Shown here: positions 1 through 64,000 of the stretch, piece after piece
Layout of the letters: the number at the start of each line of letters is the position of its first letter
Position numbering within the stretch: the stretch's first letter is position 1
Translations under genes and position numbers: made by a program
The notes under the pieces: generated by a model
Told to the model about the DNA's origin: nothing
Seen by the model: the letters and a program-made list of their open reading frames with translations, nothing else
Database searches by the model: none
From: Muricea muricata
Taxonomy: Eukaryota; Cnidaria; Anthozoa; Malacalcyonacea; Plexauridae
Assembly: GCA_963855995.1 (NCBI GenBank)
Contig: OY979718.1
Location: forward strand, 30,289,282-30,353,281
DNA: 64,000 nt
Reading direction: 5' to 3'

Positions 1-41
1 AAAACAGCAACTTTTAGTTGGTGATTTGAGCATGTTTTTAC

Positions 42-148
42 GTTCAAATCGCTTCTAGAACGGTTAAAACGCGATTTTGAGTGTTCTAAGATCGTTTCTT
101 TTCAAAGTACAAGAAATTTATAGGTTTCTCATTTCAACATGTCATTTC
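42..148 (+). repeat. Satellite subunit A (107 bp)
   Basis: Subunit A starts GTTCAAATCG (GCTCAAATCG in many monomers), with AAAAC at +24 and CTAAG at +44, and ends TAGGTTTCTCATTTCAACATG. It carries the XbaI-like TCTAGA in most copies. Its tail lines up with TTAGGTCCGTGATTGC in B and TTAAGTTGGTGATTTGAGC in C. It is the most variable subunit: most of the diagnostic differences between monomer classes lie here. Confidence 0.8.
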
Positions 149-256
149 GCTCATCCCGTTGGTTTGAGGACCGAAAACCTGATTCCCGACTTGCTAAGTT
201 CTGCAATTTCCATTTAGAAGGTATCTTTTAGGTCCATGATTGCGGTACATCATTGC
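149..256 (+). repeat. Satellite subunit B (108 bp)
   Basis: Subunit B starts GCTCATCCCG, with GAAAAC at +24 and CTAAG at +45, and ends GCAGTACATCATTGC before the next GCTCA. It contains the class-specific position TTTAGAAGGTC, TTTATTAGGTC, TTTATTGTGTC or TTTATTGGGTC. That position decides whether the recurring short reading frame is stopped. Confidence 0.8.
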
Positions 257-364
257 GCTCAACTCGTTCACTTTAGCACTGAAAACATCAATTTAAGCTC
301 TAAAACGTCACCCTGATGGATTTAAAACGGCGATTTTAAGTTGGTGATTTTAGCATGTTTTTAC
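257..364 (+). repeat. Satellite subunit C (108 bp)
   Basis: Subunit C starts GCTCAACTCG, with GAAAAC at +24 and CTAAA at +43, and ends GCATGTTTTTAC before the next GCTCA. It is the most conserved part of the monomer across the window. It holds several short A or T tracts about 10-11 bases apart (see findings). The insert at 10,693 interrupted the satellite at the C/A border. Confidence 0.8.
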
Positions 365-879
365 GCTCAAATCGCCTCTAGAACACTTAGAACGCAATTT
401 TGCTGGTTCTAAGATCGTTTCTTTTCAGTTTACAAGAGAGTTATAGGTTTCTCATGTCAACGGGTTACTTCGCTCATCTGGATAGTTTGAGCGCCAAAAA
501 CCTGATTCCCGACTTCCAAAGTTCTGCAATTTCCATCTATTAGGTCTCACTTAGGTCCGTGATTGCAGTACATTATTGCGCTCAACTCGTTCACTTTAGC
601 ACTGAAAACATCATTTTAAGCTCTAAAACGTCACCCTGATCGATTTAAAACAGCAATTTTTCGTTGGCGATTTGAGCATGTTTTTACGTTCAAATCGCTT
701 CTAGAACGCTTAAAACGCGATTTTGATGGTTCTAAGATCGTTTCTTTTCTGCTTACAAGAAAGTTAAAGGTTTCTCATTTAAACATGTCATTTCGCTCAT
801 CCCGATGGTTTGAGCGTCGAAAACCTAATTCCGGCCTTGCTAAGTTCTGCAATTACCATTTAGAAGGTCTCTTTTTGGT

Positions 880-3800
880 CCGTGATTGCAGTACATCATT
901 TCGCTCAACTCGTTTACTTTAGCACTGAAAACATCATTTTAAGCTTTAAAACGTCACCTTGACCGACATAAAACGGCGATTTTAAGTTGGTGATTTGAGC
1001 ATGTTTTAACGCTCAAATCGCATCTAGAAGACTAAAAACGCAATTTTGATGGTTCTAAGATCGTTTCCTTTCAGTTTACAAAAGAGTTAAAGGTTTCTCA
1101 TGTCAACGGGTTACTTCGCTCATCTCGATAGTTTGAGCGCCGAAAACATGATTCCCGACTTGCTAAGTTCTGCAATTTCCATTTATTAGGTCTCTTTTAG
1201 GTCCGTGAATGCAGTACATCATTGCGCTCAACTCGTTCACTTTAGCACAGAAAACATCATTTTAAAATCAAAAACGTCTCCCTGATCGATTTAAAACGGC
1301 GATTTTAAGTTGGTGATTTGAGCATGTTTTCACGCTCAAATCGTTCTAGAACGGGTAAAACGCAATTTTGCTGGTTCTAAGATCGTTTCTTTTCAGTTTA
1401 CAAGAGAGTTATAGGTTTCTCATGTCAAGGGGTTACTTCGCTCATCTCGATAGTTTGGGCGCCAAAAACCTGATTCCCGACTTGCTAAGTTCTGCAATTT
1501 CCATTTATTAGGTCTCTTTTAGGTCCGTGATTGCAGTACATTATTGCGCTCAACTCGTTCACTTTAGCACTGAAAACATCATTTTAAGCTCTAAAATGTC
1601 ACCCTGATCGATTTAAAACAGCAACTTTTCGTTGGTGATTTAAGCATGTTTTTACGTTCAAATCGCTTCTAGAGCGGTTAAAACGCGATTTTTATGGTTC
1701 TAAGATCGTTTCTGTTCAGTGTACAAGCAAGTTATAGGTTTCTCATTTCAACATGTCATTTCGCTTATCCCGATGGTTTGAGCGCCGAATACCTGATTCC
1801 CGACTTGCTAAGTTCTGCAATTTCCATTTAGAAGGTCTCTTTTAGGTCCGTTATTGCAGTACATCATTGCACTCAACTCGTTCACTTTAGCACTGAAAAC
1901 ATCATTTTAAGCTCTAAAACGTCGCCCTGATCGACATAAAACGGCGATTTTTAGTTGGTGATTTGAGTATGTTTTTACGCTCAAATCGCTTCTAGAACAC
2001 TTAAAACGCAATTTTGATGGTTCTAAGATCGTTGCTGTTAAGTTTACTAGAGAGTTTTCGGTTTCTCATGTCAACGGGTTACTTCGCTCATCTCGATAGT
2101 TTGAGCACCGAAAACATGATTCCCGACTTGCTCAGTTCTGCAATTTCCATTTATTGTGTCTCTTTTAGGTCCGTGATTGCAGTACATCATTTCGCTCAAC
2201 TCGTTCACTTTAGCACTGAAAAAATCATTTTAAGCTCTAAAACGTCACCCTGATCGATTTAAAACAGCAAGATTTAGTTGGTGATTTGAGCATAATTTTA
2301 CGTTCAAATCGCTTTTAGAGCGCTTAAAACGCGATTTTGATGGTTCTAAGATCGTTTCTTTTCTGCTTACAAGAAAGTTATAGGTTTCTCATTTCAACAT
2401 GTCAATTCGCTCATTCCGATGGTTTGAGCGTCGAAAACCTGATTCCGGCCTTGCTAAGTTCTGCAATTTCCATTTAGAAGGTCTCTTTTAGGTCCGTGAT
2501 TGCAGTACATCATTTCGCTCAACTCGTTTACTTTAGCACTGAAAACATCATTTTAAGCTTTAAAACGTCACCTTGACCGACATAAAACGGCGATTTTAAG
2601 TTGGTGATTTGAGCATGTTTTAACGCTCAAATCGCATCTAGAAGACTAAAAACGCAATTTTGATGGTTCTAAGATCGTTTCCTTTCAGTTTACAAAAGAG
2701 TTAAAGGTTTCTCATGTCAACGGGTTACTTCGCTCATCTCGATAGTTTGAGCGCCGAAAACATGATTCCCGACTTGCTAAGTTCTGCAATTTCCATTTAT
2801 TAGGTCTCTTTTAGGTCCGTGAATGCAGTACATCATTGCGCTCAACTCGTTCACTTTAGCACAGAAAACATCATTTTAAAATCAAAAACGTCTCCCTGAT
2901 CGATTTAAAACGGCGATTTTAAGTTGGTGATTTGAGCATGTTTTCACGCTCAAATCGTTCTAGAACGGGTAAAACGCAATTTTGCTGGTTCTAAGATCGT
3001 TTCTTTTCAGTTTACAAGAGAGTTATAGGTTTCTCATGTCAAGGGGTTACTTCGCTCATCTCGATAGTTTGGGCGCCAAAAACCTGATTCCCGACTTGCT
3101 AAGTTCTGCAATTTCCATTTATTAGGTCTCTTTTAGGTCCGTGATTGCAGTACATTATTGCGCTCAACTCGTTCACTTTAGCACTGAAAACATCATTTTA
3201 AGCTCTAAAATGTCACCCTGATCGATTTAAAACAGCAACTTTTCGTTGGTGATTTAAGCATGTTTTTACGTTCAAATCGCTTCTAGAGCGGTTAAAACGC
3301 GATTTTTATGGTTCTAAGATCGTTTCTGTTCAGTGTACAAGCAAGTTATAGGTTTCTCATTTCAACATGTCATTTCGCTTATCCCGATGGTTTGAGCGCC
3401 GAATACCTGATTCCCGACTTGCTAAGTTCTGCAATTTCCATTTAGAAGGTCTCTTTTAGGTCCGTTATTGCAGTACATCATTGCACTCAACTCGTTCACT
3501 TTAGCACTGAAAACATCATTTTAAGCTCTAAAACGTCGCCCTGATCGACATAAAACGGCGATTTTTAGTTGGTGATTTGAGTATGTTTTTACGCTCAAAT
3601 CGCTTCTAGAACACTTAAAACGCAATTTTGATGGTTCTAAGATCGTTGCTGTTAAGTTTACTAGAGAGTTTTCGGTTTCTCATGTCAACGGGTTACTTCG
3701 CTCATCTCGATAGTTTGAGCACCGAAAACATGATTCCCGACTTGCTCAGTTCTGCAATTTCCATTTATTGTGTCTCTTTTAGGTCCGTGATTGCAGTACA

Positions 3801-4138
3801 TCATTTCGCTCAACTCGTTCACTTTAGCACTGAAAAAATCATTTTAAGCTCTAAAACGTCACCCTGATCGATTTAAAACAGCAATATTTAGTTGGTGATT
3901 TGAGCATAATTTTACGTTCAAATCGCTTTTAGAGCGCTTAAAACGCGATTTTGATGGTTCTAAGATCGTTTCTTTTCTGCTTACAAGAAAGTTATAGGTT
4001 TCTCATTTCAACATGTCAATTCGCTCATTCCGATGGTTTGAGCGTCGAAAACCTGATTCCGGCCTTGCTAAGTTCTGCAATTTCCATTTAGAAGGTCTCT
4101 TTTAGGTCCGTGATTGCAGTACATCATTTCGCTCAACT
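880..4138 (+). repeat. Tandem 5-monomer higher-order repeat, 1,614-bp period
   Basis: Positions 1,614 apart match nearly base for base. Examples are GACCGACATA at 961 and 2,575, the TTAAAATCAAAAACGTCTCC stretch at about 1,262 and 2,876, and the GTTGCTGTTAAG monomer at 2,031 and 3,645. There are two full copies with a short overhang. To the left the match fades near 870, where several differences cluster. To the right it ends where GTTTAC becomes GTTCAC near 4,140. Confidence 0.85.
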
Positions 4139-4520
4139 CGTTCACTTTAGCACTGAAAACATCATTTTAAGCTTTAAAACGTCACCTTGATCGACATAAA
4201 ACGGCGATTTTAAGTTGGTGATTTGAGCATGTTTTAACGCTCAAATCGCTTCTAGAAGACTAAAAACGATATTTTGATGGTTCTAAGATCGTTTCTTTTC
4301 AGTTTACAAGAGAGTTATAGGTTTCTCATGTCAACGGGTTACTTCGCTCATCTCGATAGTTTGAGCGCCGAAAACATGATTCCCGACTTGCTAAGTTCTG
4401 CAATTTCCATTTATTAGGTCTCTTTTAGGTCCGTGAATGCAGTACATCATTGCACTCAACTCGTTCACTTTAGCACTGAAAACATCATTTTAGGCTTTAA
4501 AACGTCACCCTGATCGATTT

Positions 4521-7500
4521 AAAACAGCAACTTTTAGTTGGTGATTTGAGCATGTTTTTACGTTCAAATCGCTTCTAGAACGCTTAAAACGCGATTTTGA
4601 GTGTTCTAAGATCGTTTCTTTTCAAAGTACAAGAAATTTATAGGTTTCTCATTTCAACATGTCATTTCGCTCATCCCGTTGGTTTGAGGACCGAAAACCT
4701 GATTCCCGACTTGCTAAGTTCTGCAATTTCCATTTAGAAGGTATCTTTTAGGTCCATGATTGCGGTACATCATTGCGCTCAACTCGTTCACTTTAGCACT
4801 GAAAACATCAATTTAAGCTCTAAAACGTCACCCTGATGGATTTAAAACGGCGATTTTAAGTTGGTGATTTGAGCATGTTTTTACGCTCAAATCGCTTCTA
4901 GAATGCTTAAAACGCGATTTTGATGGTTCTAAGATCGTTTCTTCTCAGTTCACAAGTAAGCTCTACGTTTCTCATGTCAAGGTGTTATTTTGCTAATCTC
5001 GATGGTTTGAGAGCCGAAAATATGATTCCCGACATGCTTAGTTCTGCAATTTCAATTTAGAAGGTCTCTTTTAGGTCCGTGAATGCAGTACATCATTGCG
5101 CTCAACTCGTTTACTTTAGCACTGAAAACATCATTTTAAGCTCAAAAACGTCACCCTGATCGATTTAAAACGGCGATTTTAAGTTGGTGATTTGAGCATG
5201 TTTTCACGCTCAAATCGTTCTAGAACGGGTAAAACGCAATTTTTCTGGTTCTAAGATCGTTTCTTTTCAGTTTACAAGAGAGTTATAGGTTTCTCATGTC
5301 AACGGGTTACTTCGCTCATCTCGATAGTTTGGGCGCCAAAAACCTGATTCCCAACTTGCTAAGTTCTGCAATTTCCATTTATTAGGTCTCTTTTAGGTCC
5401 CTGATTGCAGTACATTATTGCGCTCAACTCGTTCACTTTAGCACTGAAAACATCATTTTAAGCTCTAAAACGTCACCCTGATCGATTTAAAACAGCAACT
5501 TTTCGTTGGTGATTTGAGCATGTTTTTACGTTCAAATCGCTTCTAGAGCGCTTAAAACGCGATTTTTATGGTTCTAAGATCGTTACTGTTCAGTGTACAA
5601 GCAAGTTATAGGTTTCTCATGTCAACGGGTTACTTCGCTCATCTCGATAGTTTGAGCGCCGAAAACTTGATTCCCGACTTGCTAAGTTCTGCAATTTCCA
5701 TTTATTGGGTCTCTTTTAGGTCCGTCATTGCAGTACATTATTGCGCTCAACTCGTTCACTTTAGCACTGAGAACATCATTTTAAGCTCTAAAACGTCACC
5801 CTGATCGATTTAAAACAGCAATTTTTAGTTGGTGATTTGAGCATGTTTTCACGCTCAAATCGTTCTAGAACAGGTAAAACGCAATTTTGATGGTTCTAAG
5901 ATCGTTTCTGTTAAGTTTACTAGAGAGTTTTCGGTTTCTCATGTCAACGGGTTACTTCGCTCATCTCGATAGATTGAGCGCCGAAAACATGATTCCCGAC
6001 TTGCTAAGTTCTGCAATTTCCATTTATTGTGTCTCTTTTAGGTCCGTCATTGCAGTACGTTATTGCGCTCAACTCGTTCACTTTAGCACTGAAAACATCA
6101 TTTTAAGCTCCAAAACGTCACCCTGATCGATTTAAAACAGCAATATTTAGTTGGTGATTTGAGCATGTTTTTACGTTCAAATCGCTTTTAGAGCGCTTAA
6201 AACGCGATTTTGATGGTTCTAAGATCGTTTCTTTTCTGCTTACAAGAAAGTTATAGGTTTCTCATTTCAACATGTCAATTCGCTCATCCCGATGGTTTGA
6301 GCGCCGAAAACCTGATTCCCGACTTGGTAAGTTTTGCAATTTCCATTTAGAAGGTCTCTTTTAGGTCCGTGATTGCAGTACATCATTTCGCTCAACTCGT
6401 TCACTTTAGCACTGAAAACATCATTTTAAGCTTTAAAACGTCGCCTTGATCGACATAAAACGGCGATTTTAAGTTGGTGATTTGAGCATGTTTTTACGCT
6501 CAAATCGCTTATAGAACAGTTAAAACGCAATTTTGATGGTTCTAAGATCGTTGCTGTTCAGTTTACTAGAAAGTTATAGGTTTCTCATGTCAACGGGTTA
6601 CTTCGCTCATCTCGATAGTTTGAGCGCCGAAAACATGATTCCCGACTTGCTAAGTTCTGCAATTTCCATTTATTGGGTCTCTTTTAGGTCCGTCATTGCA
6701 GTACATTATTGCGCTCAACTCGTTCACTTTAGCACTGAGAACATCATTTTAAGCTCTAAAACGTCACCCTGATCGATTTAAAACAGCAATTTTTAGTTGG
6801 TGATTTGAGCATGTTTTCACGCTCAAATCGTTCTAGAACAGGTAAAACGCAATTTTGATGGTTCTAAGATCGTTTCTGTTAAGTTTACTAGAGAGTTTTC
6901 GGTTTCTCATGTCAACGGGCTACTTCGCTCATCTCGATAGATTGAGCGCCGAAAACATGATTCCCGACTTGCTAAGTTCTGCAATTTCCATTTATTGTGT
7001 CTCTTTTAGGTCCGTCATTGCAGTACGTTATTGCGCTCAACTCGTTCACTTTAGCACTGAAAACATCATTTTAAGCTCTAAAACGTCACCCTGATCGATT
7101 TAAAACAGCAATATTTAGTTGGTGATTTGAGCATGTTTTTACGTTCAAATCGCTTTTAGAGCGCTTAAAACGCGATTTTGATTGTTCTAAGATCGTTTCT
7201 TTTCTGCTTACAAGAAAGTTATAGGTTTCTCATTTCAACATGTCAATTCGCTCATTCCGATGGTTTGAGCGTCGAAAACCTGATTCCGGCCTTGCTAAGT
7301 TCTGCAATTTCCATTTAGAAGGTCTCTTTTAGGTCCGTGATTGCAGTACATCATTTCGCTCAACTCGTTCACTTTAGCACTGAAAACATCATTTTAAGCT
7401 TTAAAACGTCACCTTGATCGACATAAAACGGCGATTTTAAGTTGGTGATTTGAGCATGTTTTAACGCTCAAATCGCTTCTAGAAGACTAAAAACGATATT

Positions 7501-7747
7501 TTGATGGTTCTAAGATCGTTTCTTTTCAGTTTACAAGAGAGTTATAGGTTTCTCATGTCAACGGGTTACTTCGCTCATCTCGATAGTTTGAGCGCCGAAA
7601 ACATGATTCCCGACTTGCTAAGTTCTGCAATTTCCATTTATTAGGTCTCTTTTAGGTCCGTGAATGCAGTACATCATTGCACTCAACTCGTTCACTTTAG
7701 CACTGAAAACATCATTTTAGGCTTTAAAACGTCACCCTGATCGATTT
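4521..7747 (+). repeat. 10-monomer higher-order repeat, copy 1 (3,227 bp)
   Basis: This begins at AAAACAGCAACTTTTAGTTGG and includes the rare CTTTTCAAAGTACAAGAAA monomer, the divergent ATTTTGCTAATC monomer, and the later TTTTCGGTTTCTC monomers. It matches 7,748 onward at a 3,227 offset. Window positions 1 to about 360 match its start (offset 4,520), so a further copy of this start lies at the window edge. Confidence 0.88.
4885..5207 (+). repeat. Divergent monomer subtype, copy 1
   Basis: This monomer carries differences found in only three places in the window: CTTCTCAGTTCACAAGTAAG, CTCTACGTTTCTC, GGTGTTATTTTGCTAATC, GAGAGCCGAAAATATG and GACATGCTTAG. The differences are concentrated in subunits A and B, while C is normal. 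Confidence 0.85.
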
Positions 7748-10651
7748 AAAACAGCAACTTTTAGTTGGTGATTTGAGCATGTTTTTACGTTCAAATCGCT
7801 TCTAGAACGCTTAAAACGCGATTTTGAGTGTTCTAAGATCGTTTCTTTTCAAAGTACAAGAAATTTATAGGTTTCTCATTTCAACATGTCATTTCGCTCA
7901 TCCCGTTGGTTTGAGGACCGAAAACCTGATTCCCGACTTGCTAAGTTCTGCAATTTCCATTTAGAAGGTATCTTTTAGGTCCATGATTGCGGTACATCAT
8001 TGCGCTCAACTCGTTCACTTTAGCACTGAAAACATCAATTTAAGCTCTAAAACGTCACCCTGATGGATTTAAAACGGCGATTTTAAGTTGGTGATTTGAG
8101 CATGTTTTTACGCTCAAATCGCTTCTAGAATGCTTAAAACGCGATTTTGATGGTTCTAAGATCGTTTCTTCTCAGTTCACAAGTAAGCTCTACGTTTCTC
8201 ATGTCAAGGTGTTATTTTGCTAATCTCGATGGTTTGAGAGCCGAAAATATGATTCCCGACATGCTTAGTTCTGCAATTTCAATTTAGAAGGTCTCTTTTA
8301 GGTCCGTGAATGCAGTACATCATTGCGCTCAACTCGTTTACTTTAGCACTGAAAACATCATTTTAAGCTCAAAAACGTCACCCTGATCGATTTAAAACGG
8401 CGATTTTAAGTTGGTGATTTGAGCATGTTTTCACGCTCAAATCGTTCTAGAACGGGTAAAACGCAATTTTTCTGGTTCTAAGATCGTTTCTTTTCAGTTT
8501 ACAAGAGAGTTATAGGTTTCTCATGTCAACGGGTTACTTCGCTCATCTCGATAGTTTGGGCGCCAAAAACCTGATTCCCAACTTGCTAAGTTCTGCAATT
8601 TCCATTTATTAGGTCTCTTTTAGGTCCCTGATTGCAGTACATTATTGCGCTCAACTCGTTCACTTTAGCACTGAAAACATCATTTTAAGCTCTAAAACGT
8701 CACCCTGATCGATTTAAAACAGCAACTTTTCGTTGGTGATTTGAGCATGTTTTTACGTTCAAATCGCTTCTAGAGCGCTTAAAACGCGATTTTTATGGTT
8801 CTAAGATCGTTACTGTTCAGTGTACAAGCAAGTTATAGGTTTCTCATGTCAACGGGTTACTTCGCTCATCTCGATAGTTTGAGCGCCGAAAACTTGATTC
8901 CCGACTTGCTAAGTTCTGCAATTTCCATTTATTGGGTCTGTTTTAGGTCCGTCATTGCAGTACATTATTGCGCTCAACTCGTTCACTTTAGCACTGAGAA
9001 CATCATTTTAAGCTCTAAAACGTCACCCTGATCGATTTAAAACAGCAATTTTTAGTTGGTGATTTGAGCATGTTTTCACGCTCAAATCGTTCTAGAACAG
9101 GTAAAACGCAATTTTGATGGTTCTAAGATCGTTTCTGTTAAGTTTACTAGAGAGTTTTCGGTTTCTCATGTCAACGGGTTACTTCGCTCATCTCGATAGA
9201 TTGAGCGCCGAAAACATGATTCCCGACTTGCTAAGTTCTGCAATTTCCATTTATTGTGTCTCTTTTAGGTCCGTCATTGCAGTACATCATTTCGCTCAAC
9301 TCGTTCACTTTAGCACTGAAAACATCATTTTAAGCTTTAAAACGTCGCCTTGATCGACATAAAACGGCGATTTTAAGTTGGTGATTTGAGCATGTTTTTA
9401 CGCTCAAATCGCTTATAGAACAGTTAAAACGCAATTTTGATGGTTCTAAGATCGTTGCTGTTCAGTTTACTAGAAAGTTATAGGTTTCTCATGTCAACGG
9501 GTTACTTCGCTCATCTCGATAGTTTGAGCGCCGAAAACATGATTCCCGACTTGCTAAGTTCTGCAATTTCCATTTATTGGGTCTCTTTTAGGTCCGTCAT
9601 TGCAGTACATTATTGCGCTCAACTCGTTCACTTTAGCACTGAGAACATCATTTTAAGCTCTAAAACGTCACCCTGATCGATTTAAAACAGCAATTTTTAG
9701 TTGGTGATTTGAGCATGTTTTCACGCTCAAATCGTTCTAGAACAGGTAAAACGCAATTTTGATGGTTCTAAGATCGTTTCTGTTAAGTTTACTAGAGAGT
9801 TTTCGGTTTCTCATGTCAACGGGCTACTTCGCTCATCTCGATAGATTGAGCGCCGAAAACATGATTCCCGACTTGCTAAGTTCTGCAATTTCCATTTATT
9901 GTGTCTCTTTTAGGTCCGTCATTGCAGTACGTTATTGCGCTCAACTCGTTCACTTTAGCACTGAAAACATCATTTTAAGCTCTAAAACGTCACCCTGATC
10001 GATTTAAAACAGCAATATTTAGTTGGTGATTTGAGCATGTTTTTACGTTCAAATCGCTTTTAGAGCGCTTAAAACGCGATTTTGATTGTTCTAAGATCGT
10101 TTCTTTTCTGCTTACAAGAAAGTTATAGGTTTCTCATTTCAACATGTCAATTCGCTCATCCCGATGGTTTGAGCGTCGAAAACCTGATTCCGGCCTTGCT
10201 AAGTTCTGCAATTTCCATTTAGAAGGTCTCTTTTAGGTCCGTGATTGCAGTACATCATTTCGCTCAACTCGTTCACTTTAGCACTGAAAACATCATTTTA
10301 AGCTTTAAAACGTCACCTTGATCGACATAAAACGGCGATTTTAAGTTGGTGATTTGAGCATGTTTTAACGCTCAAATCGCTTCTAGAAGACTAAAAACGA
10401 TATTTTGATGGTTCTAAGATCGTTTCTTTTCAGTTTACAAGAGAGTTATAGGTTTCTCATGTCAACGGGTTGCTTCGCTCATCTCGATAGTTTGAGCGCC
10501 GAAAACATGATTCCCGACTTGCTAAGTTCTGCAATTTCCATTTATTAGGTCTCTTTTAGGTCCGTGAATGCAGTACATCATTGCACTCAACTCGTTCACT
10601 TTAGCACTGAAAACATCATTTTAGGCTTTAAAACGTCACCCTGATCGATTT
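7748..10651 (+). repeat. 9-monomer derivative of the higher-order repeat, copy 2 (2,904 bp)
   Basis: This is the same order of monomers as 4,521-7,747, but one monomer shorter. Up to about 9,200 the offset is 3,227; from about 9,360 on it is 2,904. The monomer around 9,114-9,353 begins like the one at 5,887 and ends like the one at about 6,210, so exactly one repeat length was lost inside a hybrid monomer. Unequal crossing-over or replication slippage would do this. Confidence 0.88.
8112..8434 (+). repeat. Divergent monomer subtype, copy 2
   Basis: This matches the 4,885 copy, 3,227 bases away, and was carried along in the higher-order duplication. Confidence 0.85.
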
Positions 10652-10688
10652 AAAACAGCAACTTTTAGTTGGTGATTTGAGCATGTTT

Positions 10689-10692
10689 TTAA
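10689..10692. repeat. Candidate target-site duplication TTAA, left
   Basis: The satellite reads normally to GCATGTTTTT, then AA and foreign sequence. The same TTAA lies at the right edge (12,501-12,504), and CGTTCAAATCG continues the monomer directly after it. Both edges carry one more A than the usual TTTTTACG. That suggests a single target reading TTTTTAACG that was duplicated on insertion. Confidence 0.6.
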
Positions 10693-10695
10693 GCC

Positions 10696-10721
10696 AATTT
10701 ATAATATCCGGATTATAAATT
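10696..10721. repeat. Palindrome at the left edge of the insert, 10-bp arms
   Basis: AATTTATAAT and ATTATAAATT are perfect inverted copies around the six bases ATCCGG. It begins three bases inside the left TTAA. A smaller hairpin sits three bases inside the right TTAA, so both ends may be marked by structure and not by a terminal inverted repeat. Confidence 0.75.
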
Positions 10722-10944
10722 AAAGTTAATGGAGAAATGCTGTTAACATTGTTCAATTGCAAAGTTCGTACATTTGTTGGAGATTTTCCAAGTGCGCGGA
10801 ATTTCACGTCGTGCGCAATTGTCAGTCATTAACCCAATGCATCAGCTATCACGCGCTGTGCACGATGCAAACATGTGCGCATCATGTCAAATGTAATCCA
10901 ACAACTAACAGACAGACAATATTGTCTTTGTTGACATTGATCAA
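10722..10944. other. Left part of the insert, no gene seen
   Basis: No convincing coding sequence. The only open frame (about 64 codons from 10,757) has an irregular Cys/His/Ser-rich product with no recognisable motif. GTGCGC occurs three times (10,792, 10,811 and 10,875), twice followed by AATT within four bases, which could be protein-binding sites or chance. Confidence 0.5.
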
Positions 10945-11005
10945 CCAATAGAAATAGTTTCCGTAGGATATAAACGGATGAGGCGCATTTATTAGGTATC
11001 AATTT
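10945..11005 (+). promoter_or_regulatory. Core-promoter-like set: CCAAT, TATAAA, initiator
   Basis: CCAAT lies at 10,945-10,949 and TATAAA at 10,969-10,974. TCAATTT, which fits the YYANWYY initiator consensus, lies at 10,999-11,005 with its A at 11,001, 32 bases after the first T of TATAAA. This is the spacing of an RNA polymerase II core promoter. It points towards the broken reading frame downstream. Whether it is active cannot be told from sequence. Confidence 0.5.
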
Positions 11006-11173
11006 GTTCTAAACTTGAGAGAGATACGATAGGGAGCACGAAATTGTTTCAATATTTGTCGAGCATTTATTTACATATTTTGTGACCTATTGCTTCGGAA
11101 TGCTTCCTGTTTCGTCATGAGAACTCTATAGAAAAGCTGGGAATAGTAAGAGCTCTAATACGAACGCGAATGA
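11006..11173 (+). other. Possible transcribed leader, no gene seen
   Basis: This lies between the promoter-like set and the open part of the decayed reading frame. It has stops in every forward frame and no structure that stands out. If the promoter is real, this would be 5' untranslated sequence. Confidence 0.35.
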
Positions 11174-11757
11174 TACGGCAAGTCTTCAGCGTCTCTGTGT
11201 CGTCTGTGTCGAGAAGGGGTTGCCAAGCCACGAAACATCTTAATTTCACGGCTCGAGAAACACGCAGCTATTTCGACGCCGACGGTGGTGAGTAATAATA
11301 CGATATCGCAACAGCCTGACGATACTCGATCATCTCTACTTTCGGAAGACCAGTTGGCGCAAATACAGACAATTTCTACCCGCAGCGTCGAAGAATTGGT
11401 GGCAGAAATAGCGGGCAATGAGGCCCGTGCTACAGTCGAACCATGTCCAACTCGCAACCTCAATGAAATATAAGAACAGCAGCAATCCTGTTATTGCCAT
11501 TCGCGACGAAAACGAGGTCGGTACAACAGACATTTCAATGACCCCAACGTCAAACGTGGTACCTCAAAGCGATCGACCGGGAGAGAGCGTGCCGTATGGT
11601 AATAATTGTCATTAGGTTCCCGGGGCCATATTTCAAGAAAATTCATGCAGGCGGGTGAGATTTTTTGTTTTGTCTAAGCAACTGCCTAAGAGCATTTCGA
11701 CAAATAACCAACCAGACGATGCCCTAGTATTGACAAGAATTTCTTAAAAGAAAATGT
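11174..11757 (+). pseudogene. Decayed reading frame, transposable-element-like N-terminal protein fragment
   Basis: One forward frame is open from 11,174 to a TAA at 11,471. From about 11,285 it gives a plausible protein start region with a Ser/Gln/Asp-rich stretch and then an amphipathic helix-like part (SEDQLAQIQTI, then SVEELVAEIAG). A second frame overlaps from 11,418 and continues to 11,757, broken only by a TAG at 11,613-11,615. After that stop it reads LSKQLPKSISTNNQPDDALV, which again looks like real protein. The simplest reading is one coding sequence with a frameshift between about 11,418 and 11,470 and one nonsense mutation. A polar N-terminus, a helix and then an LSK-LPK stretch reminds me of gag-like or recombinase-associated proteins of invertebrate retroelements, but no catalytic domain is present, so the family is a guess. 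No ATG is clearly the start. A 102-codon frame on the minus strand (11,463-11,155) is the alternative; its product has no recognisable feature. Confidence 0.4.
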
Positions 11758-11820
11758 TTCATTGTAAGATTCAAACCGGCTTAGGTGAAACAGATTTAAA
11801 ACGCATCATAAATATATGTC
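11758..11820. other. Short non-coding stretch before the A run
   Basis: An AT-rich stretch after the end of the broken frame. CATAAA at 11,807-11,812, nine bases before the A15 run, resembles a variant polyadenylation signal. With the A run it could mark the 3' end of a retroposed RNA, but the upstream promoter-like set argues against a simple processed copy. Confidence 0.3.
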
Positions 11821-11835
11821 AAAAAAAAAAAAAAA
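11821..11835 (+). repeat. A15 homopolymer
   Basis: Fifteen consecutive A bases, the only such run in the window. It is either a simple repeat or the remnant of a poly(A) tail dividing the insert into a left, coding-remnant part and a right, hairpin-rich part. Confidence 0.9.
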
Positions 11836-12097
11836 TGCTAGCATGGTCAGCTGCGCTTGCCGCATTGCCAATGGTTTGATCACATAATTGTAATATAGAA
11901 GCTTTGTGGGGAAGCTGCTGGTAATTGTCATGGCCCCATCCAGGTTTCCTGTCTTTCAGGTTTTTCCCGGCCTTCCTGATGATCCAGCTGTAGTATAACC
12001 AATGGCAGTGCTCAAACACAGGCCTTACCATCGCCGGCTAAAGCTGTCTACTATACGATTACAGCTATTGTGGGAGCTGGGTTGCTCGTCTATGGGG
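11836..12097. other. Middle of the insert, no gene seen
   Basis: No protein with recognisable motifs in any frame. The longest is a 70-codon minus-strand frame (12,031-11,819) that ends in a run of Phe from the A15 tract, so it is unlikely to be real. CAGGTTTCCTG and TCAGGTTTTTCC (about 11,941-11,968) are close direct repeats. Confidence 0.4.
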
Positions 12098-12116
12098 AAT
12101 ACACATTCTGTGTATT
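12098..12116. other. Perfect hairpin, 8-bp stem
   Basis: AATACACA (12,098-12,105) and TGTGTATT (12,109-12,116) are exact inverted copies around TTC. It is the first of the series of hairpins in the right part of the insert. Confidence 0.7.
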
Positions 12117-12194
12117 TGTGGGGTTGAAGTGCTCCTAATGATCACTTTCTGGCCATAGACTCACATTATTTATTGTAAATATATATTCCATGCA

Positions 12195-12207
12195 AGTTCT
12201 AGGAACT
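12195..12207. other. Small hairpin, 5-bp stem
   Basis: AGTTC and GAACT pair around TAG. Its last two bases are also the first two of the next stem-loop, so the hairpins abut with no spacer. Confidence 0.55.
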
Positions 12208-12236
12208 GTCAGAGGGGATTGTAACCCCTTGGACAG
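12206..12236. other. Core stem-loop 1 of 3 (outer stem CTGTC/GACAG)
   Basis: The 15-base core GGGGATTGTAACCCC (12,214-12,228) can fold by its GGGG/CCCC ends. It sits inside a 5-bp perfect outer stem, CTGTC (12,206-12,210) with GACAG (12,232-12,236). Three unpaired bases lie on each side (AGA and TTG). Confidence 0.75.
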
Positions 12237-12239
12237 GTT

Positions 12240-12272
12240 AATGTTATGGGGGATTGTAACCCCTCTAACATT
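12240..12272. other. Core stem-loop 2 of 3 (outer stem AATGTTA/TAACATT)
   Basis: The same 15-base core, at 12,249-12,263, sits inside a 7-bp perfect outer stem, AATGTTA (12,240-12,246) with TAACATT (12,266-12,272). Two bases lie on each side. The outer stem has a different sequence from unit 1, while the core is identical. Confidence 0.78.
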
Positions 12273-12300
12273 GCCTGATGGGGATTGTAACCCCAAGGCA
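12272..12300. other. Core stem-loop 3 of 3 (outer stem TGCCT/AGGCA)
   Basis: A third identical core, at 12,280-12,294, sits inside TGCCT (12,272-12,276) and AGGCA (12,296-12,300), with GAT on the left and a single A on the right. It shares its first base with the end of unit 2. Core starts are 35 and 31 bases apart. Confidence 0.75.
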
Positions 12301-12308
12301 TCCAGTCG

Positions 12309-12337
12309 CCTAGCGGGCATATATACACCCCGCTAGG
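12309..12337. other. Hairpin with 9-bp perfect GC-rich stem and TATATA loop
   Basis: CCTAGCGGG (12,309-12,317) pairs exactly with CCCGCTAGG (12,329-12,337) around the 11-base loop CATATATACAC. It is the strongest hairpin in the window and follows the three core stem-loops by eight bases. The loop could also serve as a TATA box with the three cores as upstream sites. I see no Rho-independent-type T tract after it. Confidence 0.8.
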
Positions 12338-12482
12338 TTATACAAGCTTGCATATTTATGAGTCTATGATAACACTAACAATGCTATGTAATCAATTTTT
12401 TACTACCGGAGTACTTCACCCTCAACGACCCATCTCTCCCACACAATTACTTGTTTGTCTGTTTTGTTGTCGTAGCGGTCAA
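12338..12482. other. Right part of the insert, no gene seen
   Basis: A mixed AT-rich stretch with no gene or repeat that I can support. A forward frame running into the satellite from 12,348 (79 codons) ends with satellite-encoded residues and is not a gene. Confidence 0.45.
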
Positions 12483-12497
12483 ATCAAAAGCTTTGAT
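12483..12497. other. Hairpin at the right edge of the insert
   Basis: ATCAAA and TTTGAT pair around AGC, three bases inside the right TTAA. It mirrors the placement, though not the sequence, of the palindrome at the left edge. Confidence 0.5.
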
Positions 12498-12500
12498 ACA

Positions 12501-12504
12501 TTAA
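12501..12504. repeat. Candidate target-site duplication TTAA, right
   Basis: This is the right partner of 10,689-10,692. The satellite resumes at once as CGTTCAAATCGCTTCTAGAA, in the same GAGTGTTC monomer type whose first part precedes the insert, so no satellite bases appear to be lost. Confidence 0.6.
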
Positions 12505-13151
12505 CGTTCAAATCGCTTCTAGAACGCTTAAAACGCGATTTTGAGTGTTCTAAGATCGTTTCTTTTCAGTGTACAAGCAAGTTATAGGTTTCTCATTTCA
12601 ACATGTCATTTCACTCATCCCGTTGGTTTGAGGATCGAAAACCTGATTCCCGACTTGCTAAGTTCTGCAATTTCCATTTAGAAGGTCTCTTTTAGGTCCA
12701 TGATTGCGGTACATCATTGCGCTCAACTCGTTCACTTTAGCACTGAAAACATCAATTTAAGCTCTAAAACGTCACCCTGATGGATTTAAAACGGCGATTT
12801 TAAGTTGGTGATTTGAGCATGTTTTTACGCTCAAATCGCTTCTAGAACACTTAAAACGCAATTTTGCTGGTTCTAAGATCGTTTCTTTTCAGTTTACAAG
12901 AGAGTTATAGGTTTCTCATGTCAACGGGTTACTTCGCTCATCTCGATAGTTTGAGCGCCGAAAACCTGATTCCCGACTTCCAAAGTTCTGCAATTTCCAT
13001 CTATTAGGTCTCACTTAGGTCCGTGATTGCAGTACATTATTGCGCTCAACTCGTTCACTTTAGCACTGAAAACATCATTTTAAGCTCTAAAACGTCACCC
13101 TGATCGATTTAAAACAGCAATTTTTCGTTGGCGATTTGAGCATGTTTTTAC

Positions 13152-13474
13152 GTTCAAATCGCTTCTAGAACGCTTAAAACGCGATTTTGATGGTTCTAAG
13201 ATCGTTTCTTTTCTGCTTACAAGAAAGTTATAGGTTTCTCATGTCAACGGGTTACTTCGCTCATCCCGATGGTTTGAGCGTCGAAAACCTAATTCCGGCC
13301 TTGCTAAGTTCTGCAATTTCCATTTAGAAGGTCTCTTTTTGGTCCGTGATTGCAGTACATCATTTCGCTCAACTCGTTTACTTTAGCACTGAAAACATCA
13401 TTTTAAGCTTTAAAACGTCACCTTGACCGACATAAAACGGCGATTTTAAGTTGGTGATTTGAGCATGTTTTAAC
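13152..13474 (+). repeat. Chimeric monomer (class 1 with a class 2 patch)
   Basis: This monomer is class 1 on both sides (CTGCTTACAAGAAAG before, CTCATCCCGATGG and GAGCGTCGAAAACC after). In between it carries the class 2 stretch CTCATGTCAACGGGTTAC in place of CTCATTTCAACATGTC. Short patches of this kind are typical of gene conversion between repeats. Confidence 0.7.
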
Positions 13475-16400
13475 GCTCAAATCGCATCTAGAAGACTAAA
13501 AACGCAATTTTGATGGTTCTAAGATCGTTTCTTTTCAGTTTACAAAAGAGTTAAAGGTTTCTCATGTCAACGGGTTACTTCGCTCATCTCGATAGTTTGA
13601 GCGCCGAAAACATGATTCCCGACTTGCTAAGTTCTGCAATTTCCATTTATTAGGTCTCTTTTAGGTCCGTGAATGCAGTACATCATTGCGCTCAACTCGT
13701 TCAATTTAGCACAGAAAACATCATTTTAAGCTTTAAAACGTCACCCTGATTCATTTAAAACGGCAACTTTTAGTTGGTGATTTGAGCATATTTTTACGTT
13801 CAAATCGCTTCTAGAACGCTTAAAAGGTGATTTTGATGGTTCTAAGATCGTTTCTTTTCTGCTTACAAGAAAGTTATAGGTTTCTCATTTCAACATGTCA
13901 TTTCGCTCATCCCGATGGTTTGAGCGTCGAAAACCTGATTCCGGCCTTGCTAAGTTCTGCAATTTCCATTTAGAAGGTCTTTTTTAGGTCCGTGATTGCA
14001 GTACATCATTTCGCTCAACTCGTTCACTTTAGCACTGAAAACATCATTTTAAACTCAAAAACGTCACCCTGATCGATTTAAAAACGGCGATTTTAAGTGT
14101 GTGATTTGAGCATGTTTTCACGCTCAAATCGTTCTAGAACGGGTAAAACGCAATTTTGATGGTTCTAAGATCGTTTCTGTTCAGTTTACTAGAGAGTTAT
14201 AGGTTTCTCATGTCAACGGGTTACTTCGCTCATCTCGATAGTTTGAGCGCCGAAAACATGATTCCCGACTTGCTAAGTTGTGCAATTTCCATTTAGAAGG
14301 TCTCTTTTAGGTCCGTGAATGCAGTACATCATTGCGCTCAACTCGTTCACTTTAGCACAGAAAACATCATTTTAAGCTTTAAAACGTCACCCTGATTGAT
14401 TTAAAACGGCAACTTTTAGTTGGGGATTTGAGCATATTTTTACGTTCAAATCGCTTCTAGAACGCTTAAAAGGTGATTTTGATGGTTCTAAGATCGTTTC
14501 ATTTCTGCTTACAAGAAAGTTATAGGTTTCTCATTTCAACATGTCATTTCGCTCATCCCGATGGTTTGAGCGTCGAAAACCTGATTCCGGCCTTGCTAAG
14601 TTCTGCAATTTCCATTTAGAAGGTCTCTTTTAGGTCCGTGATTGCAGTACATCATTTCGCTCAACTCGTTCACTTTAGCACTGAAAACATCATTTTAAAC
14701 TCAAAAACGTCACCCTGATCGATTTAAAACGGCGATTTTAAGTTGGTGATTTGAGCATGTTTTCACGCTCAAATCGTTCTAGAACGGGTAAAACGCAATT
14801 TTGATGCTTCTAAGATCGTTTCTGTTCAGTTTACTAGAGAGTTATAGGTTTCTCATGTCAACGGGTTACTTCGCTCATCTCGATAGTTTGAGCGCCGAAA
14901 ACATGATTCCCGACTTGCTAAGTTCTGCAATTTCCATTTATTAGGTCTCTTTTAGGTCCGTGAATGCAGTACATCATTGAGCTCAACTCGTTCACTTTAG
15001 CACTGAAAACATCATTTTAGGCTTTAAAGCGTCACCCTGATCGATTTAAAACGGCAACTTTTAGTTGGTGATTTGAGCATGTTTTTACGTTGAAATCGCT
15101 TCTAGAACGCTTAAAACGCGATCTTGAGTGTTCTAAGATCGTTTCTTTTCAGTTTACAAGCAAGTTATAGGTTTCTCATTTCAACATGTCATTTCGCTCA
15201 TCCCGTTGGTTTGAGGACCGAAAACCTGATTCCCGACTTGCAAAGTTCTGAAATTTCCATTTAGAAGGTCTCTTTTAGGTCCGTGATTGCAGTACATCAT
15301 TTCGCTCAACTCGTTCACTTTAGCACTGAAAACATCATTTTAAACTCAAAAACGTCACCCTGATCGATTTAGAACGGCGATTTTAAGTTGGTGATTTGAG
15401 CATGTTTTCACGCTCAAATCGTTCTAGAACGGGTAAAACGCAATTTTGATGCTTCTAAGATCGTTTCTGTTCAGTTTACTAGAGAGTTATAGGTTTCTCA
15501 TGTCAACGGGTTACTTCGCTCATCTCGATAGTTTGAGCGCCGAAAACATGATTCCCGACTTGCTAAGTTCTGCAATTTCCATTTATTAGGTCTCTTTTAG
15601 GTCCGTGAATGCAGTACATCATTGAGCTCAACTCGTTCACTTTAGCACTGAAAACATCATTTTAGGCTTTAAAGCGTCACCCTGATCGATTTAAAACGGC
15701 AACTTTTAGTAGGTGATTTGAGCATGTTTTTACGTTGAAATCGCTTCTAGAACGCTTAAAACGCGATCTTGAGTGTTCTAAGATCGTTTCTTTTCAGTTT
15801 ACAAGCAAGTTATAGGTTTCTCATTTCAACATGTCATTTCGCTCATCCCGTTGGTTTGAGGACCGAAAACCTGATTCCCGACTTGCTAAGTTCTGCAATT
15901 TCCATTTAGAAGGTCTCTTTTAGGTCCGTGATTGCAGTACATCATTTCGCTCTACTCGTTCACTTTAGCACTGAAAACATCATTTTAAGCTTGAAAACGT
16001 CACCTTGATCGACATAAATCGGCGATTTTAAGTTGGTGATTTGAGCATGTTTTAACGCTCAAATCGCTTCTAGAAGACTAAAAACGCAATTTTGATGGTT
16101 CTAAGATCGTTTCTTTTCAGTTTACAAGAGAGTTATAGGTTTCTCATGTCAACGGGTTACTTCGCTCATCTCGATAGTTTGAGCGCCGAAAACATGATTC
16201 CCGACTTCCTAAGTTCTGCAATTTCCATTTATTGTGTCTCTTTTAGGTCCGTCATTGCAGTACGTTATTGCGCTCAACTCGTTCACTTTAGCACTGAAAA
16301 CATCATTTTAAGCTCTAAAACGTCACCCTGATCGATTTAAAACAGCAATATTTAGTTGGTGATTTGAGCATGTTTTTACGTTCAAATCGCTTTTAGAGCG

Positions 16401-17221
16401 CTTAAAACGCGATTTTGGTGGTTCTAAGATCGTTTTTTTTCTGCTTACAAGAAAGTTATAGGTTTCTCATTTCAACATGTCAATTCGCTCATCCCGATGG
16501 TTTGAGCGTCGAAAACCTGATTCCGGCCTTGCTAAGTTCTGCAATTTCCATTTAGAAGGTCTCTTTTAGGTCCGTGATTGCAGTACATCATTTCGCTCAA
16601 CTCGTTCACTTTAGCACTGAAAACATCATTTTAAGCTTTAAAACGTCACCTTGATCGACATAAAACGGCGATTTTAAGTTGGTGATTTGAGCATGTTTTA
16701 ACGCTCAAAAAGCTTCTAGAACACTTAAAACGCAATTTTGATGGTTCTAAGATCGTTGCTGTTCAGTTTACTAGAAAGTTATAGGTTTCTTATGTCAACG
16801 GGTTACTTCGCTCATCTCGATAGTTTGAGCGCCGAAAACATGATTCCCGACTTGCTAAGTTCTGCAATTTCGATTTATTGGGTCTCTTTTAGGTCCGTCA
16901 TTGCAGTACATTATTGCGCTCAACTCGTTCACTTTAGCACTGAAAACATCATTTTAAGCTCTAAAACGTCACCCTGAGCGATTTAAAACAACAATTTTTA
17001 GTTGGTGATTTGAGCATGTTTTCACGCTCAAATCGTTCTAGAACAGGTAAAACGCAATTTTGATGGTTCTAAGATCGTTTCTGTTAAGTTTACTAGAGAG
17101 TTTTCGGTTTCTCATGTCAACGGGTTACTTCGCTCATCTCGATAGTTTGAGCGCCGAAAACATGATTCCCGACTTGCTAAGTTCTGCAATTTCCATTTAT
17201 TGTGTCTCTTTTAGGTCCGTC
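13349..17221 (+). repeat. 12-monomer higher-order repeat, copy 1 (3,873 bp)
   Basis: This is followed directly by a second copy at a constant 3,873 offset. I found only a few differences by eye, for example 14,280 G against 18,153 C, 14,537 C against 18,410 A, and 16,417 G against 20,290 T. The left edge is set where GTCCGTGATTG (13,348) differs from GTCCGTCATTG (17,221). Confidence 0.92.
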
Positions 17222-20200
17222 ATTGCAGTACATCATTTCGCTCAACTCGTTTACTTTAGCACTGAAAACATCATTTTAAGCTTTAAAACGTCACCTTGAC
17301 CGACATAAAACGGCGATTTTAAGTTGGTGATTTGAGCATGTTTTAACGCTCAAATCGCATCTAGAAGACTAAAAACGCAATTTTGATGGTTCTAAGATCG
17401 TTTCTTTTCAGTTTACAAAAGAGTTAAAGGTTTCTCATGTCAACGGGTTACTTCGCTCATCTCGATAGTTTGAGCGCCGAAAACATGATTCCCGACTTGC
17501 TAAGTTCTGCAATTTCCATTTATTAGGTCTCTTTTAGGTCCGTGAATGCAGTACATCATTGCGCTCAACTCGTTCAATTTAGCACAGAAAACATCATTTT
17601 AAGCTTTAAAACGTCACCCTGATTCATTTAAAACGGCAACTTTTAGTTGGTGATTTGAGCATATTTTTACGTTCAAATCGCTTCTAGAACGCTTAAAAGG
17701 TGATTTTGATGGTTCTAAGATCGTTTCTTTTCTGCTTACAAGAAAGTTATAGGTTTCTCATTTCAACATGTCATTTCGCTCATCCCGATGGTTTGAGCGT
17801 CGAAAACCTGATTCCGGCCTTGCTAAGTTCTGCAATTTCCATTTAGAAGGTCTTTTTTAGGTCCGTGATTGCAGTACATCATTTCGCTCAACTCGTTCAC
17901 TTTAGCACTGAAAACATCATTTTAAACTCAAAAACGTCACCCTGATCGATTTAAAAACGGCGATTTTAAGTGTGTGATTTGAGCATGTTTTCACGCTCAA
18001 ATCGTTCTAGAACGGGTAAAACGCAATTTTGATGGTTCTAAGATCGTTTCTGTTCAGTTTACTAGAGAGTTATAGGTTTCTCATGTCAACGGGTTACTTC
18101 GCTCATCTCGATAGTTTGAGCGCCGAAAACATGATTCCCGACTTGCTAAGTTCTGCAATTTCCATTTAGAAGGTCTCTTTTAGGTCCGTGAATGCAGTAC
18201 ATCATTGCGCTCAACTCGTTCACTTTAGCACAGAAAACATCATTTTAAGCTTTAAAACGTCACCCTGATTGATTTAAAACGGCAACTTTTAGTTGGGGAT
18301 TTGAGCATATTTTTACGTTCAAATCGCTTCTAGAACGCTTAAAAGGTGATTTTGATGGTTCTAAGATCGTTTCATTTCTGCTTACAAGAAAGTTATAGGT
18401 TTCTCATTTAAACATGTCATTTCGCTCATCCCGATGGTTTGAGCGTCGAAAACCTGATTCCGGCCTTGCTAAGTTCTGCAATTTCCATTTAGAAGGTCTC
18501 TTTTAGGTCCGTGATTGCAGTACATCATTTCGCTCAACTCGTTCACTTTAGCACTGAAAACATCATTTTAAACTCAAAAACGTCACCCTGATCGATTTAA
18601 AACGGCGATTTTAAGTTGGTGATTTGAGCATGTTTTCACGCTCAAATCGTTCTAGAACGGGTAAAACGCAATTTTGATGCTTCTAAGATCGTTTCTGTTC
18701 AGTTTACTAGAGAGTTATAGGTTTCTCATGTCAACGGGTTACTTCGCTCATCTCGATAGTTTGAGCGCCGAAAACATGATTCCCGACTTGCTAAGTTCTG
18801 CAATTTCCATTTATTAGGTCTCTTTTAGGTCCGTGAATGCAGTACATCATTGAGCTCAACTCGTTCACTTTAGCACTGAAAACATCATTTTAGGCTTTAA
18901 AGCGTCACCCTGATCGATTTAAAACGGCAACTTTTAGTTGGTGATTTGAGCATGTTTTTACGTTGAAATCGCTTCTAGAACGCTTAAAACGCGATCTTGA
19001 GTGTTCTAAGATCGTTTCTTTTCAGTTTACAAGCAAGTTATAGGTTTCTCATTTCAACATGTCATTTCGCTCATCCCGTTGGTTTGAGGACCGAAAACCT
19101 GATTCCCGACTTGCAAAGTTCTGAAATTTCCATTTAGAAGGTCTCTTTTAGGTCCGTGATTGCAGTACATCATTTCGCTCAACTCGTTCACTTTAGCACT
19201 GAAAACATCATTTTAAACTCAAAAACGTCACCCTGATCGATTTAGAACGGCGATTTTAAGTTGGTGATTTGAGCATGTTTTCACGCTCAAATCGTTCTAG
19301 AACGGGTAAAACGCAATTTTGATGCTTCTAAGATCGTTTCTGTTCAGTTTACTAGAGAGTTATAGGTTTCTCATGTCAACGGGTTACTTCGCTCATCTCG
19401 ATAGTTTGAGCGCCGAAAACATGATTCCCGACTTGCTAAGTTCTGCAATTTCCATTTATTAGGTCTCTTTTAGGTCCGTGAATGCAGTACATCATTGAGC
19501 TCAACTCGTTCACTTTAGCACTGAAAACATCATTTTAGGCTTTAAAGCGTCACCCTGATCGATTTAAAACGGCAACTTTTAGTAGGTGATTTGAGCATGT
19601 TTTTACGTTGAAATCGCTTCTAGAACGCTTAAAACGCGATCTTGAGTGTTCTAAGATCGTTTCTTTTCAGTTTACAAGCAAGTTATAGGTTTCTCATTTC
19701 AACATGTCATTTCGCTCATCCCGTTGGTTTGAGGACCGAAAACCTGATTCCCGACTTGCTAAGTTCTGCAATTTCCATTTAGAAGGTCTCTTTTAGGTCC
19801 GTGATTGCAGTACATCATTTCGCTCTACTCGTTCACTTTAGCACTGAAAACATCATTTTAAGCTTGAAAACGTCACCTTGATCGACATAAATCGGCGATT
19901 TTAAGTTGGTGATTTGAGCATGTTTTAACGCTCAAATCGCTTCTAGAAGACTAAAAACGCAATTTTGATGGTTCTAAGATCGTTTCTTTTCAGTTTACAA
20001 GAGAGTTATAGGTTTCTCATGTCAACGGGTTACTTCGCTCATCTCGATAGTTTGAGCGCCGAAAACATGATTCCCGACTTCCTAAGTTCTGCAATTTCCA
20101 TTTATTGTGTCTCTTTTAGGTCCGTCATTGCAGTACGTTATTGCGCTCAACTCGTTCACTTTAGCACTGAAAACATCATTTTAAGCTCTAAAACGTCACC

Positions 20201-21094
20201 CTGATCGATTTAAAACAGCAATATTTAGTTGGTGATTTGAGCATGTTTTTACGTTCAAATCGCTTTTAGAGCGCTTAAAACGCGATTTTTGTGGTTCTAA
20301 GATCGTTTTTTTTCTGCTTACAAGAAAGTTATAGGTTTCTCATTTCAACATGTCAATTCGCTCATCCCGATGGTTTGAGCGTCGAAAACCTGATTCCGGC
20401 CTTGCTAAGTTCTGCAATTTCCATTTAGAAGGTCTCTTTTAGGTCCGTGATTGCAGTACATCATTTCGCTCAACTCGTTCACTTTAGCACTGAAAACATC
20501 ATTTTAAGCTTTAAAACGTCACCTTGATCGACATAAAACGGCGATTTTAAGTTGGTGATTTGAGCATGTTTTAACGCTCAAAAAGCTTCTAGAACACTTA
20601 AAACGCAATTTTGATGGTTCTAAGATCGTTGCTGTTCAGTTTACTAGAAAGTTATAGGTTTCTTATGTCAACGGGTTACTTCGCTCATCTCGATAGTTTG
20701 AGCGCCGAAAACATGATTCCCGACTTGCTAAGTTCTGCAATTTCGATTTATTGGGTCTCTTTTAGGTCCGTCATTGCAGTACATTATTGCGCTCAACTCG
20801 TTCACTTTAGCACTGAAAACATCATTTTAAGCTCTAAAACGTCACCCTGAGCGATTTAAAACAACAATTTTTAGTTGGTGATTTGAGCATGTTTTCACGC
20901 TCAAATCGTTCTAGAACCGGTAAAACGCAATTTTGATGGTTCTAAGATCGTTTCTGTTAAGTTTACTAGAGAGTTTTCGGTTTCTCATGTCAACGGGTTA
21001 CTTCGCTCATCTCGATAGTTTGAGCGCCGAAAACATGATTCCCGACTTGCTAAGTTCTGCAATTTCCATTTATTGTGTCTCTTTTAGGTCCGTC
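17222..21094 (+). repeat. 12-monomer higher-order repeat, copy 2 (3,873 bp)
   Basis: A near-identical tandem copy of 13,349-17,221. Identity ends about ten bases past this edge, where GTACGTTATTGC replaces GTACATCATTTC. The junction near 17,222 lies inside subunit B, so the crossover joined two monomers in register. Confidence 0.92.
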
Positions 21095-22677
21095 ATTGCA
21101 GTACGTTATTGCGCTCAACTCGTTCACTTTAGCACTGAAAACATCATTTTAAGCTCTAAAACGTCATCCTGATCGATTTAAAACAGCAATATTTAGTTGG
21201 TGATTTGAGCATGTTTTTACGTTCAAATCGCTTTTAGAGCGCTTAAAACGCGATTTTCATGGTTCTAAGATCGTTTCTTTTCTGCTTACAAGAAAGTTAT
21301 AGGTTTCTCATTTCAACATGTCAATTCGCTCATCCCGATGGTTTGAGCGTCGAAAACCTGATTCCGGCCTTGCTAAGTTCTGCAATTTCCATTTAGAAGG
21401 TCTCTTTTAGGTCCGTGATTGCAGTACATCATTTCGCTCAACTCGTTCACTTTAGCACTGAAAACATCATTTTAAGCTTTAAAACGTCACCTTGATCGAC
21501 ATAAAACGGCGATTTTAAGTTGGTGATTTGAGCATGTTTTAACGCTCAAATCGCTTCTAGAAGACTAAAAACGATATTTTGATGGTTCTAAGATCGTTTC
21601 TTTTCAGTTTACAAGAGAGTTATAGGTTTCTCATGTCAACGGGTTACTTCGCTCATCTCGATAGTTTGACCGCCGAAAACATGATTCCCGACTTGCTAAG
21701 TTCTGCAATTTCCATTTATTAGGTCTCTTTTAGGTCCGTGAATGCAGTACATCATTGCACTCAACTCGTTCACTTTAGCACTGAAAACATCATTTTAGGC
21801 TTTAAAACGTCACCCTGATCGATTTAAAACAGCAACTTTTAGTTGGCGATTTGAGCATGTTTTTACGTTCAAATCGCTTCTAGAACGCTTAAAACGCGAT
21901 TTTGAGTGTTCTAAGATCGTTTCTTTTCAGTGTACAAGCAAGTTATAGGTTTCTCATTTCAACATGTCATTTCGCTCATCCCGTTGGTTTGAGGACCGAA
22001 AACCTGATTCCCGACTTGCTAAGTTCTGGAATTTCCATTTAGAAGGTCTCTTTTAGGTCCATGATTGCGGTACATCATTGCGCTCAACTCGTTCACTTTA
22101 GCACTGAAAACATCAATTTAAAATCTAAAACGTCACCCTGATGGATTTAAAACGGCGATTTTAAGTTGGTGATTTGAGCATGTTTTTACGCTCAAATCGC
22201 TTCTAGAACACTTAAAACGCAATTTTGCTGGTTCTAAGATCGTTTCTTTTCAGTTTACAAGAGAGTTATAGGTTTCTCTTGTCAACGGGTTACTTCGCTC
22301 ATCTCGATAGTTTGAGCGCCGAAAACCTGATTCCCGACTTCCAAAGTTCTGCAATTTCCATCTATTAGGTCTCACTTAGGTCCGTGATTGCAGTACATTA
22401 TTGCGCTCAACTCGTTCACTTTAGCACTGAAAACATCATTTTAAGCTCTAAAACGTCACCCTGATCGATTTAAAACAGCAATTTTTCGTTGGCGATTTGA
22501 GCATGTTTTTACGTTCAAATCGCTTCTAGAACGCTTAAAACGCGATTTTGATGGTTCTAAGACAGTTTCTTTTCTGCTTACAAGAAAATTATAGGTTTCT
22601 CATTTCAACATGTCATTTCGCTCATCCCGATGGTTTGAGCGTCGAAAACCTGATTCCGGCCTTGCTAAGTTGTGCTA

Positions 22678-24778
22678 TTTCCATTTAGAAGGTCTCTTTT
22701 AGGTCCGTGATTGCAGTACATCATTTCGCTCAACTCGTTCACTTTAGCACTGAAAACATCATTTTAAGCTTTAAAACGTCACCTTGATCGACATAAAACG
22801 GCGATTTTAAGTTGGTGATTTGAGCATGTTTTAACGCTCAAAAAGCTTCTAGAACACTTAAAACGCAATTTTGATGGTTCTAAGATCGTTGCTGTTCAGT
22901 TTACTAGAAAGTTATAGGTTTCTTATGTCAACGGGTTACTTCGCTCATCTCGATAGTTTGAGCGCCGAAAACATGATTCCCGACTTGCTAAGTTCTGCAA
23001 TTTCGATTTATTTGGTCTCTTTTAGGTCCGTCATTGCAGTACATTATTGCGCTGAACTCGTTCACTTTAGCACTGAAAACATCATTTTAAGCTCTAAAAC
23101 GTCACCCTGAGCGATTTAAAACAGCAATTTTTAGTTGGTGATTTGAGCATGTTTTCACGCTCAAATCGTTCTAGAACAGGTAAAACGCAATTTTGATGGT
23201 TCTAAGATCGTTTCTTTTCAGTTTACAAAAGAGTTATAGGTTTCTCATGTCAACGGGTTACTTCGCTCATCTCGATAGTTTGAGCGCCGAAAACATGATT
23301 CCCGACTTGCTAAGTTCTGCAATTTCCATTTATTAGGTCTCTTTTAGGTCCGTGAATGCAGTACATCATTGCGCTCAACTCGTTCACTTTAGCACAGAAA
23401 ACATCATTTTAAGCTTTAAAACGTCACCCTGATTGATTTAAAACGGCAACTTTTAGTTGGTGATTTGAGCATATTTTTACGTTCAAATCGCTTCTAGAAC
23501 GCTTAAAAGGTGATTTTGATGGTTTTAAGATCGTTTCTTTTCTGCTTACAAGAAAGTTATAGGTTTCTCATTTCAACATGTCAATTCGCTTATCCCGATG
23601 GTTTGAGCGTCGAAAACCTGATTCCGGCCTTGCGAAGTTGTGCAATTTCCATTTAGAAGGTCTCTTTTAGGTCCGTGATTGCAGTACATCATTTCGCTCA
23701 ACTCGTTCACTTTAGCACTGAAAACATCATTTTAAGCTTTAAAACGTCACCTTGATCGACATAAAACGGCGATTTTAAGTTGGTGATTTGAGCATGTTTT
23801 AACGCTCAAAAAGCTTCTAGAACACTTAAAACGCAATTTTGATGGTTCTAAAATCGTTGCTGTTCAGTTTACTAGAAAGTTATAGGTTTCTTATGTCAAC
23901 GGGTTACTTCGCTCATCTCGATAGTTTGAGCGCCGAAAACATGATTCCCGACTTGCTAAGTTCTGCAATTTCGATTTATTTGGTCTCTTTTAGGTCCGTC
24001 ATTGCAGTACATTATTGCGCTGAACTCGTTCACTTTAGCACTGAAAACATCATTTTAAGCTCTAAAACGTCACCCTGAGCGATTTAAAACAGCAATTTTT
24101 AGTTGGTGATTTGAGCATGTTTTCACGCTCAAATCGTTCTAGAACAGGTAAAACGCAATTTTGATGGTTCTAAGATCGTTTCTTTTCAGTTTACAAAAGA
24201 GTTATAGGTTTCTCATGTCAACGGGTTACTTCGCTCATCTCGATAGTTTTAGCGCCGAAAACATGATTCCCGACTTGCTAAGTTCTGCAATTTCCATTTA
24301 TTAGGTCTCTTTTAGGTCCGTGAATGCAGTACATCATTGCGCTCAACTCGTTCACTTTAGCACAGAAAACATCATTTTAAGCTTTAAAACGTCACCCTGA
24401 TTGATTTAAAACGGCAACTTTTAGTTGGTGATTTGAGCATATTTTTACGTTCAAATCGCTTCTAGAACGCTTAAAAGGTGATTTTGATGGTTTTAAGATC
24501 GTTTCTTTTCTGCTTACAAGAAAGTTATAGGTTTCTCATTTCAACATGTCAATTCGCTTATCCCGATGGTTTGAGCGTCGAAAACCTGATTCCGGCCTTG
24601 CGAAGTTGTGCAATTTCCATTTAGAAGGTCTCTTTTAGGTCCGTGATTGCAGTACATCATTTCGCTCAACTCGTTCACTTTAGCACTGAAAACATCATTT
24701 TAAGCTTTAAAACGTCACCTTGATCGACATAAAACGGCGATTTTAAGTTGGTGATTTGAGCATGTTTTAACGCTCAAA
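22678..24778 (+). repeat. Tandem 3-monomer higher-order repeat, 968-bp period
   Basis: Sequences 968 apart match, including the CGCTCAAAAAGCTTCTAG variant and TTTCGATTTATTTGGTC at about 22,831/23,799 and 23,003/23,971. It ends where CAAATCGC replaces CAAAAAGC at 24,779. Confidence 0.85.
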
Positions 24779-25506
24779 TCGCTTCTAGAAGACTAAAAAC
24801 GATATTTTGATGGTTCTAAGATCGTTTCTTTTCAGTTTACAAGAGAGTTATAGGTTTCTCATGTCAACGGGTTACTTCGCTCATCTCGATAGTTTGAGCG
24901 CCGAAAACCTGATTCCCGACTTCCAAAGTTCTGCAATTTCCATCTATTAGGTCTCACTTAGGTCCGTGATTGCAGTACATTATTGCGCTCAACTCGTTCA
25001 CTTTAGCACTGAAAACATCATTTTAAGCTCTAAAACGTCACCCTGATCGATTTAAAACAGCAATTTTTCGTTGGCGATTTGAGCATGTTTTTACGTTCAA
25101 ATCGCTTCTAGAACGCTTAAAACGCGATTTTGATGGTTCTAAGACAGTTTCTTTTCTGCTTACAAGAAAATTATAGGTTTCTCATTTCAACATGTCATTT
25201 CGCTCATCCCGATGGTTTGAGCGTCGAAAACCTGATTCCGGCCTTGCTAAGTTGTGCTATTTCCATTTAGAAGGTCTCTTTTAGGTCCGTGATTGCAGTA
25301 CATCATTTCGCTCAACTCGTTCACTTTAGCACTGAAAACATCATTTTAAGCTTTAAAACGTCACCTTGATCGACATAAAACGGCGATTTTAAGTTGGTGA
25401 TTTGAGCATGTTTTAACGCTCAAAAAGCTTCTAGAACACTTAAAACGCAATTTTGATGGTTCTAAGATCGTTGCTGTTCAGTTTACTAGAAAGTTATAGG
25501 TTTCTT
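23247..25506 (+). repeat. 7-monomer higher-order repeat, copy 1 (2,260 bp)
   Basis: This matches 25,507-27,765 at a 2,260 offset. Shared marks include TTTTAAGATCG, TATCCCGATGG, GCGAAGTTGTGC and AGACAGTTTC. It overlaps the end of the 968-bp series, so this duplication happened after, and included part of, the 3-monomer expansion. Confidence 0.82.
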
Positions 25507-27765
25507 ATGTCAACGGGTTACTTCGCTCATCTCGATAGTTTGAGCGCCGAAAACATGATTCCCGACTTGCTAAGTTCTGCAATTTCCATTTATTAAGTCT
25601 CTTTTAGGTCCGTGAATGCAGTACATCATTGCGCTCAACTCGTTCACTTTAGCACAGAAAACATCATTTTAAGCTTTAAAACGTCACCCTGATTGATTTA
25701 AAACGGCAACTTTTAGTTGGTGATTTGAGCATATTTTTACGTTCAAATCGCTTCTAGAACGCTTAAAAGGTGATTTTGATGGTTTTAAGATCGTTTCTTT
25801 TCTGCTTACAAGAAAGTTATAGGTTTCTCATTTCAACATGTCAATTCGCTTATCCCGATGGTTTGAGCGTCGAAAACCTGATTCCGGCCTTGCGAAGTTG
25901 TGCAATTTCCATTTAGAAGGTCTCTTTTAGGTCCGTGATTGCAGTACATCATTTCGCTCAACTCGTTCACTTTAGCACTGAAAACATCATTTTAAGCTTT
26001 AAAACGTCACCTTGATCGACATAAAACGGCGATTTTAAGTTGGTGATTTGAGCATGTTTTAACGCTCAAAAAGCTTCTAGAACACTTAAAACGCAATTTT
26101 GATGGTTCTAAAATCGTTGCTGTTCAGTTCACTAGAAAGTTATAGGTTTCTTATGTCAACGGGTTACTTCGCTCATCTCGATAGTTTGAGCGCCGAAAAC
26201 ATGATTCCCGACTTGCTAAGTTCTGCAATTTCGATTTATTGGGTCTCTTTTAGGTCCGTCATTGCAGTACATTATTGCGCTGAACTCGTTCACTTTAGCA
26301 CTGAAAAGATCATTTTAAGCTCTAAAACGTCACCCTGAGCGATTTAAAACAGCAATTTTTAGTTGATGATTTGAGCATGTTTTCACGCTCAAATCGTTCT
26401 AGAACAGGTAAAACGCAATTTTGATGGTTCTAAGATCGTTTCTTTTCAGTTTACAAAAGAGTTATAGGTTTCTCATGTCAACGGGTTACTTCGCTCATCT
26501 CGATAGTTTTAGCGCCGAAAACATGATTCCCGACTTGCTAAGTTCTGCAATTTCCATTTATTAGGTCTCTTTTAGGTCCGTGAATGCAGTACATCATTGC
26601 GCTCAACTCGTTCACTTTAGCACAGAAAACATCATTTTAAGCTTTAAAACGTCACCCTGATTGATTTAAAACGGCAACTTTTAGTTGGTGATTTGAGCAT
26701 ATTTTTACGTTCAAATCGCTTCTAGAACGCTTAAAAGGTGATTTTGATGGTTTTAAGATCGTTTCTTTTCTGCTTACAAGAAAGTTATAGGTTTCTCATT
26801 TCAACATGTCAATTCGCTTATCCCGATGGTTTGAGCGTCGAAAACCTGATTCCGGCCTTGCGAAGTTGTGCAATTTCCATTTAGAAGGTCTCTTTTAGGT
26901 CCGTGATTGCAGTACATCATTTCGCTCAACTCGTTCACTTTAGCACTGAAAACATCATTTTAAGCTTTAAAACGTCACCTTGATCGACATAAAACGGCGA
27001 TTTTAAGTTGGTGATTTGAGCATGTTTTAACGCTCAAATCGCTTCTAGAAGACTAAAAACGATATTTTGATGGTTCTAAGATCGTTTCTTTTCAGTTTAC
27101 AAGAGAGTTATAGGTTTCTCATGTCAACGGGTTACTTCGCTCATCTCGATAGTTTGAGCGCCGAAAACCTGATTCCCGACTTCCAAAGTTCTGCAATTTC
27201 CATCTATTAGGTCTCACTTAGGTCCGTGATTGCAGTACATTATTGCGCTCAACTCGTTCACTTTAGCACTGAAAACATCATTTTAAGCTCTAAAACGTCC
27301 CCTGATCGATTTAAAACAGCAATTTTTCGTGGGCGATTTGAGCATGTTTTTACGTTCAAATCGCTTCTAGAACGCTTAAAACGCGATTTTGATGGTTCTA
27401 AGACAGTTTCTTTTCTGCTTACAAGAAAATTATAGGTTTCTCATTTCAACATGTCATTTCGCTCATCCCGATGGTTTGAGCGTCGAAAACCTGATTCCGG
27501 CCTTGCTAAGTTGTGCTATTTCCATTTAGAAGGTCTCTTTTAGGTCCGTGATTGCAGTACATCATTTCGCTCAACTCGTTCACTTTAGCACTGAAAACAT
27601 CATTTTAAGCTTTAAAACGTCACCTTGATCGACATAAAACGGCGATTTTAAGTTGGTGATTTGAGCATGTTTTAACGCTCAAAAAGCTTCTAGAACACTT
27701 AAAACGCAATTTTGATGGTTCTAAGATCGTTGCTGTTCAGTTTACTAGAAAGTTATAGGTTTCTC
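25507..27765 (+). repeat. 7-monomer higher-order repeat, copy 2 (2,259 bp)
   Basis: A second copy of 23,247-25,506. It is one base shorter because of a deletion near 27,299 (AACGTCCCCTG in place of AACGTCACCCTG). The monomer at about 25,480-25,620 is a hybrid of two subtypes and marks the junction. Confidence 0.82.
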
Positions 27766-28802
27766 TTGTCAACGGGTTACTTCGCTCATCTCGATAGTTT
27801 GAGCGCCGAAAACCTGATTCCCGACTTCCAAAGTTCTGCAATTTCCATCTATTAGGTCTCACTTAGGTCCGTGATTGCAGTACATTATTGCGCTCAACTC
27901 GTTCACTTTAGCACTGAAAACATCATTTTAAGCTCTAAAACGTCACCCTGATCGATTTAAAACAGCAATTTTTCGTTGGCGATTTGAGCATGTTTTTACG
28001 TTCAAATCGCTTCTAGAACGCTTAAAACGCGATTTTGATGGTTCTAAGATCGTTTCTTTTCTGCTTACAAGAAAGTTATAGGTTTCTCATTTCAACATGT
28101 CTTTTCGCTCATCCCGATGGTTTGAGCGTCGAAAACCTAATTCCGGCCTTGCTAAGTTCTGCAATTTCCATTTAGAAGGTCTCTTTTGGGTCCGTGATTG
28201 CAGTACATCATTTCGCTCAACTCGTTTACTTTAGCACTGAAAACATCATTTTAAGCTTTAAAACGTCACCTTGACCGACATAAAACGGCGATTTTAAGTT
28301 GGTGATTTGAGCATGTTTTAACGCTCAAATCGCATCTAGAAGACTAAAAACGCAATTTTGATGGTTCTAAGATCGTTTCTTTTATGTTTACAAAAGAGTT
28401 ATAGGTTTCTCATGTCAACGGGTTACTTCGCTCATCTCGATAGTTTGAGCGCCGAAAACATGATTCCCGACTTGCTAAGTTCTGCAATTTCCATTTATTA
28501 GGTCTCTTTTAGGTCCGTGAATGCAGTACATCATTGCGCTCAACTCGTTCACTTTAGCACAGAAAACATCATTTTAAGCTTTAAAACGTCACCCTGATTG
28601 ATTTAAAACGGCAACTTTTAGTTGGTGATTTGAGCATATTTTTACGTTCAAATCGCTTCTAGAACGCTTAAAAGGTGATTTTGATGGTGTTAAGAACGTT
28701 TCTTTTCTGCTTACAAGAAAGTTATAGGTTTCTCATTTCAACATGTCAATTCGCTCATCCCGATGGTTTGAGCGTCGAAAACCTGATTCCGGCCTTGCTA
28801 AG

Positions 28803-31283
28803 TTGTGCAATTTCCATTTAGAAGGTCTCTTTTAGGTCCGTGATTGCAGTACATCATTTCGCTCAACTCGTTCACTTTAGCACTGAAAACATCATTTTAA
28901 GCTTTAAAACGTCACCTTGATCGACATAAAACGGCGATTTTAAGTTGGTGATTTGAGCATGTTTTAACGCTCAAAAAGCTTCTAGAACACTTAAAACGCA
29001 ATTTTGATGGTTCTAAAATCGTTGCTGTTCAGTTTACTAGAAAGTTATAGGTTTCTTATGTCAACGGGTTACTTCGCTCATCTCGATAGTTTGAGCGCCG
29101 AAAACATGATTCCCGACTTGCTAAGTTCTGCAATTTCGATTTATTTGGTCTCTTTTAGGTCCGTCATTGCAGTACATTATTGCGCTGAACTCGTTCACTT
29201 TAGCACTGAAAACATCATTTTAAGCTCTAAAACGTCACCCTGAGCGATTTAAAACAGCAATTTTTAGTTGGTGATTTGAGCATGTTTTCACGCTCAAATC
29301 GTTCTAGAACAGGTAAAACGCAATTTTGATGGTTCTAAGATCGTTTCTTTTCAGTTTACAAAAGAGTTATAGGTTTCTCATGTCAACGGGTTACTTCGCT
29401 CATCTCGATAGTTTGAGCGCCGAAAATATGATTCCCGACTTGCTAAGTTCTGCAATTTCCATTTATTAGGTCTCTTTTAGGTCCGTGAATGCAGTACATC
29501 ATTGCGCTCAACTCGTTCACTTTAGCACAGAAAACATCATTTTAAGCTTTAAAACGTCACCCTGATTGATTTAAAACGGCAACTTTTAGTTGGTGATTTG
29601 AGCATATTTTTACGTTCAAATCGCTTCTAGAACGCTTAAAAGGTGATTTTGATGGTTTTAAGATCGTTTCTTTTCTGCTTACAAGAAAGTTATAGGTTTC
29701 TCATTTCAACATGTCAATTCGCTTATCCCGATGGTTTGAGCGTCGAAAACCTGATTCCGGCCTTGCGAAGTTGTGCAATTTCCATTTAGAAGGTCTCTTT
29801 TAGGTCCGTGATTGCAGTACATCATTTCGCTCAACTCGTTCACTTTAGCACTGAAAACATCATTTTAAGCTTTAAAACGTCACCTTGATCGACATAAAAC
29901 GGCGATTTTAAGTTGGTGATTTGAGCATGTTTTAACGCTCAAAAAGCTTCTAGAACACTTAAAACGCAATTTTGATGGTTCTAAGATCGTTGCTGTTCAG
30001 TTTACTAGAAAGTTATAGGTTTCTTATGTCAACCTGTTACTTCGCTCATCTCGATAGTTTGAGCGCCGAAAACATGATTCCCGACTTGCTAAGTTCTGCA
30101 ATTTCGATTTATTGGGTCTCTTTTAGGTCCGTCATTGCAGTACATTATTGCGCTCAACTCGTTCACTTTAGCACTGAAAACATCATTTTAAGCTCTAAAA
30201 CGTCACCCTGAGCGATTTAAAACAGCAATTTTTAGTTGGTGATTTGAGCATGTTTTCACGCTCAAATCGTTCTAGAACAGGTAAAACGCAATTTTGATGG
30301 TTCTAAGATCGTTTCTTTTCAGTTTACAAAAGAGTTATAGGTTTCTCATGTCAACGGGTTACTTCGCTCATCTCGATAGTTTGAGCGCCGAAAATATGAT
30401 TCCCGACTTGCTAAGTTCTGCAATTTCCATTTATTAGGTCTCTTTTAGGTCCGTGAATGCAGTACATCATTGCGCTCAACTCGTTCACTTTAGCACAGAA
30501 AACATCATTTTAAGCTTGAAAACGTCACCCTGATTGATTTAAAACGGCAACTTTTAGTTGGTGATTTGAGCATATTTTTACGTTCAAATCGCTTCTAGAA
30601 CGCTTAAAAGGTGATTTTGATGGTTTTAAGATCGTTTCTTTTCTGCTTACAAGAAAGTTATAGGTTTCTCATTTCAACATGTCAATTCGCTTATCCCGAT
30701 GGTTTGAGCGTCGAAAACCTGATTCCGGCCTTGCGAAGTTGTGCAATTTCCATTTAGAAGGTCTCTTTTAGGTCCGTGATTGCAGTACATCATTTCGCTC
30801 AACTCGTTCACTTTAGCACTGAAAACATCATTTTAAGCTTTAAAACGTCACCTTGATCGACATAAAACGGCGATTTTAAGTTGGTGATTTGAGCATGTTT
30901 TAACGCTCAAAAAGCTTCTAGAACACTTAAAACGCAATTTTGATGGTTCTAAGATCGTTGCTGTTCAGTTTACTAGAAAGTTATAGGTTTCTTATGTCAA
31001 CCTGTTACTTCGCTCATCTCGATAGTTTGAGCGCCGAAAACATGATTCCCGACTTGCTAAGTTCTGCAATTTCGATTTATTGGGTCTCTTTTAGGTCCGT
31101 CATTGCAGTACATTATTGCGCTCAACTCGTTCACTTTAGCACTGAAAACATCATTTTAAGCTCTAAAACGTCACCCTGAGCGATTTAAAACAGCAATTTT
31201 TAGTTGGTGATTTGAGCATGTTTTCACGCTCAAATCGTTCTAGAACAGGTAAAACGCAATTTTGATGGTTCTAAGATCGTTTC
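28803..31283 (+). repeat. Second block of the 968-bp 3-monomer repeat, ~2.5 copies
   Basis: The same three-monomer motif as 22,678-24,778. The GTTGCTGTTCAG monomer appears at about 29,030, 29,998 and 30,966. The last two share TGTCAACCTGTTAC, not seen elsewhere, so the newest duplication is between them. It ends where TTTCTGTTAAG replaces TTTCTTTTCAG. Confidence 0.85.
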
Positions 31284-32164
31284 TGTTAAGTTTACTAGAG
31301 AGTTTTCGGTTTCTCATGTCAACGGGTTACTTCGCTCATCTCGATAGTTTGAGCGCCGAAAACATGATTCCCGACTTGCTAAGTTCTGCAATTTCCATTT
31401 ATTGTGTCTCTTTTAGGTCCGTCATTGCAGTACGTTATTGCGCTCAACTCGTTCACTTTAGCACTGAAAACATCATTTTAAGCTCTAAAACGTCACCCTG
31501 ATCGATTTAAAACAGCAATATTTAGTTGGTGATTTGAGGATGTTTTTACGTTCAAATCGCTTTTAGAGCGCTTAAAACGCGATTTTGATGGTTCTAAGAT
31601 CGTTTCTTTTCTGCTTACAAGAAAGTTATAGGTTTCTCATTTCAACATGTCAATTCGCTCATCCCGATGGTTTGAGCGTCGAAAACCTGATTCCGGCCTT
31701 GCTAAGTTCTGCAATTTCCATTTAGAAGGTCTCTTTTAGGTCCGTGATTGCAGTACATCATTTCGCTCAACTCGTTCACTTTAGCACTGAAAACATCATT
31801 TTAAGCTTTAAAACGTCACCTTGATCGACATAAAACGGCGATTTTAAGTTGGTGATTTGAGCATGTTTTAACGCTCAAATCGCTTCTAGAAGACTAAAAA
31901 CGATATTTTGATGGTTCTGAGATCGTTTCTTTTCAGTTTACAAGAGAGTTATAGGTTTCTCATGTCAACGGGTTACTTCGCTCATCTCGATACTTTGAGC
32001 GCCGAAAACATGATTCCCGACTTGCTAAGTTCTGCAATTTCCATTTATTAGGTCTCTTTTAGGTCCGTGAATGCAGTACATCATTGCACTCAACTCGTTC
32101 ACTTTAGCACTGAAAACTTCATTTTAGGCTTTAAAACGTCACCCTGATCGATTTAAAACAGCAA

Positions 32165-35100
32165 CTTTTAGTTGGTGATTTGAGCATGTTTTTACGTTCA
32201 AATCGCTTCTAGAACGCTTAAAACGCGTTTTTGAGTGTTCTAAGATCGTTTCTTTTCAGTGTACAAGCAAGTTATAGGTTTCTCATTTCAACATGTCATT
32301 TCGCTCCTCCCGTTGGTTTGAGGACCGAAAACCTGATTCCCGACTTGCTAAGTTCTGCAATTTCCATTTAGAAGGTCTCTTTTAGGTCCATGATTGCGGT
32401 ACATCATTGCGCTCAACTCGTTCACTTTAGCACTGAAAACATCAATTTAAGCTCTAAAACGTCACCCTGATGGATTTAAAACGGCGATTTTAAGTTGGTG
32501 ATTTGAGCATGTTTTTACGCTCAAATCATTTCTAGAACACTTAAAACGCAATTTTGCTGGTTCTAAGATCGTTTCTTTTCAGTTTACAAGAGAGTTATAG
32601 GTTTCTCTTGTCAACGGGTTACTTCGCTCATCTCGATAGTTTGAGCGCCGAAAACCTGATTCCCGACTTCCAAAGTTCTGCAATTTCCATCTATTAGGTC
32701 TCACTTAGGTCCGTGATTGCAGTACATTATTGCGCTCAACTCGTTCACTTTAGCACTGAAAACATCATTTTAAGCTCTAAAACGTCACCCTGATCGATTT
32801 AAAACCGCAATTTTTCGTTGGCGATTTGAGCATGTTTTTACGTTCAAATCGCTTCTAGAACGCTTAAAACGCGATTTTGATGGTTCTAAGATCGTTTCTT
32901 TTCTGCTTACAAAAAAGTTATAGGTTTCTCATTTCAACATGTCAATTCGCTCATCCCGATGGTTTGAGCGTCGAAAACCTGATTCCGGCCTTGCTAAAAT
33001 CTGCAATTTCCATTTAGAAGGTCTCTTTTAGGTCCGTGATTGCAGTACATCATTTCGCTCAACTCGTTCACTTTAGCACTGAAAACATCATTTTAAGCTT
33101 TAAAACGTCACCTTGATCGACATAAAACGGCGATTTTAAGTTGGTGATTTGAGCATGTTTTAACGCTCAAATCGCTTCTAGAAGACTAAAAACGATATTT
33201 TGATGGTTCTGAGATCGTTTCTTTTCAGTTTACAAGAGAGTTATAGGTTTCTCATGTCAACGGGTTACTTCGCTCATCTCGATAGTTTGAGCGCCGAAAA
33301 CATGATTCCCGACTTGCTAAGTTCTGCAATTTCCATTTATTAGGTCTCTTTTAGGTCCGTGAATGCAGTACATCATTGCACTCAACTCGTTCACTTTAGC
33401 ACTGAAAACATCATTTTAGGCTTTAAAACGTCACCCTGATCGATTTAAAACAGCAACTTTTAGTTGGTGATTTGAGCATGTTTTTACGTTCAAATCGCTT
33501 CTAGAACGCTTAAAACGCGTTTTTGAGTGTTCTAAGATCGTTTCTTTTCAGTGTACAAGCAAGTTATAGGTTTCTCATTTCAACATGTCATTTCGCTCAT
33601 CCCGTTGGTTTGAGGACCGAAAACCTGATTCCCGACTTGCTAAGTTCTGCAATTTCCATTTAGAAGGTCTCTTTTAGGTCCATGATTGCGGTACATCATT
33701 GCGCTCAACTCGTTCACTTTAGCACTGAAAACATCAATTTAAGCTCTAAAACGTCACCCTGATGGATTTAAAATGGCGATTTTAAGTTGGTGATTTGAGC
33801 ATGTTTTTACGCTCAAATCATTTCTAGAACACTTAAAACGCAATTTTGCTGGTTCTAAGATCGTTTCTTTTCAGTTTACAAGAGAGTTATAGGTTTCTCT
33901 TGTCAACGGGTTACTTCGCTCATCTCGATAGTTTGAGCTCCGAAAACCTGATTCCCGACTTCCAAAGTTCTGCAATTTCCATCTATTAGGTCTCACTTAG
34001 GTCCGTGATTGCAGTACATTATTGCGCTCAACTCGTTCACTTTAGCACTGAAAACATCATTTTAAGCTCTAAAACGTCACCCTGATCGATTTAAAACCGC
34101 AATTTTTCGTTGGCGATTTGAGCATGTTTTTACGTTCAAATCGCTTCTAGAACGCTTAAAAGGTGATTTAGATGGTTTTAAGATCGTTTCTTTTCTGCTT
34201 ACAAGAAAGTTATAGGTTTCTCATTTCAACATGTCATTTCGCTCATCCCGATGGTTTGAGCGTCGAAAACATAATTCCGGCCTTGCTAAGTTCTGCAATT
34301 TCCATTTAGAAGGTCTCTTTTGGGTCCGTGATTGCAGTACATCATTTCGCTCAACTCGTTTACTTTAGCACTGAAAACATCATTTTAAGCTTTAAAACGT
34401 CACCTTGACCGACATAAAACGGCGATTTTAAGTTGGTGATTTGAGCATGTTTTAACGCTCAAATCGCATCTAGAAGACTAAAAACGCAATTTTGATGGTT
34501 CTAAGATCGTTTCTTTTCAGTTTACAAAAGAGTTATAGGTTTCTCATGTCAACGGGTTACTTCGCTCATCTCGATAGTTTGAGCGCCGAAAACATGATTC
34601 CCGACTTGCTAAGTTCTGCAATTTCCATTTATTAGGTCTCTTTTAGGTCCGTGAATGCAGTACATCATTGCGCTCAACTCGTTCACTTTAGCACAGAAAA
34701 CATCATTTTGAGCTTTAAAACGTCACCCTGATTGATTTAAAACGGCAACTTTTAGTTGGTGATTTGAGCATATTTTTACGTTCAAATCGCTTCTAGAACG
34801 CTTAAAAGGTGATTTTGATGGTTTTAAGATCGTTTCTTTTCTGCTTACAAGAAAGTTATAGGTTTCTCATTTCAACATGTCATTTCGCTCATCCCGATGG
34901 TTTGAGCGTCGAAAACCTGATTCCGGCCTTGCTAAGTTCTGCAATTTCCATTTAGAAGGTCTCTTTTAGGTCCGTGATTGCAGTACATCATTTCGCTCAA
35001 CTCGTTCACTTTAGCACTGAAAACATCATTTTAAACTCAAAAACGTCACCCTGATCGATTTAAAAACGGCGATTTTAAGTGTGTGATTTGAGCATGTTTT

Positions 35101-36041
35101 CACGCTCAAATCGTTCTAGAACGGGTAAAACGCAATTTTTTGAGGGTTCTAAGATCGTTTCTGTTCAGTTTACTAGAGAGTTATAGGTTTCTCATGTCAA
35201 CGGGTTACTTCGCTCATCTCGATAGTTTGAGCGCCGAAAACATGATTCCCGACTTGCTAAGTTCTGCAATTTCCATTTAGAAGGTCTCTTTTAGGTCCGT
35301 GAATGCAGTACATCATTGCGCTCAACTCGTTCACTTTAGCACAGAAAACATCATTTTAAGCTTTGAAACGTCACCCTGATTGATTTAAAACGGCAACTTT
35401 TAGTTGGGGATTTGAGCATATTTTTACGTTCAAATCGCTTCTAGAACGCTTAAAAGGTGATTTTGATGGTTCTAAGATCGTTTCTTTTTCGCTTACAAGA
35501 AAGTTATAGGTTTCTCATTTCAACATGTCATTTCGCTCATCCCGATGGTTTGAGCGTCGAGAACCTGATTCCGGCCTTGCTAAGTTCTGCAATTTCCATT
35601 TAGAAGGTCTCTTTTAGGTCCGTGATTGCAGTACATCATTTCGCTCAACTCGTTCACTTTAGCACTGAAAACATCATTTTAAACTCAAAAACGTCACCCT
35701 GATCGATTTAAAACGGCGATTTTTAGTTGGTGATTTGAGCATGTTTTCACGCTCAAATCGTTCTAGAACAGGTAAAACGCAATTTTGATGGTTCTAAGAT
35801 CGTTTCTGTTAAGTTTACTAGAGAGTTTTCGGTTTCTCATGTCAACGGGTTACTTCGCTCATCTCGATAGTTTGAGCGCCGAAAACATAATTCCCGACTT
35901 GCTAAGTTCTGCAATTTCCATTTATTGTGTCTCTTTTAGGTCCGTCATTGCAGTACGTTATTGCGCTCAACTCGTTCACTTTAGGACTGAAAACATCATT
36001 TTAAGCTCTAAAACGTCACCCTGATCGATTTAAAACAGCAA
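32165..36041 (+). repeat. 12-monomer higher-order repeat, copy 1 (3,877 bp)
   Basis: This is followed by copy 2 at a 3,877 offset. Each copy contains the GCGTTTTTGAGTGTTC monomer twice, 1,292 bases (four monomers) apart, so a four-monomer duplication preceded the twelve-monomer one. Private changes include CTCCTCCCG near 32,306 and AAAATGGCG near 33,774. Confidence 0.9.
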
Positions 36042-39000
36042 CTTTTAGTTGGTGATTTGAGCATGTTTTTACGTTCAAATCGCTTCTAGAACGCTTAAAA
36101 CGCGTTTTTGAGTGTTCTAAGATCGTTTCTTTTCAGTGTACAAGCAAGTTATAGGTTTCTCATTTCAACATGTCATTTCGCTCATCCCGTTGGTTTGAGG
36201 ACCGAAAACCTGATTCCCGACTTGCTAAGTTCTGCAATTTCCATTTAGAAGGTCTCTTTTAGGTCCATGATTGCGGTACATCATTGCGCTCAACTCGTTC
36301 ACTTTAGCACTGAAAACATCAATTTAAGCTCTAAAACGTCACCCTGATGGATTTAAAACGGCGATTTTAAGTTGGTGATTTGAGCATGTTTTTACGCTCA
36401 AATCATTTCTAGAACACTTAAAACGCAATTTTGCTGGTTCTAAGATCGTTTCTTTTCAGTTTACAAGAGAGTTATAGGTTTCTCTTGTCAACGGGTTACT
36501 TCGCTCATCTCGATAGTTTGAGCGCCGAAAACCTGATTCCCGACTTCCAAAGTTCTGCAATTTCCATCTATTAGGTCTCACTTAGGTCCGTGATTGCAGT
36601 ACATTATTGCGCTCAACTCGTTCACTTTAGCACTGAAAACATCATTTTAAGCTCTAAAACGTCACCCTGATCGATTTAAAACCGCAATTTTTCGTTGGCG
36701 ATTTGAGCATGTTTTTACGTTCAAATCGCTTCTAGAACGCTTAAAACGCGATTTTGATGGTTCTAAGATCGTTTCTTTTCTGCTTACAAAAAAGTTATAG
36801 GTTTCTCATTTCAACATGTCAATTCGCTCATCCCGATGGTTTGAGCGTCGAAAACCTGATTCCGGCCTTGCTAAGTTCTGCAATTTCCATTTAGAAGGTC
36901 TCTTTTAGGTCCGTGATTGCAGTACATCATTTCGCTCAACTCGTTCACTTTAGCACTGAAAACATCATTTTAAGCTTTAAAACGTCACCTTGATCGACAT
37001 AAAACGGCGATTTTAAGTTGGTGATTTGAGCATGTTTTAACCCTCAAATCGCTTCTAGAAGACTAAAAACGATATTTTGATGGTTCTGAGATCGTTTCTT
37101 TTCAGTTTACAAGAGAGTTATAGGTTTCTCATGTCAACGGGTTACTTCGCTCATCTCGATAGTTTGAGCGCCGAAAACATGATTCCCGACTTGCTAAGTT
37201 CTGCAATTTCCATTTATTAGGTCTCTTTTAGGTCCGTGAATGCAGTACATCATTGCACTCAACTCGTTCACTTTAGCACTGAAAACATCATTTTAGGCTT
37301 TAAAACGTCACCCTGATCGATTTAAAACAGCAACTTTTAGTTGGTGATTTGAGCATGTTTTTACGTTCAAATCGCTTCTAGAACGCTTAAAACGCGTTTT
37401 TGAGTGTTCTAAGATCGTTTCTTTTCAGTGTACAAGCAAGTTATAGGTTTCTCATTTCAACATGTCATTTCGCTCATCCCGTTGGTTTGAGGACCGAAAA
37501 CCTGATTCCCGACTTGCTAAGTTCTGCAATTTCCATTTAGAAGGTCTCTTTTAGGTCCATGATTGCGGTACATCATTGCGCTCAACTCGTTCACTTTAGC
37601 ACTGAAAACATCAATTTAAGCTCTAAAACGTCACCCTGATGGATTTAAAACGGCGATTTTAAGTTGGTGATTTGAGCATGTTTTTACGCTCAAATCATTT
37701 CTAGAACACTTAAAACGCAATTTTGCTGGTTCTAAGATCGTTTCTTTTCAGTTTACAAGAGAGTTATAGGTTTCTCTTGTCAACGGGTTACTTCGCTCAT
37801 CTCGATAGTTTGAGCGCCGAAAACCTGATTCCCGACTTCCAAAGTTCTGCAATTTCCATCTATTAGGTCTCACTTAGGTCCGTGATTGCAGTACATTATT
37901 GCGCTCAACTCGTTCACTTTAGCACTGAAAACATCATTTTAAGCTCTAAAACGTCACCCTGATCGATTTAAAACCGCAATTTTTCGTTGGCGATTTGAGC
38001 ATGTTTTTACGTTCAAATCGCTTCTAGAACGCTTAAAAGGTGATTTAGATGGTTTTAAGATCGTTTCTTTTCTGCTTACAAGAAAGTTATAGGTTTCTCA
38101 TTTCAACATGTCATTTCGCTCATCCCGATGGTTTGAGCGTCGAAAACATAATTCCGGCCTTGCTAAGTTCTGCAATTTCCATTTAGAAGGTCTCTTTTGG
38201 GTCCGTGATTGCAGTACATCATTTCGCTCAACTCGTTTACTTTAGCACTGAAAACATCATTTTAAGCTTTAAAACGTCACCTTGACCGACATAAAACGGC
38301 GATTTTAAGTTGGTGATTTGAGCATGTTTTAACGCTCAAATCGCATCTAGAAGACTAAAAACGCAATTTTGATGGTTCTAAGATCGTTTCTTTTCAGTTT
38401 ACAAAAGAGTTATAGGTTTCTCATGTCAACGGGTTACTTCGCTCATCTCGATAGTTTGAGCGCCGAAAACATGATTCCCGACTTGCTAAGTTCTGCAATT
38501 TCCATTTATTAGGTCTCTTTTAGGTCCGTGAATGCAGTACATCATTGCGCTCAACTCGTTCACTTTAGCACAGAAAACATCATTTTGAGCTTTAAAACGT
38601 CACCCTGATTGATTTAAAACGGCAACTTTTAGTTGGTGATTTGAGCATATTTTTACGTTCAAATCGCTTCTAGAACGCTTAAAAGGTGATTTTGATGGTT
38701 TTAAGATCGTTTCTTTTCTGCTTACAAGAAAGTTATAGGTTTCTCATTTCAACATGTCATTTCGCTCATCCCGATGGTTTGAGCGTCGAAAACCTGATTC
38801 CGGCCTTGCTAAGTTCTGCAATTTCCATTTAGAAGGTCTCTTTTAGGTCCGTGATTGCAGTACATCATTTCGCTCAACTCGTTCACTTTAGCACTGAAAA
38901 CATCATTTTAAACTCAAAAACGTCACCCTGATCGATTTAAAAACGGCGATTTTAAGTGTGTGATTTGAGCATGTTTTCACGCTCAAATCGTTCTAGAACG

Positions 39001-39918
39001 GGTAAAACGCAATTTTTTGAGGGTTCTAAGATCGTTTCTGTTCAGTTTACTAGAGAGTTATAGGTTTCTCATGTCAACGGGTTACTTCGCTCATCTCGAT
39101 AGTTTGAGCGCCGAAAACATGATTCCCGACTTGCTAAGTTCTGCAATTTCCATTTAGAAGGTCTCTTTTAGGTCCGTGAATGCAGTACATCATTGCGCTC
39201 AACTCGTTCACTTTAGGACTGAAAACATCATTTTAAGCTTTGAAACGTCACCCTGATTGATTTAAAACGGCAACTTTTAGTTGGGGATTTGAGCATATTT
39301 TTACGTTCAAATCGCTTCTAGAACGCTTAAAAGGTGATTTTGATGGTTCTAAGATCGTTTCTTTTCCGCTTACAAGAAAGTTATAGGTTTCTCATTTCAA
39401 CATGTCATTTCGCTCATCCCGATGGTTTGAGCGTCGAGAACCTGATTCCGGCCTTGCTAAGTTCTGCAATTTCCATTTAGAAGGTCTCTTTTAGGTCCGT
39501 GATTGCAGTACATCATTTCGCTCAACTCGTTCACTTTAGCACTGAAAACATCATTTTAAACTCAAAAACGTCACCCTGATCGATTTAAAACGGCGATTTT
39601 TAGTTGGTGATTTGAGCATGTTTTCACGCTCAAATCGTTCTAGAACAGGTAAAACGCAATTTTGATGGTTCTAAGATCGTTTCTGTTAAGTTTACTAGAG
39701 AGTTTTCGGTTTCTCATGTCAACGGGTTACTTCGCTCATCTCGATAGTTTGAGCGCCGAAAACATAATTCCCGACTTGCTAAGTTCTGCAATTTCCATTT
39801 ATTGTGTCTCTTTTAGGTCCGTCATTGCAGTACGTTATTGCGCTCAACTCGTTCACTTTAGGACTGAAAACATCATTTTAAGCTCTAAAACGTCACCCTG
39901 ATCGATTTAAAACAGCAA
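36042..39918 (+). repeat. 12-monomer higher-order repeat, copy 2 (3,877 bp)
   Basis: A near-identical copy of 32,165-36,041. It ends where CAGCAATATTTAG replaces CAGCAACTTTTAG at 39,919. Private changes include AACCCTCAAATCG near 37,041 and TTTAGGACTG near 39,213. Confidence 0.9.
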
Positions 39919-40984
39919 TATTTAGTTGGTGATTTGAGCATGTTTTTACGTTCAAATCGCTTTTAGAGCGTTTAAAACGCGATTTTTATGGTTCTAAGAT
40001 CGTTTCTTTTCTGCTTACAAGAAAGTTATAGGTTTCTCATTTCAACATGTCATTTCGCTCATCCCGATGGTTTGGGCGTCGAAAACCTGATTCCGGCCTT
40101 GCTAAGTTCTGCAATTTCCATTTAGAAGGTCTCTTTTAGGTCCGTGATTGCAGTACATCATTTCGCTCAACTCGTTCACTTTAGCACTGAAAACATCATT
40201 TTAAACTCAAAAACGTCACCCTGATCGATTTAAAAACGGCGATTTTAAGTGTGTGATTTGAGCATGTTTTCACGCTCAAATCGTTCTAGAACGGGTAAAA
40301 CGCAATTTTTTGAGGGTTCTAAGATCGTTTCTGTTCAGTTTACTAGAGAGTTATAGGTTTCTCATGTCAACGGGTTACTTCGCTCATCTCGATAGTTTGA
40401 GCGCCGAAAACATGATTCCCGACTTGCTAAGTTCTGCAATTTCCATTTATTGTGTCTCTTTTAGGTCCGTCATTGCAGTACGTTATTGCGCTCAACTCGT
40501 TCACTTTAGGACTGAAAACATCATTTTAAGCTCTAAAACGTCACCCTGATCGATTTAAAACAGCAATATTTAGTTGGTGATTTGAGCATGTTTTTACGTT
40601 CAAATCGCTTTTAGAGCGCTTAAAACGCGATTTTCATGGTTCTAAGATCGTTTCTTTTCTGCTTACAAGAAAGTTATAGGTTTCTCATTTCAACATGTCT
40701 TTTCGCTCATCCCGATGGTTTGAGCGTCGAAAACCTGATTCCGGCCTTGCTAAGTTCTGCAATTTCCATTTAGAAGGTCTCTTTTAGGTCCGTGATTGCA
40801 GTACATCATTTCGCTCAACTCGTTCACTTTAGCACTGAAAACATCATTTTAAACTCAAAAACGTCACCCTGATCGATTTAAAAACGGCGATTTTAAGTGT
40901 GTGATTTGAGCATGTTTTCACGCTCAAATCGTTCTAGAACGGGTAAAACGCAATTTTTTGAGGGTTCTAAGATCGTTTCTGTTC
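39782..40984 (+). repeat. 2-monomer duplication with the CAATTTTTTGAGGG variant, 648-bp period
   Basis: The length variant CAATTTTTTGAGGGTTC, two bases longer than CAATTTTGATGGTTC, occurs at about 40,303 and 40,951, and in the 12-monomer blocks at about 35,133 and 39,010. It ends where CAGTGTACAAGC follows at 40,985. Confidence 0.75.
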
Positions 40985-43900
40985 AGTGTACAAGCAAGTT
41001 ATAGGTTTCACATTTCAACATGTCATTTCGCTCATCCCGTTGGTTTGAGGACCGAAAACCTGATTCCCGACTTGCTAAGTTCTGCAATTTCCATTTAGAA
41101 GGTCTCTTTTAGGTCCATGATTGCGGTACATCATTGCGCTCAACTCGTTCACTTTAGCACTGAAAACATCAATTTAAGCTCTAAAACGTCACCCTGATGG
41201 ATTTAAAACGGCGATTTTAAGTTGGTGATTTGAGCATGTTTTTACGCTCAAATCGCTTCTAGAACACTTAAAACGCAATTTTGCTGGTTCTAAGATCGTT
41301 TCTTTTCAGTTTACAAGAGAGTTATAGGTTTCTCTTGTCAACGGGTTACTTCGCTCATCTCGATAGTTTGAGCGCCGAAAACCTGATTCCCGACTTCCAA
41401 AGTTCTGCAATTTCCATCTATTAGGTCTCACTTAGGTTCGTGATTGCAGTACATTATTGCGCTCAACTCGTTCACTTTAGCACTGAAAACATCATTTTAA
41501 GCTCTAAAACGTCACCCTGATCGATTTAAAACAGCAATTTTTCGTTGGCGATTTGAGCATGTTTTTACGTTCAAATCGCTTCTAGAACGCTTAAAACGCG
41601 ATTTTGATGGTTCTAAGATCGTTTCTTTTCTGCTTACAAGAAAGTTTTAGGTTTCTCATTTCAACATGTCATTTCGCTCATCCCGATGGTTTGAGCGTCG
41701 AAAACCTAATTCCGGCCTTGCTAAGTTCTGCAATTTCCATTTAGAAGGTCTCTTTTGGGTCCGTGATTGCAGTACATCATTTCGCTCAACTCGTTTACTT
41801 TAGCACTGAAAACATCATTTTAAGCTTTAAAACGTCACCTTGACCGACATAAAACGGCGATTTTAAGTTGGTGATTTGAATATGTTTTAACGCTCAAATC
41901 GCATCTAGAAGACTAAAAACGCAATTTTGATGGTTCTAAGATCGTTTCTTTTCAGTTTACAAAAGAGTTATAGGTTTCTCATGTCAACGGGTTACTTCGC
42001 TCATCTCGATAGTTTGAGCGCCGAAAACATGATTCCCGACTTGCTAAGTTCTGCAATTTCCATTTAGAAGGTCTCTTTTAGGTCCATGATTGCGGTACAT
42101 CATTGCGCTCAACTCGTTCACTTTAGCACTGAAAACATCAATTTAAGCTCTAAAACGTCACCCTGATGGATTTAAAACGGCGATTTTAAGTTGGTGATTT
42201 GAGCATGTTTTTACGCTCAAATCGCTTCTAGAACACTTAAAACGCAATTTTGCTGGTTCTAAGATCGTTTCTTTTCAGTTTACAAGAGAGTTATAGGTTT
42301 CTCTTGTCAACGGGTTACTTCGCTCATCTCGATAGTTTGAGCGCCGAAAACATGATTCCCGACTTCCAAAGTTCTGCAATTTCCATCTATTAGGTCTCAC
42401 TTAGGTCCGTGATTGCAGTACATTATTGCGCTCAACTCGTTCACTTTAGCACTGAAAACATCATTTTAAGCTCTAAGACGTCACCCTGATCGATTTAAAA
42501 CAGCAATTTTTCGTTGGCGATTTGAGCATGTTTTTACGTTCAAATCGCTTCTAGAACGCTTAAAACGCGATTTTGATGGTTCTAAGATCGTTTCTTTTCT
42601 GCTTACAAGAAAGTTATGGGTTTCTCATTTCAACATGTCATTTCGCTCATCCCGATGGTTTGAGCGTCGAAAACCTGATTCCGGCCTTGCTAAGTTGTGC
42701 AATTTCCATTTAGAAGGTCTCTTTTAGGTCCGTGATTGCAGTACATCATTTCGCTCAACTCGTTCACTTTAGCACTGAAAACATCATTTTAAGCTTTAAA
42801 ACGTCACCGTGATCGACATAAAACGGCGATTTTAAGTTGGTGATTTGAGCATGTTTTAACGCTCAAAAAGCTTCTAGAACACTTAAAACGCAATTTTGAT
42901 GGTTCTAAGATCGTTGCTGTTCAGTTTACTAGAAAGTTATAGGTTTCTTATGTCAACGGGTTACTTCGCTCATCTCGATAGTTTGAGCGCCGAAAACATG
43001 ATTCCCGACTTGCTAAGTTCTGCAATTTCGATTTATTGGGTCTCTTTTAGGTCCATCATTGCAGTACATTATTGCGCTCAACTCGTTCACTTTAGCACTG
43101 AAAACATCATTTTAAGCTCTAAAACGTCACCCTGAGCGATTTAAAACAGCAATTTTTAGTTGGTGATTTGAGCATGTTTTCACGCTCAAATCGTTCTAGA
43201 ACAGGTAAAACCCAATTTTGATGGTTCTAAGATCGTTTCTGTTAAGTTTACTAGAGAGTTTTCGGTTTCTCATGTCAACGGGTTACTTCGCTCATCTCGA
43301 TAGTTTGAGCGCCGAAAACATGATTCCCGACTTGCTAAGTTCTGCAATTTCCATTTATTGTGTCTCATTTAGGTCCGTCATTGCAGTACGTTATTGCGCT
43401 CAACTCGATCACTTTAGCACTGAAAACATCATTTTAAGCTCTAAAACGTCACCCTGATCGATTTAAAACAGCAATATTTAGTTGGTGATTTGAGCATGTT
43501 TTTACGTTCAAATCGCTTTTAGAGCGCTTAAAACGCGATTTTGATCGTTCTAAGATCGTTTGTTTTCTTCTTACAAGAAAGTTATAGGTTTCTCATTTCA
43601 ACATGTCAATTCGCTCATCCCGATGGTTTGAGCGTCGAAAACCTGATTCCGGCCTTGCTAAGTTCTGCAATTTCCATTTAGAAGGTCTCTTTTAGGTCCG
43701 TGATTGCAGTACATCATTTCGCTCAACTCGTTCACTTTAGCACTGAAAACATCATTTTAAGCTTTAAAACGTCACCTTGATCGACATAAAACGGCGATTT
43801 TAAGTTGGTGATTTGAGCATGTTTTAACGCTCAAATCGCTTCTAGAAGACTAAAAACGATAATTTGATGGTTCTAAGATCGTTTCTTTTCAGTTTACAAG

Positions 43901-44859
43901 AGAGTTATAGGTTTCTCATGTCAACGGGTTACTTCGCTCATCTCGATAGTTTGAGCGCCGAAAACATGATTCCCGACTTGCTAAGTTCTGCAATTTCCAT
44001 TTATTGTGTCTCTTTTAGGTCCGTCATTGCAGTACGTTATTGCGCTCAACTCGATCACTTTAGCACTGAAAACATCATTTTAAGCTCTAAAACGTCACCC
44101 TGATCGATTTAAAACAGCAATATTTAGTTGGTGATTTGAGCATGTTTTTACGTTCAAATCGCTTTTAGAGCGCTTAAAACGCGATTTTGATCGTTCTAAG
44201 ATCGTTTCTTTTCTGCTTACAAGAAAGTTATAGGTTTCTCATTTCAACATGTCAATTCGCTCATCCCGATGGTTTGAGCGTCGAAAACCTGATTCCGGCC
44301 TTGCTAAGTTCTGCAATTTCCATTTAGAAGGTCTCTTTTAGGTCCGTGATTGCAGTACATCATTTCGCTCAACTCGTTCACTTTAGCACTGAAAACATCA
44401 TTTTAAGCTTTAAAACGTCACCTTGATCGACATAAAACGGCGATTTTAAGTTGGTGATTTGAGCATGTTTTAACGCTCAAATCGCTTCTAGAAGACTAAA
44501 AACGATAATTTGATGGTTCTAAGATCGTTTCTTTTCAGTTTACAAGAGAGTTATAGGTTTCTCATGTCAACGGGTTACTTCGCTCATCTCGATAGTTTGA
44601 GCGCCGAAAACATGATTCCCGACTTGCTAAGTTCTGCAATTTCCATATATTAGGTCTCTTTTAGGTCCGTGAATGCAGTACATCATTGCACTCAACTCGT
44701 TCACTTTAGCACTGAAAACATCATTTTAGGCTTTAAAACGTCACCCTGATCGATTTAAAACAGCAACTTTTAGTTGGTGATTTGAGCTTGTTTTTACGTT
44801 CAAATCGCTTCTAGAACGCTTAAAACGCGATTTTGAGTGTTCTAAGATCGTTTCTTTTC
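40985..44859 (+). repeat. 12-monomer higher-order repeat (3,875 bp)
   Basis: This matches 44,860 onward. The rare TTTGAATATGTTTTAACGC occurs at 41,876 and 45,751, and GGTTCGTGATTGC at about 41,437 and 45,311. It contains a two-monomer duplication (GATCGTTCTAAG at about 43,543 and 44,190) that the next copy lacks. Confidence 0.87.
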
Positions 44860-47800
44860 AGTGTACAAGCAAGTTATAGGTTTCTCATTTCAACATCTCA
44901 TTTCGCTCATCCCGTTGGTTTGAGGACCGAAAACCTGATTCCCGACTTGCTAAGTTCTGCAATTTCCATTTAGAAGGTCTCTTTTAGGTCCATGATTGCG
45001 GTACATCATTGCGCTCAACTCGTTCACTTTAGCACTGAAAACTTCAATTTAAGCTCTAAAACGTCACCCTGATGGATTTAAAACGGCGATTTTAAGTTGG
45101 TGATTTGAGCATGTTTTTACGCTCAAATCGCTTCTAGAACACTTAAAACGCAATTTTGCTGGTTCTAAGATCGTTTCTTTTCAGTTTACAAGAGAGTTAT
45201 AGGTTTCTCTTGTCAACGGGTTACTTCGCTCATCTCGATAGTTTGAGCGCCGAAAACCTGATTCCCGACTTCCAAAGTTCTGCAATTTCCATCTATTAGG
45301 TCTCACTTAGGTTCGTGATTGCAGTACATTATTGCCCTCAACTCGTTCACTTTAGCACTGAAAACATCATTTTAAGCTCTAAAACGTCACCCTGATCGAT
45401 TTAAAACAGCAATTTTTCGTTGGCGATTTGAGCATGTTTTTACGTTCAAATCGCTTCTAGAACGCTTAAAACGCGATTTTGATGGTTCTAAGATCGTTTC
45501 TTTTCTGCTTACAAGAAAGTTTTAGGTTTCTCATTTCAACATGTCATTTCGCTCATCCCGATGGTTTGAGCGTCGAAAACCTAATTCCGGCCTTGCTAAG
45601 TTCTGCAATTTCCATTTAGAAGGTCTCTTTTGGGTCCGTGATTGCAGTACATCATTTCGCTCAACTCGTTTACTTTAGCACTGAAAACATCATTTTAAGC
45701 TTTAAAACGTCACCTTGACCGACATAAAACGGCGATTTTAAGTTGGTGATTTGAATATGTTTTAACGCTCAAATCGCATCTAGAAGACTAAAAACGCAAT
45801 TTTGATGGTTCTAAGATCGTTTCTTTTCAGTTTACAAAAGAGTTATAGGTTTCTCATGTCAACGGGTTACTTCGCTCATCTCGATAGTTTGAGCGCCGAA
45901 AACATGATTTCCGACTTGCTAAGTTCTGCAATTTCCATTTAGAAGGTCTCTTTTAGGTCCATGATTGCGGTACATCATTGCGCTCAACTCGTTCACTTTA
46001 GCACTGAAAACATCAATTTAAGCTCTAAAACGTCACCCTGATGGATTTAAAACGGCGATTTTAAGTTGGTGATTTGAGCATGTTTTTACGCTCAAATCGC
46101 TTCTAGAACACTTAAAACGCAATTTTGCTGGTTCTAAGATCGTTTCTTTTCAGTTTACAAGAGAGTTATAGGTTTCTCTTGTCAACGGGTTACTTCGCTC
46201 ATCTCGATAGTTTGAGCGCCGAAAACATGATTCCCGACTTCCAAAGTTCTGCAATTTCCATCTATTAGGTCTCACTTAGGTCCGTGATTGCAGTACATTA
46301 TTGCGCTCAACTCGTTCACTTTAGCACTGAAAACATCATTTTAAGCTCTAAGACGTCACCCTGATCGATTTAAAACAGCAATTTTTCGTTGGCGATTTGA
46401 GCATGTTTTTACGTTCAAATCGCTTCTAGAACGCTTAAAACGCGATTTTGATGGTTCTAAGATCGTTTCTTTTCTGCTTACAAGAAAGTTATGGGTTTCT
46501 CATTTCAACATGTCATTTCGCTCATCCCGATGGTTTGAGCGTCGAAAACCTGATTCCGGCCTTGCTAAGTTGTGCAATTTCCATTTAGAAGGTCTCTTTT
46601 AGGTCCGTGATTGCAGTACATCATTTCGCTCAACTCGTTCACTTTAGCACTGAAAACATCATTTTAAGCTTTAAAACGTCACCTTGATCGACATAAAACG
46701 GCGATTTTAAGTTGGTGATTTGAGCATGTTTTAACGCTCAAAAAGCTTCTAGAACACTTAAAACGCAATTTTGATGGTTCTAAGATCGTTGCTGTTCAGT
46801 TTACTAGAAAGTTATAGGTTTCTTATGTCAACGGGTTACTTCGCTCATCTCGATAGTTTGAGCGCCGAAAACATGATTCCCGACTTGCTAAGTTCTGCAA
46901 TTTCGATTTATTGGGTCTCTTTTAGGTCCATCATTGCAGTACATTATTGCGCTCAACTCGTTCACTTTAGCACTGAAAACATCATTTTAAGCTCTAAAAC
47001 GTCACCCTGAGCGATTTAAAACAGCAATTTTTAGTTGGTGATTTGAGCATGTTTTCACGCTCAAATCGTTCTAGAACAGGTAAAACGCAATTTTGATGGT
47101 TCTAAGATCGTTTCTGTTAAGTTTACTAGAGAGTTTTCGGTTTCTCATGTCAACGGGTTACTTCGCTCATCTCGATAGTTTGAGCGCCGAAAACATGATT
47201 CCCGACTTGCTAAGTTCTGCAATTTCCATTTATTGTGTCTCTTTTAGGTCCGTCATTGCAGTACGTTATTGCGCTCAACTCGATCACTTTAGCACTGAAA
47301 ACATCATTTTAAGCTCTAAAACGTCACCCTGATCGATTTAAAACAGCAATATTTAGTTGGTGATTTGAGCATGTTTTTACGTTCAAATCGCTTTTAGAGC
47401 GCTTAAAACGCGATTTTGATCGTTCTAAGATCGTTTCTTTTCTGCTTACAAGAAAGTTATAGGTTTCTCATTTCAACATGTCAATTCGCTCATCCCGATG
47501 GTTTGAGCGTCGAAAACCTGATTCCGGCCTTGCTAAGTTCTGCAATTTCCATTTAGAAGGTCTCTTTTAGGTCCGTGATTGCAGTACATCATTTCGCTCA
47601 ACTCGTTCACTTTAGCACTGAAAACATCATTTTAAGCTTTAAAACGTCACCTTGATCGACATAAAACGGCGATTTTAAGTTGGTGATTTGAGCATGTTTT
47701 AACGCTCAAATCGCTTCTAGAAGACTAAAAACGATAATTTGATGGTTCTAAGATCGTTTCTTTTCAGTTTACAAGAGAGTTATAGGTTTCTCATGTCAAC

Positions 47801-48088
47801 GGGTTACTTCGCTCATCTCGATAGTTTAAGCGCCGAAAACATGATTCCCGACTTGCTAAGTTCTGCAATTTCCATATATTAGGTCTCTTTTAGGTCCGTG
47901 AATGCAGTACATCATTGCACTCAACTCGTTCACTTTAGCACTGAAAACATCATTTTAGGCTTTAAAACGTCACCCTGATCGATTTAAAACAGCAACTTTT
48001 AGTTGGTGATTTGAGCTTGTTTTTACGTTCAAATCGCTTCTAGAACGCTTAAAACGCGATTTTGAGTGTTCTAAGATCGTTTCTTTTC
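44860..48088 (+). repeat. 10-monomer counterpart of the preceding repeat (3,229 bp)
   Basis: The same order as 40,985-44,859 without the internal two-monomer duplication. The start of a further copy follows at 48,089, sharing CAACATCTCATTTCG (44,892 and 48,121) and AACTTCAATTTAAG (about 45,050 and 48,279). Confidence 0.87.
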
Positions 48089-49015
48089 AGTGTACAAGCA
48101 AGTTATAGGTTTCTCATTTCAACATCTCATTTCGCTCATCCCGTTGGTTTGAGGACCGAAAACCTGATTCCCGACTTGCTAAGTTCTGCAATTTCCATTT
48201 AGAAGGTCTCTTTTAGGTCCATGATTGCGGTACATCATTGCGCTCAACTCGTTCACTTTAGCACTGAAAACTTCAATTTAAGCTCTAAAACGTCACCCTG
48301 ATGGATTTAAAACGGCGATTTTAAGTTGGTGATTTGAGCATGTTTTTACGCTCAAATCGCTTCTAGAACACTTAAAACGCAATTTTGCTGGTTCTAAGAT
48401 CGTTTCTTTTCAGTTTACAAGAGAGTTATAGGTTTCTCTTGTCAACGGGTTACTTCGCTCATCTCGATAGTTTGAGCGCCGAAAACCTGATTCCCGACTT
48501 CCAAAGTTCTGCAATTTCCATCTATTAGGTCTCACTTAGGTCCGTGATTGCAGTACATTATTGCGCTCAACTCGTTCACTTTAGCACTGAAAACATCATT
48601 TTAAGCTCTAAAACGTCACCCTGATCGATTTAAAACAGCAATTTTTCGTTGGCGATTTGAGCATGTTTTTACGTTCAAATCGCTTCTAGAACGCTTAAAA
48701 CGCGATTTTGATGGTTCTAAGATCGTTTCTTTTCTGCTTACAAGAAAGTTTTAGGTTTCTCATTTCAACATGTCATTTCGCTCATCCCAATGGTTTGAGC
48801 GTCGAAAACCTAATTCCGGCCTTGCTAAGTTCTGCAATTTCCATTTAGAAGGTCTCTTTTGGGTCCGTGATTGCAGTACATCATTTCGCTCAACTCGTTT
48901 ACTTTAGCACTGAAAACATCATTTTAAGCTTTAAAACGTCACCTTGACCGACATAAAACGGCGATTTTAAGTTGGTGATTTGAGCATGTTTTAACGCTCA
49001 AATCGCATCTAGAAG

Positions 49016-50952
49016 ACTAAAAACGCAATTTTGATGGTTCTAAGATCGTTTCTTTTCAGTTTACAAAAGAGTTATAGGTTTCTCATGTCAACGGGTTACT
49101 TCGCTCATCTCGATAGTTTGAGCGCCGAAAACATGATTCCCGACTTGCCAAGTTCTGCAATTTCCATTTATTAGGTCTCTTTTAGGTCCGTGAATGCAGT
49201 ACATCATTGCGCTGAACTCGTTCACTTTAGCACAGAAAACATCATTTTAAGCTTTAAAACGTCACCCTGATTGATTTAAAACGGCAACTTTTAGTTGGTG
49301 ATTTGAGCATATTTTTACGTTCAAATCGCTTCTAGAACGCTTAAAAGGTGATTTTGATGGTTTTAAGATCGTTTCTTTTCTGCTTACAAGAAAGTTATAG
49401 GTTTCTCATTTCAACATGTCATTTCCCTCATCCCGATGGTTTGAGCGTCGAAAACCTGATTCCGGCCTTGCTAAGTTCTGCAATTTCCATTTAGAAGGTC
49501 TCTTTTAGGTCCGTGATTGCAGTACATCATTTCGCTCAACTCGTTCACTTTAGCACTGAAAACATCATTTTAAACTCAAAAACGTCACCCTGATCGATTT
49601 AAAAACGGCGATTTTAAGTGTGTGATTTGAGCATGTTTTCACGCTCAAATCGTTCTAGAACGGGTAAAACGCAATTTTGATGGTTCTAAGATCGTTTCTG
49701 TTCAGTTTACTAGAGAGTTATAGGTTTCTCATGTCAACGAGTTACTTCGCTCATCTCGATAGTTTGAGCGCCGAAAACATGATTCCCGACTTGCTAAGTT
49801 CTGCAATTTCCATTTAGAAGGTCTGTTTTAGGTCCGTGAATGCAGTACATCATTGCGCTCAACTCGTTCACTTTAGCACAGAAAACATCATTTTAAGCTT
49901 TAAAACGTCACCCTGATTGATTTAAAACGGCAACTTTTAGTTGGGGATTTGAGCATATTTTTACGTTGAAATCGCTTCTAGAACGCTTAAAAGGTGATTT
50001 TGATGGTTCTAAGATCGTTTCTTTTCCGCTTACAAGAAAGCTATAGGTTTCTCATTTCAACATGTCATTTCGCTCATCCCGATGGTTTGAGCGTCGAAAA
50101 CCTGATTCCGGCCTTGCTAAGTTCTGCAATTTCCATTTAGAAGGTCTCTTTTAGGTCCGTGATTGCAGTACATCATTTCGCTCAACTCGTTCACTTTAGC
50201 ACTGAAAACATCATTTTAAGCTCTAAAACGTCACCCTGATCGATTTAAAACGGCGATTTTAAGTTGGTGATTTGAGCATGTTTTCACGCTCAAATCGTTC
50301 TAGTACGGGTAAAACGCAATTTTGATGCTTCTAAGATCGTTTCTGTTCAGTTTACTAGAGAGTTATAGGTTTCTCATGTCAACGGGTTACTTCGCTCTTC
50401 TCGATAGTTTGAGCGCTGAAAACATGATTCCCGACTTGCTAAGTTCTGCAATTTCCATTTATTAGGCCTCTTTTAGGTCCGTGAATGCAGTACATCATTG
50501 CGCTCAACTCGTTCACTTTAGCACTGAAAACATCATTTTAGGCTTTAAAACGTCACCCTGATCGATTTAAAACGGCAACTTTTAGTTGGTGATTTGAGCA
50601 TGTTTTTACGTTGAAATCGCTTCTAGAACGCTTAAAACGCGATCTTGAGTGTTCTAAGATCGTTTCTTTTCAGTTTACAAGCAAGTTATAGGTTTCTCAT
50701 TTCAACATGTCATTTCGCTCATCCCGTTGGTTTGAGGACCGAAAACCTGATTCCCGACTTGCTAAGTTCTGCAATTTCCATTTAGAAGGTCTCTTTTAGG
50801 TCCATGATTGCGGTACATCATTGCGCTCAACTCGTTCACTTTAGCACTGAAAACATCAATTTAAGCTCTAAAACGTCACCCTGATGGATTTAAAACGGCG
50901 ATTTTAAGTTGGTGATTTGAGCATGTTTTAACGCTCAAATCGCATCTAGAAA
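49016..50952 (+). repeat. 6-monomer higher-order repeat, copy 1 (1,937 bp)
   Basis: A 1,937 offset to the next copy. Diagnostic shared changes are CTTGCCAAGTTC, CATTTCCCTCATCC, GGTCTGTTTTAGG, TTCTAGTACGGG and TTAGGCCTC. Confidence 0.9.
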
Positions 50953-52889
50953 ACTAAAAACGCAATTTTGATGGTTCTAAGATCGTTTCTTTTCAGTTTA
51001 CAAAAGAGTTATAGGTTTCTCATGTCAACGGGTTACTTCGCTCATCTCGATAGTTTGAGCGCCGAAAACATGATTCCCGACTTGCCAAGTTCTGCAATTT
51101 CCATTTATTAGGTCTCTTTTAGGTCCGTGAATGCAGTACATCATTGCGCTGAACTCGTTCACTTTAGCACAGAAAACATCATTTTAAGCTTTAAAACGTC
51201 ACCCTGATTGATTTAAAACGGCAACTTTTAGTTGGTGATTTGAGCATATTTTTACGTTCAAATCGCTTCTAGAACGCTTAAAAGGTGATTTTGATGGTTT
51301 TAAGATCGTTTCTTTTCTGCTTACAAGAAAGTTATAGGTTTCTCATTTCAACATGTCATTTCCCTCATCCCGATGGTTTGAGCGTCGAAAACCTGATTCC
51401 GGCCTTGCTAAGTTCTGCAATTTCCATTTAGAAGGTCTCTTTTAGGTCCGTGATTGCAGTACATCATTTCGCTCAACTCGTTCACTTTAGCACTGAAAAC
51501 ATCATTTTAAACTCAAAAACGTCACCCTGATCGATTTAAAAACGGCGATTTTAAGTGTGTGATTTGAGCATGTTTTCACGCTCAAATCGTTCTAGAACGG
51601 GTAAAACGCAATTTTGATGGTTCTAAGATCGTTTCTGTTCAGTTTACTAGAGAGTTATAGGTTTCTCATGTCAACGAGTTACTTCGCTCATCTCGATAGT
51701 TTGAGCGCCGAAAACATGATTCCCGACTTGCTAAGTTCTGCAATTTCCATTTAGAAGGTCTGTTTTAGGTCCGTGAATGCAGTACATCATTGCGCTCAAC
51801 TCGTTCACTTTAGCACAGAAAACATCATTTTAAGCTTTAAAACGTCACCCTGATTGATTTAAAACGGCAACTTTTAGTTGGGGATTTGAGCATATTTTTA
51901 CGTTGAAATCGCTTCTAGAACGCTTAAAAGGTGATTTTGATGGTTCTAAGATCGTTTCTTTTCCGCTTACAAGAAAGCTATAGGTTTCTCATTTCAACAT
52001 GTCATTTCGCTCATCCCGATGGTTTGAGCGTCGAAAACCTGATTCCGGCCTTGCTAAGTTCTGCAATTTCCATTTAGAAGGTCTCTTTTAGGTCCGTGAT
52101 TGCAGTACATCATTTCGCTCAACTCGTTCACTTTAGCACTGAAAACATCATTTTAAGCTCTAAAACGTCACCCTGATCGATTTAAAACGGCGATTTTAAG
52201 TTGGTGATTTGAGCATGTTTTCACGCTCAAATCGTTCTAGTACGGGTAAAACGCAATTTTGATGCTTCTAAGATCGTTTCTGTTCAGTTTACTAGAGAGT
52301 TATAGGTTTCTCATGTCAACGGGTTACTTCGCTCTTCTCGATAGTTTGAGCGCTGAAAACATGATTCCCGACTTGCTAAGTTCTGCAATTTCCATTTATT
52401 AGGCCTCTTTTAGGTCCGTGAATGCAGTACATCATTGCGCTCAACTCGTTCACTTTAGCACTGAAAACATCATTTTAGGCTTTAAAACGTCACCCTGATC
52501 GATTTAAAACGGCAACTTTTAGTTGGTGATTTGAGCATGTTTTTACGTTGAAATCGCTTCTAGAACGCTTAAAACGCGATCTTGAGTGTTCTAAGATCGT
52601 TTCTTTTCAGTTTACAAGCAAGTTATAGGTTTCTCATTTCAACATGTCATTTCGCTCATCCCGTTGGTTTGAGGACCGAAAACCTGATTCCCGACTTGCT
52701 AAGTTCTGCAATTTCCATTTAGAAGGTCTCTTTTAGGTCCATGATTGCGGTACATCATTGCGCTCAACTCGTTCACTTTAGCACTGAAAACATCAATTTA
52801 AGCTCTAAAACGTCACCCTGATGGATTTAAAACGGCGATTTTAAGTTGGTGATTTGAGCATGTTTTAACGCTCAAATCGCATCTAGAAA
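50953..52889 (+). repeat. 6-monomer higher-order repeat, copy 2 (1,937 bp)
   Basis: A second copy with all the diagnostic changes of copy 1. A degraded continuation follows (ACGGCTTACTTCGCTCTTC near 52,966), where the match to the series fails. Confidence 0.9.
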
Positions 52890-53448
52890 ACTAAAAACGC
52901 AATTTTGATGGTTCTAAGATCGTTTCTTTTCAGTTTACAAAAGAGTTATAGGTTTCTCATGTCAACGGCTTACTTCGCTCTTCTCGATCGTTTGAGCGCC
53001 GAAAACATGATTCCCGACTTGCTAAGTTCTGCAATTTCCATTTATTAGGTCTCTTTTAGGTCCGTGAATGCAGTACATCATTGCGTTCAACTCGTTCACT
53101 TTAGCACAGAAAACATCATTTTAAGCTTTAAAACGTCACCCTGATTGATTTAAAACGGCAACTTTTAGTTGGTGATTTGAGCATATTTTTACGTTCAAAT
53201 CGCTTCTAGAACGCTTAAAAGGTGATTTTGATGGTTTTAAGATCGTTTCTTTTCTGCTTACAAGAAAGTTATAGGTTTCTCATTTCAACATGTCATTTCG
53301 CTCATCCCGATGGTTTGAGCGTCGAAAACCTGATTCCGGCCTTGCTAAGTTCTGCAATTTCCATTTAGAAGGTCTCTTTTAGGTCCGTGATTGCAGTACA
53401 TCATTTCGCTCAACTCGTTCACTTTAGCACTGAAAACATCATTTTCAA

Positions 53449-54739
53449 CTCAAAAACGTCACCCTGATCGATTTAAAAACGGCGATTTTAAGTGTGTGAT
53501 TTGAGCATGTTTTCACGCTCAAATCGTTCTAGAACGGGTAAAACGCAATTTTGATGCTTCTAAGATCGTTTCTGTTCAGTTTACTAGAGAGTTATAGGTT
53601 TCTCATGTCAACGGGTTACTTCGCTCATCTCGATAGTTTGAGCGCCGAAAACATGATTCCCGACTTGCTAAGTTCTGCAATTTCCATTTAGAAGGTCTCT
53701 TTTAGGTCCGTGAATGCAGTACATCATTGCGCTCAACTCGTTCACTTTTGCACAGAAAACATCATTTTAAGCTTTAAAACGTCACCCTGATTGATTTAAA
53801 ACGGCAACTTTTAGTTGGGGATTTGAGCATATTTTTACGTTCAAATCGCTTCATGAACGCTTAAAAGGTGATTTTGATGGTTCTAAGATCGTTTCTTTTC
53901 TGCTTACAAGAAAGTTATAGGTTTCTCATTTCAACATGTCATTTTGCTCATCCAGATGGTTTGAGCGTCGAAAACCTGATTCCGGCCTTGCTAAGTTCTG
54001 CAATTTCCATTTAGAAGGTCTCTTTTAGGTCCGTGATTGCAGTACATAATTTCGCTCAACTCGTTCACTTTAGCACTGAAAACATCATTTTAAACTCAAA
54101 AACGTCACCCTGATCGATTTAAAACGGCGATTTTAAGTTTGTGATTTGAGCATGTTTTCACGCTCAAATCGTTCTAGAACGGGTAAAACGCAATTTTGAT
54201 GGTTCTAAGATCGTTGCTGTTCAGTTTACTAGAAAGTTATAGGTTTCTTATGTCAACGGGTTACTTCGCTCATCTCGATAGTTTGAGCGCCGAAAACATG
54301 ATTCCCGACTTGCTAAGTTCTGCAATTTCCATTTATTAGGTCTCTTTTAGGTCCGTGAATGCAGTACATCATTGCGCTCAACTCGTTCACTTTAGCACTG
54401 AAAACATCATTTTAGGCTTTAAAACGTCACCCTGATCGATTTAAAACGGCAACTTTTAGTTGGTGATTTGAGCATGTTTTTACGTTGAAATCGCTTCTAG
54501 AACGCTTAAAACGCGATCTTGAGTGTTCTAAGATCGTTTCTTTTCAGTTTACAAGCAAGTTATAGGTTTCTCATTTCAACATGTCATTTCGCTCATCCCG
54601 TTGGTTTGAGGACCGAAAACCTGATTCCCGACTTGCTAAGTTCTGCAATTTCCATTTAGAAGGTCTCTTTTAGGTCCGTGATTGCGGTACATCATTTCGC
54701 TCAACTCGTTCACTTTAGCACTGAAAACATCATTTTAAA
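53449..54739 (+). repeat. 4-monomer higher-order repeat, copy 1 (1,291 bp)
   Basis: This shares TTCATGAACGC (53,850 and 55,141) and CATTTTGCTCATCCAGATGG (about 53,939 and 55,230) with copy 2. The TCATGA change removes the otherwise common TCTAGA. Confidence 0.85.
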
Positions 54740-56030
54740 CTCAAAAACGTCACCCTGATCGATTTAAAAACGGCGATTTTAAGTGTGTGATTTGAGCATG
54801 TTTTCACGCTCAAATCGTTCTAGAACGGGTAAAACGCAATTTTGATGCTTCTAAGATCGTTTCTGTTCAGTTTACTAGAGAGTTATAGGTTTCTCATGTC
54901 AACGGGTTACTTCGCTCATCTCGATAGTTTGAGCGCCGAAAACATGATTCCCGACTTGCTAAGTTCTGCAATTTCAATTTAGAAGGTCTCTTTTAGGTCC
55001 GTGAATGCAGTACATCATTGCGCTCAACTCGTTCACTTTTGCACAGAAAACATCATTTTAAGCTTTAAAACGTCACCCTGATTGATTTAAAACGGCAACT
55101 TTTAGTTGGGGATTTGAGCATATTTTTACGTTCAAATCGCTTCATGAACGCTTAAAAGGTGATTTTGATGGTTCTAAGATCGTTTCTTTTCTGCTTACAA
55201 GAAAGTTATAGGTTTCTCATTTCAACATGTCATTTTGCTCATCCAGATGGTTTGAGCGTCGAAAACCTGATTCCGGCCTTGCAAAGTTCTGCAATTTCCA
55301 TTTAGAAGGTCTCTTTTAGGTCCGTGATTGCAGTACATCATTTCGCTCAACTCGTTCACTTTAGCACTGAAAACATCATTTTAAACTCAAAAACGTCACC
55401 CTGATCGATTTAAAACGGCGATTTTAAGTTGGTGATTTGAGCATGTTTTCACGCTCAAATCGTTCTAGAACGGGTAAAACGCAATTTTGATGCTTCTAAG
55501 ATCGTTTCTGTTCAGTTTACTAGAGAGTTATAGGTTTCTCATGTCAACGGGTTACTTCGCTCATCTCGATAGTTTGAGCGCCGAAAACATGATTCCCGAC
55601 TTGCTAAGTTCTGCAATTTCCATTTATTAGGTCTCTTTTAGGTCCGTGAATGCAGTACATCATTGCGCTCAACTCGTTCACTTTAGCACTGAAAACATCA
55701 TTTTAGGCTTTAAAACGTCACCCTGATCGATTTAAAACGGCAACTTTTAGTTGGTGATTTGAGCATGTTTTTACGTTGAAATCGCTTCTAGAACGCTTAA
55801 AACGCGATCTTGAGTGTTCTAAGATCGTTTCTTTTCAGTTTACAAGCAAGTTATAGGTTTCTCATTTCAACATGTCATTTCGCTCATCCCGTTGGTTTGA
55901 GGACCGAAAACCTGATTCCCGACTTGCTAAGTTCTGCAATTTCCATTTAGAAGGTCTCTTTTAGGTCCGTGATTGCGGTACATCATTTCGCTCAACTCGT
56001 TCACTTTAGCACTGAAAACATCATTTTAAA
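54740..56030 (+). repeat. 4-monomer higher-order repeat, copy 2 (1,291 bp)
   Basis: A second copy. A partial third unit follows to about 56,600, lacking the first monomers' private changes. ATTGCGGTACATC at about 54,683 and 55,974 links the ends of the units. Confidence 0.82.
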
Positions 56031-56235
56031 CTCAAAAACGTCACCCTGATCGATTTAAAACGGCGATTTTAAGTTGGTGATTTGAGCATGTTTTCACGCT
56101 CAAATCGTTCTAGAACGGGTAAAACGCAATTTTGATGCTTCTAAGATCGTTTCTGTTCAGTTTACTAGAGAGTTATAGGTTTCTCATGTCAACGGGTTAC
56201 TTCGCTCATCTCGATAGTTTGAGCGCCGAAAACAT

Positions 56236-57480
56236 GATTCCCGACTTGCTAAGTTCTGCAATTTCCATTTATTAGGTCTCTTTTAGGTCCGTGAATGCAG
56301 TACATCATTGCGCTCAACTCGTTCACTTTAGCACTGAAAACATCATTTTAGGCTTTAAAACGTCACCCTGATCGATTTAAAACGGCAACTTTTAGTTGGT
56401 GATTTGAGCATGTTTTTACGTTGAAATCGCTTCTAGAACGCTTAAAACGCGATCTTGAGTGTTCTAAGATCGTTTCTTTTGAGTTTACAAGCAAGTTATA
56501 GGTTTCTCATTTCAACATGTCATTTCGCTCATCCCGTTGGTTTGAGGACCGAAAACCTGATTCCCGACTTGCTAAGTTCTGCAATTTCCATTTAGAAGGT
56601 CTCTTTTAGGTCCGTGATTGCAGTACATCATTTCGCTCTACTCGTTCACTTTAGCACTGAAAACATCATTTTAAGCTTGAAAACGTCACCTTGATCGACA
56701 TAAATCGGCGATTTTAAGTTGGTGATTTGAGCATGTTTTAACGCTCAAATCGCTTCTAGAAGACTAAAAACGCAATTTTGATGGTTCTAAGATCGTGTCT
56801 TTTCAGTTTACAAGAGAGTTATAGGTTTCTCATGTAGACGGGTTACTTCGCTCATCTCGATAGTTTGGGCGCCAAAAACCTGATTCCCGACTTGCTAAGT
56901 TCTGCAATTTCCATTTATTAGGTCTCTTTTAGGTCCGTGAATGCAGTACATCATTGCGCTCAACTCGTTCACTTTAGCACTGAAAACATCATTTTAGGCT
57001 TTAAAACGTCACCCTGATCGATTTAAAACGGCAACTTTTAGTTGGTGATTTGAGCATGTTTTTACGTTGAAATCGCTTCTAGAACGCTTAAAACGCGATC
57101 TTGAGTGTTCTAAGATCGTTTCTTTTCAGTTTACAAGCAAGTTAAAGGTTTCTCATTTCAACATGTCATTTCGCTCATCCCGTTGGTTTGAGGACCGAAA
57201 ACCTTATTCCCGACTTGCTAAGTTCTGCAATTTCCATTTAGAAGGTCTCTTTTAGGTCCGTGATTGCAGTACATCATTTCGCTCTACTCGTTCACTTTAG
57301 CACTGAAAACATCATTTTAAGCTTGAAAACGTCACCTTGATCGACATAAATCGGCGATTTTAAGTTGGTGATTTGAGCATGTTTTAACGCTCAAATCGCT
57401 TCTAGAAGACTAAAAACGCAATTTTGATGGTTCTAAGATCGTTTCTTTTCAGTTTAGAAGAGAGTTATAGGTTTCTCTTG
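56236..57480 (+). repeat. 2-monomer duplication, 646-bp period
   Basis: CGCTCTACTCG followed by GACATAAATCGGCG recurs 646 bases apart (56,634 and 57,280). The same pair of monomers is also found at about 15,949, 19,822 and 61,799. It therefore belongs to an older ordered set shared over 46 kb. Confidence 0.8.
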
Positions 57481-60400
57481 TCAACGGGTTACTTCGCTCA
57501 TCTCGATAGTTTGAGCGCCGAAAACATGATTCCCGACTTGCTAAGTTTTGCAATTTCCATTTATTAGGTCTCTTTTAGGTCCGTGAATGCAGTACATCAT
57601 TGCACTCAACTCGTTCACTTTAGCATTGAAAACATCATTTTAGGCTTTAAAACGTCACCCTGATCGATTTAAAACAGCAACTTTTAGTTGGTGATTTGAG
57701 CATGTTTTTACGTTCAAATCGCTTCTAGAACGCTTAAAACGCGATTTTGAGTGTTCTAAAATCGTTTCTTTTCAGTGTACAAGCAAGTTATAGGTTTCTC
57801 ATTTCAACATGTCATTTCGCTTATCCCGATGGTTTGAGCGCCGAAAACCTGATTCCCGACTTGCTAAGTTCTGCAATTTCCATTTATTAGGTCTCTTTTA
57901 GGTCCGTTATTGCAGTACATCATTGCACTCAACTCGTTCACTTTAGCACTGAAAACATCATTTTAAGCTCTAAAACGTCGCCCTGATCGACATAAAACGG
58001 CGATTTTTAGTTGGTGATTTGAGCATGTTTTCACGCTCAAATCGTTCTAGAACAGGTAAAACGCAATTTGATGGTTCTAAGATCGTTTCTGTTAAGTTTA
58101 CTAGAGAGTTTTCGGTTTCTCATGTCAACGGGTTACTTCGCTCATCTCGATAGTTTGAGCGCCGAAAACATGATTCCCGACTTGCTAAGTTCTGCAATTT
58201 CCATTTATTGTGTCTCTTTTAGGTCCGTCATTGCAGTACGTTATTGCGCTCAACTCGTTCACTTTAGCACTGAAAACATCATTTTAAGCTCTAAAACGTC
58301 ACCCTGATCGATTTAAAACAGCAATATTTAGTTGGTGATTTGAGCATGTTTTTACGTTCAAATCGCTTTTAGAGCGCTTAAAACGCGATTTTGATGGTTC
58401 TAAGATCGTTTCTTTTCTGCTTACAAGAAAGTTATAGGTTTCTCATTTCAACATGTCAATTCGCTCATCCCGATGGTTTGAGCATCGAAAACCTGATTCC
58501 GGCCTTGCTAAGTTCTGCAATATCCATTTGGAAGGTCTCTTTTAGGTCCGTGATTGCAGTACATCATTTCGCTCAACTCGTTCACTTTAGCACTGAAAAC
58601 ATCATTTTAAGCTTTAAAACGTCACCTTGATCGACATAAAACGGCGATTTTAAGTTGGTGATTTGAGCATGTTTTAACGCTCAAATCGCTTCTAGAAGAC
58701 TAAAAACGATATTTTGATGGTTCTAAGATCGTTTCTTTTCAGTTTAGAAGAGAGTTATAGGTTTCTCATGTCAACTGGTTACTTCGCTCATCTCGATAGT
58801 TTGGGCGCCGAAAACATGATTCCCGACTTGCTAAGTTCTGCAATTTCCATTTAGAAGGTCTCTTTTAGGTCCGTGAAAGCAGTACATCATTGCGCTCAAC
58901 TCGTTCACTTTAGCACAGAAAACATCATTTTAAGCTTTAAAACGTCACCCTGATTGATTTAAAACGGCAACTTTTAGTTGGGGATTTGAGCATATTTTTA
59001 CGTTCAAATCGCTTCTAGAACGCTTAAAAGGTGATTTTGATGGTTCTAAGATCGTTTCTTTTCTGCTTACAAGAAAGTTATAGGTTTCTCATTTCAACAT
59101 GTCATTTCGCTCATCCCGATGGTTTGAGTATCGAAAACCTGATTCCGGCCTTGCTAAGTTCTGCAATTTCCATTTAGAAGGTCTCTTTTAGGTCCGTGAT
59201 TGCAGTACATCATTTCGCTCAACTCGTTCACTTTAGCACTGAAAACATCATTTTAAACTCAAAAACGTCACCCTGATCGATTTAAAACGGCGATTTTAAG
59301 TTGGTGATTTGAGCATGTTTTCACGCTCAAATCGTTCTAGAACAGGTAAAACGCAATTTTGATGGTTCTAAGATCGTTTCTGTTAAGTTTACTAGAGAGT
59401 TTTCGGTTTCTCATGTCAACGGGTTACTTCGCTCATCTCGATAGTTTGAGCGCCGAAAACATGATTCCCGACTTGCTAAGTTCTGCAATTTCCATTTATT
59501 GTGTCTCTTTTAGGTCCGTCATTGCAGTACGTTATTGCGCTCAACTCGTTCACTTTAGCACTGAAAACATCATTTTAAGCTCTAAAACGTCACCCTGATC
59601 GATTTAAAACAGCAATATTTAGTTGGTGATTTGAGCATGTTTTTACGTTTAAATCGCTTTTAGAGCGCTTAAAACGCGATTTTGATGGTTCTAAGATCGG
59701 TTCTTTTCTGCTTACAAGAAAGTTATAGGTTTCTCATTTCAACATGTCAATTCGCTCATCCCGAATGTTTGAGCGTCGAAAACCTGATTCCGGCCTTGCT
59801 AAGTTCTGCAATTTCCATTTAGAAGGTCTCTTTTAGGTCCGTGATTGCAGTACATCATTTCGCTCAACTCGTTCACTTTAGCACTGAAAACATCATTTTA
59901 AGCTTTAAAACGTCACCTTGATCGACATAAAACGGCGATTTTAAGTTGGCGATTTGAGCATGTTTTAACGCTCAAATCGCTTCTACAAGACTAAAAACGA
60001 TATTTTGATGGTTCTAAGATCGTTTCTTTTCAGTTTACAAGAGAGTTATAGGTTTCTCATGTCAACGGGTTACTTCGCTCATCTCGATAGTTTGAGCGCC
60101 GAAAACATGATTCCCGACTTGCTAAGTTCTGCAATTTCCATTTAGAAGGTCTCTTTTAGGTCCGTGAATGCAGTACATCATTGCGCTCAACTCGTTCACT
60201 TTAGCACAGAAAACATCATTTTACGCTTTAAAACGTCACCCTGATTGATTTAAAACGGCAACTTTTAGTTGGTGATTTGAGCATATTTTTACGTTCAAAT
60301 CGCTTCTAGAACGCTTAAAAGGTGATTTTGATGGTTTTAAGATCGTTTCTTTTCTGCTTACAAGAAAGTTATAGGTTTCTCATTTCAACATGTCATTTCG

Positions 60401-62552
60401 CTCATCCCGATGATTTGAGCGTCGAAAACCTGATTCGGGCCTTGCTAAGTTCTGCAATTTCGATTTAGAAGGTCTCTTTTAGGTCCGTGATTGCAGTACA
60501 TCATTTCGCTCAACTCGTTCACTTTAGCACTGAAAACATCATTTTAAACTAAAAAACGTCACCCTGATCGATTTAAAAACGGCGATTTTAAGTGTGTGAT
60601 TTGAGCATGTTTTCACGCTCAAATCGTTCTAGAACGGGTAAAACGCAATTTTGATGGTTCTAAGATCGTTTCTGTTCAGTTTACTAGAGAGTTATATGTT
60701 TCTCATGTCAACGGGTTACTTCGCTCATCTCGATAGTTTGAGCGCCGAAAACATGATTCCCTACTTGCTAAGTTCTGCAATTTCCATTTAGAAGGTCTCT
60801 TTTAGGTCCGTGAATGCAGTACATCATTGCGCTCAACTCGTTCACTTTAGCACAGAAAACATCATTTTAAGCTTTAAAACGTCACCCTGATTGATTTAAA
60901 ACGGCAACTTTTAGTTGGGGATTTGAGCATATTTTTACGTTCAAATCGCTTCTAGAACGCTTAAAAGGTGATTTTGATGGTTCTAAGATCGTTTCTTTTC
61001 TGCTTACAAGAAAGTTATAGGTTTCTCATTTCAACATGTCATTTCGCTCATCCCGATGGTTTGAGCGTCGAAAACCTGATTCCGGCCTTGCTAAGTTCTG
61101 CAATTTCCATTTAGAAGGTCTCTTTTAGGTCCGTGATTGCAGTACATCATTTCGCTCAACTCGTTCACTTTAGCACTGAAAACATCATTTTAAACTCAAA
61201 AACGTCACCCTGATCGATTTAAAACGGCGATTTTAAGTTGGTGATTTGAGCATGTTTTCACGCTCAAATCGTTCTAGAACGGGTAAAACGCAATTTTGAT
61301 GCTTCTAAGATCGTTTCTGTTCAGTTTACTAGAGAGTTATAGGTTTCTCATGTCAACGGGTTACTTCGCTCATCTGGATAGTTTGAGCGCCGAAAACATG
61401 ATTCCCGACTTGCTAAGTTCTGCAATTTCCATTTATTAGGTCTCTTTTAGGTCCGTGAATGCAGTACATCATTGCGCTCAACTCGTTCACTTTAGCACAG
61501 AAAACATCATTTTAGGCTTTAAAACGTCACCCTGATCGATTTAAAACGGCAACTTTTAGTTGGTGATTTGAGCATGTTTTTACGTTGAAATCGCTTCTAG
61601 AACGCTTAAAACGCGATCTTGAGTGTTCTAAGATCGTTTCTTTTCAGTTTACAAGCAAGTTATAGGTTTCTCATTTCAACATGTCATTTCGCTCATCCCG
61701 TTGGTTTGAGGACCGAAAACCTGATTCCCGACTTGCTAAGTTCTGCAATTTCCATTTAGAAGGTCTCTTTTAGGTCCGTGATTGCAGTACATCATTTCGC
61801 TCTACTCGTTCACTTTAGCACTGAAAACATCATTTTAAGCTTGAAAACGTCACCTTGATCGACATAAATCGGCGATTTTAAGTTGGTGATTTGAGCATGT
61901 TTTAACGCTCAAATCGCTTCTTGAAGACTAAAAACGCAATTTTGATGGTTCTAAGATCGTTTCTTTTCAGTTTACAAGAGAGTTATAGGTTTCTCATGTC
62001 AACGGGTTACTTCGCTCATCTCGATAGTTTGAGCGCCGAAAACATGATTCCCGACTTGCTAAGTTCTGCAATTTCCATTTATTAGGTCTTTTTTAGGTCC
62101 GTGAATGCAGTACATCATTGCGCTCAACTCGTTCACTTTAGCACTGAAAACATCATTTTAAGCTTTAAAACGTCACCCTGATTGATTTAAAACGGCAACT
62201 TTTAGTTGGTGATTTGAGCATAATTTTACGCTCAAATCGCTTCTAGAACGCTTAAAACGCGATTTTGTTGGTTCTAAGATCGTTTCTGTTCTGTTTACAA
62301 GCAAGTTATAGGTTTCTGATTTCAACATGTCATTTCGCTCATCCCGATGGTTTGAGCGCCGAAAACCTGATTCCCGACTTGCTAAGTTCTTTAAATTACA
62401 TTTAGAATGTCTCTTTTATGTCCCTGATTGCAGTACATCATTGCACTCAACTCGTTCACTTTAGCATTGAAAACATCATTTTATGCTTTAAAACGTCACC
62501 CTGATCGATTTAAAACGGCAACTTTTAGTTGGTGATTTGAGCATGTTTTTAC

Positions 62553-62875
62553 GTTCAAATCGCTTCTAGAATGTTTAAAACGCGATTTTGATGGTTCTAA
62601 GATCGTTTCTTCTCAGTTCAAAAGTAAGCTCTACGTTTCTCATGTCAAGGTGTTATTTTGCTAATCTCGATGGTTTGAGAGCCGAAAATATGATTCCCGA
62701 CATGCTTAGTTCTTCAATTTCAATTTAGAAGGTCTCTTTTAGGTCCGTGAATGCAGTACATCATTGCGCTCAACTCGTTCACTTTAGCACTGAAAACATC
62801 ATTTTAAGCTCAAAAACGTCACCCTGATCGATTTAAAACGGCGATTTTAAGTTGGTGATTTGAGCATGTTTTTAC
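62553..62875 (+). repeat. Divergent monomer subtype, copy 3 (distant)
   Basis: The same rare subtype as at 4,885 and 8,112, but 54 kb away and on the other side of the insert. It has a few extra changes (CAAAAGTAAG for CACAAGTAAG, TTCTTCAATTTC for TTCTGCAATTTC). It shows that the two flanking arrays share this lineage. Confidence 0.85.
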
Positions 62876-64000
62876 GCTCAAATCGCTTCTAGAACACTTA
62901 AAACGCAATTTTGATGGTTCTAAGATCGTTGCTGTTCAGTTTACTAGAAAGTTATAGGTTTCTCATTTCAACATGTCATTTCGCTTATCCCGATGGTTTG
63001 AGCGCCGAAAACCTGATTCCCGACTTGCTAAGTTCTGCAATTTCCATTTAGAAAGTCTCTTTTAGGTCCGTTATTGCAGTACATCATTGCACTCAACTCG
63101 TTCACTTTAGCACTGAAAACATCATTTTAAGCTTTAAAACGTCACCTTGATCGACATAAAACGGCGATTTTAAGTTGGTGATTTGAGCATGTTTTAACGC
63201 TCAAATCGCTTCTAGAAGACTAAAAACGATATTTTGATGGTTCTAAGATCGTTTCTTTTCAGTTTACAAGAGAGTTATAGGTTTCTCATGTCAACGGGTT
63301 ACTTCGCTCATCTCGATAGTTTGAGCGCCGAAAACATGATTCCCGACTTGCTAAGTTCTGCAATTTCCATTTATTAGGTCTCTTTTAGGTCCGTGAATGC
63401 AGTACATCATTGCACTGAACTCGTTCACTTTAGCACTGAAAACATCATTTTAGGCTTTAAAACGTCACCCTGATCGATTTAAAACAGCAACTTTTAGTTG
63501 GTGATTTGAGCATATTTTTACGTTGAAATCGCTTCTAGAACGCTTAAAACGCGATTTTGAGTGTTCTAAGATCGTTTCTTTTCAGTGTACAAGCAAGTTA
63601 TAGGTTTCTTATTTCAACATGTCATTTCGCTCATCCCGTTGGTTTGAGGACCGAAAACCTGATTCCCGACTTGCTAAGTTCTGCAATTTCCATTTAGAAG
63701 GTCTCTTTTAGGTCCATGATTGCAGTACATCATTGCGCTCAACTCGTTCACTTTAGCACTGAAAACATCAATTTAAGCTCTAAAACGTCACCCTGATGGA
63801 TTTAAAACGGCGATTTTAAGTTGGTCATTTGAGCATGTTTTTACGCTCAAATCGCTTCTAGAACACTTAAAACGCAATTTTGCTGGTTCTAAGATCGTTT
63901 CTTTTTAGTTTACAAGAGAGTTATAGGTTTCTCATGTCAACGGGTTACTTCGCTCATCTCGATAGTTTGAGCGCCGAAAACCTGATTCCCGACTTCCAAA

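Follow-up and report, generated by a model that had tools for sequence, protein, structure and literature searches.

A 15-base sequence, GGGGATTGTAACCCC, occurs three times without change within 81 bases of the + strand (12214-12228, 12249-12263, and 12280-12294) in a 64,000-nucleotide stretch of Muricea muricata DNA, referred to here as the window, and each copy forms the tip of a predicted hairpin. The earlier note on this DNA had described both this triplicated core and its three differing, self-pairing outer stems, and both are confirmed, the core by a scan of the window that found no further match at two or fewer mismatches (expected matches 0.01). The folding of the cluster into three hairpins is well supported by the computed structures, a chance origin of three hairpins with a shared tip is unlikely, and the cluster lies in what is, on good support, a foreign insert in a satellite array. 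Our tentative reading, which we hold as possible, is that the hairpins act in cis as a folded segment of a non-autonomous mobile element.

Sequence and structure of the hairpin cluster

Every core comprises a four-pair GGGG/CCCC neck and a seven-base loop, ATTGTAA, around which outer stems of five to seven pairs differ from unit to unit. Hairpin 1 (12206-12236, + strand) pairs CTGTC (12206-12210) with GACAG (12232-12236), followed by an A/G mismatch, an inner stem GAGGGG/CCCCTT with one G-U pair, and the ATTGTAA loop; its predicted RNA energy is -16.0 kcal/mol, and 1 of 200 shuffles folds as well. In hairpin 2 (12240-12272, + strand; -13.2 kcal/mol as RNA, 2/200 shuffles as good), the outer stem AATGTTA (12240-12246)/TAACATT (12266-12272) is followed by a T/C mismatch and by the inner stem GGGGG/CCCCT, again with one G-U pair, below the same loop. 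Hairpin 3 (12272-12300, + strand; -13.7 kcal/mol as RNA, 1/200 shuffles as good) has the outer stem TGCCT (12272-12276)/AGGCA (12296-12300), a two-base GA bulge, and the inner stem TGGGG/CCCCA, likewise closed by ATTGTAA. The units are adjacent, as previously described, but the simple abutment that had been given for units 2 and 3 does not hold, since both claim base 12272, which the RNA fold of the cluster assigns to unit 2 and the DNA fold to unit 3. The G-U pairs of units 1 and 2, one each on the + strand, become C/A on the opposite strand, and the summed hairpin energies of the two strands (-42.9 versus -41.8 kcal/mol) favor neither. The cores are spaced by 35 and 31 bases; as neither is a multiple of 3, and as the window holds no open reading frame of at least 120 aa, the cluster is taken not to be coding.

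The earlier note had proposed a comparison of folding energy with shuffled sequence, and in that comparison a 151-nt segment around the cluster folded better than all 200 shuffles both as RNA (z -5.43) and as DNA (z -5.75). A longer fold of 246 bases gave z -5.13 for one RNA strand, -6.15 for the other, and -5.85 for DNA. Because the core itself supplies much of the folding energy, the flanks were tested separately: when they alone were shuffled around fixed cores, 3 of 500 sequences folded as well. An outer stem, defined as at least five Watson-Crick pairs starting no more than three bases from the core, was formed by 1.36% of random flanks; of 20,000 random triples, 0 carried one in all three units. 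A natural control was provided by a scan of IMG/VR viral contigs, which returned 34 stretches with one core each that were treated as chance occurrences; an outer stem was present in 1 of the 34, several of whose flanks are identical, so that the independent number is below 34.

Further structure surrounds the three units. A fourth hairpin (12309-12337, + strand), formed by CCTAGCGGG and CCCGCTAGG around an 11-base loop, has an RNA energy of -15.3 kcal/mol that 0 of 200 shuffles equaled, and is part of the same cluster, yet unlike units 1-3 in sequence. The whole is enclosed by a perfect 10-base inverted repeat on the + strand, with CATAGACTCA (12154-12163) as its left arm and TGAGTCTATG (12359-12368) as its right arm, between which are nested two seven-base pairings, 12176-12182 with 12352-12358 and 12190-12196 with 12347-12353, whose right sides share two bases. 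The tests of this enclosing repeat disagree, and it is best regarded as suggestive. A repeat of at least 10 bases appeared in 31 of 5,000 flank shuffles, and 40 of 5,000 Markov controls matched the gapped alignment score of the enclosure. A further alignment test, on the terminal 50 bases, was equaled by 111 of 2,000 controls, and the flanks of the cluster contributed no significant extra folding energy (63/500 as good).

In the insert, where 0.22 occurrences of the loop heptamer ATTGTAA would be expected, there are six, half of them within the cores and all on the + strand, an enrichment observed post hoc; the rest of the window contains none on either strand. The copies beyond the hairpins stand at 11761, 11887, and 12172, all on the + strand. 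Further palindromes are present in the right part of the insert at 12098-12116 and 12339-12354.

The insert and its satellite surroundings

According to Tandem Repeats Finder, positions 1-63995 of the window are a 323-base satellite present in 197.6 copies with 84% matches; several monomer variants are interspersed in the array. The satellite, the borders of the insert, the fourth hairpin, and the enclosing inverted repeat add to the earlier note, which mentions the insert only where it says what would refute its claim. The sole stretch of at least 10 bases left uncovered by a satellite-unit probe is 10690-12500, and the insert that interrupts the array there, of about 1.8 kb, is placed at 10692-12503 with borders good to a few bases (10692-12502 was used in computations). 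A strict pattern recovered 125 satellite units at the insertion spot, in the forms TTTTCACGC (43), TTTTTACGT (39), TTTTAACGC (29), TTTTTACGC (13), and TTTTAACCC (1), and the satellite provides GTTTTTACGTTC as a candidate empty site. Five Ts stand to the left of the insert and CGTTC to its right, flanks that agree with TTTTTACGT, the form of 39 of the 125 units, plus one extra A, so that the insert would begin near 10692 and end near 12503. Around these borders a single direct repeat of at least four bases is present, TTAA. This tetranucleotide is present in 30 of the 125 satellite sites, with four Ts and another right side, so that a TTAA duplication would require a site form absent from the 125.

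The insert as a whole lacks terminal inverted repeats, the score of its terminal 50 bases being matched by 1,838 of 2,000 controls. Two palindromes on the + strand lie just inside its borders: AATTTATAAT-ATCCGG-ATTATAAATT (10696-10721; 10-6-10), about four bases inside the left border, and ATCAAA-AGC-TTTGAT (12483-12497; 6-3-6), about six bases inside the right one. The former, with its 10-base arms and 6-base center, has what we take to be the shape of a tyrosine-recombinase core site.

Base composition divides the insert in two. The left part (10692-11833) has a CpG observed/expected ratio of 1.33, near that of the satellite (1.36), and terminates in an A-run, while the right part (11834-12502), which holds the hairpins, has a ratio of 0.43 with TpG+CpA at 1.28; the cut at the A-run was placed after inspection of a 300-base profile. 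Given this contrast the insert looks like the product of two histories, whether two insertions or a patchwork, and may not be a single element. Neither part is flanked by a duplication of at least four bases within six bases of its assumed borders. The left part was considered as a retroposed copy and rejected, as it has the A-run but no target duplication of at least four bases. Around 10945-10975 it shows, by eye, a CCAAT together with a TATA-like stretch, and it has a 99-aa stop-free stretch (11174-11473) without ATG and without a Pfam match.

The 12 stop-to-stop stretches scanned against Pfam, out of the 33 in the insert, gave one match, at E 0.13 and below the cut-off. A tRNA scan of the window returned 0 hits, and Rfam at gathering scores 0 matches in the 64 kb. 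A lax Rfam search of the insert gave three matches, the best at E 1.1 and all far below the cut-offs, among them a CRISPR repeat model over 12243-12291 (E 2.8).

Evidence for selection on the paired stems

The earlier note had taken the pairing of the stems around a constant core as the mark of selection on a folded molecule, and of this the folding into hairpins stands, whereas selection is plausible, the paired changes being too few to prove it. The counted alignment of the three units contains a single double-sided pair change, a score that 169 of 500 shuffles attain; with unit 3 anchored by eye, two pairs at most are double-changed. The similarity of the outer left arms falls within chance: among 50,000 random triples, 5,638 (11%) were as similar, and homology of the outer arms is not supported. 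The MAFFT alignment of the units misplaces one base of unit 3, which weakens the covariation count, the arm comparison, and the results of the covariance model alike. The argument for selection from paired changes is a weak one.

The best sign of constraint comes from a different comparison. In the gapless alignment of units 1 and 2, all 15 core bases agree, as against 8 of the 16 flank bases, a contrast that hints at constraint on the core. The same alignment goes against the statement that plain duplication would have copied the stems along with the core: with half of the flank bases still alike, duplication followed by divergence is possible.

A mutational route to paired stems is also known. 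Template switching at replication can produce perfect stems in a single event, with no selection on each change, and can fix the pairing of a stem while the loop sequence is retained (PMC8794818). The cluster resembles template-switch hairpins in that paired stems flank an unchanged loop, and differs in that the changes described there are reconstructed along lineages, whereas the cluster is known from one locus without a history.

The proposed covariance model could be built from the three units, and in a search of the window it refound the same three on the + strand and two of them on the - strand. Its discrimination is poor: over 41 fetched loci, all preselected by the core or half-cores, it gave 42 matches, the best of which (30.0 bits, locus L031) exceeds the score of unit 3 itself (28.5 bits).

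Searches beyond the window and look-alike sequences

Searches of IMG/VR, GTDB, and phage and plasmid sequences found no second copy of the insert or of the cluster. A two-core scan of GTDB genomes returned 0 matches, and a scan for two half-cores, with GGGGATTGTAA required twice, returned seven stretches, from bacteria or archaea, all of which lacked a full core. Two translated pieces of the insert gave 48 and 19 pattern matches in IMG/VR, none of which was confirmed as a relative, and the insert compared with phages and plasmids in distant mode (E no greater than 0.01) gave no match. Two satellite strings had 0 matches each in IMG/VR. The core and satellite strings found no match in the literature under the searches made, nor did a literature search on Helentron stem-loops and double-hairpin elements.

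Two bacterial look-alikes emerged. In an uncultured Clostridia contig (L035), a 362-aa open reading frame on the - strand (5638-6726) encodes GYNPPQ repeats, and its coding DNA mimics tandem GGGATTGTAACCC hairpins; by eye, the product has the look of a membrane protein. In a rumen Clostridiales contig (L041), a 26-base tandem hairpin repeat (280-331) consists of two copies of GTGGGGGATTGTAACCCAC and has GGGGATTGTAACCC in common with the cluster, but it is bacterial and its two copies are identical, stems included; the likeness is probably convergent. The segment 278-400, in which the two 26-base copies lie, has a 15-base perfect inverted repeat and is possibly a bacterial miniature element; one plasmid gave a 27-base match (E 0.4). 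Since the units of the window are unlike these in both frame and stem, neither look-alike explains the cluster.

Comparison with known elements and structured RNAs

Clusters of comparable architecture exist among structured RNAs. The iron-responsive element has a CAGUGN loop and a bulged C, and the iron-responsive elements of the transferrin-receptor mRNA comprise several hairpins that keep one loop, an upper stem, and a bulge or mismatch over lower stems of free sequence. The cluster is alike in all these features of layout, with several hairpins, a kept loop, upper stem, and bulge or mismatch, and free lower stems. Unlike those elements, it has an ATTGTAA loop on a GGGG/CCCC neck and matches no Rfam family at the gathering score, and identity with an iron-responsive element was rejected because the loop is not CAGUGN with a bulged C. 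A hammerhead ribozyme was likewise set aside by eye: a CTGATG-like string is present, but no GAAA follows the stem.

Among mobile elements, the closest resemblance is to the Helitron2 group. Helitron2 carries a hairpin at each end and terminal inverted repeats that are asymmetric, with T-rich tetranucleotide targets favored in Chlamydomonas (PMC3627910), and the HINE, a non-autonomous Helentron, has subterminal repeats, a 3' palindrome, and insertion within TT or T-rich sequence (PMC4067079). The insert is similar in having a palindrome near each end, although these palindromes are short and weak evidence, and in its T-rich target, its want of conventional inverted ends, and its want of recognizable coding capacity. 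Internal tandem repeats are also tolerated in elements of this kind. In contrast to HINE, the insertion point is T/A or A/C in GTTTTTACGTTC; as the right flank starts no earlier than ACGTTC, the site is not within TT, though T-rich. The paired repeats of these elements were sought in both orientations. The left 40 bases of the insert, compared with 12403-12502, gave a direct score that 1,251 of 2,000 controls equaled and an inverted score that 1,849 equaled. In the reverse orientation, GTTAATG (10725-10731) and CATTAAC (12499-12505) agree over seven bases, two of which are probably host, and 239 of 5,000 shuffles do as well. No trace of Rep or helicase was found among the translated pieces of the insert that were scanned. 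The insert is therefore not assigned to Helitron2 or HINE: its ends are reminiscent of these elements, but the site is not TT, and for the paired repeats one orientation gave nothing and the other a seven-base match.

Other classes were discarded on similar grounds. For a DNA transposon with terminal inverted repeats, or a MITE, spanning the whole insert, the inverted ends are absent (1,838/2,000 controls as good). Kolobok and piggyBac elements agree with the TTAA flank but not with the missing inverted ends, and a Crypton would entail a TTAA exchange at a site form absent from the 125 satellite units.

Proposed explanation and alternatives

In the proposed mobile-element model, each unit would fold into a hairpin whenever the element is present as a single strand, be it a transcript or a DNA intermediate. 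A partner would recognize the kept part, made up of the GGGG/CCCC neck and its ATTGTAA loop, while the outer stem would act as a clamp whose sequence is free provided that the pairing holds; three copies side by side would allow multivalent binding. Mobility, recognition in single-stranded form, the partner, and pairing kept by selection in an element family would all be presumptive components of this model. A solitary copy within a satellite would probably escape selection, so that any selection on pairing may have acted earlier, in the element family, before this copy inserted. Possible roles of the cluster, as the earlier note had suggested, include a transcript end, a transposition or replication site, and a binding site.

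The improbability of the hairpins, the position of the insert within a satellite, and the candidate empty site support the mobile-element model. The contrast between core and flank identity in units 1 and 2 also counts in its favor, as do the further pairing within these 215 bases, in the fourth hairpin and in the inverted repeat around the cluster, the excess of ATTGTAA, and the noncoding character of the cluster. On the other hand, the insert has no inverted ends, no recognizable domain among the pieces scanned, and parts of unequal CpG content, the pair changes are too few to prove selection, the outer arms are not demonstrably related, and the energies favor neither strand. A narrower and rather remote version of the model is that the insert is of an unplaced mobile-element kind, a new non-autonomous family in which a triple RNA or single-stranded DNA hairpin array with one kept loop would serve an external partner in packaging, in priming, or as a guide scaffold; one speculative form of such an array would be the scaffold RNA of a Fanzor-type nuclease.

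A somewhat less likely alternative is that the cluster arose by mutation without any function, a hairpin having been duplicated and template switching having made its stems paired and kept them so. The creation of perfect stems in one event and the fixing of stems with a retained loop are described for template switching (PMC8794818), the other palindromes of the right part (12309-12337, 12098-12116, and 12339-12354) are in keeping with it, and units 1 and 2 do align gaplessly; on its own, however, it leaves the 15/15 identity of the core against 8/16 in the flanks unexplained. A triple site bound by a protein in double-stranded form, with the dyad GGGG-N7-CCCC being read and the outer stems mere extensions or incidental, appears improbable: although a symmetric 15-mer perfectly kept in three close copies and the three additional ATTGTAA motifs of the insert would suit it, it does not account for paired yet differing stems, which no random triple (0/20,000) and one core elsewhere (1/34) displayed. 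More doubtful still is that 12154-12368, 215 bases in all, constitutes a nested foldback or miniature inverted-repeat element with the hairpins as its internal palindromes. Its perfect 10-base repeat and the two nested pairing pieces at its ends invite this interpretation, but no duplication of at least four bases flanks it within six bases of its borders, and neither the inverted-repeat score (111/2,000) nor the closure of the fold (63/500) is exceptional. Lastly, a remnant of a tandem coding repeat on the other strand, modeled on the GYNPPQ repeats of the Clostridia contig, where a look-alike array does sit in a 362-aa minus-strand frame, is scarcely credible, as units spaced 35 and 31 bases apart fall into different frames, the minus frames read GLQSP, GVTIP, GLQSP and GYNP, GLQSP, GYNP, and the longest minus-strand stop-free stretch listed over the cluster spans 65 aa.

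The significance of the mobile-element model depends on relatives of the cluster in which the core is kept and the stems are changed in pairs. Short of these, the locus illustrates how paired stems at one site can suggest selection and yet be unable to prove it. Given such relatives, the three hairpins would form a compact array that acts in cis within a mobile element, and, because three units of different stem sequence sit side by side, they would offer a natural setting in which selection on structure could be told apart from repair by template switching.
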